From: Beverwykella pulmonaria
Lineage: Eukaryota; Ascomycota; Dothideomycetes; Pleosporales; Melanommataceae
Direction of reading: 5' to 3'
NCBI GenBank assembly: GCA_001599595.1
Contig: BCHH01000007.1
Coordinates: 2,188,719-2,252,718 of the forward strand
Length of the DNA: 64,000 bases
The notes under the pieces were generated by a model, which had not been told where the DNA came from, did not search any database, and saw only the letters and a program-made list of their open reading frames with translations. The translations under genes were made by a program, and so were the position numbers. This document shows positions 1 to 64,000 of this stretch, piece after piece (the stretch's first letter is position 1; each line of letters opens with the position of its first letter).

Positions 1-1199
1 TTGTACGTGGACTAAAGTGCTATGAACGGGCTGCTAATTGGTTAAATTTTCTGTAGCTACAACTCTATCATATTTTCTGCACCACTAAATACTTTGCTGA
101 AACCGATCAACCGCAATGGTTTGTATTAACTCACGGTGCAAATATCAGCTTTCCCCGGTAAAAATTTATCAGCGACACAAATCGAAATAATTTTATCGAG
201 ACTCGCCAATCTTTTGCTGAAAAGTCGATAGCACTCAAGAACCCTATGCCGCAAACCTATAATAATTACTTCACATCTTCGTTCAACTACGAAACAGCAA
301 ACCTTCAACAATTAATACCTACTCATAAGATGGATCAACTAGAGAATATCGAGCGTATATATGATAACGCTAAGTAGTTTCAGAAAGAGGCAAGCTTTTC
401 GTTGTTGTTGAAAACGCCACTGCGCCTGCTGTACTCGACGTTAGAGCTAATTGCACATCAGGAAATTGGGTTTGCTGCACCGAAAACAGCATAGACGTGG
501 GTTCTGAAACACCTTGCAAAATGACGGACAGAATCAACAAAATTTGATCGAGCCTTTCAGAGTTTCCGCTACTCTCGGTATGATTTCTCTAAGCATTACT
601 AGATTTCTAGCTGCAAGAATGGTTATAAGCGTTTTCCTCGGGCTTGTATTCGTGATATCTTTCAACGTGGCAGCAATTCCAAGACCCTATTCGTTCTTAG
701 GATTGGAAAGGTAACTTCAATGGCATTGATCTCATTCGGAAATGATAAACCTCCAACGGAGACATCAGGCCTAGTGAAAAGTGCATTCGTTGAAACTGTG
801 GTGCAATCAACCCTTTCATGTCTCTACTTTCTCTAGAACGGGCTATTTACGTCAATTAGTGGCGTAATAGAGTGGCAATTCGCCGAAACGTATAGAACTG
901 CGCATATCCAGCAAACCTCGCGGACAGCAAAGAATCACGTACTTTCTTCAGCTTCCATACCGGGATTTAGCACCTCTAATTCTCCTGTCGAGCGGTCTTC
1001 ACTAGCTTGTCTTATAGTCAGTTTTCATCGTCGATGTTCAATACCGGAGGGTTGAGGTCGTGTACAGTGATTATGAAGATTGTGAGAAACTTGGACGGCC
1101 CCATAAAAGAAGGAACTTGGAGGTTCGTCCAGTCAGCCTTATACTGTGGGTAATCTCCGCTGCCTATTATGGCCATGCTCGCAATTAGAGTACTCATGT
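1..1199. other. Gene-poor tract, no supported gene
   Basis: No intact gene is visible. An open stretch at 514-714 on the plus strand encodes a hydrophobic segment (about 66 codons) but has no recognisable family. It may be the upstream, more decayed part of the membrane-protein relic that ends at 1431, because both lie on the same strand and stops break every frame between them. Confidence 0.5.
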
Positions 1200-1431
1200 G
1201 ACTGGACTACTCATTGTTGAGAGCTTACGATTCAAGACTGAAATACCAGCGGTGGCGAATTGCAATACGGCTATTTCTGCGGCGTGCCATGTTCAGGATG
1301 GCGAGGATGTAGTCGAGACCAGCATCCCCGAGGTTCAATAGGGAGAGACAGAATACAAGGATGGGATCGGACACTGCTCTTTTTCAAGCCCGGAAGTTAA
1401 ATACCCGACGGAGAGTAGATTGTATGCGTAG
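1200..1431 (+). pseudogene. C-terminal relic of a DUF6536-like fungal membrane protein
   Basis: One frame reads through about 75 codons to a TAG at 1429-1431, interrupted by a single in-frame TAG at 1339-1341. The translated end carries the blocks AISAACH, GHCSFSSPEV and ESRLYA. I recall these from the C-terminus of the large, repeated fungal multi-pass membrane family annotated DUF6536, where a Trp is expected at the internal stop, so TGG to TAG is the likely lesion. The upstream transmembrane part is not recoverable by eye. The family call is from memory and moderate; that this is a broken coding sequence is more certain. Confidence 0.45.
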
Positions 1432-1568
1432 CTTCGAGATAGTGTACATAATAATAGAAGTAGATCAGGTCAATATCAGAGGCTGACAAGCGGGAGGATA
1501 CACCAACATACCAGGCAGCTGAAACCATCAATACCACCTTCCAATGTTCTTCAAAGATCATCACTTCT

Positions 1569-1757
1569 TGTCGTGATGTGACGAAGTAGATAGAGGGAGT
1601 GATGATTGATTTATTGATTCTACGGAGGAGCTACCGAAGGAATATCTAGAGTCTTACCATGAACGGCAAGAGTCTACCAAAGTAGTGTTAGCAAATATGG
1701 AAGTGAGTCACGTGGGCAAACATCGAGGAGACTCATCATGTGACCCACCGGCCGACA
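1569..1757 (-). mobile_element. Solo LTR, family LTR-2 (189 bp), copy 1
   Basis: The element begins TGTCGTGATG and ends GGCCGACA, the TG...CA ends of a long terminal repeat, and is flanked by a perfect 5-bp target-site duplication, CTTCT (1564-1568 and 1758-1762). The same sequence occurs in reverse orientation at 61758-61948. No internal retrotransposon region or partner LTR lies next to it, so it is a solo LTR. The strand is set relative to the second copy. Confidence 0.8.
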
Positions 1758-1842
1758 CTTCTGAAGTCATCGTAATGCAAGTTTAAAAGGACAAGGAAGC
1801 GACGAGACATGTGATTAGAATAAACACCAGGTTATCGCCAAA

Positions 1843-3633
1843 TTATTCCTGTAGCTCCAGGGCATCAACAATGTAGTTCGCACTCAGCCATGTCGCATCC
1901 CCACTACCACTCACACCGACCGTCAATGTATTCGCTCCGGCCTTAAACGCGCTAGCAGGTATAGTCCAGGTATACACTTCACCATACCCACGATAAGCGC
2001 CTCTAGTCAATCCTCTCGAGTCGATGAGTACCTATGCACACGTCAGTCACAACCTCACCCATCAAAATTGAAAAGGTTATCACGCACAGGAGCTCCAGGA
2101 TCAGCGCCCGTCCAACTTCCAATCTTTACACTCGGTCTCCCACCCTTGAACGAGAGCGTTGTTCCGATCCGCAGAACGTGAGCCTTAATTTGCTCCTGTG
2201 TCAAAGAGAAATTGATCGTTGCCGGACTACCCTGCTTCGACCAAAGCGCCATGGGGAAGTCCTTCGCGATCGACTGGCCCACGGTATATGTTCCATTCCA
2301 ATTCGTCATGCGTACATCTGAGGGGTGCATTCTCTCAATCTTATCTCCATTCTTCAGATCAAATGGCTGTCCGTCAAAATTCCCAATGCGCCATATTACC
2401 GATGGGTTAAGCTCTTTCGATGCGATGTTCTTAGTGACGTCTTGGCCGGCGGCCACAGTTACGGAATCGGTCGCCACTAGAAATTCTTGCTTATAGAGCT
2501 TCATGGTGTACGTGCCTGGTTTCATGGGGGGGGATTTAAATGCCCCCCCAGCAGCAGCCTTGGTCCAGTATTGCGCAGCGGTGTTGTGCCAGTGCAGAAC
2601 TGTTTCGAATTGAGTGGGAACTCCAGTCGCAGTACCGGAAACAGAGCCGCGTGCGCTGTTGGGTACGTAGCCTTGGATGCTGAGGCCGCTGAAGAAACTA
2701 GTGTCGAGGCTCTTGGAGGGTGTTGCTCCTGGGGCTCTGCTATTTGTAAGATGCAAAGTTCCAAATGTGGGAGGGCGAGATCTTACGTGAATGCCATAGC
2801 ATATGGCCCCTGCAGCCCGAATCGCCATGGCTCTGTGCGAAGATGACCGCTGTTCATGTACCAGTACAGTTCCTGATCTGTATCACCACTCTGGCTGTTA
2901 ATGTCGCGCATGAAGGGGCCACTGGCCGAGGTTTCATAGGCGACGCCAGGCATGATCATCCACACAGCAGCCTTCTAGACGACGTTAATGATGGCATATT
3001 CGATTCAGTATAGTAGACTTACAGGTCCCGAGACACCGTGAACAATATCGTCGATGAAGCGATCAGAAGTATACATCTTGCATCTAGTTTCCCCATTTGG
3101 ACACTTGAATGTGTCCTTACCTTCGAAAGCTGTGCACCCTGTCGTGTCCCCAACATTGCCATGTACCCCAGTGGGTAATTCGGATTTCTTCATTCTTGCG
3201 AGCCAGCGCAACTCTCCAGGATCGACTTCTGCAGTGATGTATGTTCCCATATATATGATTGATTCCTTTGGCTTGGCTACGAAATAATGTGTCACAGGCA
3301 AAGAGCCCGCCTTCACAGTAATTTTGACGTACCCGTTGATCGTCTCCCCTGTTACTGTCGATGTTCCAAGCCCGGAGTTAATGGCGGTCATCTTGGAGGT
3401 ACCTTGATACTCGACACCATTGTACCTGAGGCTTGTAATGTCTCCATTCGCCCTGTATATGGTGTTAGTGGAATGGTCAGAGGGTTGAAAGTACTCATTA
3501 ACCTATTCACTTCGAAAATAAGACCTGCGTCGGTGTCCACCACGAAGCGGGTGCTTGTCGAAGTGAGACCAAAAGCGGCATATGCGCTTTGACCGAAAGC
3601 CAAAGCAGTAGCGGCGAGAGCGAAGAAATGCAT
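1843..3633 (-). CDS. rglA: Secreted rhamnogalacturonan lyase (polysaccharide lyase family 4)
   Basis: Predicted to cleave the rhamnogalacturonan I backbone of pectin by beta-elimination outside the cell. Five exons fit: 3503-3633, 3023-3452, 2787-2974, 2088-2739 and 1843-2031, giving 529 residues, the usual size for fungal RglA. All four introns are 47-56 nt with GT-AG ends and keep frame. The ATG at 3633 opens a hydrophobic signal peptide ending near AYAAFG. The middle holds the catalytic-domain blocks [28 protein letters not shown] and [10 protein letters not shown]; next come a fibronectin-like part ([11 protein letters not shown]) and the carbohydrate-binding-like C-terminal domain, ending in [20 protein letters not shown] and [13 protein letters not shown], typical of this family. 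No frame damage is seen. It is the only obvious plant-cell-wall enzyme in the window. Confidence 0.93.
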
Positions 3634-4534
3634 CGCGAGTTCAGTTCTCCAAATATTATTTCGCTATGCCCTTGTTGAAATTTTAAGACGAGAATGATGC
3701 CTTTTGAAGTAGTCGCCAACGTCGCTACAACACACACACTCGAGTCCGAGTCACCCAATTAAATCTCATCCTTCCATATTTGGGCCTTAATTGTTCCAGC
3801 TATTAGAACCTATACATTCCCGGCAGAGATGATTTAACCAGATCAAACCGGGTCCGGCCCAATTTGTAGTAAGCGAATTGTTTCGAATGCATTGCCCCGC
3901 CAGGAACAATTTTCCTGGGCATCGGTGTATTTACGATTTCGTATGAATGAGTTGATGTATGCATTAAGGAGCGTGGATTCCTCGCAGGCTTCGGGTTAAC
4001 AGTTGCCCCATAGGAGATACCCCGCGATCGAAGTCTTGGTTTCTAGTGCAATCCTCCGTCGGATGATTACCTGTGTGATAGTGAGAGCTTTGAACAGTGC
4101 GCTGGCTACTTCGAATTATGGCTTTATAAATTCTGACCGTATGTATTGCTCAGGTTGATGTGAGGATTGATTCGAGATGAAGTGAGGAGGTTCACGATGT
4201 GATGTCATTGCACGTGACTCGTCCTGATCTGTATCGGCCCGATATCGTGCCTATCGTGCATGTTCCGTCGCTCCTTCATCACACTATTCCAACGCACTTA
4301 CCATCAGTCTCTTGTTGGAACACCTTGATACGTTGTATACTTATCCAAAATTCTTTTATCCTCCGCAGATGCGCCTTAAATGTCCCCCTTGAGCTCTCTG
4401 GATGTGTCTTGACATGGCCCCGTCATGCGAGGCAGGTAATGATAATTTTCTAGAATTGGCATCGTAACATCTCATGCGAGATGGTTCATATCTATTCTAT
4501 AATAAAGGTTACCTATGCGCCGAACCCTAGATTC
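3634..4534. other. Intergenic region upstream of the lyase gene
   Basis: Nine hundred bases without a supported gene. Two CCAAT pentamers lie at about 3753 and 3856, within 230 bp upstream of the lyase ATG at 3633, where a CCAAT-binding complex could act. The far side borders the 3' end of the Pth11-like gene. Small open frames here show no family resemblance. Confidence 0.5.
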
Positions 4535-5903
4535 TCAGCTCGGAAGAGTGCTGTTCTCCACCTTGACCGTCACCTCTTGCTGGAGCATCACACCCCCATG
4601 GCGTTCGAACAGGCTGGACGTACTTGTCTGGTCATCTTGCTTGCTTCCCATTGACACAAACTTCTGCCAATCACTTGGTGTCTTGTTTTTGTCCGTTTTT
4701 TTACTGTTTCCTGACATGACGGTTGTGGTGAATTTTGCGGAGGAGGAGGGAACAAGCTTGAGAGACCCACCACCCTCTGATAGCGCCCTAGCTGACAGAG
4801 GTAGTTCAATGTCGTGTATTCGTGGATTGCTCATACCGCTGCTCCCGAGAAACCTCTTGATCCGTGGGAAACTGCAAACGATGAGCGACAAGCTTGTCAC
4901 AACTCTGGAAGCAAGTCAGTCGTGCCGAACATAAACATCTCTATCAAACTTACTGGCTTAGCATTGCTAGCTCAAAGCTGTCCCCTACAAGGTAAGTTAG
5001 CAGTGGGAGGAAGCCGTATGGTGTTGAACGCACAAGTTGAATCGTCGCCTCGCGCAGCTTTGAGCGCAGCCCACACTTGTGCAATGGCAACTAACGGTAC
5101 TCTACGGTGTATGAGCAAACACATGTAACGTCAGATAAAATGAACATACAAAGCTCGAGATCCGAAGAGCACCGTCACAGCCTTACGTCGCGCCTTGTCC
5201 ATGTTCAGTGGATGCAGAATAGGAAAGATCCAAGCCGCTAGCACGATGTCCGATACCATGTTCAGTACGATGATAGAGATCAACGGCTTTCCGTCTTCAC
5301 ATTTTTGCCCACTAAATTCCCAAGGTTTGGGTAGCCCGCATTGGAATGCAGAGGCAAGTAACGAATACACCGCCCATAATCCCACCGACCCGAAAAGAAT
5401 CGCCCTTTCTCTTTGTGACTGTGGAGCTACGCGACCGATCAGGAAGGCCGAGGAGAGCTTTGCGAATGTGATCGCTGCGATTTGGAGGAGTTGTGTAGCG
5501 TATGCCGCCTGAGTAGCCACGATCAGCCTTCGATTCATGATGTATGGAGGGAAATTGAGACTGTACCTTGAAGTATTGCGTCGCGTCATTAGAATTCACC
5601 TCCGAAAAGTGTTTTCCTAGTCCCCGATCAACGGCATACTGCCACCCAACGGCTGCAGCCGTGGAAAGGACCTATGATCTCGCCGTCAGCAATGTCGCGA
5701 GACGCGCTTCATTCACTTACGCTGCCCGCAAGTACCGTGGCATCGTCAAAGCCAAACTTCACTTTGTGGATATATGCGATGATGAAGCGTGCTATAGCGA
5801 CTCCTATCGTTATACAGGTCCAGGAGTACACCGACACGAGGAGAAATCCACCCCGAGTCGATGGGGCATTCCGAGGACCGGGGTCTGAGCCTTGCGAGTC
5901 CAT
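4535..5903 (-). CDS. Pth11/rhodopsin-type seven-helix membrane protein without CFEM
   Basis: An integral plasma-membrane protein of the fungal rhodopsin domain family (Pth11/SAT4-like), thought to sense surface or chemical cues. Six exons join in frame: 5721-5903, 5567-5671, 5150-5508, 5034-5101, 4954-4984 and 4535-4904, giving 371 residues. Conserved family blocks are visible: AYIHKVKFGFDDATVL near the second helix, an ITFAKLSSAFLI helix, NMVSDIVLAAWIFPILHPLNM, and RGDDSTW followed by TSLSLIVCSFPRIKRFL. The Trp of DDSTW is created across the intron at 4985-5033, which supports that junction. The cytoplasmic tail of about 115 residues is polar. The N-terminus is short and lacks a CFEM domain, unlike the related gene at 55761-57484. 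The ligand is unknown. Confidence 0.88.
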
Positions 5904-6993
5904 AGTGTGGCTCGGTCAAAGGTCGGCCTTCCTCGCCCATCGAGCACGCAAGTTGTCACGGTGTCGGCAGAAAGTTGATGGTCGAAAGATAAGGTAGACG
6001 CTGGTCAAATACGCTTGTTCATCCTTTGCTGGGAATGATTGTGTTTTGGTCAGCCATTGCTCCATGCGAGGCACCGTATCATGGCGTTGAGATGGGAGTC
6101 GCCATCTCCGCACGGGCTTTCAACTAGATTATTTGGGACAATGTGATTGTTCGAGATATCAGCCACGCTAGCCAAATTGTGGTGGCGACGGATACAGAGT
6201 TCGACGGCCGTTCCTTGTGGAGAAATTTCCAAGGCGCGGCAGAGGGTTTTTCGGAACCGTGCCGCCTATCTTTCCTTCTATTATTTCTCTTACTGCGGTT
6301 GGATGCGCGGTGTTGATCAAGATTGCATGCTGACGCTTTTGGATTTTCTCGCATAGGAGGCGTCGGCCAGTGCGCGGGAAAAAGCAAGCGAAGGCCAATC
6401 AGCGCGGGAAGACCACGGGACGGGGAGCGGGGAGTGGTAAAGCCTATTGCCATGCCGTAACTTTATTTGCATGCAGCTTGATGCTTTGTGGGATTTTTCG
6501 GCTCGCAAGATTAGAGAGGTTAAGTGATTGACTTGCTCGTGTCATGAGAATTCCCTACAGTATACTGAGTAACCATACAGTAGTACACTCAAAGTGGCCT
6601 CACGTGGACGCTCTTGGCACTTCGTAATCTATATTTACTAAATTGATCAGCACCCTAATTACTCTACTGCTTGCGGCGTTCTTCGCTACAAAAAAACGTC
6701 GAACCGAAAGACTTGAAGATCAATTGGCTAAAACATTGAGGCGGCGCCTTTACCTGACTCGCGCTCGTACTCGCGATTACAGCAGGGCCCTGAATTGGTT
6801 TGGACCTCTCGTGTTCGCGCATGGGACCCACTGCACTGGCTCCGACACACGTCGTCAAACAACCTTGAATGTCGGCGTGGCTCGCTTGTGGGTTCTCACG
6901 AACGGTGGGGCTTGCCCGACCTGTCTTTCCCATATCACCCCTCATATCCTCTCTGCTCATCTTCAACCCAGTACATTGGGACCTGGACCCTAA
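5904..6993. other. Intergenic region between receptor and permease genes
   Basis: About 1.1 kb serving as the shared upstream region of the divergently transcribed receptor (minus) and permease (plus). Open frames overlap on both strands without family resemblance or splice support. No repeat was recognised. Confidence 0.5.
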
Positions 6994-8875
6994 ATGATCT
7001 CAAACTCAGAACCCGACATAAAGGCAACGGCCAATCTCGATGAAATCGAACATGGATCCGGCAGCGGCGAGAAAACGTTTGTTAATTCCTCCGGCCCGCG
7101 TCACGATGTTCCGCGAGGGCACATCCATTCTCTAGAAGTTCGTACGACGTGTCTTCGAACTCGAGCCGAAACTAACTTTGCGAACAGCGCTACATCAATC
7201 TTGCCTCGGTTGTAAACTTCGGCGTTATTATTCTCGCCTCTTGGGAGTCGTTCGCTGTTACGTTTCAGTTCGCGCTCGCTAATGGTGGACCGTCTTCCAT
7301 GTTCTATGGATCTATCCTGGCTGGTTGCGGTGCTTGTGCAGTTGGTTTCTCATTGGCAGAATTGGCTTCTATGTATGTACCACTCCTAGGAAAATGGAAT
7401 ACACGTAACAATTCATAGTGACCCCACCGTCGGAGCGCAGTACCGTTGGTCTGCCAACTTCGCACCGGCCTACCCCAGATTTTGGGGCCTGTTCCAAGGT
7501 ATGAGGCATCCGATTTAGTTAATGAAAGACTTCTTAGACTAATACCTTGACAGGATGGATTACTACGGCTGCATGGTGCTTTGCGTGTGGAGGGCCTCCC
7601 TCTATCCTAGCTAACATCATCACCTCGCTGGCCATTTTCAACAACGAATCGTATGTGCCAGAGCGATGGCATACCAGTCTCATCATGATCGCTACCATGG
7701 TCGTGCCTTTTGTGTTTAACCTGTGGTTCCGCAAAGTGCTTGATACTTTTGAGATGGCTGGTGGCATATTGCACATCGTGCTGTTCATCGTTTTTATCAT
7801 CGTACTCATCGTCTTTGGACCACGCAGCAACCCTGATTTCGTCTTCAAGACTTTGATATCAGATGCCTCTGGGTGGAACAATCCTGGTGTCTCGTGGGGC
7901 TTGGGATTATTGACTGTGACTTTCTCTGTGACAGGTAAGTCGAAGCTCAACCTCAACATCAGCATACCCAGCTGACCTCTCAAACTAGGCTTCGACAGTG
8001 TTCTCCATATGAGTAAGTAGGCAGCAGCCTCCAACTTCCGACACTTCTGACCGATTCCAGGCGACGAGGTAAAGAAAGTGCACACCCGCGTCCCACGCAG
8101 CATCGTCCTGGCATGCACGGTCAACTCCGTCATGCTTGTCGTCTTCGTCCTAATCCTGCTCTTCTACATCGGCCCTCTAGATGCTATCTCCACCGCGCCG
8201 CTTCCTCTCATCTACGTCATCTACGGTGCCACCGGCTCAAAAGCTGCGACCAACGTCCTGGTCTCACTCGTTGCTGTGATTCTCTTCTTCGCTCTGTTCA
8301 ACATATTCGCATCTGTGTCGCGGTTGGTCTGGGTCTTTGCACGCGATAAGGGTCTCCCATTTTCGGACACCTTTGCCTACGTAAGCTCGAACATTTTCTC
8401 AATGTTGGCTCTCTCTCTCTCTCTGTCTCTCAGCTAATGTGTATGTTAGGTCCACCCTACACTCAAACTCCCTCTCAATGCCCTTATCCTCGTCGGCTCC
8501 ATCGTCACCGCACTCTCACTAATCTACATCGCGTCAGCAACCGCCTTCAACGCGCTCATCTCACTGCAGGCCCTCGCACTGCACGTTTCGTACTTCTTCC
8601 CTATCCTCTTCTTCCTGATCCGGAAGATCCTTGGTCCGACGCCGCCCTTTGGTCCTTTCAAGCTCGGAAAGTGGGGTGTCCCACTCAATGTGTTTAGTCT
8701 GTGCTACTTGTGCTATGTGGTGCTCTGGATGCCGTTCCCGCAGATTTTGCCGGTGACTAAGGATAATATGAATTATGCAGGACCGATTTTTGGAGCGGTG
8801 ATTTTGGGGGCACTGGGAGATTGGGTGTTAAGTGGGAGGAAGAGGTTCCAGATGCCAGTTAAGCGGTATGAGTAG
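6994..8875 (+). CDS. Amino acid/choline-type permease, APC superfamily
   Basis: A multi-pass plasma-membrane transporter of the fungal amino acid, GABA or choline permease group; the substrate cannot be set from sequence. Seven exons fit: 6994-7137, 7188-7372, 7419-7498, 7554-7934, 7989-8012, 8061-8380 and 8450-8875, giving 519 residues in about twelve hydrophobic segments. Family blocks include ANGGPSSMFYGS, AQYRWSANFAP, a GWITTAAW segment, GFDSVLHMSDEVKK with VPRSI (the conserved loop after helix 6) and SRLVWVFARDKGLPFS. Exon 5 is only 24 nt but encodes the core of the GFDSVLHMS motif, so it must be spliced in. The intron at 8381-8449 contains a CT dinucleotide run. The N-terminal 40-50 residues are polar and cytosolic. 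Confidence 0.9.
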
Positions 8876-11434
8876 AGCGACGGGTTGGCATGGAATGGGA
8901 TGGGAAGTGCGTGGGATAGGAGGGGTTTCTTCACCGTATGTGTTGGGAAATGTGCATTTGTGGAGTGTACGTATATGACGTCGGCGTATCCTAGAAGTGC
9001 CATCAGCGTAGCTTAGCGCTAAAGTCGATTGACAAGAATGAAGACATGCCAAAATCGCAATGCCAAGCGTTGCAAAATACTACACCCTCTTACCATCAAA
9101 TCAAGCGCGCGTTTCATTATTCATACTCTCATCATCTGATGGCACCTAAGCGCAGGTTTGCATTCCAGGGCAACCTGAATGGGTAAAGCGCGCTTGTTTG
9201 CAACTGTGCGTTCCTGCCCCTGTACTCTAGGTTTTCGGGTTTCCAAAAGGGGTTTTACTTGCATATGCATGCGGAGGGTTACGTTCTAGACCGCAGGGAG
9301 CTGCACCACAACTGGCTGCCCGCACAATTTTAATTACTTCAGCTTTGATGTTCCTTATGAAAATCACGCATAGTATCCACTGTCATGGCACGAGCGATTT
9401 TGGCGCGGACGTCAATGTGCTGTTTTTTACGGCAGCTATAACAGCAATGAATCTGCGATCCACTGATGTTACCACTTTTGTAGCACTCAACATTCGACTT
9501 TTAGCGCCAATTTTTGGGAAAAAGAATGATAAATATTACAAAACACTATTATTGAGACGCGCCTTTCAAGCGCTCCGGCCTGCAGGGAAATAAAATAAAG
9601 GAGATGCTCCCACACGCCAAGGCAAATGAATTTACAGGAGAAAGATCTGGGAATAATTTGTCCAGGCCACGGTACCCGGAATCAGGCAAGAGCGAATGCA
9701 TTTTTATAAACCATACTGATGTCTCTATCCTATGTGCCTCACACAGATTCTATCCATCGCCCATGCTCCTCACCCTGGCCTACAATTGGAACTTGCTTTC
9801 GTACTGACACGTTCCACATGCCTCCGGAGTATAAGACGTCAACGGACCGTATCCAAACTGCACCTTTACTAGCGGGTGCATTTACTACCATGGTCCCGGT
9901 ACGGCAATTTCGACGTAGGCGACCTCGTGTAAATGGGACCACGTTTGCCTAATGGGAGACGACTGCCCGTCCCCTGGCCACAAAATTTAGGTGTCCATGA
10001 TTCTTGCGCACATGGCTCTCTTCTGTTCCGGAACTGTCACGCGTAGTCAGTGGAAAGATCTATGTCACGGCCGCCCAAATGTTAGCCATATATGTGGCAA
10101 CAGTGTCTGCATAGAACTGAGTCACATGACGGTTGAGTCACGCAGTCTGAGCAATAGGAGAACAAAATGCCGCAACACAAGCACCTAGATCAACAGATGC
10201 GAACCGTGTTATCTGGAGAGTTGTGACTACAAAGACAAGACGACAGACTTGCAGAAAGAAATCCATTGGTACCCCACGCTTGAGTTGGGTGAGTGCAGCC
10301 TCAAGTGATGCGAACACTAAGGAACCCCAAAACCTCCAGCAAGGCGATGCATCGTTCCTCCAATCCTTCCCTAGCTTGAGTATTGTCGAATTATGTAGCA
10401 CTTTAACGCGTTAGTGTTGCGACGCGGCGTCACTCTCTCACGTGATGAGCTTGGCAGAGCGGTGTAGCTTTTAAAAGTTAGAGACCCCGCACTGTGAACT
10501 TCAGGCAGTGACGTAGCGCATTAATTGTGCGCTAGGGTCTATAACTAGCGAGAGGGTGCAGGAGACTAGCGTGGCCAGCCGCACTCGGTGGCCGCGATTC
10601 GGGCAATTGTCTGCCAGCGAGCAATGAAATCCTAACTCATCGTCTGAACTTTCACGGGATATAGCCTTACCAAGAACCAAGACTACGGTAATAGACGCTC
10701 CTCCGGTCAAAGTGCCGTGCCGTCAGACAGCCTTGGGCTAACGCGGGAATTGCCTTGGTCGTGTGGGACGTGCCCCAATGGCAGAAGAGCCCAATCGTCC
10801 GGGAGAAGAGTTCCGTACAACTTCACTCGACACGACACCCGCCAATCATCGTCCCCAAAGAGCTCAACTCTGCAGGAAGTATGGTACTCGCCGGACACAT
10901 TGGTCTTCTGCGCTAATGCTGCAGGCGCTTCATCTTCTAAGGTTGCCGATTCCCGGGCAGGTGCATCATTATTCCCCAGGGCAGCCAGTTTTTGTTAGGC
11001 GATCCCTCATTGTCAAAAAGAGCAGCTCTGTACGGGTCCGGGTAGTCAATATCCTCCCTAGTCGTAGACTCTGGCGTGGAGCGCTCTTGCTTGAGTAGGA
11101 CCGGTGAAGATGATGTGAGGTTGATGACGATGTCTGTGGGAAGCCGGTGGTGGAGTAGGAGCTTGATAACCGAGAGAACTAGAATAGCAGTAGTGAAACA
11201 CGTGACAGTATTAACTCCAGTCGTAGTGGGTCTACGGGTTGTCAAGGCGGGAAGAATAGTACAAATAGCAAGTCGTGGAAAATTTTCAAGATTACGCAGC
11301 TTCTTAGTCGCAAATCATAGCTAAAATACCGGTAGTTCTCAATAATATGAGCGAGTAAGAAATGCAATTTCTTGTTATCCAGTGACTCGCCTATTCGAAA
11401 TGCAATCGCGCCATCCCCTTCTTCTTTAATTTTC
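8876..11434. other. Long gene-poor tract
   Basis: About 2.5 kb without a supported gene. A minus-strand open frame at 10937-11245 begins at an ATG and encodes one hydrophobic helix (FTTAILVLSVIKLLL) followed by a polar tail containing PDPYRAALFDNEGSPNKNW. It could be a fragment of a small type-II membrane protein, but I do not recognise a family and see no supporting intron. The rest looks like old, mutated intergenic or repeat DNA. Confidence 0.4.
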
Positions 11435-11548
11435 TGTAAACAGGGAAAGGTTGTAAAGATGTGTATTGTGTGTGTGTTGTACATATGACGGACTAATTAG
11501 TCAGTAGCATATCCACGTGACCAGTAATGGTGTCCAAAGGTACCCATA
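11435..11548 (+). mobile_element. Degraded solo LTR, family LTR-1, copy A
   Basis: Starts TGTAAACAGGG and carries the family core GACGGACTAATTAGTCAGTA followed by CATATCCACGTGAC and GGTGTCC. The expected 3' end, GGCTTACA, is not intact and no clear target duplication is present, so this is an older copy than those at 22960, 61564 and 63428. The right boundary is approximate. Confidence 0.6.
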
Positions 11549-11731
11549 ACTTATCGCATACTATGTCGGTACAAAGCTCAAATACAGAAAGGAAGTATTG
11601 GGAGGTCGAAAGATGTATCGGAAAGGAACTTGCAGTGGTCCAATGCAAAATCCATCATTGAAGTTTTCCACATGATCTTTTATAACCGACGACGACTTAG
11701 TAATATTCACTCGATACTGCGAACAATCTGA

Positions 11732-12653
11732 TCAACGCGAGGCGCCAATATGTTTCTTGAAGTTGCGCCTGTTCTTAGCATAACCACGTGCGAGGGCGGT
11801 GGCATCTTGCTGTGCATCAACCACCGGTAAGTTCTGGTCAAGATTGTAGTCACGAACGTACTGCTCGACCTGACTCAGCTTAATCCAAATATGATTGTGC
11901 TCTAGGGCATGGTTGATTGCCCTCGTGAGAGCGCCCTCGCCTTGGTCGGCTGGAAAGCGGTTTCGTCGAACACCGTTTGCCAGATCGACCAGATAGTAGT
12001 CGATGAGCTGTCGGTTCGAACGGTGGGACCCACGTTCTGTGTTAATGCCAGCCAATGTGTACGCCGTTGGAATATTCACTCCATTGTTCTCGCTGAACCA
12101 CTTGTTTGACATCTTCATTTGGTGTTGGATCGTTGTGCGTTGCAAGCAACTTGGGTCTTTCAGTTTCCGAACGCGATACTAGGGAGAAAAAGTTAATTCT
12201 CGTATCGAGAATTAAGAAAATAATGTCAACTTACAATAAATTCCACGATTCTACTTGCAGTCCAACCATTCCTAATAAGTCGCATAAGTACTACGCGCCA
12301 GATGGTGTGTAAAGGGAAGAACTGTTGCTGTGTTAATTTTCGTAAGTCGCACCTAGTAAGCAATGTTTACTTACAGTCAAGATCTCCTCTACCGTAAGTC
12401 GTAGAATGCCACACAACCGAATGTCAACGCAGTCTGGGGTGCATCGACTGAGAAGGGGATTTCTGATGGCCAGGCACGCCCGGGAATTTATACCAATGCT
12501 TCCTCTGATAACACATTCACTGAAATGATCGAACAACTGCCACCTTGATTGGCTCCAGCTTTCCCTTCGCGTGAATTTCTTTGGGTCTGCGCTTTCACAA
12601 CGTTGGGCGATACAGATGCGTTGTGCAGGCATGATGCCAGCGCTCCATCTCAT
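11732..12653 (-). CDS. Hypothetical protein, three exons
   Basis: I do not recognise the family. Exons 12375-12653, 12235-12321 and 11732-12178 join in frame to 270 residues, with well-formed GT-AG introns of 53 and 56 nt; long open frames on both sides of two good introns are the main evidence that this is or was a gene. The protein is basic and mostly soluble, with no signal peptide or transmembrane segment. A helix-rich middle (RNGWTASRIVEFIYRV then KMSNKWFSENNG) could be a helix-turn-helix-like unit, which is only inference. The frame runs upstream to a stop near 12735 without an earlier ATG, so the ATG at 12653 is used. A missing 5' exon or a truncated relic is also possible; the gene lies in a gene-poor tract. 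Confidence 0.45.
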
Positions 12654-13972
12654 CTTAACCAATTCACTACGAGAAAATACGATGGTATCACTGCCCTCGC
12701 CATGGTGAAGCGAGCGTGATATGAGTGGAACCAAATCATTTTATATATCTCTAGATGATTAAATTGACTACGTCTTTCTTACTTTTGTCCACTCAATTCT
12801 AGAAAAACTACTTGCAGATACATAATAGAGAAAAACACTAGAGGGAAAACACTGTGGAGAACGTTTCATGGGAAGCAAACTTCTTACTGAGAGCTAGAAT
12901 GGTAGTGCGAATGTTTCTAGACCTGCAACGTTTGATGTTAAATTCCATTGGAAACCCTTATCTTCACGTTAGTGTAGCAAGGCGAAATTATGATAAAAGC
13001 ATGTCCAAACTACTAATTCTTCGAAAGTAAAGGTCCCAATTAGAGCTTGTATCTAGTTCAAGTGCAGAGAAAATGGAAGAAGATAACCCGAATAGCTTAC
13101 AACAAATCTTTATCCTTTCAATACATCATAAAATATCACACAGGGCCTACCCTTCCACCCGAAGTGATGAAAAAAGATGTTCGAGTCTCGAGAAGTGACA
13201 CAGAAAGAGATTTCAAACTCCCAGGCTTGAATTTGGAGTCGTGAAATACCTCGCAAATAATCAAGCAGTGCTTCCATTTAAATCAAGAAGCCTCTATATA
13301 AAAGGAGAGGCTACAGTCCACTTACTTGTGTGCAAATATGTGCATGAGATTTACCCATTCGCACAAGTTGATATTGGCATTGGCTTTGACCACAGCATGT
13401 CTGCAGCTTACCACATCCAACTTTGCAGTCTTAGAGCAGATGTCCTAGGCCAGGTCATCACTTCCATGTGCTGATTAGCATCCGTACATGAATTCCTCCG
13501 CTCCTACTCTAAGTGAATAATGTCAAACTAGCCAATGTACGAAGGCAAAAGAGTCGCAAAGGTCTAGATATACTATTTAGATATGGTACAACTAGTTCAC
13601 ATCATTACACATTCTTCGGCGCCATGATTAGCTTATTCGAAAGGGGGTGGCTGTGCGCTCATCGCCCTACAAATGTTCCGGATCCGTGATATCGCGTCGG
13701 GGTCCACAAAAGTCTTTTCGTGCGTAAAGCAGTAGCCGTGCAGTGGGTAATATGCTTCAAAGTAAGATGCTTTCTCTAATTCTCAGTGCAAATGCAAGAG
13801 CCGTGATGGGCAGCAGCGCTGTAATTGGTCCAGACCCGCATTCGGCTACAAAAACAAGTCTCCATTTATCAATGTCTCCGATTGCAGGCCAGAGGTGCTA
13901 TAAATGTATCCTACATCGTATTTACAATATTGCATGTACTTACATACAACAGAACTGATCACATTCATCACT
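12654..13972. other. Gene-poor tract
   Basis: About 1.3 kb with several short open frames (for example 13241-13474, plus strand) that have no recognisable family and no splice context. No repeat was recognised apart from general A+T richness. Confidence 0.45.
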
Positions 13973-14400
13973 ATGGAGACACACGATATCCTCATCGTTG
14001 GAGATACGGGTAAGCAAGGCCGTGCAACCATCGCAGCAGTCACAGCTCAACCACCGCTGTTCCCACCGATCCGTATTCTTGCGCTCACACGATCATCAAC
14101 ATCCCCTAAAGCACAAGCGCTCAGAGAAAGATTCCCGGGCATCACCCTCGTCGAAGGCGACGTAAAGAACCCTGCTGTAATCTTGGCATCGTACCCAAAT
14201 ATCTGCTTGGTATTCCTCGTTACCGTACCCCCAAACGATGAAGCACAGGCATTGCCGACGACAGACGCCGCGATAGCGCACTGCATCTCCTACATTGTTT
14301 TTAGCAGCGTCGACCGCGGCGACGAGAAGCTCAGCTGAACCAACTCAACGACCATACCGCACTTCGCGGCGAAGCACAGAATAGAGCTACATCTGAGAGG
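13973..14400 (+). pseudogene. Truncated NmrA-like NAD(P)-binding protein
   Basis: From the ATG at 13973 the protein opens with a Rossmann-type beta strand and loop (DILIVGDTGKQGRAT), a second strand ILALTRSS, and the blocks LVEGDVKNP and YIVFSSVDRG, as in NmrA/HSCARG-like sensors of NAD(P) redox state. The frame stops at TGA 14336-14338 after about 121 codons, whereas the family is near 300. The same frame carries on past the stop with TIPHFAAKHRIELHLR, the expected next conserved region, before further decay. The TGA is therefore probably a lesion (TGG to TGA) and the rest has been lost. No functional product is expected. Confidence 0.7.
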
Positions 14401-14914
14401 TGTAGTGGCTCATACCGTTCTCTGTTGCCACCAACGATCCTTATAACTCTTCGCAATGCCATCCATTCCAGATGTTCATGGCAAGGTATGGCCGGAGCGG
14501 TTCGGCCGCTCTCCCTACTAGCGTCACCAAAGTGTTCGTCCACTTCTTAAGGCATGAGCATATTTAGATTGATTGCTTGCAAAATCGCCTGCCGCTAAGG
14601 TCTGACCTCACATATCTGCCTTACCGCTCCACATTTGGGCTATGCAGTCAGCCGCACATGTCCAGAACGGAGCTTGCTCACAGTCCCCTTCACAAAACCA
14701 AATAGCACTCTTGAACCGCTTCGATTTCAGATGCGATTCGTCAGTACAGCTCGGTGTCCCTATTTTCCTGTATGCTCGCCAACCTTAATAATTAGGACCT
14801 ATATTCTCAGTAGACGAGCGAGCTGCCGTGCTCATCTCTTCCCTAGGCTACTGCATTTGAGCCTCTGAGACCCTATTCCTACTGCTTCCACCCGTCAAAC
14901 CCCCCCGCAAAGCA
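14401..14914. other. Decayed sequence between two pseudogenes
   Basis: Holds the end of the NmrA-like relic and a 39-bp motif (listed separately) also found at 21334. No gene is supported. Confidence 0.4.
14489..14527 (+). repeat. Dispersed 39-bp motif, copy 1
   Basis: Contains GGCCGGAGCGGTTCGGCCG followed by CTCTCCCTACTAG. A near-identical segment occurs at 21334-21373. The first part resembles the A-box/D-arm of a tRNA-Leu or tRNA-Ser gene, but no complete tRNA can be folded here. It could be the head of a SINE-like element or a transposon end. Confidence 0.4.
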
Positions 14915-15650
14915 ATGCGTCTTTTACTACGCGGCAACACTGGCGAGTTCAGCCTTACTAAGGGCTTAGTAAGTGACGATATAATCCCTCCCCTATGCGA
15001 TCCTTTCGCATACTTAGAAGGAGGGCCAAGAGGTCACCTTTCAAGATTTGATAGATTGGACCGGACAAAGCAACAAGATCCGGTTCTGCGGAAAACAGGC
15101 CGAACGCGGCGGCTTGCAATATTCTGGGTAGGCACCTGCCGCACCAACAAATCAAATTACGTCGAACTTCAAGAGGCTACCAATTCTATGTTTTGCTAGT
15201 ACTAGAATGCAGCAAAATACTACGCCTATCTAAAAGACATCTCAATGGCTAAACGGAAAGCAAACAATCATAGATTGCACTTAGTAGCCGGCTTTTCAGC
15301 ACAACAGAAAATTTACCAGGGGTTAGACCCTTCAAGAGCCTTTTACTCCACGTTCAGTCGAATTGCTCTCCTAAGAAGGCAAGCAACTAGGTAACAAGAG
15401 ACCCTAGAGCATCAAATTTGCAAGATAGCGGGTATTGCTATCGCAGCCGTTTAAGGAAACCCTCTGTGCAAGTTCGGCATCGAGGAGCGATTTTTATGGG
15501 GGAAAAGCCGCCAGACCACGCGCCAACAAGACAAGGCGTACTCGATACTGGGCATATTTGGCATCTATATGCCACTTATCTATGACGAAGGAGAAGAAAT
15601 CTGTTCAGACGGCTCGAGGAGGAGATAAGATTCGCACATGTTATTGCTCC
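14915..15650 (+). pseudogene. Broken HET-domain (heterokaryon incompatibility) gene
   Basis: The reading frame starts at the ATG at 14915 with the typical HET N-terminus (MRLL...NTGEFSLT) and continues, across several frame changes, through recognisable HET-domain blocks: YAILSHT, EVTFQDL, IRFCGKQAERGGLQYFWV, NAAKYYAYL, TRG-stop-TLQE, IAGIAIAA, FGIEERFLW and YSILGIFGIYMPLIY. Intact HET proteins of this subgroup carry these blocks in this order and drive cell death on non-self recognition. At least three frameshifts and several stops are present, including TAG at 15324-15326 where a Trp is conserved (TRGWTLQE). Nothing downstream of the HET domain was recognised. No product is expected. Confidence 0.8.
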
Positions 15651-16649
15651 CCACAGTCGGCTTACCAACGTAGCAGGCATGAAGCTGAATGCTTTTGACG
15701 GCAGCTCTCCTGACTTCGAGGGTGTTGCTGTATGCTTTCTCCAATTGGACAGGATTGCTCACAATATCGTGAGAAATGGTCTCACGATGCGTATAAGAGG
15801 TGTGAGACAACTCAGAGAGCTCGCTAAGGTCGGCGAACAGGAAAGCCGCCACCCTGCGGTCTAGAACACCACATCCTAAAAGATCAGCTTACAACCCAAG
15901 CAATTTCTATGTCTTTCCATGGTTAAGAAATGTAATACAGTCCGTAACAAAATCCGTTTCACCCTTCGAGCGACGCGAAAAATTCTAGCCCACCTGCTGT
16001 ACAGGGGCTTGGCATGTACTTGACTATACCAGCATAGTCCAGCATCGATCGTCCGCTTTGTGGTTGAATGGCACTGGTGTGGCTAGAGTCAAGCCAGCCA
16101 CAAACCCTTGGCTTTACACCAAACCTTTCTCCATTGAACGGCATACACCACTTCGCCGACTACGTTCTAAAGCCACCAAAAGGAAAACCGTCATATGAGC
16201 CTGTTCCCATCTGTATTTCTGCCAGACAATGACCATATTATGGTGGCTGATTTGGCGTTATCATAGAGCCAACCGCAAACATGTCGCCTTCAAACTCCCG
16301 CAGTTTCGTCTTCTGGTTGGCTTCATTTAGAAGAACCTTTGAGCTCATTATGCATTGCCATATTGATTTAGTATGCATGGCTATTGTTTATCTCTGGGCA
16401 TCCCCTGTCGTTAGCTTAATGTGGTGTCATGCACAGGTTGTCGGAAGAGAAGAAGGCATTACGAGTGGCGTAATCATACGATCACGTCATAAATATGGAC
16501 CAATAAGAGTGTAGTGAAGCTAGTTATTCTATTAGGGTCTGCTGTAAAGCATGGAATTTAGTGGCTCGAAGTGCCCTTACGACCACAGTATATCAGGAAG
16601 GATCAGCAACCCTTGCTTGGATGTACTATGTGCTTTCAATTCAATCCTG
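15651..16649. other. Intergenic, no supported gene
   Basis: About 1 kb between the HET relic and the CinY-like gene. Open frames at 15679-15864 and 15959-16144 have no recognisable family. The last 300 bases should hold the promoter of the downstream gene. Confidence 0.45.
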
Positions 16650-16657
16650 TATATAAA
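16650..16657 (+). promoter_or_regulatory. TATA box of the CinY-like gene
   Basis: TATATAAA lies about 100 bp upstream of the chosen ATG at 16758, a plausible core-promoter distance. Prediction from sequence only. Confidence 0.4.
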
Positions 16658-16757
16658 TCACTACAGATCCTTGTATAGAATCTGAACTGGTACAGCATGT
16701 GAGTCACCCGGATTGAGCCAAGCTCCGAGATCGTGCCAGCCATTGTTGCTCACCTCC

Positions 16758-18525
16758 ATGTTCAGGTTACGCATCTATATAGCTGCGCTGGTGTGGGCTG
16801 TGCACATATTTCAAGCTTCAGCCGCTCCACGCCCATTTGGAACCGTCAATGGTAACTTCTTTGGAGTCCTCGATACCGTCCAACATGCAGAGCACGAGAA
16901 GATAACCAGAGCGGCTCTTGGGTGTTCTGCAGATGACCCTGTTCCGAACTGCTTCGAGTCACTATCATTGGATGAATTAGCCGGTAAAGCGCGAACGTTG
17001 TCTCTAGAGAACCTATCCGGTGACTTAGGCACATGGGGTGCTGTGGGGTCGCCTGACATCAATGAAGTCTGCAAGTCGAACGCCCATTGCGATGATGCAG
17101 ATTTCTTTGACGCACTCAATTACCACCAGAACCGATCCCTAGCAAATAGGAAGTTTCAAGAATGCATGACGCACATTAAAGGTCGTTATCAGCAAGGCCT
17201 GAATGCTGCCGCCGAGTTGATTAATAGCGCCGGCCAGCTCGATAACAAGGCTATCCACATCCCGGACGATGGCTGCGACTTCACAACAGACATTAAGTGC
17301 ATTGTCGGGGTGTGCATGAGTCCTGGTATTCTATCCCAAAACCCTGTCGTTGCCGTGGCTGGACTAGTTGCATGTTGCCTGAATGGATTCTCGGAATGCC
17401 CAATTCCTGTAGATGCTGGAAGCATTAAATGCAATGCAATTGCGGGATTTGGCCGGGCCCTCCACGGCTTCCAGGACTTCTATGCACACAGCAATTGGGT
17501 TGATGCACCTGTCGCAAATCCCACTATGACCGATCCGCCGGGATTGAATCAGACAACAATTCCGAACTTTCTAGCGACCAGCTTTGGCGGTGATTATAAC
17601 GCAGTGTTAGACCACCATTTCAGTACGGGATGCTATAATCTTGGCGGGGACAAAACACCAGGCAAAGGGGATTGTGTCAACCGGGTAACTCACCACACCC
17701 TCAATAAGGATGAGGGCGAAATCAATCCCTATACAGGCAAGTTCAGACATCGAAAGATATAACGGAGCATCTAACTTAAAAGGTTTAGGCGCCATATCCG
17801 AGATAGACACTTCTCGAGGTCAGGTTGAAAACAAGAACTTCGGAAGCAATTTTGAGGGCGCAGTAACATTGGCAATCAAAGAATCTCGCCGCCAGTGGGC
17901 AGATTTCCAAGCTGATCTGGCTGCATTTGGCAAGCAGAAAGCGTTCCTGATGATCTGTGCGATGACAAGGGATGACCCTGCCAATGATTGCTGCTCAGAT
18001 CATATGGATACTGATCCTCTGAATTGTGGTGCATGTGGAAACAAGGCATGACTCTATGCTCTTCACCATGAGTGCAGCTCCTAACAATTGGCATAGTGTG
18101 AGTCTGGCAAGTGTCAAGACTCCAGCTGCGTACCTGTTCCAGAGCCTCCCTCACCACTGGAACTAGACTGGCTCTTTGACGCGTCTGACTACAACTACAT
18201 CTTCACGCCCGAATGGCTAGCGACCACGTACTCCCAGTACCAGGTCATCAGTAACGGCAAAGTCTCGCTGAATACAAAATGCATCCCTGTGGCCGATACC
18301 ACGTACGGGACGTTATTCGGATCTGTTGGTACGAATTACATCAAAGCTGGTAGCGCTTTCACGTCCGACGGCGTGTGCTGCGTCAATTACTTCGCGAGCA
18401 CGGACTGTAATGAAATTAACGCGGCCTGGGGCGAGGTATGCGGGTTCTGGCAGCCCGACAAAGGGATGCCTATTGATGTGAGATCGTGGAAGATGACGGG
18501 CTGCAATCCAGAGTTCGCGTCGTGA
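16758..18525 (+). CDS. Secreted CinY-like cysteine-rich protein with two GC-AG introns
   Basis: The protein resembles the family annotated CinY, found in fungi and actinobacteria; its biochemical role is not established to my knowledge. Exons 16758-17736, 17789-18045 and 18097-18525 give 554 residues. The start is the ATG at 16758, because it opens a signal peptide (hydrophobic residues 5-22); the in-frame TTG upstream is not used. Conserved blocks are EHEKITRAAL (near residue 45), AHCDDADFF, GRALHGFQDFYAHSNW (near 235), VTHHTLNKDEGEINPYTG and SRRQWADF. The His/Asp/Asn-rich motifs suggest an extracellular metal-dependent helical enzyme, as in zinc phospholipase C or S1/P1-type folds, but that is inference. 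A Cys-rich linker (CGACGNKCESGKCQDSSC) joins a C-terminal domain of about 130 residues. Both introns begin GC, not GT, yet restore the conserved reading frame. Neighbours are relics. Confidence 0.85.
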
Positions 18526-19294
18526 TTGTAATGGTTGCCATTACTGTACCGGCCCGTTTCTAGATCTACCGCGTTTGCGAACTTGAGTCCAGGAGGCCGT
18601 TGAGCGCCTTTTAATGATACTTTGAACGTAGTCATGCACATCATTTTGGAACAGAGCAGATACTTAGTGCGGTGGGGGAAAGGTGTGTGATATAGAAATA
18701 TCACAAGGGTAGGAGGCGACTCGCAGCCATGCGATGTCCGAAGCAGCAATGCAGTGAGGGAGGGAGAATCAAGGTGAAGTTTGGCAGTAGACTGTTACAA
18801 TTTCGTTATATCTAGCTACCAAACCAAATGAAATAAAGATGTGTTTTGAAATACAGAAGAAATATTCATGATCTTGTTGGGATGCGGGTCGTGTGTTCGG
18901 TGGGGTTCAATTGATGTTCGTTGTTGATTGATTCATCTGAACCATTCATGATGAATCGATGGGTGTCGTGTTCGGATCCCCATATATATGCCGCGTTGAT
19001 TGATGATGAAGCAAGCAGCTGACAGAAAAACTAAGACCCGTTCCCTGCACCATGCACCCAAGCCTTCAACCCGTGCTAGTGGTGTATTCGCGCAAAGTAG
19101 TCCACGGCCGCTGTGGCTCATCAGGTACACTATTCTAAATGTGGCCATTACCGTGGCGTGACGTGTGTTGTCTATCGAACCGAGCATGCGAACCAGGTTT
19201 GCCTTCACCCAAGACTTTTTATTTGCATGGCCCAACACGGCCAACTCCTTGGGCCTACGCAAATCTGGGACGGTTTGGCGGGGCGGAGAATGTT
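18526..19294. other. Intergenic, no supported gene
   Basis: About 770 bases following the CinY-like gene. A minus-strand open frame at 18933-19349 has no family resemblance and overlaps the TPR relic, so it is not called. Confidence 0.45.
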
Positions 19295-19456
19295 TTCTAG
19301 CACGTTTTGAAGGGCTGCCAGAAGGCGTTAGGACCAAAGGATCCATCAACGCTTGAAATGCTCAACAACTTAGGCCTACTCTATGTGAATATTGGGGGGC
19401 TTAAATTGGCGAAGAAGAAACACCGGCGAGCGCTTGAAGGCGACAAGATGGCTCTT
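19295..19456 (+). pseudogene. TPR (kinesin-light-chain type) fragment
   Basis: A translated block reading ALGPKDPSTLEMLNNLGLLY, then GLKLAKKKHRRALEGDKMAL, matches one and a half tetratricopeptide repeats of the type found at the C-terminus of fungal NB-ARC/NACHT proteins. No start, no other repeats and no partner domains are present, and a run of about 15 A residues follows at 19525. It is a fragment, perhaps from the same family as the NB-ARC/TPR pseudogene at 21576-22954. Confidence 0.6.
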
Positions 19457-19965
19457 GACCAGGGAGTAGCAAAGGATAACATACCAGCGCTGAATGCAGC
19501 TGAAGATCTAACTGACTTCTTCAAAAAAAAAAAAAAAATAAACTACAGAGGAGGAGAAGCGGAGGGGCTATAGTCACACGAACTTATCGGTGTTGAGGCG
19601 GTTTTCGGGCGCTCGAGTGAACGCTATGAGAGTGTCGCAAAGTTTTGAACGCATTGCATCGCAATGTAAGCACAATTTCGCTAGGTCGAATAGAATCGTA
19701 ATCGGCTTCCCGTAACCGGGTTAGCTATTTAAGAGCCCTCTAGCTGTCAGAGGAGCATCAATGGCTTTTGTCCGCGCTGTGTCAGAGAAGACGATGAGTG
19801 GGAAGAATGTACGAAATGCGCCCATAAATAACAAAAGAGAATTCCGTGGATATGTTGTATTTCCTCTAGAGAGTTATGGTCTCTGACAATACAGCCTTGA
19901 TGACATTATTAGGCAGTGTCTCTGTTAAACGTTAGCCGCCAGCTCTATTACGCTTGAGCACACGG

Positions 19966-20070
19966 ACCGTATCTTATCCTTTACTATCCCGACAGCGCCC
20001 CGTCTCGGTCAAGCTGACGCTCTATCTCATCGTACTCTCCCGGTGCAAGCCAGAATTCTGTCTACGGGAC
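19966..20070 (+). repeat. Diverged direct repeat, unit 1
   Basis: This unit and 20174-20279 align along their whole length, sharing the exact core GACGCTCTATCTCAT. Most differences in the first half are C/T or G/A changes (for example ATCCCGACAGCGCC against ATCCTGATAGTGCC). The spacing between units is 208 bp. Confidence 0.65.
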
Positions 20071-20173
20071 TTGTTTCGTGCGCGAACGCCGAGGTGATAC
20101 AGTTCTCCGTTGAAATCATACCTGTCCGAGTCCTATCGTTAGCCGCAATATCCGCTATGCATCGAGCACCTCC

Positions 20174-20279
20174 ACCGTGTCTTGTCTTTCACAAATCCTG
20201 ATAGTGCCTCGCCTTGCTAAAGCCGACGCTCTATCTCATACTAGTCTCCTTCTTCAAGCTGAAACTCCGTCCACGGCTC
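20174..20279 (+). repeat. Diverged direct repeat, unit 2
   Basis: Partner of the unit at 19966-20070. It is the more T-rich of the two at the differing positions, consistent with decay by C-to-T transition. Confidence 0.65.
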
Positions 20280-20927
20280 TCACTTGATATGCTTTCCAGC
20301 CCGGATTTCTTTGAAGAGTGCGAGGACTCGTTGGACTTGGGCGAACTGCTTTTCGTCGGTCGGCGGCGTCGCCAAAGAGTGATTTGCGAAGCTCGAAGAC
20401 GGGGTAGCGTTTTGGTTCTGTGTTATGGGAGCCTGCGACGTAGACATAGCCATACATCGCACTACATTCGCGAAGTTGCACGATGGCTGTCGCAAAGATT
20501 GATCTCAGCCTCACGAAGCCTGAACCTCACTGTAGCTAGTGACTAGCCCAATAGCGCGACAACACCAAAGCCCAAGATAGTGGCCGCTTCCCGCGTCTGG
20601 CCTTAATTTAGCTCTTCTTTGCGGTCCCTGAACAATATAAAGATTTGCCACCAGTGCCTCGTCAGAGGCAGACGAACGCCGCAATCAGGATAGTCAAGCT
20701 GCACCGGCCACAGGGATGCCATGAACGTCTAGAATGGACGGCGTTGGGAAGAGATATAAGGATCGTTTCCGATGACAGGTGACTGCATGCATAAATTAAG
20801 CACTAATTTTGAGCTTTATTGGGCCTATTTTGATTAAATACTGGCAATTTTACGATGACCTACGATTTCGTATGTCAGGGAGATGCGTTTCCCATACCTT
20901 TAGTTTGATCAGCTCTACAAAGGTGAT

Positions 20928-21060
20928 ATGATGGCGCTGGAAGCAGCCATGCTGTGCGATCGGGTGAAGAGGCTTGAGCAGGCAAATAAGGAAGATACGA
21001 AGCACAAATATTATGGCTCAAATGGACGTCTACAGGCAACGGCTGCGATGACAAGCCAGG
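20928..21060 (+). pseudogene. Possible C-terminal relic of a pogo/DDE transposase
   Basis: The open frame starts with a hydrophilic helix (LEAAMLCDRVKRLEQANKED) followed by a basic stretch. Fungal pogo-like DDE transposases end in a similar coiled coil and Lys/Arg-rich tail. The match is short and from memory; no catalytic core or terminal repeats were found nearby. Confidence 0.3.
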
Positions 21061-21083
21061 AAACCAACGGGTGGAGCACTTGT

Positions 21084-21180
21084 GAGCTGCACACCGATTG
21101 CATCAGGGGCCGTCGCCTTCTCGCCGGACGGCCAGCTGGTCACGTCGGCCTCTATCGACTCGACGGTGCGGGTGTGGGTC
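21084..21180 (+). pseudogene. Single WD40 repeat fragment
   Basis: In a frame different from the longest open frame here, the sequence encodes AVAFSPDGQLVTSASIDSTV followed by RVW, a textbook WD40 repeat of the kind found in tandem at the C-terminus of fungal NACHT-WD40 proteins. Only one repeat is left, joined to unrelated sequence on both sides. Confidence 0.7.
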
Positions 21181-21575
21181 GTGAGTTTTGGATTGTTCAT
21201 GTTCGTGCAGGAGGAGTACTAGCAAAGCTGTGGTGGTGGCCATGTTTGGCAAGACTCTACACTATCCAGGAGCTGCATACAGCACTCTTTTCTTCAGCCA
21301 TATCTACAAACCATCGCCTCCGGCGCAAGGTCATGACCGGAGCGGGTTAGCCGTCCTCCCTACTAGTAGTGGCGACATCAAATGCTGCATCACTAAGAAT
21401 ACTGTTAGATATCATTAATAAGCGTTCTTACACACGTGAATACCTCCACATTTGCACTGTCTTGAATCTGCTGCTTTAATAATAATTTTAAAATATCACC
21501 GACTAGCTCTGTTAAAAAATTACCTTTTCTAAGGAAAACTAGGATATTTATAAACGTACAACACATCAAGTTCTG
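21181..21575. other. Short gap with a dispersed motif
   Basis: Holds the second copy of the 39-bp motif (listed separately) and the 3' flank of the NB-ARC/TPR pseudogene. No gene is supported. Confidence 0.4.
21334..21373 (+). repeat. Dispersed 39-bp motif, copy 2
   Basis: Reads TGACCGGAGCGGGTTAGCCG then TCCTCCCTACTAG, matching copy 1 at 14489-14527. It lies just downstream of the WD40 fragment; copy 1 lies just downstream of the NmrA relic. Confidence 0.4.
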
Positions 21576-22954
21576 TCAAATGTCAATCTCCATGTTCTCC
21601 AACCGCCACACGTTTAGAGCTTGTAGTGATGATGTTGTGTGTGGGTGATGAGGGCCTAGGACGTGTTCGCGTAGTTGGAAGCAATTTTCTAGAAGTATAA
21701 GAGCGTCGGTGTTGCGAGATTGGCCCTTTAACGTAAATGCAAGATTGTTCAAGCTGGCTAGCGTGTCCGGATGCTTCTCCCCAAGCACCCGCTTTCTCGT
21801 TTCCATCACTTGCATCTCCAGCTCTTCGGCCTCCTTCTGCCGCCCTTGATTCTTGTAAGTCGACGCCAGGTTGGCCATGCTAGTCAGCGTGTCTGGATGC
21901 TTCTCCCCAAGCACTCTCTTTCTCCTCTCTATCACTTGCACCTCCAGATCTTCGGCCTCCTTCCACTGCCCTTGATTCTTGTACACATCGATGCCAGGTT
22001 GGCCATGATGGTCAGCGTGTCTGGATGCTCTTCCCCAAGCATCCCCGCACTTGTCTCCACTACCTCCGAAAACAATTTCTCTGCCTTGTTATACCTCCCG
22101 TCACTATGCAGGCACATAGCGAACTTCCAAACTAGCGTTCTTCTCTCTTCGGCCTCTTCCTCACTGTCTTTATACTTAAGTACATAACGCGCATGCGCTA
22201 GGTACAATCTCCATGTGTTTCTGTTCTTACAGTCGTCATCTGCAAACACCTCCTCTACTTGCTTTGTTGCCTTTGCAGCCCACCGCACTAGCAACTCTTC
22301 CGCCCAAAGCCAGTTCTGCGTTGCAAGATGCACGAGTTGATGGACGTCAAGAGCCTGATCTGCCACTTGTCTGCTGACAAAAGCATAAGCATCCAGCGTC
22401 CCAATCGCGTCTGTCTCCTTCTTCCAGGATTGCGCTGGGGGGAGGAGGGACTGTGGGATGCCCCTTGGGTCCACGCACGACATAAAGGACAAATACCTAG
22501 CTGCAAGGGGGTTAAGCTGCTGGATCTAGCCAAACGAGATCAGCCATGTAGTTGCTACAGGATTCTTCACATCCTGGTATCGCCCGTCGTCTTCAAAGTC
22601 TTCGCCGAGGTTAATCACGTCGTGCTCCTGCCCGTCTAGAAGCGACAGATAGTCGGACAGTGCGATTCCATTCTCGTTGATGTATGCAGCGGCTTGCAAG
22701 ATGGCAAGCGGAAGGAAGGTGAGTTGTTTAAGCAGCTCTATCGTGGCCTGGTAGTTAGTTAAGAGCTCCTTGTTAATTAGTAATTGGCTAAGCAGTTGTA
22801 TAGCTATTTCTGCATCTATCTCCTGCACTTCAATTACGTTGGCTGCTGCAATCTTAACCGCGACCTTCCTGCTCCGTGTAATGCAAATAACGCATCCTTG
22901 ATTGCTCCTCGGCAGATAGCCCTTTAACTCGTTGTTCCAAATGTCCATGTCTTG
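21576..22954 (-). pseudogene. NB-ARC/TPR (NLR-type) gene, 5'-truncated, with nonsense and frameshift
   Basis: Fungal NB-ARC/TPR proteins are STAND NTPases proposed to act in non-self recognition. What remains here starts inside the NB-ARC domain after Walker B (MDIWNNELKGYLP) and continues with CVICITRSRKVAVKIA, LTFLPLAILQAAAYINENGI, the winged-helix region, a linker and three kinesin-light-chain-type TPRs (GEEHPDTLTIMANLAS, GEKHPDTLTSMANLAST, GEKHPDTLASLNNLAF). Three lesions are visible. The N-terminal effector domain and P-loop are absent, because homology stops near a solo LTR at 22960. A TAG at 22526-22528 follows LISFG where a Gln codon is expected (CAG to TAG). A two-base insertion near 21985 shifts frame between the first and second TPR. 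Long stretches remain open, so inactivation looks fairly recent. Confidence 0.82.
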
Positions 22955-22959
22955 GATAT

Positions 22960-23090
22960 TGTAAGCAGGGTGCGGATAAGAGAGGGTGTAAAGATGTGTC
23001 TTATGTGTACGTATGTACAGCTAATATATATATTACGGACTGATTAGTCAGTGGCATATCTACGTGACGGTATGGTGCCCTGGGCTTACA
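22960..23090 (+). mobile_element. Solo LTR, family LTR-1, copy B (131 bp)
   Basis: Begins TGTAAGCAGGG and ends TGGGCTTACA, with a perfect 5-bp target duplication GATAT (22955-22959 and 23091-23095). It contains a TATA-like run (TAATATATATATTA) and the palindromic core ACTGATTAGTCAGT. It sits at the broken 5' end of the NB-ARC/TPR pseudogene. Confidence 0.85.
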
Positions 23091-23095
23091 GATAT

Positions 23096-24294
23096 GGAGC
23101 AGGTAATCGGTACTGCGGAAACGAGGAGGTTATTTGCGACAAGCAGGCGAACAAGGGTTGCCAAAGTCATTCTTGAGATGGTGTTGATGTGGATGATTAT
23201 TGAGAAAGGGTCTTTGGAATAGTGAGAAAGGTGACAGTTTGGTGCTTCACCGTCTTCATCAATCAGCTAACCAAACCAGTTCATCCCGCAAATTCGACAG
23301 CGAATTCGACAGCGAATTCTTGCGAGACTTAGCAAAGACAAGTTGGTCTTTAGTATTGCTCCTGTGCCTTTGAGATATATAAAATAAGCTCTCAAACCAT
23401 TAACGATTGCTCGGATAGTTAAAAAAACGGATTTCTCTATGCAAGGCTGCCCCACTCCGTCGTTGAGTGTCCTGCTAACATCCATCATTCGTAGTTCACC
23501 ACCTTATGAACTATTTGCTTGAACCAAGGTCGTTACTTTAAAGAGAGCCAAAGGATGGTACTCTTACATGGCACTAGATCTAAGCGATTACCCTATCCTC
23601 TTCGAAGACATCATTCATAGGTATCTCCTGCGTGCCTTGAACGGCAATCTTCCCATTCCTGCCCTTGAAGTCCTCAAGAAATTATCTACTGCCCTCAATA
23701 ACCATCCACTGCGAATCCATCGAAGCCCAACGCCGACCTTCCTGCACTTCCGGATCTCGCGCACACGGTTTCCTCATTCATTACTCCCAACAGCTATCTT
23801 CCTGAAGCTAAACCGACGAACGTAAGTATGTGTATAACACCATCACAGTGTCTTATTTGGGCACTGACGCACATCTTGTCCACTAGAAATTCTCACCTTC
23901 GTTCAAGACACCTCACCTCCCATTCCGGAAAACTCCCAAAACTGTAGCTAGGGACTATGGGTGGCACTTGTGGCAATACGACTACGGGCAATTATCGTCG
24001 CTGTGTCAGTGGGGATAATACTAGTTGTATATGGTGCCATAGGCTTGATCAGCACTTTTATCAGGTTGTGGTGGGATCCTGAAGCCACGGCGGAATAAAG
24101 ACAAGCAGGAGAGTCACACGTAACATGAGAATAAAGGGCAATGAGTGGGAAAAAGGCAAACATTTCATACGGCTAGAATCCGTAATGGAGAACTGACAGC
24201 TGAGACAAGTTTCCAGTAGAGCAGTGGAATGTCCATTTCAAGATTTAAATCGAAAGAGATCTATCTATATACATAAAACCGTCCACCGGGGTAT
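23096..24294. other. Gap with a possible small two-exon gene fragment
   Basis: No gene is firmly supported. An ATG at 23568 opens about 45 codons (DYPILFEDIIHRYLLRALNG). After an apparent frame change the sequence runs into a good donor (GTAAGT at 23824) and an acceptor near 23887, then an open exon ending at 24018 with PSFKTPHLPFRKTPKTVARD and YGWHLWQYDYG. This could be a small unrecognised gene or its relic. Promoter elements of the pirin gene do not lie here, as that gene faces the other way. Confidence 0.3.
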
Positions 24295-25275
24295 CTACTC
24301 GGCATCTTCTGTCCCCATATCGAATAACAAAAACTCTGCAGCCTTATCCCCAACACTCTCCACCTCAATCTTCGCCGGGCCGACAACACCATTAACATAA
24401 GCACTATCCCCCTCGCCGAGGACTGTATCTCCAATCCTGATCTTCGCACCGCCCTCAGGTTGCGCGCGCTTACTCATGACGACCTGCAAAAAAATCTTTC
24501 TCGGGCCTTCAGCAACGACTTCGTGCTCGACCTTGTTCCCGGGGGAGAGGATACTCGCGTCCATACTCAGGTCAGCCTGCAGCCCAATCGGTTGTGTCTC
24601 GCCCTCAAACTTGCCCAGCCGGTCTGTGTACTCCATAATGCGAACAAGCTTATCCGTCTTCTGCTCATCGCTCCACTTCTTCGTCTCATAATGCGGCTTC
24701 AACCCGCTCTTATTGGGCTTGGCCCAGATCTGCAGGAAATGCACTTCCTCGGCCTTGTTCCTGTTATACTCTGAATGTCTGATCCCGGTCCCGGCACTGG
24801 TAAACTGCACCTCCCCTCTCTTTAGATTTTCGAGATTGCCCATGGAGTCCTTGTGCTCGAGGCATCCATTGACAATGTACGAGAAGATGAGGAACTCGGA
24901 GTGGGAATGCGTGCCGAAGCCGGTGCCGGGCTTAACGCGATCTTCGTTTATGACGCGGAGCGGGCCGAAGGACGAGTGCCGCGGGTCGTGGTACGAGGCA
25001 AAGCTAAAGGTGTGGAAGCTGTAGAGCCAGCCGTGGTCGGCCTTGCCGCGGGCGGACCAGGGCCGTTTCGTGATTTTCATTGTTGCTGGTGCGGCGGCGG
25101 TGGACATTGTGCGGAGAGTGGGTGCGGTGAGAAGGGTGCTGAGGGTGCTGCGGAGGGGGGTGGTGAGAGCCAGGGTGAGAGCGAGGAGGGCGATGAGGGT
25201 TGCGATAGTTTTGGTCGTGTAGAAGGGTGCTGTGGATGGAGATGGCTGCGGCTGTTCACTGGTAGTGTCTGTCAT
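24295..25275 (-). CDS. Pirin-family protein with N-terminal hydrophobic extension
   Basis: Pirins are bicupin metal proteins; some have quercetin 2,3-dioxygenase activity and others act as nuclear cofactors. This one is a single exon of 326 residues. The ATG at 25275 is chosen over an in-frame GTG upstream because a TATA-like box lies just beyond it. Residues 1-70 form an unusual extension with a hydrophobic helix (TIATLIALLALTLALTT, near 22-38), suggesting membrane or organelle targeting; a second ATG near residue 58 could give a soluble cytosolic or nuclear form. The pirin domain shows the metal-binding set in GFGTHSHSEFLIFSYIVNG (two His) and TGIRHSEYN (His and Glu), then HFLQIWAKPN. The C-terminal cupin is complete. 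It is divergent from the methyltransferase-like gene at 25693. Confidence 0.92.
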   Translation of the reverse strand: MTDTTSEQPQPSPSTAPFYTTKTIATLIALLALTLALTTPLRSTLSTLLTAPTLRTMSTAAAPATMKITKRPWSARGKADHGWLYSFHTFSFASYHDPRHSSFGPLRVINEDRVKPGTGFGTHSHSEFLIFSYIVNGCLEHKDSMGNLENLKRGEVQFTSAGTGIRHSEYNRNKAEEVHFLQIWAKPNKSGLKPHYETKKWSDEQKTDKLVRIMEYTDRLGKFEGETQPIGLQADLSMDASILSPGNKVEHEVVAEGPRKIFLQVVMSKRAQPEGGAKIRIGDTVLGEGDSAYVNGVVGPAKIEVESVGDKAAEFLLFDMGTEDAE

Positions 25276-25314
25276 CAGAAGAGAGGGGATTCTGTAGCAT
25301 TGATTTCGAGGGGG

Positions 25315-25322
25315 TTTATATA
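25315..25322 (-). promoter_or_regulatory. TATA box of the pirin gene
   Basis: Read on the minus strand this is TATATAAA, about 40 bp upstream of the ATG at 25275. The 417-bp gap to the divergent gene at 25693 probably contains regulatory sites for both. Confidence 0.4.
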
Positions 25323-25692
25323 CACGGTGGTTAGTACGACGGGTTAGTGCGAGCACGTTGGAGACGCTTCTACGGCGACGAAGAATTCTTTGTTGTCGCT
25401 TTGCAATGGTGAGTAAGGCGTGACGAAGTTGGCCATGGGAGATGGCTTACGCATCGCTGAGTGATGACCAAATTGTCAGCCACCATTTTGAAGCGCGAAG
25501 TGATTGGCGGAAGTGGAGTAGCGTGGAATTGGCCCGCGTCCCACCTTCGCACTTTCACGATAGCCCCGCGATCACGAATCTAGTTATTTACTGCCCAGTT
25601 CGGTATCCGCAGAGCACTCGCAAGTAGGCCGTAGACGTGGGTTCTGAAGAGAAAGGCACGATCGGGCAAGCGAGACCCGGCAGCCGGACAGC

Positions 25693-26873
25693 ATGGTCTT
25701 GGAAAACTTCCACCCAGATGCTTTCCTCGACAGCTGGTCGGAAGAGTTCATTCCCAACGAGAAGAAGTCATTCCAGAAATGCATTGGCTTCACATTCAAA
25801 CTGCCAGAGAACGACAAGTATGCGTACAGAGCACAGGGAACGACAACGCTTGGCATGACACAAGCCGCTATCAATGGGAAGAGGGAGAATGGACTGCATG
25901 ATTGGTACCATGATGAGGAGGGGAAACCTGTGCGTGTATCTCTTTCTATTCTTCCTATGTCCTTCGCGTTCTTACCCCCTCGATAGAGCTCTCGAAACGG
26001 CGCCTGACCTCTCCACAGGTCGAGCCTGCCCATCCATCGCCGGAGGAGATCTCAGCATACACGTCCCTCTTTCAGCCGTCGGTTTCTCTCCCAAAGGCCT
26101 TGAAGGGCTTCAAAGCAAACGCCAAAGCCAGCACGCTCCGTTCCACCATCTCCGCCCACATGTCATCCCGTTTCCTCAATTCGACCACCAACCTCCTCCC
26201 CGCAAAAAAAGACCGCGTGCACAAGAACCCCTACCTCGACCTGTGGACCTACAGCTGCCAAGAACTCGAATGGGCCGGTCCCATACCCGCCACGCTCCAC
26301 ACGAGAATCTCGCACCACATCCTGCCCATCTTCTACCACCACTTCGGCTGCATCGTCCCCACGTACGCTGCTCTTAGCGTCATCGCCAAGTTAGCCCAGC
26401 CGGCGAAACCGAGTAAAGAGCCTGTAAAGCCGATCCTGGATGTGGGAAGCGGGAATGGGTACTGGACGTTCATGCTGCGCCGGCTCGCGCTGGAGAGCGG
26501 TATGCTGCCGCTCGTCGTTCACGCCATCGATAACCAGACGTCAGCGTACCGCGTCATGTGGATACCCGACACCATCATCGCGTCGGGCGTCGATTATCTA
26601 GCTACGCATGGGAATGGGAAGGGCGCAGTGCTGCTACTGGTGTATCCGCAAGCCACAGGCGATTTTACAGCGAGCGTGCTGAGAACGTTCGAGGGGGATG
26701 TAATGGTAGTCGCGGGAACGCAGAATGAGAATAGGTTCACGGGGTTTACAGATACGACGGTGGAGGAATGGGTTGAAGAGTATCTTAGGGGATGGGAGTT
26801 GGTGCTCAGGATGCCATTGCCGAGTTTTGCGGGGAAGGACGAGGGCTTATTTGTTTGGAGGAGGAAGGGGTAG
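25693..26873 (+). CDS. Methyltransferase-like protein of unknown substrate
   Basis: A fungal protein with a Rossmann-type SAM-binding signature, ILDVGSGNGYWTFMLRRLAL (motif I, near residue 217), and a later acidic loop HAIDNQTS that could bind the ribose. Exons 25693-25929 and 26019-26873 give 363 residues. The intron (GTGCGT...CTCCACAG, 89 nt) joins EEGKP to VEPAHPSPEE in frame. The N-terminal 200 residues are less conserved and include KNPYLDLWTYSCQELEWAGP, just before the SAM domain. No signal peptide or membrane helix is present, so it is probably cytosolic. The acceptor substrate is unknown. It is divergent from pirin. Confidence 0.8.
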
Positions 26874-27586
26874 AGACTGAGATGGGTGTTATTTGGTACG
26901 AGAAGCGCTAGAGAGATGCTAAGGCTCTGGTGGCAGCCTGTGCATTGGGAGGCGGAAGGGCTGTGTACTCGCAACAGGACAGGACAAGACAACTCGACTT
27001 GCTCAAGGACATCGTCGACCATGTCACACGTCTCTCGCTCCCGAAGACGCTGCAGCTCCATTTCCACACCCCTGCACGCCAAGCCCCCACACGCACGCTA
27101 AGAATCCTTCCCGCTAGCATGGCCTGGCAAGCCAGCTTAAAAGCGGAGAGCCGGTACAGCCACAACTTCCAGTTTCAGCGACGTGGCCATGATGTCATTG
27201 TTAATTTGCGCTGAAACGAGCATCCCAAGGTTGATGCTGCAATTAAAGGAGAAGATGCCGTGATGGAGTGACGTGCTACTAGATGGCTAGGTGGCGTGAG
27301 TGAATCATGTAAGGGACAGCAGGTGCACGATGGTGCAATGGAGAGATTGAAGTCTTTTTGGATGATGTATCTTTTCTACGAGCTGCAGGTGCTGTAGCTG
27401 CTGTTGTTATGATTTGATTACAATGATTGTTGCCGTGACCCAAATTCGCATCCTGTGCGAACACCCAATTATGCTCCCCAGATTCCCAAATAATACAATA
27501 GCTTTTCACACTGGCCCACCTCAATCAATTTTCAGACAGCTTGTGAAGCGCAAGAAGTAGTAGGGAAGTGTGACAACCAATCCCCT
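26874..27586. other. Intergenic between convergent genes
   Basis: About 710 bases between the 3' ends of the methyltransferase-like gene and the minus-strand Ser/Ala-rich gene. Overlapping open frames (such as 26930-27214) start at non-ATG codons and have no family. Confidence 0.5.
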
Positions 27587-27985
27587 TTACAAAAGCCCAG
27601 CGACAGCGAGAAGACCACCAGCAATAGCGCCCATAGCCGGGAGAGCGGTGGGGTGAGCAGCAGCGCCAGTCGACGTAGCAGTGGCCGCATTCGTGAGTGA
27701 CCCCAGGAGGGAGCTCTCTTTGGCGGAAGCACTGCTCTTCACAGACGCTGCGAGAGAGCTCGCGGCAGCGCCGCCTGACTGAGTAATGGATGCAATGACT
27801 GAGGCGCCCTGGGAGCGAATGGAGGAAATTTCACTGGCAACGGAGCTGGCCTCGCCGCGGAGCGAGCTAGCGATGGAGGATGCGCCGCCGAGCACAGAGG
27901 AGACGTCGCCCAGGATGGAGGAGAGGAGTTGGCCATTGGCGGCTCCGGCGCCGAGGACAGTGATGAAGATGGTGGAGAAACGCAT
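27587..27985 (-). CDS. Small Ser/Ala-rich secreted protein with GPI-anchor-type ends
   Basis: Single exon, 132 residues, starting at the ATG at 27985 (MRFSTIFITVLGAGAANGQ), which gives a signal peptide; an upstream in-frame extension lacks this logic and overlaps the leader. The body is a low-complexity run of Ser, Ala and Gly with repeated SS(V/I)xS units (SSVLGGASSIASSLRGEASS) and no cysteine. The last 18 residues (AMGAIAGGLLAVAGLL) are hydrophobic after small residues, as for GPI attachment. A cell-wall or plasma-membrane surface protein is inferred. A TATA-like box read on the minus strand lies near 28173-28180, about 190 bp upstream. Confidence 0.72.
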   Translation of the reverse strand: MRFSTIFITVLGAGAANGQLLSSILGDVSSVLGGASSIASSLRGEASSVASEISSIRSQGASVIASITQSGGAAASSLAASVKSSASAKESSLLGSLTNAATATSTGAAAHPTALPAMGAIAGGLLAVAGLL

Positions 27986-30689
27986 GGTGAAGTTTGTGGT
28001 TGCGGCGGAAGGATTGAGTGAACTGGGGAGATGGTGAGTAGATGTTGGAAGAAAGTATAGGTTGACAGCACGCACCGGAAGTTTGCGGAGAGTGATTGAT
28101 GGAGATTGAAATTTCGAGTAATGGCAATTGTGTTGGATGGTGATCGAATAAGCCCCCAAAAAGAGCGCGGCTTTTATATATGCTCACCTATGCTTTAGTT
28201 CCAGCCCTAGCCCCGGCCACTGCCACAAACAAAGTTGATGCACCTTCTCCCTCGCCGCACCGCCTCACGCGATTCTGTTACGTATTGCCGGGGTCCCTTA
28301 CTGGATACCGCCGCCGCATTATGCAAAGCTACTCGGCCGCCATACCCGTTTCAAAATTGTGCGACTGTGAAGTGACGGGATTGATGCGTGCCTTGCTTTT
28401 CACTTCTGTGGGGTATCCTGATGATGCCGAAGCTTAACTAGGGAGATCATGGTGCCCGGACTGCCTCCTCGTTTTGCCATGACGAAATGTGATGCTAACT
28501 TTGTGACCGTTGCTCGAGCGATGATGGCGAAACCGCCATCTTTGAGCTGCCGTGTTCGGCGTTGGCTGAGGGAGCAACGCGCCTCGTCTTTCTGTTCCAT
28601 TGCTGCTGTGAGATTGGACGAGCAGTCCACGAAACTCCTTCGGTGCAGAGCCTCTTTATGACGACGCTCCTCGCTAGATTGATCACAAAAGTTGTGCACG
28701 CTAGCGACCGAAATAGAAGTCTCCAGTTCTCGATCGGGCGATCCTCGTTGCTCTGCTTTCCTGAAACAGCGAGCGGTTTTCGATAAGAATTACCATAATT
28801 CGACCAATTGCGATATATGCTGGTCTTTCTTAAGCAGCTGAGCCACACTCGTAGCTCCAGACGCGTCAAGTTGGCCCCTAGACGAGTCTGTCTTGTTGGG
28901 TTGCGTGTTGGAGATTACGCAGCTTCTTGTGGCGATGAGGTCATTTGCTATGCTGTCGCTCACGGTTTTGGAGAGATAAAACATCCGTCCTGTGGAGGGA
29001 AATTGCATGCAAGGAACGCTTGGATAAACTGCTTGGCTCATCCACGCGGAAGAAAGGCACCGTTAACGTCCGAGCAGGGTGAGACTTTTGAGGAATATGC
29101 CGTGATGATGCATGTGGCGTTCGTTCTAAGGTTCGGCTAGCCCAGGCTAAGCTAACGTCTTCTCGTTAGCGTACGTGTCTGGAATTTGGAGACCCAGCCT
29201 CGTCACTCAATCATCACCTCATGTCTCTTTCTAGTTTCCAAACCATGAGACCTTGCTTGAGTCTATCGACGATGGGAAAATCCATTCGTCAAGTTCCAAG
29301 TGAGTTCTACAGTAATCGAGATGAGAACGGTTGATGGGTACTAATGTCCTGATAGCTTGTCTTCTCTGCGCATGTGTCCAAGCTAGATTTCATAGACATA
29401 CTTTTAAACAGGATGTAGCTCCTCCCCAATGACCAATAATTGCGACCTCCAGAAGCTGTGGGGTTCTAGAGTATTAAAAGGTTCAGCACCTTTTGCACCT
29501 TACCATAAACGGACTGCATGCTTGGCATCCCCAGTCGTACCTTCCCACTCGGACCTAAAACCTCAGACCTCAGACCACCCAACTATCTGCTTCGTTCGAT
29601 ATGCTCTCTCTAATTACGTCGCCTTCTATCTATTTGCCCTCGGTAGTTGTGAGCCACGCAGTGCCGGTCTTCGCCTTAGGCAAGCGTCGTAGTGGCAGAG
29701 ATTCGCTCAGATCTGCCCCTGTCATGTCCCTGCTCAGCTTGATCGAATTGCCGCAGCTAGATGATTTGGATTACGATCTCTTCAGAGATCATTTGCAAGA
29801 CAAAGAAACTTCAAGCACTGTCAAGACTCCGCCTTCTACCGATGCTTGAGTTTGGACGACCTCTACGGCGAAGAGACCTACCTGACACGCATCGTTCCTA
29901 TCCCCAACAGCATCGGCCATGCCACCCACCCATTTGAGGTAATTCCCTTCTGTCAATTCGTTTATATTCTCGACTCCCATAACTATAATTCCTTTTCCTC
30001 CCGCTGCCCTTGCATGTCCCAGGTACCTGACCCTCGGGGCGCCAAACCGTGGCAAATACCAATCGAGTGTGAACCACGGCACCTCTCATAGAATTTACAA
30101 TGTGATTTGTTCTTTAAATTCACATTCAGCCAGTTATATCCATTCACAGAAAGGGTAGGCTTTTGAATTTGTTTCATGAGTTTCCATTTCTGTCTGTGAG
30201 GGCGGGCTTTTGGTGGCGTCGTTATAGCCGCCTGGCGTCCGACGCACTGCACGAAGAACAGCACATTCCTACTTTTGTCGAATAGGAACCTCTCAAAATT
30301 CCCCAAACGCTTTTGAGAAGTCCATTATTCGCCAAACCCTCGAATAGCAATGCAAATTCACTATCTGTTATCGACCCCCTCAAACTCTACCTCAAGGTCT
30401 GCACACATGGCTCTAATTATAGTGGCATACATCGCGAGGCTGTCTTAGCTACCTCGTAGTGCAGCTTCTGTTGCGACCGTCCATACGCAGGAACATATGG
30501 AGTGTAGCCACAACTCGTCTTTCAAAACCAGCCTCACGTGGGGAGTGCAGCTGCCCGCAGATAAGGCGCAGAAGGCACAGTAAGTATTAAGAGAAGTGCT
30601 CAGGAGTCCGAACATGGTCACTCATCTCCACTCATTTAGGCGTTTCAACTATAGTCCTTCTTTCAGTCTCTTTTGAAAATATCTTTAAA
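27986..30689. other. Long gene-poor tract
   Basis: About 2.7 kb. I see no supported gene. An open frame at 29601-29849 (plus) overlaps a second frame (29846-30091, with LSLDDLYGEETYLTRIVPIP) that looks protein-like, but I cannot place the family or find splice sites that join them. The part nearest 30690 should hold the promoter of the ricin-B-like gene. Confidence 0.4.
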
Positions 30690-31760
30690 ATGGAATTTGA
30701 CAGGAACTCATTCTACCGGCTCTCGACGGCTGCGGCGCAAAACTCTCAATTGTCACTGGCTGGATCCTACCCATACATTGGGGATAGGGAGGGCCTAGTT
30801 ACATATGGATTTTCCGACAACAACACTCCCACGCAGCAATGGCAGCTTTTCCCTGTGAGCGGGTCGACGTTTATGTTGCGAACAAAGGCGTCTGGGTCGA
30901 ATGGATATCTGGCCACCTCGAGAAACAGGTCGATGACACCTCAGATCCTCGATCGTCCAGAAACGGATAGCTCGATGCTGTGGAAGATCAACGCCTGGGG
31001 TGATGGTACATTCTATCTCAGCAACAATGCGAACGGCAAGATGTGTCATTTAGACGTTAAGGATACTGGCTCCGTTCGTATGAGCACCAATATCACTCGA
31101 CCTCAGCCTGGCCAGGCTTTCTACTTTGTGAAGCTAGGCCAGATCAACAACTCCGCTTTCTCTACCGTAAGGGCACCGCCTTCGAGCTCGGCGACCCCGA
31201 CACCTCATCCGACTTTCATACAAACAAATACCCCTGTCCCTGATGCGTCCGTGTTTCCTCACACTATCCCAACTATCTCAACCTTAACGATCTCAACCTT
31301 AATTACGGAGCCGGCTTCGTCTACAACCACTTCTCCACTCCAGTCTCCGACGGCATCAGCCCAATCACAACAAACCCTAATTCGACTGTCTCCTTCAGCT
31401 GCCATGGGAATCGGTGCCACCATCGGAGTTTTAGGACTGATGTGCCTCACTGCCATATCCCTCCTCATCTACCAGCGATGGAGTCCACGTCGACTAGAAT
31501 TGCTACACCATGACCACTCGAAGATGTGGGATGGATTCACACCAGCTGCAAATAGCTCAGCATTTCTACCCCAAGACTATATATCCTCAGACAATGAGAC
31601 GTTTATCGCAGAGCTTCCGGATAGTCCTGCCCCTACCTTCAGCCGAGCGGTAGGGGGAGGGCACATGCGGTGGAGCCGCGCGAGCTGGCTTGATTACTCT
31701 CCCAATAGTCCGATCACTCCTTGTACACTGGTTAATCCACCGACAGAAATGCCGGTGTGA
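30690..31760 (+). CDS. Single-pass membrane protein with ricin-B-like lectin domain
   Basis: Single exon, 356 residues, ATG at 30690. Residues 1-150 look like a beta-trefoil carbohydrate-binding (ricin B/RICIN-like) module: FYRLSTAAAQNSQLSLAG, TQQWQLFPVSGSTFMLRTKA, MLWKINAWGDGTFYLSN and HLDVKDTGSVRMS give the repeating strand-loop pattern with QxW-like positions. A Ser/Thr/Pro-rich stalk (about 160-230) precedes one transmembrane helix (238-261, IGATIGVLGLMCLTAISLLI) and an 95-residue cytosolic tail starting YQRWSPRR. No cleavable signal peptide is evident, so insertion would use the internal helix with the lectin part outside. The domain assignment is moderate; the ligand is unknown. Confidence 0.75.
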   Translation: MEFDRNSFYRLSTAAAQNSQLSLAGSYPYIGDREGLVTYGFSDNNTPTQQWQLFPVSGSTFMLRTKASGSNGYLATSRNRSMTPQILDRPETDSSMLWKINAWGDGTFYLSNNANGKMCHLDVKDTGSVRMSTNITRPQPGQAFYFVKLGQINNSAFSTVRAPPSSSATPTPHPTFIQTNTPVPDASVFPHTIPTISTLTISTLITEPASSTTTSPLQSPTASAQSQQTLIRLSPSAAMGIGATIGVLGLMCLTAISLLIYQRWSPRRLELLHHDHSKMWDGFTPAANSSAFLPQDYISSDNETFIAELPDSPAPTFSRAVGGGHMRWSRASWLDYSPNSPITPCTLVNPPTEMPV

Positions 31761-32307
31761 TGGCGTCGGACGTGTCGGTGCCGGCGGAGGGGGGCTAATG
31801 TCTTTTATATTCTCAGTCTTTACCAGTCACGTCTTCCCACGATTTCCTAATCTCGACTAGCTCTCGACGACTCTTTGTTTTCATTATTTCTCTTTCTCTT
31901 TTCTCTTTCTAATGAGGACGGCATCTGTATGCACAATTTATATAACTTTCTAGACATTGAATGACGGACGAAGCACGAATGGCACATTACTGAGTTGACA
32001 ATGGTTTAACCTGGACGTAGATTTTGTACGATACATAAGTAAAGCCATGATTCATTTCATCTTACATAGCCTCGACGGCCTGAGCGAAGAAAATTCTGCG
32101 TGTTATATACCTCATCTGAGCTGTGCTTGGCGCGCGGGCCCATGCACGGTTCAGTAATGGCTCGGGCGGAGCTTGCTTTTTCTGTGTCCCTCCCAGCCAT
32201 CAACCACCAACACCATACCTCCGCTCCTCCACCCACGGCCGCCCACAGTAGCTGCAACTCTACGCATAGCTGTAATTGCACCACGCACACGTATTCCAGC
32301 CATCAGT
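31761..32307. other. Promoter region of the IDH2 gene
   Basis: About 550 bases between the ricin-B-like gene and IDH2, pyrimidine-rich in places. No repeat and no further gene were recognised. Confidence 0.45.
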
Positions 32308-33802
32308 ATGCTTGCGTGTCGCACTTTCGCCGCGCCCGCGCGGCAATGCCTGCGGCGGGTGAACGGTCCCTCCCGATGGGCGCCCGCCCTTGCGCAGGTT
32401 CGTGCTCCAGCCCGCCAGGCTTCAATTGGGGCACCGCTTGATATGCAGAGGACAGCATAGCTAACAGTGCTTCTACGTAGGCTTCGTCGCGATCTTATGC
32501 GGTCAAGGCCGAAGACAAAGTCGCCCATTTCAAGGGAACCAAGGGCAACGATGTAAGCCCCCCGATAACGCCAATGCGAGCCTGCTTAATGCATGAAAGT
32601 TGGGAATTGGATACAGGGCAGAAAGCTGACAAGGAACTACAATCAGGGCAAATACACAGTTACGCTCATCGAGGGCGATGGTATTGGGCCGGAAATCGCG
32701 CAGTCGGTGAAGGACATCTACTCGGCCGCCAAAGTACACACACCTTTTATGGAAATTGCTGGCTCTAATACTGATCGCTGGGAAGGTCCCAATCAAGTGG
32801 GAGTCGGTCGACGTGACACCGCAGCTCAAGGACGGCAAGACAGTCATTCCGGACGCGGCTATTGAGAGCGTCAAGAAAAACTACGTTGCGCTCAAGGGCC
32901 CGCTCGCTGTATGCCAGCCATTCCTCGCCTGCTACACCACTGACAGCAGTAGACGCCCATCGGCAAAGGCCATGTCTCCCTTAATCTGACCCTCCGCCGA
33001 ACCTTCAACCTTTTCGCCAACGTCCGACCCTGCAAATCGATTGAAGGCTACAAGACTCCATACGATAACGTGAATACCGTCCTGATCCGTGAGAACACCG
33101 AGGGAGAATACTCCGGCATCGAGCATGTGGTTGTCGATGGCGTTGTCCAGAGCATCAAGCTCATCACTCGGGAAGCCTCCGAGCGCGTCCTCCGATACGC
33201 CTTCCAGTACGCACAGGACATTGGGAGGACAAAGGTGCGCGCCGTGCACAAGGCCACCATCATGAAGATGTCTGATGGTCTCTTCCTGAGCACTGCCCGC
33301 GAGATCTCCAAGGATTTCCCCAACATCGAGTTCGATGCTGAATTGCTGGACAACACATGCTTGAAGATGGTTACGGACCCGACACCGTACAACGACAAGG
33401 TTTTGGTTATGCCTAACCTGTATGGAGATATTCTATCTGATTTGTGCGCTGGACTTATCGGTGGTCTCGGGCTTACCCCGTCTGGAAATATCGGAGATGA
33501 GTGCTCTATCTTTGAGGCCGTTCATGGTTCCGCCCCCGACATTGCTGGAAAGCAGCTCGCTAACCCCACTGCCCTGCTTCTCAGCTCCATTATGATGTTG
33601 CAACATATGGGTCTCAATGACCACGCTGCCAACATCCAGCAGGCCATCTTCAAGGTGCTCGCGGAAGGCAAGGTAAGCAAAGTCTTCGCTTAATTTATCG
33701 AAACCAAGACTGACGTGCAATTAACAGACCATCACGGGCGATCTCGGCGGCAAAGCAAAGACATATGAGTACGCTGGTGCGGTCATCAAAGCATTGAAGT
33801 AG
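32308..33802 (+). CDS. IDH2: Mitochondrial NAD-dependent isocitrate dehydrogenase, subunit 2
   Basis: Catalytic subunit of NAD-IDH, which oxidises and decarboxylates isocitrate to 2-oxoglutarate in the TCA cycle in the mitochondrial matrix. Six exons: 32308-32397, 32481-32552, 32647-32733, 32786-32908, 32953-33672 and 33728-33802, giving 388 residues. The Arg/Ala-rich N-terminus ([20 protein letters not shown]) is a mitochondrial presequence. Conserved blocks are [33 protein letters not shown] with [10 protein letters not shown] (substrate-binding Ser and Arg), [40 protein letters not shown] (metal-binding Asp) and [12 protein letters not shown]. The order and length match fungal IDH2. The mature chain pairs with an IDH1 regulatory subunit not encoded here. 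IMP2 follows 275 bp downstream on the same strand. Confidence 0.97.
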
Positions 33803-34076
33803 ATTCTTATTGATATTCGCATTGAGATGATGGGACGGCAGCGATGATGCATTTTGTCTATATGTACTAGCCTCTTGTACTATATGCATGCGATTTGATC
33901 AATAGATGTGGTTTCCTTGATTCCTGACTTGTTGTTTCTCCGCATCTTATCAATTTGCCAAGTGATGAGGACTCTATAAGATCCGAGCTTCATCCGCACC
34001 CAAGCTTCAAGCTTCAAACTGAACAACAAAATTCCTAACATCAATTGAATACCTCTCACAGCTCACGTCCGCCGAA

Positions 34077-34916
34077 ATGCCTCCTAAACCCCCGCTTCGC
34101 ATACTGCGAAAGCCCCCTCACCCACAGCCCAAGTTAAACCCTCCACCGCCGAAATTGCACGTTCCACGAGCACCAAAAGTCGCTCGCTCACTTCCACCTC
34201 CATCTCGCGCAGCGCAGGCACCGCCGCCACCTCCCCGTCCTCGTCGCACCTTCGCCCGCTCGAATTACTTCGCAAACCCCTTCTCCTACCCACGCCTCGT
34301 CCTGTCCTGGACTGGCACGGCCATGATCAGCTTCTGCGCACTCCTCTTCGTGCGGGACAACATTGTCTCCCTAGACAAGACAAAGGGGAGTTCGATGGCG
34401 CCCACACTGTCGCCGCTCGCACACGAGACGGGGAAGTGCGATTGGGTACTCATTTGGACGCGGTGGGCGCGCGGGGAGATCCAGAGGGGTGATATAGTCA
34501 CGTTTTGGAAACCGGGACGCCAGGAGGAGATGGCTGTTAAGAGGGTTGTGGGGGTCGGTGGGGATACGGTATACCCGAGGCGGGGGTATGCTGTTGAGAA
34601 GGATCGTCTGGAGGAGAGGAGGAGGAGGTTGGGGTTGATGGATGGGTTGGGTGTAGAAGGGGAGTTAGGGACAGAGGAGGGGAGGGTTGTCGTGCCGTAT
34701 GGGCATGTTTGGGTTGAGGGAGATAATTGGAGGAGGAGTTTGGATAGTTGTGATTTTGGGCCGATTAGTCTGGGTTTGGTGGAGGGGAAGGCGAGGAAGG
34801 TCTGGAGGGGGGGTTGGTGGAGGGAGATTAAAGATGCGAGGGATCAAGGGGAGAAGAGGGAAGGGAGTAGGGTTGTGGAAGGGAGGAGTGAGGTGCCGGA
34901 TTTGTTTTTGCAGTGA
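34077..34916 (+). CDS. IMP2: Mitochondrial inner membrane protease subunit 2
   Basis: An S26-family (signal-peptidase-like) Ser-Lys protease that removes sorting peptides of proteins delivered to the intermembrane space. Single exon, 279 residues. A membrane anchor (TAMISFCALLFVRDNI, about 80-96) precedes the catalytic Ser in GSSMAPTLSP (Ser106), followed by GDIVTFWKP and the catalytic Lys in AVKRVVGVGGDTV (Lys155), then VPYGHVWVEGDNWRRSLDS and FGPISLGLVEGKA, all in family order. The first 75 residues are a Pro/Arg/Lys-rich extension with several PPPP runs, longer than in yeast Imp2; it may serve as a presequence. Codon use turns G-rich after codon 180. It ends 69 bp from the convergent tartrate-type dehydrogenase gene. 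Confidence 0.92.
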   Translation: MPPKPPLRILRKPPHPQPKLNPPPPKLHVPRAPKVARSLPPPSRAAQAPPPPPRPRRTFARSNYFANPFSYPRLVLSWTGTAMISFCALLFVRDNIVSLDKTKGSSMAPTLSPLAHETGKCDWVLIWTRWARGEIQRGDIVTFWKPGRQEEMAVKRVVGVGGDTVYPRRGYAVEKDRLEERRRRLGLMDGLGVEGELGTEEGRVVVPYGHVWVEGDNWRRSLDSCDFGPISLGLVEGKARKVWRGGWWREIKDARDQGEKREGSRVVEGRSEVPDLFLQ

Positions 34917-34985
34917 GATGTGAGGTATGTATTTTCGTGCTCTCTGATTCGCATTTGGACCTCTACATTGCGGTTTGAGAACGTG

Positions 34986-36092
34986 TCACGATCTCTCCCC
35001 GTACAGTCTCTCAATCTCCTCACACACCGCTTTAGTAACCTCTTCCGTACTCTTGTCGCCACCCAGGTCCTTCGTTTTCACGCCCGCCTCCGTCACGTTC
35101 TCTACCGCTTTCATCAACTTATCCGCCGCCTGTTCCTCGCCCACCCACCTGACCATCTCTGCCGCACTCCAGAACGCACCCACTGGATTTGCGATTCCTT
35201 TACCTGCTATATCAGGCGCAGACCCATGGATCGGCTCGAACATACTCGGATTCTCCCTCGTCGGGTCGAGATTTGAGGAGGGCGCTATGCCGATTGAACC
35301 CGACAGCGCGGCGGCGAGATCAGATAAAATGTCTGCATGGAGATTGGTCGCGACGATGGTGTCGAGCGATTCCGGATGCAACACCATCCGCACAGTCATA
35401 GCATCAACAAGCATCTTATCGGTCTCCACATCCGGATACCCCCTGGCCACCTCGTAGAAGATCTTATCCCAGAGCACCATGCCATGTCTTTGCGCATTAC
35501 TCTTCGTCACCATGGTCAATTTCTTCCTCGGGCGCAGCCTTGCCGTCTCGAAAGCGTACTTCATTATTCGAGAGACGCCGACGTAGCTGAAGATGGATAC
35601 TTCGGTCGCGACGGCGTAAGGGGTGTCAGCGTGCGAGATGCCGCCTTGGCCGCTGTATTCGCCTTCGCTGTTTTCGCGCACGATCACCCAGTCGAGGTCC
35701 GAAGATTTGCACGCTGTGAGGGGGGAGGAGGTCCCGGGTAGGATTCGGGTAGGCCGGACGTTAACGTACTGGTTGAGAGATTTGCGGATTGGGAGGATTA
35801 AGCCCCAAAGGGAGATGTGATCGGGGACATCAGGCGAGCCTACGGCACCAAAATAAATCGCGTCGAATTTCTTCAACTGTTCGATGCCATCGGGGGGCAT
35901 GTACCATCCTCTCTCTCGAAAGTTCTGGCTACTCCAGTCGAAGGTGGTGAAGTCGAATTCGAAGCCACCGAGAGTGCTGGCTAAGACATGCAGGACGCGT
36001 TCGGCGGCGGCAGTGATTTCGGTGCCGATGCCGTCGCCTGGGATGGAGGCGATGCTGTGGATCTTTGAGACGGTGCGGATGTGTGACGGCAT
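34986..36092 (-). CDS. Tartrate/D-malate-type decarboxylating dehydrogenase
   Basis: A member of the isocitrate/isopropylmalate dehydrogenase superfamily, closest to tartrate dehydrogenase and D-malate dehydrogenase (TtuC/DmlA type); it oxidises 2-hydroxy acids with NAD and Mn or Mg. Single exon, 368 residues, ATG at 36092. Blocks are IASIPGDGIGTEI, AIYFGAVGSPDVPDHISLWG (the PDHxSLWG signature marks the tartrate group), LNQYVNVRPTRILPG (substrate Arg), VIVRENSEGEYSGQGG, KLTMVTKSNAQRHGMVLWDK, ATNLHADILSDLAAALSG and [18 protein letters not shown]. No mitochondrial presequence is apparent, so it is probably cytosolic. Substrate preference among tartrate, D-malate and isopropylmalate cannot be set from sequence. 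A superfamily relative, IDH2, lies 1.2 kb away on the opposite strand. Confidence 0.9.
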   Translation of the reverse strand: MPSHIRTVSKIHSIASIPGDGIGTEITAAAERVLHVLASTLGGFEFDFTTFDWSSQNFRERGWYMPPDGIEQLKKFDAIYFGAVGSPDVPDHISLWGLILPIRKSLNQYVNVRPTRILPGTSSPLTACKSSDLDWVIVRENSEGEYSGQGGISHADTPYAVATEVSIFSYVGVSRIMKYAFETARLRPRKKLTMVTKSNAQRHGMVLWDKIFYEVARGYPDVETDKMLVDAMTVRMVLHPESLDTIVATNLHADILSDLAAALSGSIGIAPSSNLDPTRENPSMFEPIHGSAPDIAGKGIANPVGAFWSAAEMVRWVGEEQAADKLMKAVENVTEAGVKTKDLGGDKSTEEVTKAVCEEIERLYGERS

Positions 36093-36592
36093 TTTGGCGG
36101 CGAATTTAGTATGCAGATAACGCGAGTCCTCCTCGGAATTGTACTCGTCTACTTCACGACTGGATCTTGAGGTGCCATATGGGTGGGATGCAGTAGGAAG
36201 AGGGCATTCTGGGAATTGAGCCCTTTATGTAGGCTGTAGGTGCCAGGTCCCACAATCCGGAGAGAAAGCCGGGTATCGCGGTGATATGGTCAAGTGTAGC
36301 AAAGCTACCTTGCACTGGCCTAGGTAGTGTATACGCATAGCGAACCCCTCCTTTGACAGTGCTGATCCCTGCAGCCCGCCCCGCCTTGCTAGCGTCGTCT
36401 CTCCCGCCAAGCCTGGACCCCTCGCGCCACCATCAAGACGACGGTACACCGCTCTCTCACACCTCAGCCCAGCATTACTCACGCATCAAGCTTCTCTTAC
36501 ACTTTACCTACATTCTCTGTCCAATTCGAAAATTCGGAATACTTAATCTTAAGCCACTCTCTCTCCAGCTCTTCATTACCACTCCCGCAGTC
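36093..36592. promoter_or_regulatory. Shared upstream region of two divergent genes
   Basis: A 500-bp gap between the start codons of the tartrate-type dehydrogenase (minus) and the glycolipid transfer protein (plus). The 100 bases before 36593 are pyrimidine-rich (CTCTCTCTCC), common upstream of fungal start sites. No specific operator was recognised. Confidence 0.4.
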
Positions 36593-37391
36593 ATGGCCGC
36601 AGCATTCCCCCCCGGCGGCACCTTCTTCGATACCCTCAAGAAGAGCTTCACCGATGTGCCGCTGGATCCTAGTAAGGATAATGCTGTGAGTACGACGGAG
36701 TTTTTGGAGGCGGCAGAGAGCTTGGTTACGCTGTTCGGTGCGTTTCCTGTCCTTTACCCCAAACATCCGTGCTACCAATATGCGCTGACCAAAGTGTGAC
36801 CTGTAGATGTCCTCGGCTCCATTGCCTTCAACCCCGTTAAGAACGATATGTTAGGAAACGTCAAGGTATGCTTATACTGCACGTGTGGTTATAGGGTGGT
36901 GCTGATGTGATGGTGGCAGAAAATCCGCGACCGCCAGCTGGCCGCCCCCGCGCTCTCAGAAACCCTCCAGGAACTCGTCATCAACGAGCTCAAGGAGAAG
37001 AAACACAATGCCACTGAGGGTCTTCTATGGCTCACACGGTAGTTCCTCCCCATCCGTCTTCCCTCACTCTCCTACTTGATTGACGTATATATCCAGCGGT
37101 CTCGACTTCACGGCGCAAGCGCTCAGAGCCAACATCACAAACCCATCCGAAGAGCTCAGCGCGTCCTTCCGCGGCGCATACGGCAACACGCTCAAGCCGC
37201 ACCACTCGTTCCTCATCAAGCCCATTTTCAGCGGCGCCATGAGCGCCACGCCGTACCGCAAGGACTTTTATAAGAAGCTCGGGGATGATGAGGGGAAGGT
37301 GAACCAGGAGCTCGCGACGTGGTTGGCGGCGCTAGAGAAGGTGGTGGGCATTCTGAAGGACTTTACTACTAGCAAGGCGGCGAAGTGGTAG
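36593..37391 (+). CDS. Glycolipid transfer protein, HET-C2-like
   Basis: A cytosolic all-helical GLTP-fold protein that moves glycosphingolipids between membranes. Exons 36593-36737, 36807-36865, 36920-37038 and 37097-37391 give 205 residues, the normal family length. The headgroup site is recognisable: the Asp, Asn and Lys in FDVLGSIAFNPVKNDMLGNV and the following KKIRDR, the Trp in EGLLWLTRGLDF, and the His in HHSFLIKPIFSGAMSATPYR. The fungal homolog HET-C2 of Podospora takes part in vegetative incompatibility, where allelic polymorphism meets NLR partners; any such role here is inference. All four exons keep frame with GT-AG introns of 54-69 nt. Confidence 0.95.
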
Positions 37392-38833
37392 ATTACAAAC
37401 CATAGAGGTTGGAGAGGAAAATAGGAGGTACGGAAAATGGGTAGCACACAATATGTGTAGGATTGGGAATGGCTATGGATATGGACACTACATATATGAA
37501 TACACATGTGCGCTGCTAGCCAGGCCACTTGTTGTTGGCTCCTCCCTTTGCGGGGTCTGTAAATTCGTGAATAAATGCGTCTTTCTCTCCGCCATCGTTT
37601 TCCGGCAAACTGCAGTTTGCATTCATATGTATAATATCTAGTAGAAGAAGTTACACTTTGATTTTCCAATCCCATGCTAACTTTCTTTCCTGTCCTGCTG
37701 TCTTGTCCTCACTCTCTACGCGAGCAAGAATACAAGATATCACAACCCCTCTTGACCACCTCGACCTCACCTGCAAGCCGATGTCCAACTTCCAGTTCTA
37801 GCTCTACTATGCTATATCGGTATCTTCTTTATCTTCGTTGTGAACTTGATACGGCGAAGGCGTTGCCATGTAGGTTCTTGATAATTTGTTTGGTTTCCCT
37901 GGTGGTGTATCGGGTTGTGAGTTAGTGGATTTCTTTAGCGATTAGAGTAGAGATGGAGACAAGAAGGTGCTGAAGAGAGGGTGTTGGTTTTGTCAAGAAG
38001 AGATGGGGAAATGGAGAGGGGAAGGATATGAGGGAGTTAGGAAAGCAGCGGGATGACACAGAGGGGAAGGGGAGACGTGAGGAAGATGGAGTATATATGG
38101 AGGGAGAATCATGGCGCAACGGAGACCATGTGCGTGCTTGAGATGTCGATAGGTTGTTTCTTAGTTCATTTGCTATACACCTATTATCGTACGTCTCGTG
38201 TTGTGGGGGTGGACAAATCCAAAAGGGATTTCTTATATCTCATCCTATTAGGAAATTTTCTGGAAACTCGGTTTATTCTATATTCAAAGTTATAGCACTG
38301 TGCTGCTCTCGGAGATTTCCCGTCTTGGGATCCCTCACTTGGAACTAAAGCGGTTTGAATATATTTAGTTGATGCTCTCAAGGCTTTATTTCATATTCAT
38401 TTCCCGGCTGAGATCTGAGCGTTGCACCTCTATAATCCTTCCGGGATTATCGGAAGAGGCAAATTGATTTATCCTGTGATATTTTGGCCTCTGTCTAGAA
38501 CTACTTCCTCGTCCTGTGGAATCAATAGCGTAACCAGCACAGCAATTATCGTTTTGAAACATGGCGCATGTCATCGTTTATAAGCTATCAAAATGAGCCC
38601 ATGTTTGAGGATGATGCTACATACAAGGTAGATTTCGTGATGCTTGGCATGGTGTTGAAATCAGCTAGCGGCAAATTCTACCCAATCAGCTGCCCAGAAC
38701 TCCAGTGTCTCTCCTTCATCGGGCCATAGCTGATTTCAAAGCTCGACGACGCTCAGAAACATGCAGAACTCTCTTCCCATCCACTCGGTTTGCCCATCTG
38801 GACGTGGATTAGTGGGGACAGTTCAGGAAGGTG
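37392..38833. other. Intergenic, no supported gene
   Basis: About 1.4 kb between the GLTP gene and the bZIP gene. Short open frames show no family. A CCAAT box at about 38686 lies 150 bp upstream of the bZIP ATG. Confidence 0.45.
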
Positions 38834-40495
38834 ATGATGGATAGATCGGTAGCGAATTTGACGACCGAACAGCTGTATCGGAAGAGGGCTTTTGATAGGG
38901 AGAATCAGCGGGCTTCGAGGTAACTATCAGCATCCGAGCTTTTGTTTTGACTGTTCGATATGCTGATGTGTTGGATAGAGCGCGGAAGAAGACTCGCATT
39001 GCCGAACTCGAAGATGAAGTCGCGGATCTCAAACGACGCCTGGCACGTTCAGAAGAGCAGGTCAAGTATTTCCAAGGCAATGAAGCCGCGTTGAGAGAGG
39101 TCATTGAATCTGCGAGATCATCGTTGCAAATGATCGATATCCCAATGTCGAGCCAGATGCTAATGCCCTCGCCGCCCTCTTCGTCACGGGCAAGTGGGTC
39201 AGTTGATGAGGACTTCGTTTCTGCGGCTGTGGAGTCGACATCTCCGCCCATTAACTTTGGATACGCGGACGGTGCAGGTGCGGTGCAGACGACGACGGAA
39301 TTCAGCAGTGATGCTCCGTTGGAGTTAGGCCCCGAGCCATCGCCAACCAACGAGGTCGACGCACTGGTACTGGGCAATGGGAACAGTGCTCTCACTTTCG
39401 GTCTTCCACTGGCACCTCATTTCGACACAATGTCTTATTTCTGGGAGAATGTCTTTCGTTCGTATTCCATACCACAACTTATAAACCTACGCCCTGCTCG
39501 CTAACACCTCCAAAGCCACAAGCATAACCCCACCAACTTCCTTCTCCCGCTCATTCCTCGACCCTTTTTCCTCCGACTTCCCACTTCCCTCCAATCTCTG
39601 GACCTCACCTTTAGAAACGCCATCTCTGCAAAAGAACCAGCTCATGCGGCAGTGGGAGCGGCTGCCCCCTCATCTCGATCCGTCGTGTCGTCTCGATACA
39701 GTGTTAGCCGAACTCTTTCGGTCAAGCCGCCAGCGCGCAGCGAAGATCCCAGAGTTCTCGGGCCCCGTGTTTCCAGCTATTGGGAGTTTGTTGAACCCCG
39801 AGACGAGGAGTGAGAGTAATCCCATCTCGAATGCAATAGGACAGCATGGGAGAGTGACGATGGGGATGAGGAGTATGGAGTTGAAGATTGCTATAATGTA
39901 TAATATGTGTATGTCTGTGTGTGAGATTAGATGAGGTGGCTGATGTGCTGACGTGTAGATTTGCGACAATAGGTGTTTATTTGAGGGTATGTATTTTCTG
40001 CATAGATGTCGTGAAGGGGTGTCACTAACTCAGGCAGTGGCTCATTACACCCACGAAACAAAACTACGAGGCCATGCCCGAATACCTACGACCACTTGAG
40101 ATTCAACTCACGATCCCACATCCAGCCTGGATCGACGTAATCGTCTGGTGCGCCAACCCATCCTTCCTCGTTCCTCTCTCTCTCTCTCTACCATTAATGC
40201 CTACCAGCTAACTCTCCATAGGCCCGAAGCCCGCGAACGCATAATCCGCCACATGGACTGGACCGAATTCGAAGTCCTGCGCGCCATCGGCAACCACGAC
40301 ATGTCGATTAACTGGCCGCACGGCTTATCCACCGTATTCACGGCGAATTCTGAAGGAAAGGATATGAGGATGAATCCAAGGTTTGAGAGGCATATAAGGA
40401 CGTTAGAGAACTGGACGATGGGGAGGAAGGTTACGGATAGGTTTCCATTTTTGAAGGGGGTTGCTGATAAGGATATTGGGATGGTGGCGATATGA
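38834..40495 (+). CDS. bZIP transcription factor with DUF3425 domain
   Basis: A nuclear regulator of the fungal bZIP-DUF3425 group. Six exons: 38834-38919, 38979-39457, 39516-39906, 39959-39986, 40038-40147 and 40222-40495, giving 455 residues; the fourth is only 28 nt. The basic region spans the first intron (RKRAFDRENQRAS joined to RARKKTRIAELE) and leads into a leucine zipper (VADLKRRLARSEEQVKYFQG). A Ser/Pro-rich linker follows. The C-terminal DUF3425 part shows HLDPSCRLDTVLAELFRSSR, then WLITPTKQNYEAMPEYLRP and IQLTIPHPAWIDVIVWPEAR, the hallmark of that domain, with microexon 4 supplying IFATIGVYLR. The two tandem ATGs (38834, 38837) are both possible starts. Target genes are unknown. 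Confidence 0.9.
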
Positions 40496-41582
40496 CAGGT
40501 GGGCAGTTTGGAATGTGGGGCGTTATAAGATTTGGCTTTTTGGAAAACGTAGGAATTTGGGTTGGTATTTGGGATCAGCTAACGCTCTAACGCTTCTGCT
40601 GGAGGGACAGGTCCTCGTTAGCGCAACTCAAAGTAAACCAGCATCTACAAACCCATGACAAGCACGCAGTCTGTCGGGCCTGCATTTGAGCCCCGCCGTA
40701 GTTCATTATCACATGTTGCATGACGCACAGACACATTCTGGTCCAAACTGCAGCGGCTATTTAGACCCTGCAGTGCAACGGTGCAACAAGGCAATGACAA
40801 GGAAATAACAGCGCTACCACAACAATACAGCATCCGACAAGGAAACAAAAATACCGCCGCAATAATGTGGCGTCAATAATATGAAACGATTGAACCCGCT
40901 TGCCTTCCCGGTTTAATGTAATATTCTAGGTATGATTATGAGTAGTCGCCTAGAATTGGGTTACTAAAATTATATTACGCTAACGAGGTCCAGCTGTACT
41001 TGCAACGCTTCATTATCATATGTTGCATTACAAGTATTTAACTCTTAAGAGATGTACTTCGCTAGATACGAGTTCCATTGTCGGTTGTGGAGAGATCGCG
41101 CCGACCGTAGTAAAACTGTGCCGCGCTCGGACTTTCATGTCAGTTTAGCTGTGGTGCACGTCCTGGACTCTGAGACCCCGAACAATTTCGCGAACTGTGC
41201 CCAAACGCTAGCCAATCATCTGGTTGTATTTATGGGATGTGCTTTGCAATATATCTCAGGTTAGGACCGGCTTAGTTTTCATGTCCGGACTTTCGATGGA
41301 ACAACGCCTCGATACAGAATCCGACGGCACAGTGAGGTGCAATGCTGCTCTGTGTTGCGAACATACGAGCACTTCTATATAAATTCCATTCAGTCTAGTC
41401 TGACTGAATGTAGTATCAGTTTCATTCCTTTCTTCATTTGCTTCTACATTTGTTACATTCGTTTCTGTTTCTCTTCAGATTTTTGGGCTTGCTCTTTAAG
41501 TAAGCACACTATTGTTTACTTTTCTTCCACTACATATATACATTCATTGATTTAGTCTTCACTCTATCTTTCATCCTTCAAG
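40496..41582. other. Intergenic with promoter of the Lys-Pro-repeat gene
   Basis: About 1.1 kb, A+T-rich and without a supported gene. The phrase TTCATTATCA(C/T)ATGTTGCAT occurs twice (about 40700 and 41012), a small direct repeat. A TATA box (TATATAAA) at about 41377 lies some 200 bp before the ATG at 41583; a pyrimidine-rich leader follows. Confidence 0.45.
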
Positions 41583-43546
41583 ATGCGGGCGGCTGGCCTG
41601 TCTGCCCTGGCAGCCTTAGGGCTCCACGCTTTAGGTGTGCAGGGCGAAATCTCCTGCCACACCCATCACCCCCTCACGAACTGGTCCGTGGCCGACCTTT
41701 CCAAGCTCCAGTCAGCGCTTGCGGGCCCTGTTGTCGATCTTTGCAACCAGGGCCTTGAAGTTGGGGAAAACGAGGTTATTACCCATCAGGTTGGAGATGT
41801 GACCTTTGAGATTGTGCGCCCTGAGACCGTCCAAAATACCGAAGACTGCAAATCGGCATTTGCAACCATTATTTTGAAGTGCGTTAGTGGACAGAACGTT
41901 GGTGGGGGGGAAATTGAGAGTGAGACTGGAAACGGAGTTCTGTATGAGGTTTTCCATGCCAGCACGGACGAGGGGGATGACGATGAGGAAGACTTCCACA
42001 TCGAAGCTAGGGATGATAAAGGACTTGAGCTTGCCGAAGATGACTTCGACGATCTGTTAGAGTTGGTCGGGCACGGCAGCAGTCTTGGAGCCCGCGCGCC
42101 GAAGGGTAGCAAGGCAAAAAAACCAAAGCCTAAACCAAAGCCAAAGCCCAAACCGAAGCCAAAGTCTAAACCAAAGCCAACCCCTAAACCGAAACCAACT
42201 CCTAAATCAAAGCCTACTCCTAAACTAAAGCCTACTCCTAAACCAAAGCCGACCCCAAAGTCGAAGACCATGTCAAGGAAGGCTACGAAGACATCCAGCT
42301 CAGTTAAAAATGGCCCTACAAAGACCTGCAAGCAGATATATGCTTTGGCAAAGACAGGAGCTAAGAAGGTTGCGCCTAAAGTCCGCAGCGAGGATTATGT
42401 TGGTGGCATGGCGCATATTGAGAAGCGGAGTGCCAAATCAGCAAATGGCTGCTCTGTCAAAATTCACGCTTTGGCATACCCAGACAAGAACTCTATGGTA
42501 TGTAACGCCCTTCTAAACCCAACTGCACTCCATTCAATTATGTTCCCTAATTAAACGTGTCCCGGCTAACTATCTTGTGTACATAGCCCGCAGGCTCAAA
42601 GTTCTTTGGATTCCAAAAGCCTCTCACATGCGCTAATACTGTCTTTGGAGAGAGGAGGGCCCCTGCTCCTGGTCAAACAAAAACTTTTTACAACATTGAG
42701 CATGTTCTTGAATGGCAGGTCGTGACCAAATTCTTCGACTGGGTCCACGACGACAAGAAACCAGGTAAGATCTTCGACAACCCTAACCCAAGTGAAAAGG
42801 AAAAAGTCGATTTCTGCAATTACTGGAAGTACACCTGGGTCGGCGACGACCCTAAACTTGCGCCGAAGTTCTTGATTACAGGTGGAACTGTGAAGAGGAG
42901 CGCACTAGAACATTTGAAGTATGCGTATCCTGGTAGCAAAAACTATCAAGAGGAGTTTGTGTGGCTGGAGGAAACTATCAATGCGCCTGCAAAGTCTAAT
43001 GTAAGCATACCCTAAACTAGTGTCTTAGGGTTGTTTTTAAATTCATCTTCCTCCTAGATGTTCGCCGATAAAAATACCGCTCGCGTATACGGCCCCGGAG
43101 ACATCACAGACGATATCAAAAGCAAAGATATAGTCCGCGCGCGCGTGGCCCTGGTGCGCCTGAAATGGCTTATGGGTGCACGTAAGTATATGCGCTACGC
43201 TGACATCAAAAAAATCTTTAAAAAACAAAAAGAACGCATCGGCACCGTCCTCGATGCTCTTGACACATCCCTTGAATCCAACAGCCTACCTGGCTTTGCA
43301 GCTTGGAAGAAGCAGGGCCTTAAGGCATACTGGGATACATATATGGATGAAAAGATTAAGACAGCGGACAAGAGGTGCCAAAATGATATGAGTACTTATC
43401 TCACGCTGATGAGTAGGGAGTGGGGAATAAAGAAAGTTGGGGGGACACCAGTTAGTCCAGCATTAAAGACTTTTCAGAATGAAATTCGCTTGGTTAAGGC
43501 GGCTTGGGCGCAGGAGAAGGCGAAACCTTGGACGGCGCCTTGGTAG
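41583..43546 (+). CDS. Secreted protein with Lys-Pro repeat tract and possible Kex2 site
   Basis: A predicted extracellular protein of unknown function. Exons 41583-42497, 42587-43000 and 43058-43546 give 605 residues. Residues 1-21 are a signal peptide. A Cys-containing N-terminal domain (22-125) is followed by an acidic segment (about 129-160, many Asp and Glu) and then a strongly basic Lys-Pro tract (about 179-228, KPKPKPKP turning into [17 protein letters not shown]). A dibasic site in HIEKRSAKS after the tract suits Kex2 cleavage. The C-terminal domain holds [20 protein letters not shown] and [18 protein letters not shown]; similar stretches occur, as I recall, at the C-termini of fungal killer-toxin-like chitinases and secreted proteins. 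Alternating acidic and basic tracts could bind each other or wall polymers. No catalytic motif was found. Confidence 0.75.
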
Positions 43547-44558
43547 CGCGTTCATGAGGGAGCAAGAAGATGGCGAGTGTTGAGGTGTTGGGTAGATTTG
43601 TATGATAGAGGCTAGTTGAAAATTCCAGTAGTGATATAAGTGTATCTTAAGAGAAGTTCTTGGATGTCATTATTAGGGAGCTGATAGGTGCAATATTAGT
43701 GGATAACTAAGAACCCTTCCGATGTCCTTGTCTCAAGTGAGCGTTGTGGTGCGTAACGTTGTTCTGGTTTGTTTGCTGTCCCGCAAGAGTAGCCAAGGTT
43801 CTATGGGTGAGAGGATAAACTTCCAAGTGACGTTGTAAAGATGCGCTAACTACCGGTAATAGCTGCCCGTTGATACTAGAAACGCTATTGGTCTATTCTA
43901 CGGCTGCAACTATATGAATAGGTGCTTGAGGTCCTACGTAGAAGACCTAGACTCTCCCTCCTAGTTACTAAAGCTCATTAAATGGCTTAGCAGCGTGTGC
44001 AGAGGCTTTGCAGGTTGGTGAGGCTGGAGAAGTACGCTAAAAGCTGTAGCGCGGGGCTATACTGAGATCTACGCGGGCATTTCCTACACAAAGCTACAAG
44101 GCTAACTTACTTGAGAACGACCGCGTTAGATGCTGACTTCTCTGAACGTACACCTCGGCCAACTGGGTTAGCGTTAGTGCTTATCGTGGACCAAGCCCTT
44201 AGCGTTGGTTGGCTGAGCTGCAGCCTCGACTTCGTCGACTTCTCCGGACCCCGATGTTTGACTATGCACCAACTTTCCGCCGTGCCACGTCATAGTTTCA
44301 AATTAGGGAACGCTAATTTCCGCGGCACAGCATCTAATTCACCGGGCGGGTATATATGGGCAGCGTAGTGCTTGATTAATTGATTGATTGTCTCAAACTG
44401 GGTCAGAACCGACTGCTTTCACCATAAAAAGACATTCGAGCGAAGTAGGGAGGAACTCCTTGATTGCTATAAAGCTGTTGTTACAAACAAACCTGAGATC
44501 TCGCACAAAGCCACACATCCTTGAATCGCTCTCTTTGGACTCTCCTACCATCACCATC
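43547..44558. other. Intergenic, probably old repeat DNA
   Basis: About 1 kb with no supported gene. The stretch around 43900-44330 contains several GCGTTAG/CTAACGC-type words and looks like a mutated repeat, but I could not define termini. Confidence 0.4.
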
Positions 44559-46409
44559 ATGAACAACCTCCCCCAAGAGCTTGTCGACAGTATAAGTAGC
44601 TACCTCGATCTCTCCTCTCTCAAGTCCACACTCTTCCTCTCCCGCGAATTTCAATACGCGGCCGAAAAATGTTCCGGTGCATTCTCATCCTTTGCCCTAA
44701 CCGAAGAAAACGCGAACAAATTCCTAAAACAATATGGTGGACGCCATTTTCGCCATTTAAGGAATGTTGAGTTTAGGACAAGTGTAGGGCCACTGATTTG
44801 GGATAAGGAAGAGGAGGAGGAGGAGGAAGAAGAAGAAGAGGAGGAGCTTCTAGGGGACTTTCCAGAAATGCTTTTAGATGAGGAGAGTGTGTGTTTTTCA
44901 GATAGGGAGGAAGTGGAGGAGGAAGTGGAGGAGGCGGAAGAGGAGGCGGAAGAGGAGGCGGCTCTAGAGGAGGCGGCGCAAGAGGAGGATAGGTATCAGT
45001 ATTTCAATTCGGAAAGGCCGGCTTGTAGGGATACGAGGGAGGAGCTGGAAGAGATGGATGCGCAGTTTAGTCGGCAGATTGGGGTTCTGTTCCAGACTTT
45101 GAAGGAGGTTGAGGAGAGATCGGGGAAGGCGTATGGGTCAGGGAAGATCGAGCTCACGCTATACACACCCGTAAGAGCTGTGGATATGGAGAACTTCTGC
45201 CACCATCGTACATTTACGAGTTGGCGTGTCCACCTCCTCTCTCCCGAGACACTCCCTAGTCTTACATTGGTACAGACTCTTACTGTGAAGAACGGAGTGC
45301 AGATTGAGTATTATGATGAGCCTAGTCCATCGTTGCGGAAACTCGACCTTAGGGTGCTAGTTGATATAGCGACGAAGCTACCTAATCTAGAGGAATTAAA
45401 ATGTGAAGTCGGAGGCGATGAATGGCCGAACGGTTCGAAGATGGAGGTAGCGAAAGCCCTAACAAGAGATTGGGCGGGACCGCGGCGGGACTCTCGCCAC
45501 GATTTCAGCAAGGCACTCGGTACAGTTTCGCTGCCAAAGTTGCGGCATGCTCACCTAGATTTCATCCATCCACTCAACTACGCGGATTGGATTGACCAAC
45601 GCGACACCATGCCCAACCTCACTGCGCCCTCGATCCACGATCCCTTCAGTTCGAGTCTCCGCATCCTCTCCTACAACCTGCGCACTCTAACCCTCCGACT
45701 CGTCGCCGACGAAACACTCTTCTGGCCCACCGACGGCAGCACCCCGTCATGGCCTAGCCTCAAAAGTGTATCCGTCATGCTCCACATCGTCTCCCCTTCT
45801 GGAAAATACTACTTCAACGGCCCCGGCAAGACCGATATGATACACGGCTTCGACATCACAAATGATTCATATCCGCCCTTGACACAAAATGTGGCTGATT
45901 TGAGACCCGATCGCGGTACTGGAGAGATAGACTGGGACGAGAGCCGCATATGTGGCCAGTATCGCGTAGAACCGCACAATACAACACTTGTCCCCTTCCT
46001 CACCGCCTTCGCCAAAGCCTTATCCCACATGCCCTCCCTCAAAGATGCAGCACTCTGGTCTCCGCTCAACTTCCGCGCCTCCGATATCCCCGCTTACGAA
46101 GACTTTGACGTTGACCAGATATCAGAATATGGGGAGGACGCGGATCTAGCGTGGGGAATTGCGTATACGAGGGCTGGGGCTAAGGCTTTTTCAACACAAC
46201 CAGGTGAGGATTTTGCAGACGTACGTCAGGTGTGGTGGTGTGTTGGGAAATGGCGCCCGAGTGAGGAGCTGCGTAGTTTGATGAGGGGGGTTGGGAGGGA
46301 GAATGGAGGGGGGGATTGCAGGGAGTACTGGGAGGAGGGAAGGTCGAAGGGAAAGTTGGCGCTAAGGGCGGCGTTTACGAGGTGGGAGTGGGTACGGTGG
46401 TTGGTATAA
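44559..46409 (+). CDS. F-box protein with long acidic (Glu) tracts
   Basis: Single exon, 616 residues from the ATG at 44559. The longer open frame starting at 44388 has only a TTG, and the ATG begins exactly at the F-box, so the shorter form is chosen. Residues 1-40 (NNLPQELVDSISSYLDLSSL) are an F-box, which would dock to Skp1 in an SCF ubiquitin ligase. Residues 84-96 are an unbroken Glu run and 117-143 a second Glu/Ala-rich tract, together inserting a highly acidic loop. The rest is irregularly leucine-rich (LPSLTLVQTLTVKNG, LPNLEELKCEVGG, LPKLRHAHLDFIHP), as in fungal F-box proteins with degenerate LRRs that choose substrates. The substrate is unknown. No introns and no lesions are seen. 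Confidence 0.8.
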   Translation: MNNLPQELVDSISSYLDLSSLKSTLFLSREFQYAAEKCSGAFSSFALTEENANKFLKQYGGRHFRHLRNVEFRTSVGPLIWDKEEEEEEEEEEEEELLGDFPEMLLDEESVCFSDREEVEEEVEEAEEEAEEEAALEEAAQEEDRYQYFNSERPACRDTREELEEMDAQFSRQIGVLFQTLKEVEERSGKAYGSGKIELTLYTPVRAVDMENFCHHRTFTSWRVHLLSPETLPSLTLVQTLTVKNGVQIEYYDEPSPSLRKLDLRVLVDIATKLPNLEELKCEVGGDEWPNGSKMEVAKALTRDWAGPRRDSRHDFSKALGTVSLPKLRHAHLDFIHPLNYADWIDQRDTMPNLTAPSIHDPFSSSLRILSYNLRTLTLRLVADETLFWPTDGSTPSWPSLKSVSVMLHIVSPSGKYYFNGPGKTDMIHGFDITNDSYPPLTQNVADLRPDRGTGEIDWDESRICGQYRVEPHNTTLVPFLTAFAKALSHMPSLKDAALWSPLNFRASDIPAYEDFDVDQISEYGEDADLAWGIAYTRAGAKAFSTQPGEDFADVRQVWWCVGKWRPSEELRSLMRGVGRENGGGDCREYWEEGRSKGKLALRAAFTRWEWVRWLV

Positions 46410-46877
46410 GTGATTCTTATAACACTGGGTCTTCACTTGAACTCTCCAAGTGAAGATGCAAAACAGCTGTACGGCGTTGGTGAGAGTAAGTGCGAGGACT
46501 GGCCCAAGTGGCGAGTAATTGTCGTTATAGACTGCATTTTTGTAGTAGTATTCAAGGTAAAACACATAGACGAGCGGTATCCTATATAAGTTGAAGGGGC
46601 GTTGATTGTACAAATTGGAAAATATTGATTTAACGGAGTAAACTGCTATACTGTGCTAGCCTTCACCAATGCGGCGAACGCTTCTCACACCAAAATTCTT
46701 CAGCGTCTTGACCCTCCCGCCTACAATACTGCTCACCACACTTAAATCTGCAATCATTAGGTACTCCCACCTCCTAAGTAGCATACACATCCTCTGTATC
46801 CACGTTGATAATATGCCAGCCCGGTCCAGCGAGCAACGAGTACACCGCAAAAACAGATATTACAGTCTGACTAACAC
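46410..46877. other. Intergenic, no supported gene
   Basis: Short gap. A minus-strand frame at 46656-46850 may be the extreme 3' continuation of the relic at 46878-47430, but the link is weak. Confidence 0.4.
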
Positions 46878-47430
46878 GTACCCTTCTTCAGAAATGATGC
46901 CACCATATCCATCCACCCCATCCGATCGGCGTCGAGCTTCTCTGGCCTTGGATCCTTCTTGAGGACGCGGTCTACATGGAACTGCGATAGTGCGATACGG
47001 GCCATGGACGTGGGGTACCTAGTTTTTCTCGCCGTTTGTTCGAGAGGATTTTTGAAAGCCTAGTCCCATATATTAGCCCACTCTCTACATTTCATATAAA
47101 AGAGGTGATAGTGGGAAATTGGAATTAGAAGGGAGAAGGTAACTTAGACGTGCACTTGATCCATGTTGACATTTTGCAATTCTGGATCCTCCTGGACACT
47201 CCAGTCAATGTGTAAGAAGAGGTCGCCCTCGCCGCCCACTTGGAGGCCTAGCCGCACGCGCGTGTTGAGGTGGTGCATGAAGCACGCCCATAGCACGTCG
47301 CCGGAGCAGGTGAGGTTGTAGATGACGAAGCCTAATTTACTGCCTGGGTGTCGCGAGAGCCATTTTCAGATGTAGATGCACTCTTGGTCGGGAATTTTTA
47401 GGTAGTTTTGCTTGGGTGGGGTGTGGTTGG
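46878..47430 (-). pseudogene. Relic of a conserved uncharacterised fungal protein
   Basis: Reading minus-strand frames from 47430 down, one sees QECIYI, a TGA at 47366-47368, then KWLSRHPGSKLGFVIYNLT and LWACFMHHLNTRVRLGLQ. A likely intron follows (donor near 47148), then ALSQFHVDRVLKKDPRPEK and MGWMDMVASFLKKG. The GFVIYR-type block followed by W.RFM.HLN is common in an uncharacterised family of Dothideomycetes and Eurotiomycetes, where I recall a Trp at the position of the TGA. The rest of the N-terminus cannot be found. It is a broken copy of unknown function. Confidence 0.5.
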
Positions 47431-49158
47431 AAGGGGGTGGCACGGACCGGGGAATGGGTTGATGAATGGTTGGTCGTTTCGAGATTACGGGAAATATCGA
47501 GATTGCAGAGCTTTGAGTGTCTCGGAGTAGCAACGGGCACTTTCACCGCGGCGCAGTCGTAGAGAGGCGAGATCACACAAGATTGGTGTTGCCTCTTTCG
47601 TAATTCCGCCCCTTCGGTGCTCCCTGCCACTTGCCTGCGTAACCTCCACAACTAACATCACAGCGCATCACATGCCAATTTGCCTGGGTGAAAGTGTCAG
47701 CCACTACATCTTACCAGGAACGCCTCTTGATCGGTAGCTGATGGACGACGAATCTCCGTTCGGTGCAACAATAGCGAATGCTCTTTTGCGTTTGTCAGGT
47801 CTCGCCGCAATGCTGCGCCGGGGTTTCCAAAGTGTGAACTCCGAGGTCACACGGGAGGCATTTTGGACACAATGCATGATTACTTTGGAAGCGTTCTGAA
47901 GCGTTCTACTCGGACTTCGCGCTAGATATGTTCAGCCAACAGCTTAGCCAAGTCTTCCCTTATATCGAAGTCCACAAGTCGGGCGTAACTTTCCAGGCAA
48001 TGGGCATTGATATCGGCACCCTTGAAGGTACCTTGATTAGGTTCGATACTTTCGCGCATAGCGTACATGAGGGAAGACGCCCCCCCTGGCTTCTTCCGAT
48101 ATGCTGTCATTGTTCCTTGAGCTTGTATAATTGCTTCAGCAAAATTTGTATAACCCGCTCCTGATTTTGGATTCGACGGGCAAGCCAATCTGTTCAGCAT
48201 CCTTAATCATGCTGAATAAGTTAAAAATAATTCTCCTTGCTCAGTGGACTCTAACTAGATGCCACAGGTGACCAAAGCTACTATTCCAATTGCTGATGAA
48301 GTCACAGAGAGAGTGGCGCGGGAGCTTGGAAAACTTAGAAGTGTATGGTACTGGAAAACCACCAAGCGAGAAGGCCATCGCTGAAGCAAAGGCGACCGGA
48401 GCTATGAGTAATTTGTTTCGGGAACCCTTGTGCTGGCCGCAAAAATACTAGACCTTCTTATTCGGGGTCACTTCTTATCCCACCACACACATTTGAGCCA
48501 TCCGCGGTCAAAGAGACCATTGATTGGAGTGATGGTTAAGGTAGCGAAGATTTGAGCAGTGTGTTTGAACGTCTCTCACACCGGGCAACAGTTGAAAGCA
48601 AACCTCTTGAACTCTTGCAAAATTACATCTCTTTCATCTACTTAAAGGCCAAAGCCACGCAATAACGAGAATAGCAGATGTATTTATCTTACCTATTTGT
48701 TGGACCTGGACGCTCTTCTCGATTAGGTTTTCCTGATCTACGCAGATGTCATCCATACAGAGACCGAGAGCTTCCTCCTCGTCCTTCAGATGTTATAGAG
48801 TGACAGCTAGTTTACATCCCCTGATAGCACCTCAACAACCAGCCAACATAGAGCTATCTCGATGCTACAATTCTTGAAGCCTCTTTCATTGCCTCGCTAG
48901 AGGGCGCTATATAGAAGCTTCGACCAAATGGAAAACACCACTTTCACTACTCATCGCGGAACTACTATAACCGCTTGCCCACCTAATCGCTAAATCACCA
49001 CCCATAAGGAACACGCACTAATACAGATTTCGTACGGGAGTGGTCGATCACTGGCTCCTGTTCCCTTTCCATTATTACGGAACTTTGCTAGCCTCCCTTT
49101 GGCGTCCGAAGTCTTACCTTAGAATTAAGTAGTTACCACAGAAACCCCCAACCGGCTA
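47431..49158. other. Gene-poor tract with unassigned frames
   Basis: About 1.7 kb. A minus-strand open frame at 47922-48200 (ending EDLAKLLAEHI) and a plus-strand stretch near 48490-48660 (AVKETIDWSDG, then LELLQNYISFIYLKAK) look protein-like but broken, and I do not recognise them. The part next to 49158 is the 3' flank of the NACHT gene. Confidence 0.35.
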
Positions 49159-52088
49159 TTAGGACGACTTTCCACGTCTGAAAATTGCGGTAAGCTTCTT
49201 CAAGCCAGACTTCCTATCCTCTGCTTTTTCCATGTCGGGTCTCTCGTCCTCTATTTTACTTCTGCCTGAGGCCATACCCTTCAACTTATTCATGCTTGGT
49301 TTCTGACTTCCATTCATCTTCATCCTAGCCAAATGACTGATTTTGCTGCCGAACTTCGTATCGCTTGCCAGCAGCGTTGGATCAGCGCCATAATCAAGAA
49401 AACTCTTGGCTACCGTGTAGAAATGCGGTCCGCTAGGAGGCCATTGCGTTATAAATACCTCGTAAGGCGAGAAAGCGCCACCTCGACCACTTCGCGGAAG
49501 TAATGCGCCGCGAAATTTGGTGTTCGGATCAGCCCCTTGTTGGAGGAGCGTGGCAATGAGATCTGGGTTCCCGAATTTATGCGCAACACTTGGGCGATCT
49601 TCAAACGCAGGAAAGAGTCCTTGATCATCGAGAACAGCAACAAGGAGTGCATGAGCCAGCTCCAGAGCGCTCAGTTCAGCCACCAGTATGATGTTCCGGA
49701 CATAACCAGTAAGCTGGCATCGAACCGCGAAATCCAAAAATGATGTACACTGGCACGAACCTTCTCTCAAACCAGACCAATGGGAATACGAGGTCCAGAA
49801 TACGCGCCTTTTTGCTGCCTCATAAGGAACCAAGTTACCTGTGGAGTCCTTTTTCATTGTAATATGAGATGCAGCGATGTCGAGCTCGTTGAAGAGCTTC
49901 ATCTGCAACTCGCCGCCCCCATTTGGATCCGCCCGCACTGCATATTCAATGGCGTTTGTAACATTGAACCAGAATCCGTGTTCATCGTCATCGGCGTCGC
50001 TATCTTGAATCAAGTTCTGTGAGCTTATCTTCAACTTGATGATCTGCGCATTGCATAGACGAATGTTAGGATTGAATGAAGCATCCGTCATCATGAGGAA
50101 TTTTGGCCATACATCGGGTCTTTCGATATAGTCTTTCACAGTTCGATGCAGGTAACCAACACTGGCTTCGGCGAGAGTACATCCAGGGAGGGGTTTTGAT
50201 TCGATGAGACCCTTGCAACATGCATTAAGGCGACGGTGAAGTATTTTAGCACGCGCATCAGCTTGGTTTCGTGAAATGTGCTCACAATTTATCCGCGAGA
50301 CCACGTACGGATCATCTTCATCGGCATAAGAAAGCATTAACAAACTCAGCGGAGTGAGAGATGATCGAAAGATCTGGAAAAACTGAGAGGTTCGCGCAAG
50401 GTGCTTATCCCCTAAACGAGTTAGGATCTTCCAAAATAGAGTTTCTAGATCGGCCGGTAGGGCATTCAGACGTGCTTGTAGTTCACTGAGTCGTTCACCG
50501 TCGGCTAGACCCTCTAGAAGCGATTCTGTGACCAGAGTAACCCAGAGCCAGACACCAGATGCTTTGACTGTGATATTTTCGATCAGCTGTTCGGCCTCAT
50601 GTGGCGTTTCCATCTTTCGTTCTGCGAAGCCTATGCTCTCAAGCAGTCGCGAGCTAACATAGTGTTTGATGTCATCGAAAGTAATGTCCTCGAGCCGGAG
50701 GCTGGGTCTCTGCTGGAGACTGTCTTGGAAGATATTCCATGGTCGACTAGAGATGCAGATCTTCACGTCCAGTGACAAAAAACCTTGTATCATAGCGATG
50801 AGCTTATCGTGTTGCCCATCAAACTCGTCCAATCCGTCAATAAGAAAGAAGAGCTTGTAGTCATTACCCGCCATATCTACCAGGATACGGAACGCTCGCA
50901 TCAAGTCATCCCACTCAATTGGTCGATGCCATGGATTGCCGTACGCGATATATTCCTCCATCTGGTAAGGGAAGAGAGAAGCCCAGAGCTCTGGCTTCTG
51001 ACGGAGGGCGTGGTGGAGAAGCGTGCGAGCCATGCCTTCTTCTGACATTTGCATATGCGTCCCAGAATTCCAGAAATAATATGAACAAATGATCAGTTTC
51101 TTCCCTTTCCCCCATTCTTGGAGAACCTGACTGGTGCGTTCATCTAGGTAGATGTATTTCATGAGCGTTGACTTGCCCGCTGCAGGTTTCCCAGTAATCC
51201 AATACAAGGGTTCGGCATCATCCGCCAGCCATTTTGGAAAGTCGGACCATTTATTATTTGGAGGGTCGCGAAATAGCCAATCGAATGTGCGACGGTACGC
51301 AGGAGAGATCTTGTCCTGCCGAGTGTCGATTTCGCTGAAGCCTAACCAATTAAGAAGACCATCGCGGAAACGATAGCGGTCTTCATCTGTTAATTTGCTT
51401 TGCAACGCTACAATCGCCGACGATCGAAGATATACTGTGGACTTTTGCCGCTCGTAGTCAAGACGCATGGCTTTGACTACTTCAGAACCCCAGTGGTCGT
51501 CAATCGCCATTCTTTCAAAAAGTTTTTCCACCGCGGTGCGTGTCTGTTTGACAGTCGTAAACATGTCTCGCTGCTCTTCTTGGAACGCTTGTATTTCATT
51601 TCTATGTCGTTAGCGTGTTAGCATGGTAACCAAAGATAGACCATGGCCTACCGAACTGCAGCGAGCAGGTATAAAGATATTTGTTGTCGATAACTATCCA
51701 GAGTCTCCCTCAATTCTTGGATTTCGCCTTCGCTCCATATTGACCTAAGCGCGGCCACGAAACTGTTCCACATGGTGACCTTCGACAAGTTGAGATAGTC
51801 CAAAGCGGATAGAAGTTTGGCCGAAATCTTTGTGCATTCTACACAAATTCTCATAATTTCTTTCTCTTCCTGGGATACCCCGGTGGTATTGCGATGATTT
51901 TGCAAAGAAGACATTAGATTCCTGTTGTATTCTTCCAGATCATATGTGACCTTTTCTAGTTTATTTCTGTCGTCATTTTCACCCCTCCTTGCACGATATA
52001 ACCTGGTAGTTTGTGATATTATTTTAGCTGCGAAATCAACAAACTGAACGACGTTCGATGCAAGGCTTAGTGCTGATAGAGGTTCCAT
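49159..52088 (-). CDS. NACHT-domain NLR-like protein
   Basis: A STAND NTPase of the fungal NLR-like type, probably cytosolic, whose relatives trigger defence or incompatibility responses. Exons 51652-52088 and 49159-51601 give 959 residues; the 50-nt intron joins AAVR to NEIQAF in frame. The ATG at 52088 (MEPLSALSLASNVVQFVDFA) is the typical start of this group, whose first 120-150 residues form a helical N-terminal domain. The NACHT core has Walker A in ITGKPAAGKST (near 283-291) and Walker B in LFFLIDGLDEFDG, followed by VKICISSRPWN (sensor) and LYWITGKP-type flanks. The C-terminus has helical pairs resembling two degenerate ankyrin units (LIATLLQQGADPN and SFLDYGADPTLL) and a basic tail. 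No lesion is seen, in contrast to every other NLR- or HET-type sequence in the window. Confidence 0.9.
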
Positions 52089-52574
52089 GGCTGCGTACTG
52101 CGTTCTGCGACCGCCCACTTGACACTCCAAAGCCTTAATACTGAAAGAGCCCTTAATTCCTTGCTCTGATATCTCTTATCCAAATAGAAGAACACCTAGT
52201 CCAAGTTTTGTGGCAACTTTGCGATGATAACTCGTAGGTGCATGCCTGTAAACCCATGAGCGAACGTTGATGAATTGTTTTTGAAGGGCAGCCTGATGGA
52301 CTTTATTAATTAGGATTCTGTCATGGGAGCGGGCCGAACCCCGTGTCGCTCAGGGCTGCGCCTTAGAGAACCCTCGGCTATCTGCGAATCACAGCTCATC
52401 CCCATCATCAAGGCGGTTGACATCTTGCAGCAGGTGTATTTTAGGGGATGTAGAATGCAGGTCTGAGACACGATGAATCGACGGAAACGGGAACGTGTAG
52501 TGTCAAGGAGAGGGCAAACAAGCTCTCAGAGTAGTCAAGGCGGTATTTTGTAGTTGCAGACCTAAAGGACAAGC
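52089..52574. other. Upstream region of the NACHT gene
   Basis: About 490 bases. The part near 52088 should hold the NACHT promoter. The rest may be the upstream, unreadable part of the DUF3435-like relic. Confidence 0.4.
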
Positions 52575-53283
52575 ACAGTTAAGACAGGCAAGAACGCAGC
52601 CCATCGCCATCAACGCGTCAAGGAAGAAAAATTTAACGCGCTTAAGGCTCAGCAAGACGATTTGTACTATCAACGACGAAAGCTACGCGAACAAGAGTTG
52701 AAAAGGTACCAATCAAGTTAATGGAGGGCCTACAAAGCGCAAGGCGATGTACTTGACGGGGGCGATTGGCGCCGCAGATACTTCGACCGGGTGATCTATC
52801 ACATGGTTCCTGAACGAGCCCGTCTCGCCCAACTCTATCGCTAGCCGCTCCACTTCAAAGCAAGGTATTTCAGCCCTTCAGGGCCCTATAACGCTTCTCA
52901 CAAACAACTCGCGTGTCGCATACTAGGGATGCGCTACAGCCCATAGAAGGCTGTTGTACGGCTCCCTCTTGCGCCATGAGCATTGAAAGGTGAGAATATC
53001 TGCAGCCTGTATACCACCTAGCGCTAACACTTTAAAATTATTATTACTGTTAGAGACAGATAGAATCATGTGTGCTGCTGCTACAAAGCCCACTTTTAAA
53101 AGAACAACGGTTTTGCAACATTCTGCTTCCTCCACAGCGAACGGATAAACAGCAGGGCAAACTAGGAGACTCATTGCTAGGCCCAAGTCGATAATATGGA
53201 GATCCCTTTCTTTTGCCATCCGGTTACTTTCCAGCGTGGCATTGTTTGTGCTGGGTATTGTCCGGGTTGTCTTGGGAATACGC
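52575..53283 (+). pseudogene. DUF3435-like (tyrosine-recombinase-associated) relic
   Basis: One frame reads KNAAHRHQRVKEEKFNALKA, then YYQRRKLREQELKRYQ, a stop, and YFDRVIYHMVPERARLAQLY. A helical Arg/Lys-rich part followed by (M/L)xPERxRLA is what I recall from the region after the tyrosine-recombinase domain in DUF3435 proteins, which include captains of Starship giant transposons. Further degenerate sequence to 53283 (FFCHPVTFQRGIVCAGYCPG and similar) may be the Cys-rich C-terminal end. Many stops are present and the catalytic domain was not found. The family call is from memory. Confidence 0.4.
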
Positions 53284-53440
53284 GTCACATGTCATACGTG
53301 TTCTAGCATATGTTCTATTTTAGCTAGCACCCCTTAATAGGTATAAATAGTCATCTTGCAAGCAGCCAGATCTTTACGGCTTTCATACTTATGTACACAT
53401 CTATCCATCAGACGATTGACTGCCTCTACACATCGTGGCA
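53284..53440 (+). mobile_element. Degraded solo LTR, family LTR-3, copy 1
   Basis: Matches 62421-62786 (after removal of an insertion there): shared blocks are TCACATGTCATA, TAGCTAGC, GGTATAAATAGTC and CCATCAGACGATTGACT. The end CATCGTGGCA corresponds to CATTGTGACA in the other copy. No clear target duplication is left; the left boundary is approximate. Confidence 0.6.
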
Positions 53441-54129
53441 ATATGCGACTTTCGGTACCTGAGAGAATGCGCCATTACAAGCGCTTGCTCCACTGAAAAC
53501 GGCATCTATGTCAATGGGTTCTAGATTATATCAATTTTCTACCAAAATGAGGTTCTATCTCATGCCCACATCCCAAATGTACTGCGGTGCTCGATTCAGA
53601 GCTGCTCTGTGACACTATCTCGGAGACTACCATAGTAGTCATAAGCCCTACACTGGGACAAAGCAAGGATAAAGAACCCAAATTACTAGGTACCTCCCAG
53701 AAACGGAATCGGCTACATAGCAAAGAGCAAGATAGAACTTCTAAGGAATCGACCCGTCAGGAACAGCCATGTATCACCACCCGGAGAACATTACAGACCA
53801 TAATTCGCCCCTTACTTCCACATGAACCTTAGCCCAAACCCAACAACCATTACTAAGACCGCACCACCATCTAGCGTGTCTGCTTCACGTTGCAGTAGTG
53901 TCTATTATGAGAGCTTCTGGACAGACAGGAAGACTGTACTCGTCTCTAGCAGACCACGCCTTTGAAGGAGTCGGCGACTATGGCGAGAATCGGTTGCCGC
54001 CTTAGACAACTACGTTAGAACCTTTTGTCTTTGGTTAGTCAGAACATGATAACTTAGAACCGGATAGTATTTCGTCTGTGGATTCAACCGAAGGACCATT
54101 GCTTACCATATGCTGGAACGCCAGCGCCG
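53441..54129. other. Decayed sequence, probably part of the chromodomain relic
   Basis: Plus-strand frames at 53587-53832 and around 53900-54010 are Ser/Arg-rich and broken by stops. They lead without a boundary into the chromodomain relic downstream. Confidence 0.35.
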
Positions 54130-54660
54130 TTGTACGTCAACCTAAGGGAGATAATTGATCTGATGATTCTGTCCACGGACGACTGGAGCGATGATGGCCT
54201 GGAAATCACGTCACTATTGAGACGAGGTTCCATAGGAACAGAACATCCCCAAGAGACTGTGGAGAACCAACCACTTAAAGATGAAGCTTCAAACTTGGAG
54301 CTCATCTCAATCGATTACTAATGTGAAAGGAGTGACGAGAACTCACTGAACCAGAATTATGAGGATGCTCTACCATCCCTGCCTCAGTCCGAGACAATTC
54401 CTCTGACTCAAGCGGACGTATGCGATGAATCCGAGGCGGAACAGATCCTTGGGGTCCGTATCTATCACAGGAAGCTTCAATATCGTGTCAAATGGGTTCG
54501 TTATGAGGAGAATCCAGAGTGGTATGATGCGTCCGACTTTAAAACTAGCTCGCACAAGCTCCGTGATTTTCATATGGCCAACACTACCTGCTTAGAGCCT
54601 CCAAAAAAGGTTGCATCAGTGGATACAGTGTTGGGAGGAGAGAAAATATGCGCGTGAGCA
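54130..54660 (+). pseudogene. Chromodomain-containing repeat-associated protein, relic
   Basis: One frame is open from 54130 to about 54657 apart from a single TAA at 54319-54321. After an acidic stretch it reads EAEQILGVRIYHRKLQYRVK, WVRYEENPEWYDASDFKTS and SHKLRDFHMAN. This is a chromodomain of the type found in a very abundant, repeated fungal family (hypothetical chromo-domain proteins and retroelement integrases). The aromatic cage residues Y, W and W/Y are visible. The N-terminal part is decayed and no start can be given. Confidence 0.65.
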
Positions 54661-55760
54661 TCTCGATGATAGCAAACCTGAGAAATTGCGCACGAGGGCC
54701 TGAATTTCTAGAGGATAGCTAGTGTCCTGTTTTCTTAGACGTATTAAATTTTTCAGCCACAAGATATCTGCAATAGTCTCTGTGTAATGGAAACAAAGGG
54801 ACTGTTAGTTTGGGTCCTTTTTATTTGTTCGACCGCGTTAATTGGTGCTAGGATTGATGTAGTTTCAATTGGATCACACTATGAGGGCGGCGTCCTATTC
54901 GCAGCTTCCAGGTACTTGTAAGGGCTCCGGGTAACACCGTCGCATCAGTCGAGCAGCATCGTCACGAATATACTCTTTTTCTCTTCTTAATCATATCTAT
55001 AAAAATATTCCAATTGAATATTGCAGCTTAAAAATAGGACTAACGTTTGTTCCTGAGTGAAGAGACGCACACCGCCGCGAGACGAATAAGTATCTTGCTT
55101 CAAATTCGAGCGATCCTGACTTTGTGAGCGCATCGAATTTCCCGCAGTTTTTGTATCCGTCATGTTTGTGTGCCCACTCCTGAACACTCCTGACCCCGCT
55201 TGCTCCGACAATTACGATCGCGTCATCGCCTTCGCGCTTGATTGCGGAAAACCTCCTTTCATATTATAATGAGACTTCCCAACCCCCAGCACCACCATCA
55301 AGCTTTTTACGCCTTTCAAACTCGTCGAACGGCTTCCTAATCTCGCCTCATACTAAGCAGTTATTGTCAACCAGTACTGTCTAGGCCTGTCTAGACTCGC
55401 CGAGATCAGCTGCCTTCGTGAGCTGAAACAGTATCTATATGAACTCTCTGCATCTATCATCTAATACTGTCTAGGCTAGTCTAAGATCCGCCGAGGCTGG
55501 TCGTCGCGAAGGGAACCGTGACACTAAGATCGGCAGCACCATCACACTTAGTTGTTTCGTCAATACCAAATAGAGGAGGACTCGCTCAGAGAAGCGAGAA
55601 TGAGAGAGACCTTCTGATTCTCGTTAAAGTTTCTCCATATTTGGTTTCCCTACCGTACACCTACGCGAACATCAACAAATATCTTAGGCTCATGAGGTTC
55701 CGAACATAGTTATATTCCCAGGCTTTTCCAGGACTCCACCGAAAGCTGAAATTTGGCACT
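54661..55760. other. Gene-poor tract
   Basis: About 1.1 kb without a supported gene. Contains the small direct repeat listed below and the 3' flank of the CFEM receptor. Confidence 0.45.
55375..55500 (+). repeat. Pair of direct repeats of about 35 bp
   Basis: TACTGTCTAGGCCTGTCTAG (starting 55375) is repeated with small changes from 55465 (TACTGTCTAGGCTAGTCTAA); both are followed by a CCGAG(A/G) word. Spacing is 90 bp. Origin unknown. Confidence 0.5.
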
Positions 55761-57484
55761 TCACCAATTGTGACGTAAAGTACCCCAGTGCTGCTTCTCA
55801 TACCCTCTATGCATACTCTCCTGCCCGTCTGTACTCTCCACCTGACTCTTCTCCTTATTCCGTAACTCTACCAACCCAATCTCATCCTCTTCCTCTCCCC
55901 GTTCCTTCACTGTCACAGCCCTCGTATCGACCGTCGTCGTGATCGTATTCAGCAAATCACTCTCCAGCGTGCTCTTCTTCTTTCTCGGTGTCCCAAACCC
56001 TTGCGGTCCGGATTCGAGCCCATTCAGCGGTGTATGGTTGTCGTCATAGTGCTTGTAATTCGAGCGAGAATTTGGAGTTCCGCCGCAGAGGGTGGGTAGG
56101 ACACACTTCACGAAGCGCCGGAAGGAGGGCATGGATATGCAGATTATGCCGACGTTGAGCTCGACGGCGCTGGCCATGCCGCCCCAGGAGTGGTCCCATA
56201 GGGGGTTTTTTGTGTTGCCGTAGGATTTTAGGGTTGGGAGACGGATGCAAGATACTACAATGGTTCTGCTCCAGAAAATGGGTTAGCCAAATATTCAAAT
56301 GTCTTCGAGACAATAGAATTAAGAGAATCACACGCACACAATGCCAACGCCGAAGATGGCACATAAAGAGGCCTTCTTCCTACAGCTGAGACTCAAATTA
56401 ATAAGGTCGGGTATGGGAATTATAGCGATGACGAGGTCGAGCGCGATGTTAACCCCAGATGCAGCAAACCAGAACATATGCAGGTTGATGCAGTACTCGG
56501 GTTTACCGTGCTCACCATCCCAGGCTTCCCATGAGGCTAGAAACCTGGTTAGGAGTCTTTTCATTCACTTTAAGATGTAACAAGCAATGGAGCGCTTACC
56601 GGAGATAGGCTTGCACTGAAGCCATGCTGCAATCGAATAAACTAGTGTGTAGAGAATGCTGACTGCAATTGCGATATAACAGTGCAGTCTCGTCCGTTCA
56701 GAAGGAAATATACGGAGAAAGAAGAACAAGAAGGACAGCTTCGTGAATCCTGAGCTCCAGAAATAGACCCCTTGGCCGACGTATGTAAGCTGTGTCACCA
56801 TGTTAGCTTCACCACAACCAATGGGTAATCTTATATGGCAACCACTAACCTTCTCGAATGTGTACAATTTCTCTGGGTCAACTGTCCAAGTATCTCGCCC
56901 AAACCCAATACTGGCCAGGTAGGCTATGAAAAAGGTGAACGAAACACCCGCTAGTTCGGCGATGATGGCACTCGCATCGTCCAAACCAAAGTTATCCTGG
57001 AACAACGCGACCGACATGCGGATACACGTGGCAAGGAATGCGAGTGTGGCAGATAGACAAGTGAAGAGCAGGATGGTGTTACTGCGGCTGCGTATGGGTG
57101 CGCCGCACATGACTGACGTTGCATTGGCCGCAGCTGTATGGATCAGTACTTCCGAGAGACGATGGCGATGGGTGCAGGGATGGCATCGTACAAAGACCTT
57201 CCTTTACTGTGCATTGCTGATGCACGCAGGTAGTGATTGCGTGGTGGAGCGACGCTGATGTGCATATACATGTTATATTTGTGACGCTGCAGGTGCTTTG
57301 CACTTCCAGTGCTGTCGCAAAACATGTTTCCTGAAACGGATTTAGCCCTCGTAGGTTGCCTTGCTTGTACGCTGAAATAACGACTTACAGCACATGGTGG
57401 GAACTTGATGTCCTGGCCGATTACGGGCTGAAGTACGCAATTCAGGAAAGCGAGGCCGATACTCAAAAGAGTTGCACACAGCAT
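55761..57484 (-). CDS. CFEM-domain Pth11-like receptor
   Basis: A plasma-membrane protein with an extracellular CFEM domain and seven helices, as in Pth11, a putative GPCR needed for surface sensing in Magnaporthe. Six exons: 57389-57484, 57198-57330, 56850-57133, 56600-56789, 56338-56536 and 55761-56265, giving 468 residues. The signal peptide ends near VIGQD. The CFEM cysteines lie in FPPCA, ETCFATALE, STCSVTNITCICTSAS and ITTCVHQQCTVKEA, the usual eight-Cys order. Family blocks follow: FGLDDASAIIAELAG, LTYVGQGVYFWSSGFTKLSF, LQCKPIS, SWEAWDGEHGKPEYC, DLVIAIIPIPDLINLSLSCR and PLWDHSWGGMASAVELNVGI with ICISMPSFR. The tail of about 120 residues is charged. Ligand and G-protein coupling are unknown. 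Confidence 0.93.
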
Positions 57485-58260
57485 TAGATGTTGCGTTAGC
57501 CGGAACTCATACAACGGCAGGGGATTACTCAAAGAGTTAGACAAGTCCAGAAAGCTGCTCTTCCAAAGATATAAAGGTAAGGCGATATCTGAACAATGGC
57601 CATGTTCCACAAGCGCGGTGGCGCCAGACTAAAAGGCCGTCGTATCATAGGGTCAGCCAAACTAGAACCTTGCCTCCTGTCCGCCACCGCTGAAGTTCTT
57701 AATACCGGTATCTCCAAGGTAATGCCAACTCCCTTTAGCTTTGGAATACCTAATAGCACAGGCGGACGCACTGCGCACATGTGGTGAAGGTTTTCGTCAC
57801 AAGGGAAGTATAGTTCCGAAGTCATCGGTCAAGTCTTGCGAAAGTACGTGGAAAAGCGAGGCCCTTCAAAGAAGACTGTTTGTACAATCATGCTCGCTAT
57901 TGCGCGTGCAGTGCTTGGTTGTGCTAAATCGCTCAGAGGCCTTCCCTACCGTCCAAGTACATGCAACTTCTCCCGTGGCTTCGAGTTGCGGGGATTGTTG
58001 TGCGGGAAAAGCATGGTTGGGGGTTGTGTTGCGAGTCATGTTGATGGAACGACGCAAGGGTCTAGCGAGCAACCCACATCCCGAACCCCCGCTACGCTGC
58101 ACAGGCAACCTTTCACCCCTAACAGAACATGATTGGATTTCTGCAACAGTGCGATCTCAAGATCGACTACGTCATGCCACTCCATCGGGTCATAATACTA
58201 GAGTAACCGAAGGTGGCCAGCACCGTCCCGTCCTGGCCCCACCCATGTGCAGTTATTCTA
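57485..58260. other. Intergenic upstream of the CFEM receptor
   Basis: About 780 bases, presumably including the receptor's promoter at the 57485 end. Open frames on both strands show no family. A TA dinucleotide at 58259-58260 is the target site of the next element. Confidence 0.45.
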
Positions 58261-58433
58261 CAGTCAAACCTCGTTATAACGATGTGGCGTTTTCGCCGAA
58301 TTTTGATCGTTATAACGAAATATCGCTATAGCGAGTCGAATTTGTATGAGAATTGGAGAATCGGGGCCATCAAAATCCATCGTTCTAACGAAATTGTGGC
58401 TTTCTTGGCAATCGTTATAACGAGGTTTGACTG
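58261..58433. mobile_element. Tc1/mariner-pogo-type MITE (173 bp)
   Basis: Both ends carry a perfect 23-bp inverted repeat starting CAGTCAAACCTCGTTATAAC and the element is flanked by TA on each side (58259-58260, 58434-58435), the target duplication of Tc1/mariner and pogo elements. Internal copies of CGTTATAACGAAAT and CGTTCTAACGAAAT add subterminal structure. It has no coding capacity, so it needs a transposase from elsewhere. Confidence 0.9.
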
Positions 58434-58969
58434 TATTGACGCCAACACGTATGGTGAAGCGAAATTGGCGCCCAAAATCCAGCAGATGTTTGCTTGTGAC
58501 CAACTGAAGTACGTTGGAGGATCAGCGGTGAAAGATGGGCAGATCTATCAAAAGTAACGAAAGAGCCGCAGCTTTGATGGCGTAAGAAACATTGGAGTGC
58601 GCAAAGAACCCTTTACCAATAACAATCCTATCACGCTCACCACAATATGTGTGCCAAGACATAGCCAACGAAATCTGGACACCTGCAGCGAACTCGAAGA
58701 CGAGCTGGCTTCCTTCTCTGCATCAAGCCATCTCCCATGGCGACGCCATGTGCTGTGTAGCGTGGTGTCAGGACAAAGTGTGGGCTTGCAGTAGTGTACG
58801 CGACGTTTATTGCATGACTCTTGAGTTTGGTGAAAGTGATCCGAGAGCCGAGATCCATTCTGAGTCATGGCCATCCCGCTGAGCGCTCCCCAGCTGAACC
58901 CCCCTCTCGCTCACTGTGCGCTCACCATTCGCCAATACGGCTGCCTGCCATAACCCCTGGGCGCTGGTG
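58434..58969. other. Gap before the P450 pseudogene
   Basis: No supported gene. Antisense and sense frames overlap without family resemblance. The extreme 5' end of the P450 gene may lie in the last 100 bases. Confidence 0.4.
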
Positions 58970-59873
58970 TGAAGACCTGGTTTACTCCTGTTCTTCCTGT
59001 CTTTCTTGCAGCATACTGGTTGCTTTGGACCTCTATGCTCGCGCTCTCCATCTATTTGCAAATGTCCTAGGTGCTTTCTGGCCATCCGTGTAGCGAACAT
59101 GGCATATGTACCACATCTACAAAGGCGACGTAACGGATCGCATGCGGGCTGTGCACGAGAAATATGATCTCCTTGTTCGCATTGCCCCGAACGAAGTCCT
59201 CTCCGCCGACCCTGAAGCGATCTAGAAGATTTGTCCCACCCAACGAACATTTGAAAAAGGCAGACTTCTACCTTGCGTGGCGCAATGGTTCACCTGGAGA
59301 ACGAGATGACTTTTTCACCTTCAACAGAGAGAGCTTGCCGAGTACGGGAGTATTGTAGGCGGCGTGTACAACATGACATCAGTAAACAAGAACGAGACGC
59401 TTCTCGACGACGTCCTAGATCTATTCATACAGCGATTGAACGGATTTGCGGAATAGGAGAAGTTTTTCGAGTTCGGAAGATGGCTCGAAATGTGAAGATT
59501 TGAGTTCTGTGAGGTCCTCCCGGCTCATCGGTCCTATGTGTGCTTTTAACAACGTGGGTGCCATCTTCATGGGCAAGCAATTCGGTTCCCTCGAAACAAG
59601 GACTGACTACGGCAGCTCTATGCACGTCCTGCATCTTGGATTCCCCTTTTTAATGTTCGTAGCGACAGCTCCACGATATGCTCAACCCTTCATTCTCTGT
59701 GGAGGTACGACCATCCCCAGGGTTTTCAAAGCGCTCATAGCCATTGGTGGAATCACAGATCGAGCGGAGAAGGAGATACAAGCGCCTCTGGCTCGGTCTG
59801 AAAAGACCACGGCGAAGCGGGTCGATCTCCTGTCCCAACTTATGACTATTGTTCACCAGAAGGGGGAGAGCGC

Positions 59874-60813
59874 CAGGGCTGCCAACCGTACGTAATACGT
59901 TACGGATCGCCCTTTTTGTGCCAGCTACTTCTCAGATTGTTGGTACGTTCGTACGTAAAGGGTGAATTGAGAGCCAAGTACGCAGCGTAAAAGTAACGTT
60001 TGAAATTGCTGCTACGTTTGTACGTTTCGCCTCAAAGTGAGAAGTTACGTGGGCGTAGTGGCTGTTATGTGAGCTGCTAGAGTAGTTAACTCGCTCTGNA
60101 CTACTCCCCTGCTCAGCCAGTTCTTTCCTATGCTGCTNGGGATTGATGATAGTGTTGCGAAACGAGTTTTCTTGTGANAGGAGCGATCGCCAGTCGTCAA
60201 ACTTGTCTGCCTTGTTGTGAGCTTTAGATTGAAGATTGTTGCGACAGCGTAAGATGAGATAGGCGGATTAATAACAATCTAAAGTGACGTTAGATTATTT
60301 ATTGTAGAGAGGCAGTTTGATTACCGCGGAGCTAGTTTTCACGCGATACCAGCTTGTTGTCGCACCGCGCCAGCGTTGAGGCGCGAGCTAGACGCCTATC
60401 ACTGAGCCTTGCCAATTCGAGAACCTGCTTGATGGGAGATAGAGGGCGTTGATGAGGCCGCAGATGATGCCTGCGAAGATCGAACAAATTGCTGCATCAC
60501 AATGATACGCAAATATGGGAGGTAGATGCCTAAAGCCACCAACGATCCCCCTATTGCGCGAGTCATAGGAGATTTGTGGCTGCAACAAAACATGAACTTT
60601 AGCAGCAAAAAGCTTCATGCCAACGGGTAAACAGCCTCCTCCAATGGGCACGAAACCCGCCACCAAAGTTACTAACGTATAGGCGTAGTACGTACAGGAT
60701 TTATGCCAAACGAAACGAAAACTACGACTCACAAATCGATTACGTTCGTACGTATCACGTGACCGTATAATTCACGTACTACGGGTACGTACTACGTCCG
60801 GTTGGCAGCCCTG
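59874..60813. mobile_element. Non-autonomous hAT-type element (940 bp)
   Basis: The ends are inverted repeats starting CAGGGCTGCCAACCG on one side and CAGGGCTGCCAACCG (read on the other strand) on the other, diverging one base later. An exact 8-bp target duplication GAGAGCGC flanks it (59866-59873, 60814-60821). CA(G/A)GG ends and 8-bp duplications are hAT hallmarks. No transposase frame is present. Subterminal DNA is rich in GTACGTA words, which may be transposase-binding sites. Three undetermined bases (N at 60099, 60138, 60178) lie inside, the only ones in the window. The P450 reading continues on both sides. Confidence 0.88.
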
Positions 60814-61563
60814 GAGAGCGCCGAGGTACACACCTAAGGAAGTGCGTACCGGGATGGTGGCTGGAACGTAAGTCTCTCAATCCCGCGCCCCTTTGAAGTT
60901 TCGTCAACATCCCAACACATTGGAATCATACTTGTGAAAAACGTACAGGGTACCGTAAATGGCCTTATCAGCTTTTCGGATACTTCGTTATCACGGAAAG
61001 CACTCGCAGAGCCTTCCAGGCTAACCTTTCGCGATAGGCTTGCTAGTACCGATAGTACCACAGCAACAACACAAACTATCTTCTACTACCTAATGAAAAC
61101 CCCTGAAGAAACCTGAAACCTTAGGAAAGGCGCAGGCCGAAATGATGCTGCGTTTCGCCGACAAAACCCTTTCGCGCCTTTTTTGACGACAGCTTGGAGT
61201 AGGGAAGCTCGTTGGCTTTGTTATACTGAATGTGATGCGCGCATTGATTCCGCCTGGCAAGTGCCTATACTTCGCTTTTCTCCTCCACAAGCCTTGAGCT
61301 CTCAGGTATTCACATACCAATTGGATACATTTATTGGTATATCTCTGACTTGCGTCCGGCAGAATAAAGACTTCGGTTAAGATTCTGATGCGTCCCGCCG
61401 CGAGAGATGGCTTGAGAGTGAAGGGCGAACTCGGGCCATGGATCGGGCGATGTTAAATCTTGGTGCAGGTACTAGGACCTGCATTGGAAGTCTTGTAAGT
61501 ATTATCTATATTAGATTACGACGACCGCTATTCATTCCTACCAGGTCTTTCTCTCGGAGATCA

Positions 61564-61681
61564 TGTAAGCAGGGTGTAGGTTGAAGAGTATGAAGGTGTG
61601 TGGTATGTACAGCTGATATATATGACGGTCTGATTAGTCAGTGACATATCCACGTGGCTGGTATGTTGTCCTGGGCTTACA
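61564..61681 (+). mobile_element. Solo LTR, family LTR-1, copy C (118 bp)
   Basis: Starts TGTAAGCAGGG, ends TGGGCTTACA and is flanked by the perfect duplication GATCA (61559-61563, 61682-61686). Shares the core TCTGATTAGTCAGTGACATA. Inserted in the last exon region of the P450 pseudogene, whose reading resumes directly after it. Confidence 0.88.
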
Positions 61682-61757
61682 GATCAACAAGGTAGTTCCA
61701 GAAATTCTGCGCAGATACGATATCGAAATGGCTCACAGCCAACCTTGGAGTACCATT

Positions 61758-61948
61758 TGTCGGCCAGTGGGTCACATGATGAGCCACCTCGATGTTTGCC
61801 CATATGACTCACTTCCATGTTTGTTATGACTACCTGGCAGGCTCCTACCGTGCCTGGTAAGACTCTAAATATTTCTTCGGTAGCTCCTCCGTAGAATCAA
61901 TACAACAACAATCATTGCACTCTCTATCTACTTTGTCACATCACGACA
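61758..61948 (+). mobile_element. Solo LTR, family LTR-2, copy 2 (191 bp)
   Basis: Starts TGTCGGCCAGTGGG, ends CATCACGACA and is flanked by the perfect duplication CCATT (61753-61757, 61949-61953). It is the reverse-oriented partner of the copy at 1569-1757, sharing blocks such as CTCCGTAGAATCAATA and CACATGATGAG. It splits the codons near the C-terminus of the P450 pseudogene. Confidence 0.88.
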
Positions 61949-62050
61949 CCATTGTCGCGCTTTTCATTACACAGTGGAATGTAATTTGCAACATCAGGAA
62001 AAGGGAAGCTTGCGTAATCAAGACTGAGAGTCTTGAACATGTCTGGATAT

Positions 62051-62420
62051 GATAAGCGTTTCAAAATGATATGCACAAAAGAAGAGAATTGAGCATCCAA
62101 CAGCTATAGGCATTTCTTAAGCCAAACGTGACATGTGCATTATTCTGGGCTGCTCAAATTGGCCTCTCGTCCCAACTTGTTTACGTCCTGGAAGCCTGGA
62201 ATGCGAATGCCGCCAGATGCATTTCCACTGCCACCCCTATTGAGAATGCACTTCTGCCACTGGACGAAGAACAATCATCTAAGCTCCATCATGAATTGTC
62301 TCTATCCGGTAATCCAAACAGATCCAGCTCTAGGAAATGCTCCTAATAATTGAGGTCAAGCCACATTCTGTTAGCCTAGAGACGTCTTAAGTTACTGGCT
62401 CTTATCTCATCTACTGAATT
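62051..62420. other. Short gap, no supported gene
   Basis: About 370 bases after the P450 pseudogene. Two overlapping frames at 62128-62353 have no family. Confidence 0.4.
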
Positions 62421-62786
62421 TGTCACGTGTATCACATGTCATATCATAGGTCCTCTTCTAGCTAGCTCACCCTTCATGGGTATATATAGTCGTCGTGCGA
62501 GCAGTCAGCTCTTCACGACTTCCACACACTTTACACACACTTTGTAACGACTAGCACGTGGTAGGAAAAGGGACACGTGGCTACTCGCTTATGGCAGCTA
62601 AGGCGCAGACACTTAGCCCCAACACTATATATATTATACTACACAAGGAATACTTGGTTCAAGTATTCTTGTGCGTACCTTTTGGTCAAGTGGGGAAGTC
62701 ACGTAGTATTGGCTTAGTAGGCAGGGCGCCTACCTCATTACACACTTTGCCCATCAGACGATTGACTTCCTCTTCTCATTGTGACA
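62421..62786 (+). mobile_element. Solo LTR, family LTR-3, copy 2, carrying a nested insertion
   Basis: The ends are TGTCACGTG and CATTGTGACA, with near-matching 5-bp flanks (GAATT and GTATT). The left arm has GGTATATATAGTCGTCGTGC, probably the LTR TATA box. Matches the copy at 53284-53440 once the 200-bp insertion at 62543-62742 is removed, leaving about 160 bp. Confidence 0.7.
62543..62742 (+). mobile_element. Solo LTR-like element, family LTR-4 (200 bp), nested in LTR-3
   Basis: Starts TGTAACGACTAG, ends CCTCATTACA and has a perfect 5-bp duplication CACTT (62538-62542, 62743-62747). The inner part holds CACTATATATATTATACTAC. The interrupted LTR-3 sequence resumes immediately after. Only one copy in this window. 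Confidence 0.75.
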
Positions 62787-63427
62787 GTATTATATAGCTG
62801 GATCAGCTGATCGTACTTGAGAGGGATTTCGTAAGTAGGGAGCTTGAATTTAGGTGTACGATTGTATTGAGACGAATCCTTGAGGTTGACTCAGGGCGTC
62901 GAGAAGACTATGTACTCCTGCATAGTCATGTGGTCTCCCTCGGGCCCGACGCCTGCCCGGGGCCTTCCGGGGTAGGTGATGTATAATATTGTCACAGTAC
63001 CTCACCAAAGACAGATTACCCACATACACATCTTTATACACTACCCTTGCCTGCATATCTATTAACCATATTCCTGTAAAGATCTTACACTGACTAAGAT
63101 AATACTAGCCCTGAAGGGTATTAGAAGATATTTAATAGAGGACTAGTAGTCGGTAATCTAGGTATGAATAGGGTCAGATCACTGGTATGATACTAGGACA
63201 GTAAAGGGACCTATATGGAGGCCCTTCGGGAAATAGAAGAATTTCTCACAGAACTACTCTAAAAACAGACTGACCGTAACACTAAAAAACAAAAGCTTAA
63301 AATACGTCGTATACGCGTATAATTACAGATTTATATATCATACCGTCAAGAAAAATCACCTGTACTGTACGTACATGCGCCATACTGTAATGGGACATTG
63401 CACTGACAAGTTTGAGAGTAGATAATC
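62787..63427. other. Repeat-like tract, no supported gene
   Basis: About 640 bases. A GC-rich island (62939-62972, CCCGACGCCTGCCCGGGGCC) stands out in A+T-rich DNA. Read on the minus strand, 63028-63062 (GTGTATAAAGATGTGTATGT) resembles the LTR-1 left arm and may be a further degenerate copy. Confidence 0.4.
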
Positions 63428-63562
63428 TGTAAGCTGGAGCGTGGAGGAGAAGGTGTCAAGATGTGTCTTGTATGTGATGTATGTACAGCTGATATATATA
63501 TATATGACGGACTGATTAGTCAGTGGCATGTCCACGTGACATTATGGTGTCCTCGGCTTACA
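63428..63562 (+). mobile_element. Solo LTR, family LTR-1, copy D (135 bp)
   Basis: Starts TGTAAGCTGG, ends CTCGGCTTACA and has the perfect duplication TAATC (63423-63427, 63563-63567). Contains CTGATATATATATATATGAC and the palindromic core ACTGATTAGTCAGT. Confidence 0.88.
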
Positions 63563-64000
63563 TAATCGGGGTAAATAGGGTGCCTTATGGGAGAGACGAA
63601 TTGCTGGCAAGCTCAGCTGGCAGCGGGAGAGCACTACAGTAATAGGGTAATCGCGTGACTACTAAGCTACGCTGCTACCATATGGGCCAGAATCGGCCTT
63701 ACACATGCGGCAACTATACAGGTCGTAATTGCGACCGCAGTACGTACGGTTAACTACACTGGTTGATCTGTTGGGACCCCCGTCACAACTACGGATGTAT
63801 AGGTGGGTCTTTCGACAACGAATATCCTAGATGTTTTGTTCTATACTTGGTTAGGCTGCTAAGCTTCTCGGGCAGAGTTTTAGGGTCGATCTCAGGAAGC
63901 CTCGGAGCCTCGACCACCAACTATTAGCACCCTCATTTAACAATCAATTCGGCTCTAGGTTGTAAAATTCTACGATCCTGGCCACCATCCTATAGTAATT
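63563..64000. other. Window end, no supported gene
   Basis: A stretch at about 63610-63680 looks faintly tRNA-like (GCTCAGCTGGCAGCGGGAGA then GC) but does not fold into a full tRNA. Nothing else is recognised. Confidence 0.4.

What the first reader, a model, noticed from the sequence alone, without database searches (positions are those of the whole stretch)
58970..62050. One P450 gene hit by three different transposons, each with a perfect target-site duplication
P450 reading can be followed across a 940-bp hAT-type element (8-bp duplication GAGAGCGC), a 118-bp LTR (GATCA) and a 191-bp LTR (CCATT). After each insertion the protein resumes at the interrupted residue, for example WSTI continuing as VALFITQWNV. 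The locus can therefore be un-nested exactly to give the ancestral gene order and a relative record of transposon activity. Intact duplications imply fairly recent insertions into a gene that was perhaps already dead.
Basis: partly seen in the sequence, partly recalled or inferred. Interest (0 to 1): 0.75.

Follow-up and report, generated by a model that had tools for sequence, protein, structure and literature searches.

The report
Dead P450 gene with three transposons
A decayed fungal cytochrome P450 gene carries three separate small transposon insertions, each with the usual short duplication at its edges; this is an ordinary pseudogene in a transposon-rich stretch, and the insertions cannot be put in order by nesting.

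Summary
Pieces of one cytochrome P450 lie in order on the + strand (58955-62010). They are interrupted by a 940-bp hAT-type element (59874-60813, duplication GAGAGCGC), a 118-bp LTR (61564-61681, GATCA) and a 191-bp LTR-like element (61758-61948, CCATT). At the 191-bp site the protein resumes exactly against 3 of 4 homologs. At the 118-bp site it fits, but the left exon is only six residues, matched by eye. At the hAT site order and spacing fit, but the left-hand frame meets a stop five codons later.

The wider interpretation holds only partly. The gene is dead: four in-frame stops and five frameshifts besides the insertions. The insertions lie side by side, not nested, so removing them gives no order. 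Intact duplications do not show youth: 8 of 15 copies of the 191-bp family keep a perfect one, including the two most diverged. Divergence estimates for the three insertions overlap. The stop count suggests the gene was dead before the hAT arrived; whether an LTR killed it is open.

The 118-bp element is a solo LTR of a Copia retrotransposon found full-length elsewhere in the genome. Part of the hAT interior is probably a collapsed assembly stretch. Ordinary; low interest.

The parts
58955..59873 (+). P450 pseudogene, 5' part (about residues 9-301 of homologs), with stops at 59091, 59223, 59454 and frameshifts near 59029, 59250 and 59326-59338
59866..59873 (.). left copy of 8-bp target-site duplication GAGAGCGC
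59874..60813 (.). 940-bp non-autonomous hAT-type element; interior 59907-60284 probably a collapsed assembly stretch
60814..60821 (.). right copy of GAGAGCGC
60822..61563 (+). P450 pseudogene, middle part (about residues 302-471), containing stretch 60855-61040 with no other match in the genome (probable intron), frameshifts near 61291 and 61329, stop at 61378, heme-binding motif at 61459-61488
61559..61563 (.). left copy of 5-bp duplication GATCA
61564..61681 (-). 118-bp solo LTR of a Copia retrotransposon, antisense to the P450
61682..61686 (.). right copy of GATCA
61683..61757 (+). P450 pseudogene, piece INKVVPEILRRYDIEMAHSQPWSTI (about residues 472-496)
61753..61757 (.). left copy of 5-bp duplication CCATT
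61758..61948 (.). 191-bp solo-LTR-like element (TGTCG...CGACA); 179 end-motif matches in the genome (orientation of a parent element unknown)
61949..61953 (.). right copy of CCATT
61954..62010 (+). P450 pseudogene, C-terminal piece VALFITQWNVICNIRKREA (from residue 497)

Best explanation
This is one decayed cytochrome P450 gene of a Pleosporales fungus. It accumulated point and indel lesions and took three independent insertions at three separate sites: a non-autonomous hAT element moved by a transposase acting from elsewhere, a solo LTR left after recombination within an inserted Copia retrotransposon, and a 191-bp solo-LTR-like element. Each insertion duplicated its target in the usual way for its kind (8, 5 and 5 bp). 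Shown here: gene identity and order, the elements and duplications, the family copies, the other lesions. Inferred: solo LTRs by recombination (established for LTR elements in general, recalled), death before the hAT insertion (about 0.85), death before any insertion (about 0.6).
For: Order and identity of P450 pieces against own-genome paralogs L010 and L011 and the 120 listed homologs; ranking again with the 28 further proteins left the same best relatives (148 proteins). Residue-exact continuity at the 191-bp site for 3 of 4 homologs. Terminal piece unique in the window. Perfect duplications. hAT family: seven further near-full-length copies at 90-97% identity; 6 of 8 copies including this one have perfect 8-bp duplications; a related element with both matching ends (C4:3233614-3233900 and 3234806-3235059) holds a hAT dimerisation-domain remnant at 3233888-3234058. 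118-bp family: L043 has two identical 133-bp LTRs 5298 bp apart, outer duplication CTATC/CTATC, a Copia reverse-transcriptase match between. 191-bp family: 179 matches to its end motif with up to 3 mismatches, against 4 to the control. Lesions: all four homologs tried show stops at 59091, 59223, 59454, 61378 and frameshifts near 59029, 59250, 59326-59338, 61291 and 61329. Four or more stops come up in 2.5% of trials at divergence 0.02, about the hAT's estimate.
Against: Exact resumption across the hAT is not demonstrable (stop at 60835), and the left side of the 118-bp site is a six-residue match by eye. For one of four homologs the C-terminal piece did not align to the C terminus. No relative with an empty site at the same locus was available; continuity rests on paralogs and homologs whose pieces are 40-77% identical. 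Pfam on ten separate pieces gave only one sub-threshold P450 match (E 0.056). No full-length partner was found for the 191-bp element in the stretches looked at. Some single-base frameshifts could be assembly errors.
Confidence: 0.93

Rival explanations
1. One of the two LTR insertions killed the gene and the stops and frameshifts came afterwards.
For: At the terminal-branch estimates for the LTRs (0.044 and 0.057) four or more later stops come up in about 20% and 32% of trials.
Against: Four stops plus five frameshifts in the aligned codons fit a neutral divergence of roughly 0.08-0.10 better (55% and 72% of trials); terminal branches are upper bounds on the time since insertion.
Confidence: 0.33
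2. The 191-bp element is not an LTR but a short non-autonomous element of another class with 5-bp duplications.
For: 179 end-motif matches, yet no paired copy with a shared outer duplication was seen. Three same-strand pairs 4.8-5.1 kb apart were read: in two of them each copy has its own duplication (one with a mismatch), in the third one copy is truncated, and the sequence between is unrelated among the three.
Against: TG...CA ends, short inverted tips TGTCG/CGACA and 5-bp duplications are the LTR signature (recalled); families surviving only as solo LTRs are common (recalled). A fourth same-strand pair (C3 near 900948 and 906112) and a diverged second copy 1.25 kb from one copy (L030; ends not recognisable) were not resolved.
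Confidence: 0.15
3. The P450 reading is a chance or assembly join of pieces from different genes.
For: Collapse inside the hAT; pieces are short and individually weak in Pfam.
Against: The pieces that match do so in order, with largely the same best relatives; the 191-bp junction is residue-exact; an assembler is unlikely to invent matching duplications.
Confidence: 0.02
4. The gene is still functional and the elements are removed as introns.
For: None found; not searched for in RNA data.
Against: Four in-frame stops and five frameshifts outside the elements.
Confidence: 0.01

Closest known systems
Fungal P450s of the group named 'cytochrome P450' or 'pisatin demethylase' by their sources, mostly from Dothideomycetes (Pfam PF00067), e.g. 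Melanomma pulvis-pyrius protein P0001
   Same: 10 of 16 pieces align in order along residues 15-495, 40-77% identity per piece; heme-binding motif kept (motif recalled; alignment)
   Different: Broken by stops, frameshifts and three insertions; no nearer intact ortholog among the 148 proteins listed by two searches (capped lists)
Non-autonomous hAT elements
   Same: 8-bp duplication, CAGGG inverted ends, a relative with the same ends carrying a hAT dimerisation-domain remnant
   Different: The four ORFs of this copy that were tested show no domain
Solo LTRs of Copia retrotransposons
   Same: Same LTR family as a full-length Copia element in the genome; 5-bp duplication
   Different: 118 bp rather than the 129-140 bp of the other copies measured
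Solo LTRs of unassigned LTR retrotransposons (191-bp element)
   Same: TG...CA ends, 5-bp duplications, many dispersed copies
   Different: No full-length parent found in the stretches read

Membership tests
Cytochrome P450 (PF00067) | Homology along the length to known P450s | tested here: met
   10 of 16 pieces match in order to P0001, which carries PF00067; tblastn E 1e-36 with the paralog
Cytochrome P450 (PF00067) | Pfam profile match above cut-off by the pieces themselves | tested here: inconclusive
   1 of 10 pieces matched, E 0.056, 12.6 bits against cut-off 22.8
Cytochrome P450 (PF00067) | Heme-binding cysteine motif | tested here: met
   LGAGTRTCIG at 61459-61488 aligned to the homologs' GxGTRTCxG; motif recalled
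Cytochrome P450 (PF00067) | Open reading frame able to make the enzyme | tested here: not met
   Four stops and five frameshifts: it is a pseudogene
hAT transposon (non-autonomous) | 8-bp target-site duplication and terminal inverted repeats | tested here: met
   6 of 8 copies with perfect 8-bp duplication, ends placed within 4 bases by best fit; first 15 bases of the ends identical
hAT transposon (non-autonomous) | hAT transposase in an element with the same ends | tested here: met
   Dimer_Tnp_hAT remnant (with stops) between matching ends on C4; no intact source was sought further
Copia LTR (118-bp element) | Paired LTRs flanking a Copia reverse transcriptase in a sister copy | tested here: met
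   L043: identical 133-bp LTRs, RVT_2 match between (itself with 7 stops), CTATC/CTATC outside
LTR retrotransposon (191-bp element) | TG...CA ends with 4-6 bp duplication | tested here: met
   8 of 15 copies perfect, 4 more with one mismatch, 3 with two or more
LTR retrotransposon (191-bp element) | Full-length sister copy with internal genes | tested here: inconclusive
   Not found near one RVT_1 hit (L044) or in three close pairs; only part of the copies examined

The most novel reading that the evidence does not exclude
The 191-bp family is a successful short element (179 end-motif matches) with no full-length parent in this genome, either a non-LTR-type non-autonomous element with 5-bp duplications or an LTR family wholly reduced to solo units.
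Probability: 0.15. Interest if true: 0.3.

Novelty: new member of a known kind. Interest (0 to 1): 0.15.

Why it matters
Modest. The locus is a clean, checkable example of a dead gene collecting insertions, useful as PCR markers between isolates. It also shows two cautions: an intact target-site duplication is weak evidence of youth, and the apparent youth of a repeat copy can be an assembly effect.

Tried and rejected
Order of insertion from nesting: rejected, the three do not overlap. Order from divergence: tried, ranges overlap; the 118-bp tree rests on 16 mostly partial copies (78-122 bases). Three insertions as a significant cluster: not supported; with 8 or 10 randomly placed insertions in 64 kb, three or more within 2.1 kb occur in 13% or 26% of trials, and another stretch about 65 kb away (L045, C7:2183407-2186362) holds copies of the same three families within 3 kb. 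RIP mutation: the indices TpA/ApT and (CpA+TpG)/(ApC+GpT) are 0.63 and 1.20 for the 5' P450 part and 1.00 and 1.04 for the middle part, but 1.23 and 0.93 for the hAT copy and 1.16 and 0.98 for the right flank, which by the usual recalled thresholds is RIP-like. The hAT copy and L013 differ by 18 transitions and 3 transversions, only 2 of the transitions in CpA/TpA context. So RIP of the elements is not excluded and would inflate their estimated ages. A further insertion in the long gap 60855-61040: the stretch has no other match in the genome. Full-length parent of the 191-bp element: not found in what was read. The first hAT age estimate (0.013) was replaced after masking the collapsed interior (0.022). 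Search of solved structures with the alignment A1: 242 distinct sequences matched at E up to 1e-10, the 60 shown being P450s, nothing specific to this gene. Literature: four full-text searches; one listed 2 papers, one listed 15 of 56, one found none, one found 1 general paper. Only listings and abstract starts were seen; no paper was opened.

Full report
What is there. The window lies at C7:2188719-2252718 of a 45.6-Mb genome in 31 contigs. An intact P450 in the same genome is 81% identical to one of Melanomma pulvis-pyrius and 78% to one of Pleomassaria siparia, so the host is most likely a Pleosporales fungus (order recalled); the species is not known. From 58955 to 62010 the + strand holds pieces of a P450 in order. 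Two paralogs with open exons in the same genome (L010, L011; 54% identical to each other) match its longest piece at 41% and 39%. Of 16 pieces searched apart, 10 map in order to residues 15-495 of P0001 and 6 find no match to it. Ranking 148 listed proteins and the two paralogs leaves P0001 and the own-genome paralog p10 as the nearest relatives.

The insertions. The coordinates and duplications in the finding are exact. At the 191-bp site the left piece ends at residue 495 and the right one starts at 498, with the two residues between encoded at the site; this holds for p10 and P0001 and with the same spacing for P0013, while for P0010 the right piece aligned elsewhere. The right piece is by far the best placement in the window for three homologs. 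At the 118-bp site the right side starts at residue 472 of p10 and P0001, and the left exon reads VFLSEI, which fits the homologs by eye but is too short to score. At the hAT site the left part ends at residue 299 and the right part is next recognised at residue 317 (p10, P0001); a short resemblance between these was seen by eye only, and the left-hand frame meets TAA at 60835-60837.

The elements. The hAT-type element has seven further near-full-length copies at 90-97%; 6 of the 8 copies have perfect 8-bp duplications. A related element with both matching ends on C4 holds a remnant of the hAT dimerisation domain. Four ORFs of the window copy show no domain. The 118-bp element belongs to an LTR family that appears in L043 as two identical 133-bp LTRs around a Copia reverse-transcriptase match, with CTATC on both outer sides; that match itself contains 7 stops, so the element is full-length in layout, not intact. 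Read against it, the window copy is antisense to the P450. Of 7 single copies of this family measured, 6 have perfect duplications; other fetched copies (among them those of L003, L004, L006, L008 and L042) were not measured. The 191-bp element has 179 end-motif matches in the genome against 4 for the control (about 100 places were listed). Of 15 copies examined, 8 have a perfect duplication, 4 one mismatch and 3 two or more (ends were placed within 4 bases by best fit). No full-length form was found in what was read.

State of the gene. All four homologs tried show in-frame stops at 59091, 59223, 59454 and 61378 and frameshifts near 59029, 59250, 59326-59338, 61291 and 61329; a further shift at 59541 falls at an intron position and was not counted. 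Simulated neutral decay of the paralog over 479 codons gives four or more stops in 2.5% of trials at divergence 0.02, 20% at 0.044, 32% at 0.057 and 55% at 0.08. So the gene was probably dead before the hAT came (terminal branch 0.022), but an LTR may have been the killing event.

Dating limits. The window's only three unknown bases (60099, 60138, 60178) lie in the hAT copy. Its nearest relative L013 has unknown bases at the same columns, and the two are otherwise identical over window 59907-60284, while the rest differs at about 4% (21 substitutions). This looks like one collapsed read consensus used for both copies, so the interior and the 97% identity are not independent evidence. Masking it moves the branch from 0.013 to 0.022. 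The bootstrap ranges for the three insertions overlap. RIP-like dinucleotide indices in the hAT copy mean its branch may overstate its age. Perfect duplications occur in 191-bp copies with branches of 0.092 and 0.168, so they say little about age.

Verdict. Observation confirmed, with weaker continuity at two of the three sites than claimed. An ordinary pseudogene with three independent insertions; no nesting record, no order. Membership of the P450 in any toxin or other pathway is not shown; some homologs bear source names such as pisatin demethylase or acrts1, and none of the ten other window ORFs tested with Pfam pointed to a biosynthetic cluster (10 of 38 ORFs of 150 aa or more, without intron modelling).

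Noticed in passing
62418-62787 with 62543-62742: Likely true nesting just downstream: a 200-bp solo-LTR-like element (TGTAACG...CATTACA, CACTT on both sides; three other copies at 96-99%) sits inside another repeat with at least 35 matching places; that the outer repeat continues beyond it rests on one copy (C21:302333-302503).
   Followed up: partly
60099, 60138, 60178 and L013: The window's only unknown bases recur at the same columns of the nearest hAT copy, which is otherwise identical over about 378 bases: probably a collapsed assembly stretch.
   Followed up: yes
58261-58433: A 173-bp element with TA on both sides and ends CAGTCAAACCTCGTTATAACGA (pogo/Tigger-like by recall), three further near-full copies at 89-98%.
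   Followed up: partly
22960-23090 and 63428-63562: Two more solo LTRs of the 118-bp Copia family with duplications GATAT and TAATC; a partial copy at 11480-11535.
   Followed up: yes
1569-1757: Second 191-bp family copy, reverse orientation, duplication CTTCT.
   Followed up: yes
L043:967-6397: Full-length Copia element with identical LTRs, which suggests recent insertion, although its reverse-transcriptase match has 7 stops; the sequence after its 5' LTR resembles a half-tRNA primer site of initiator tRNA-Met (recalled, not tested).
   Followed up: partly
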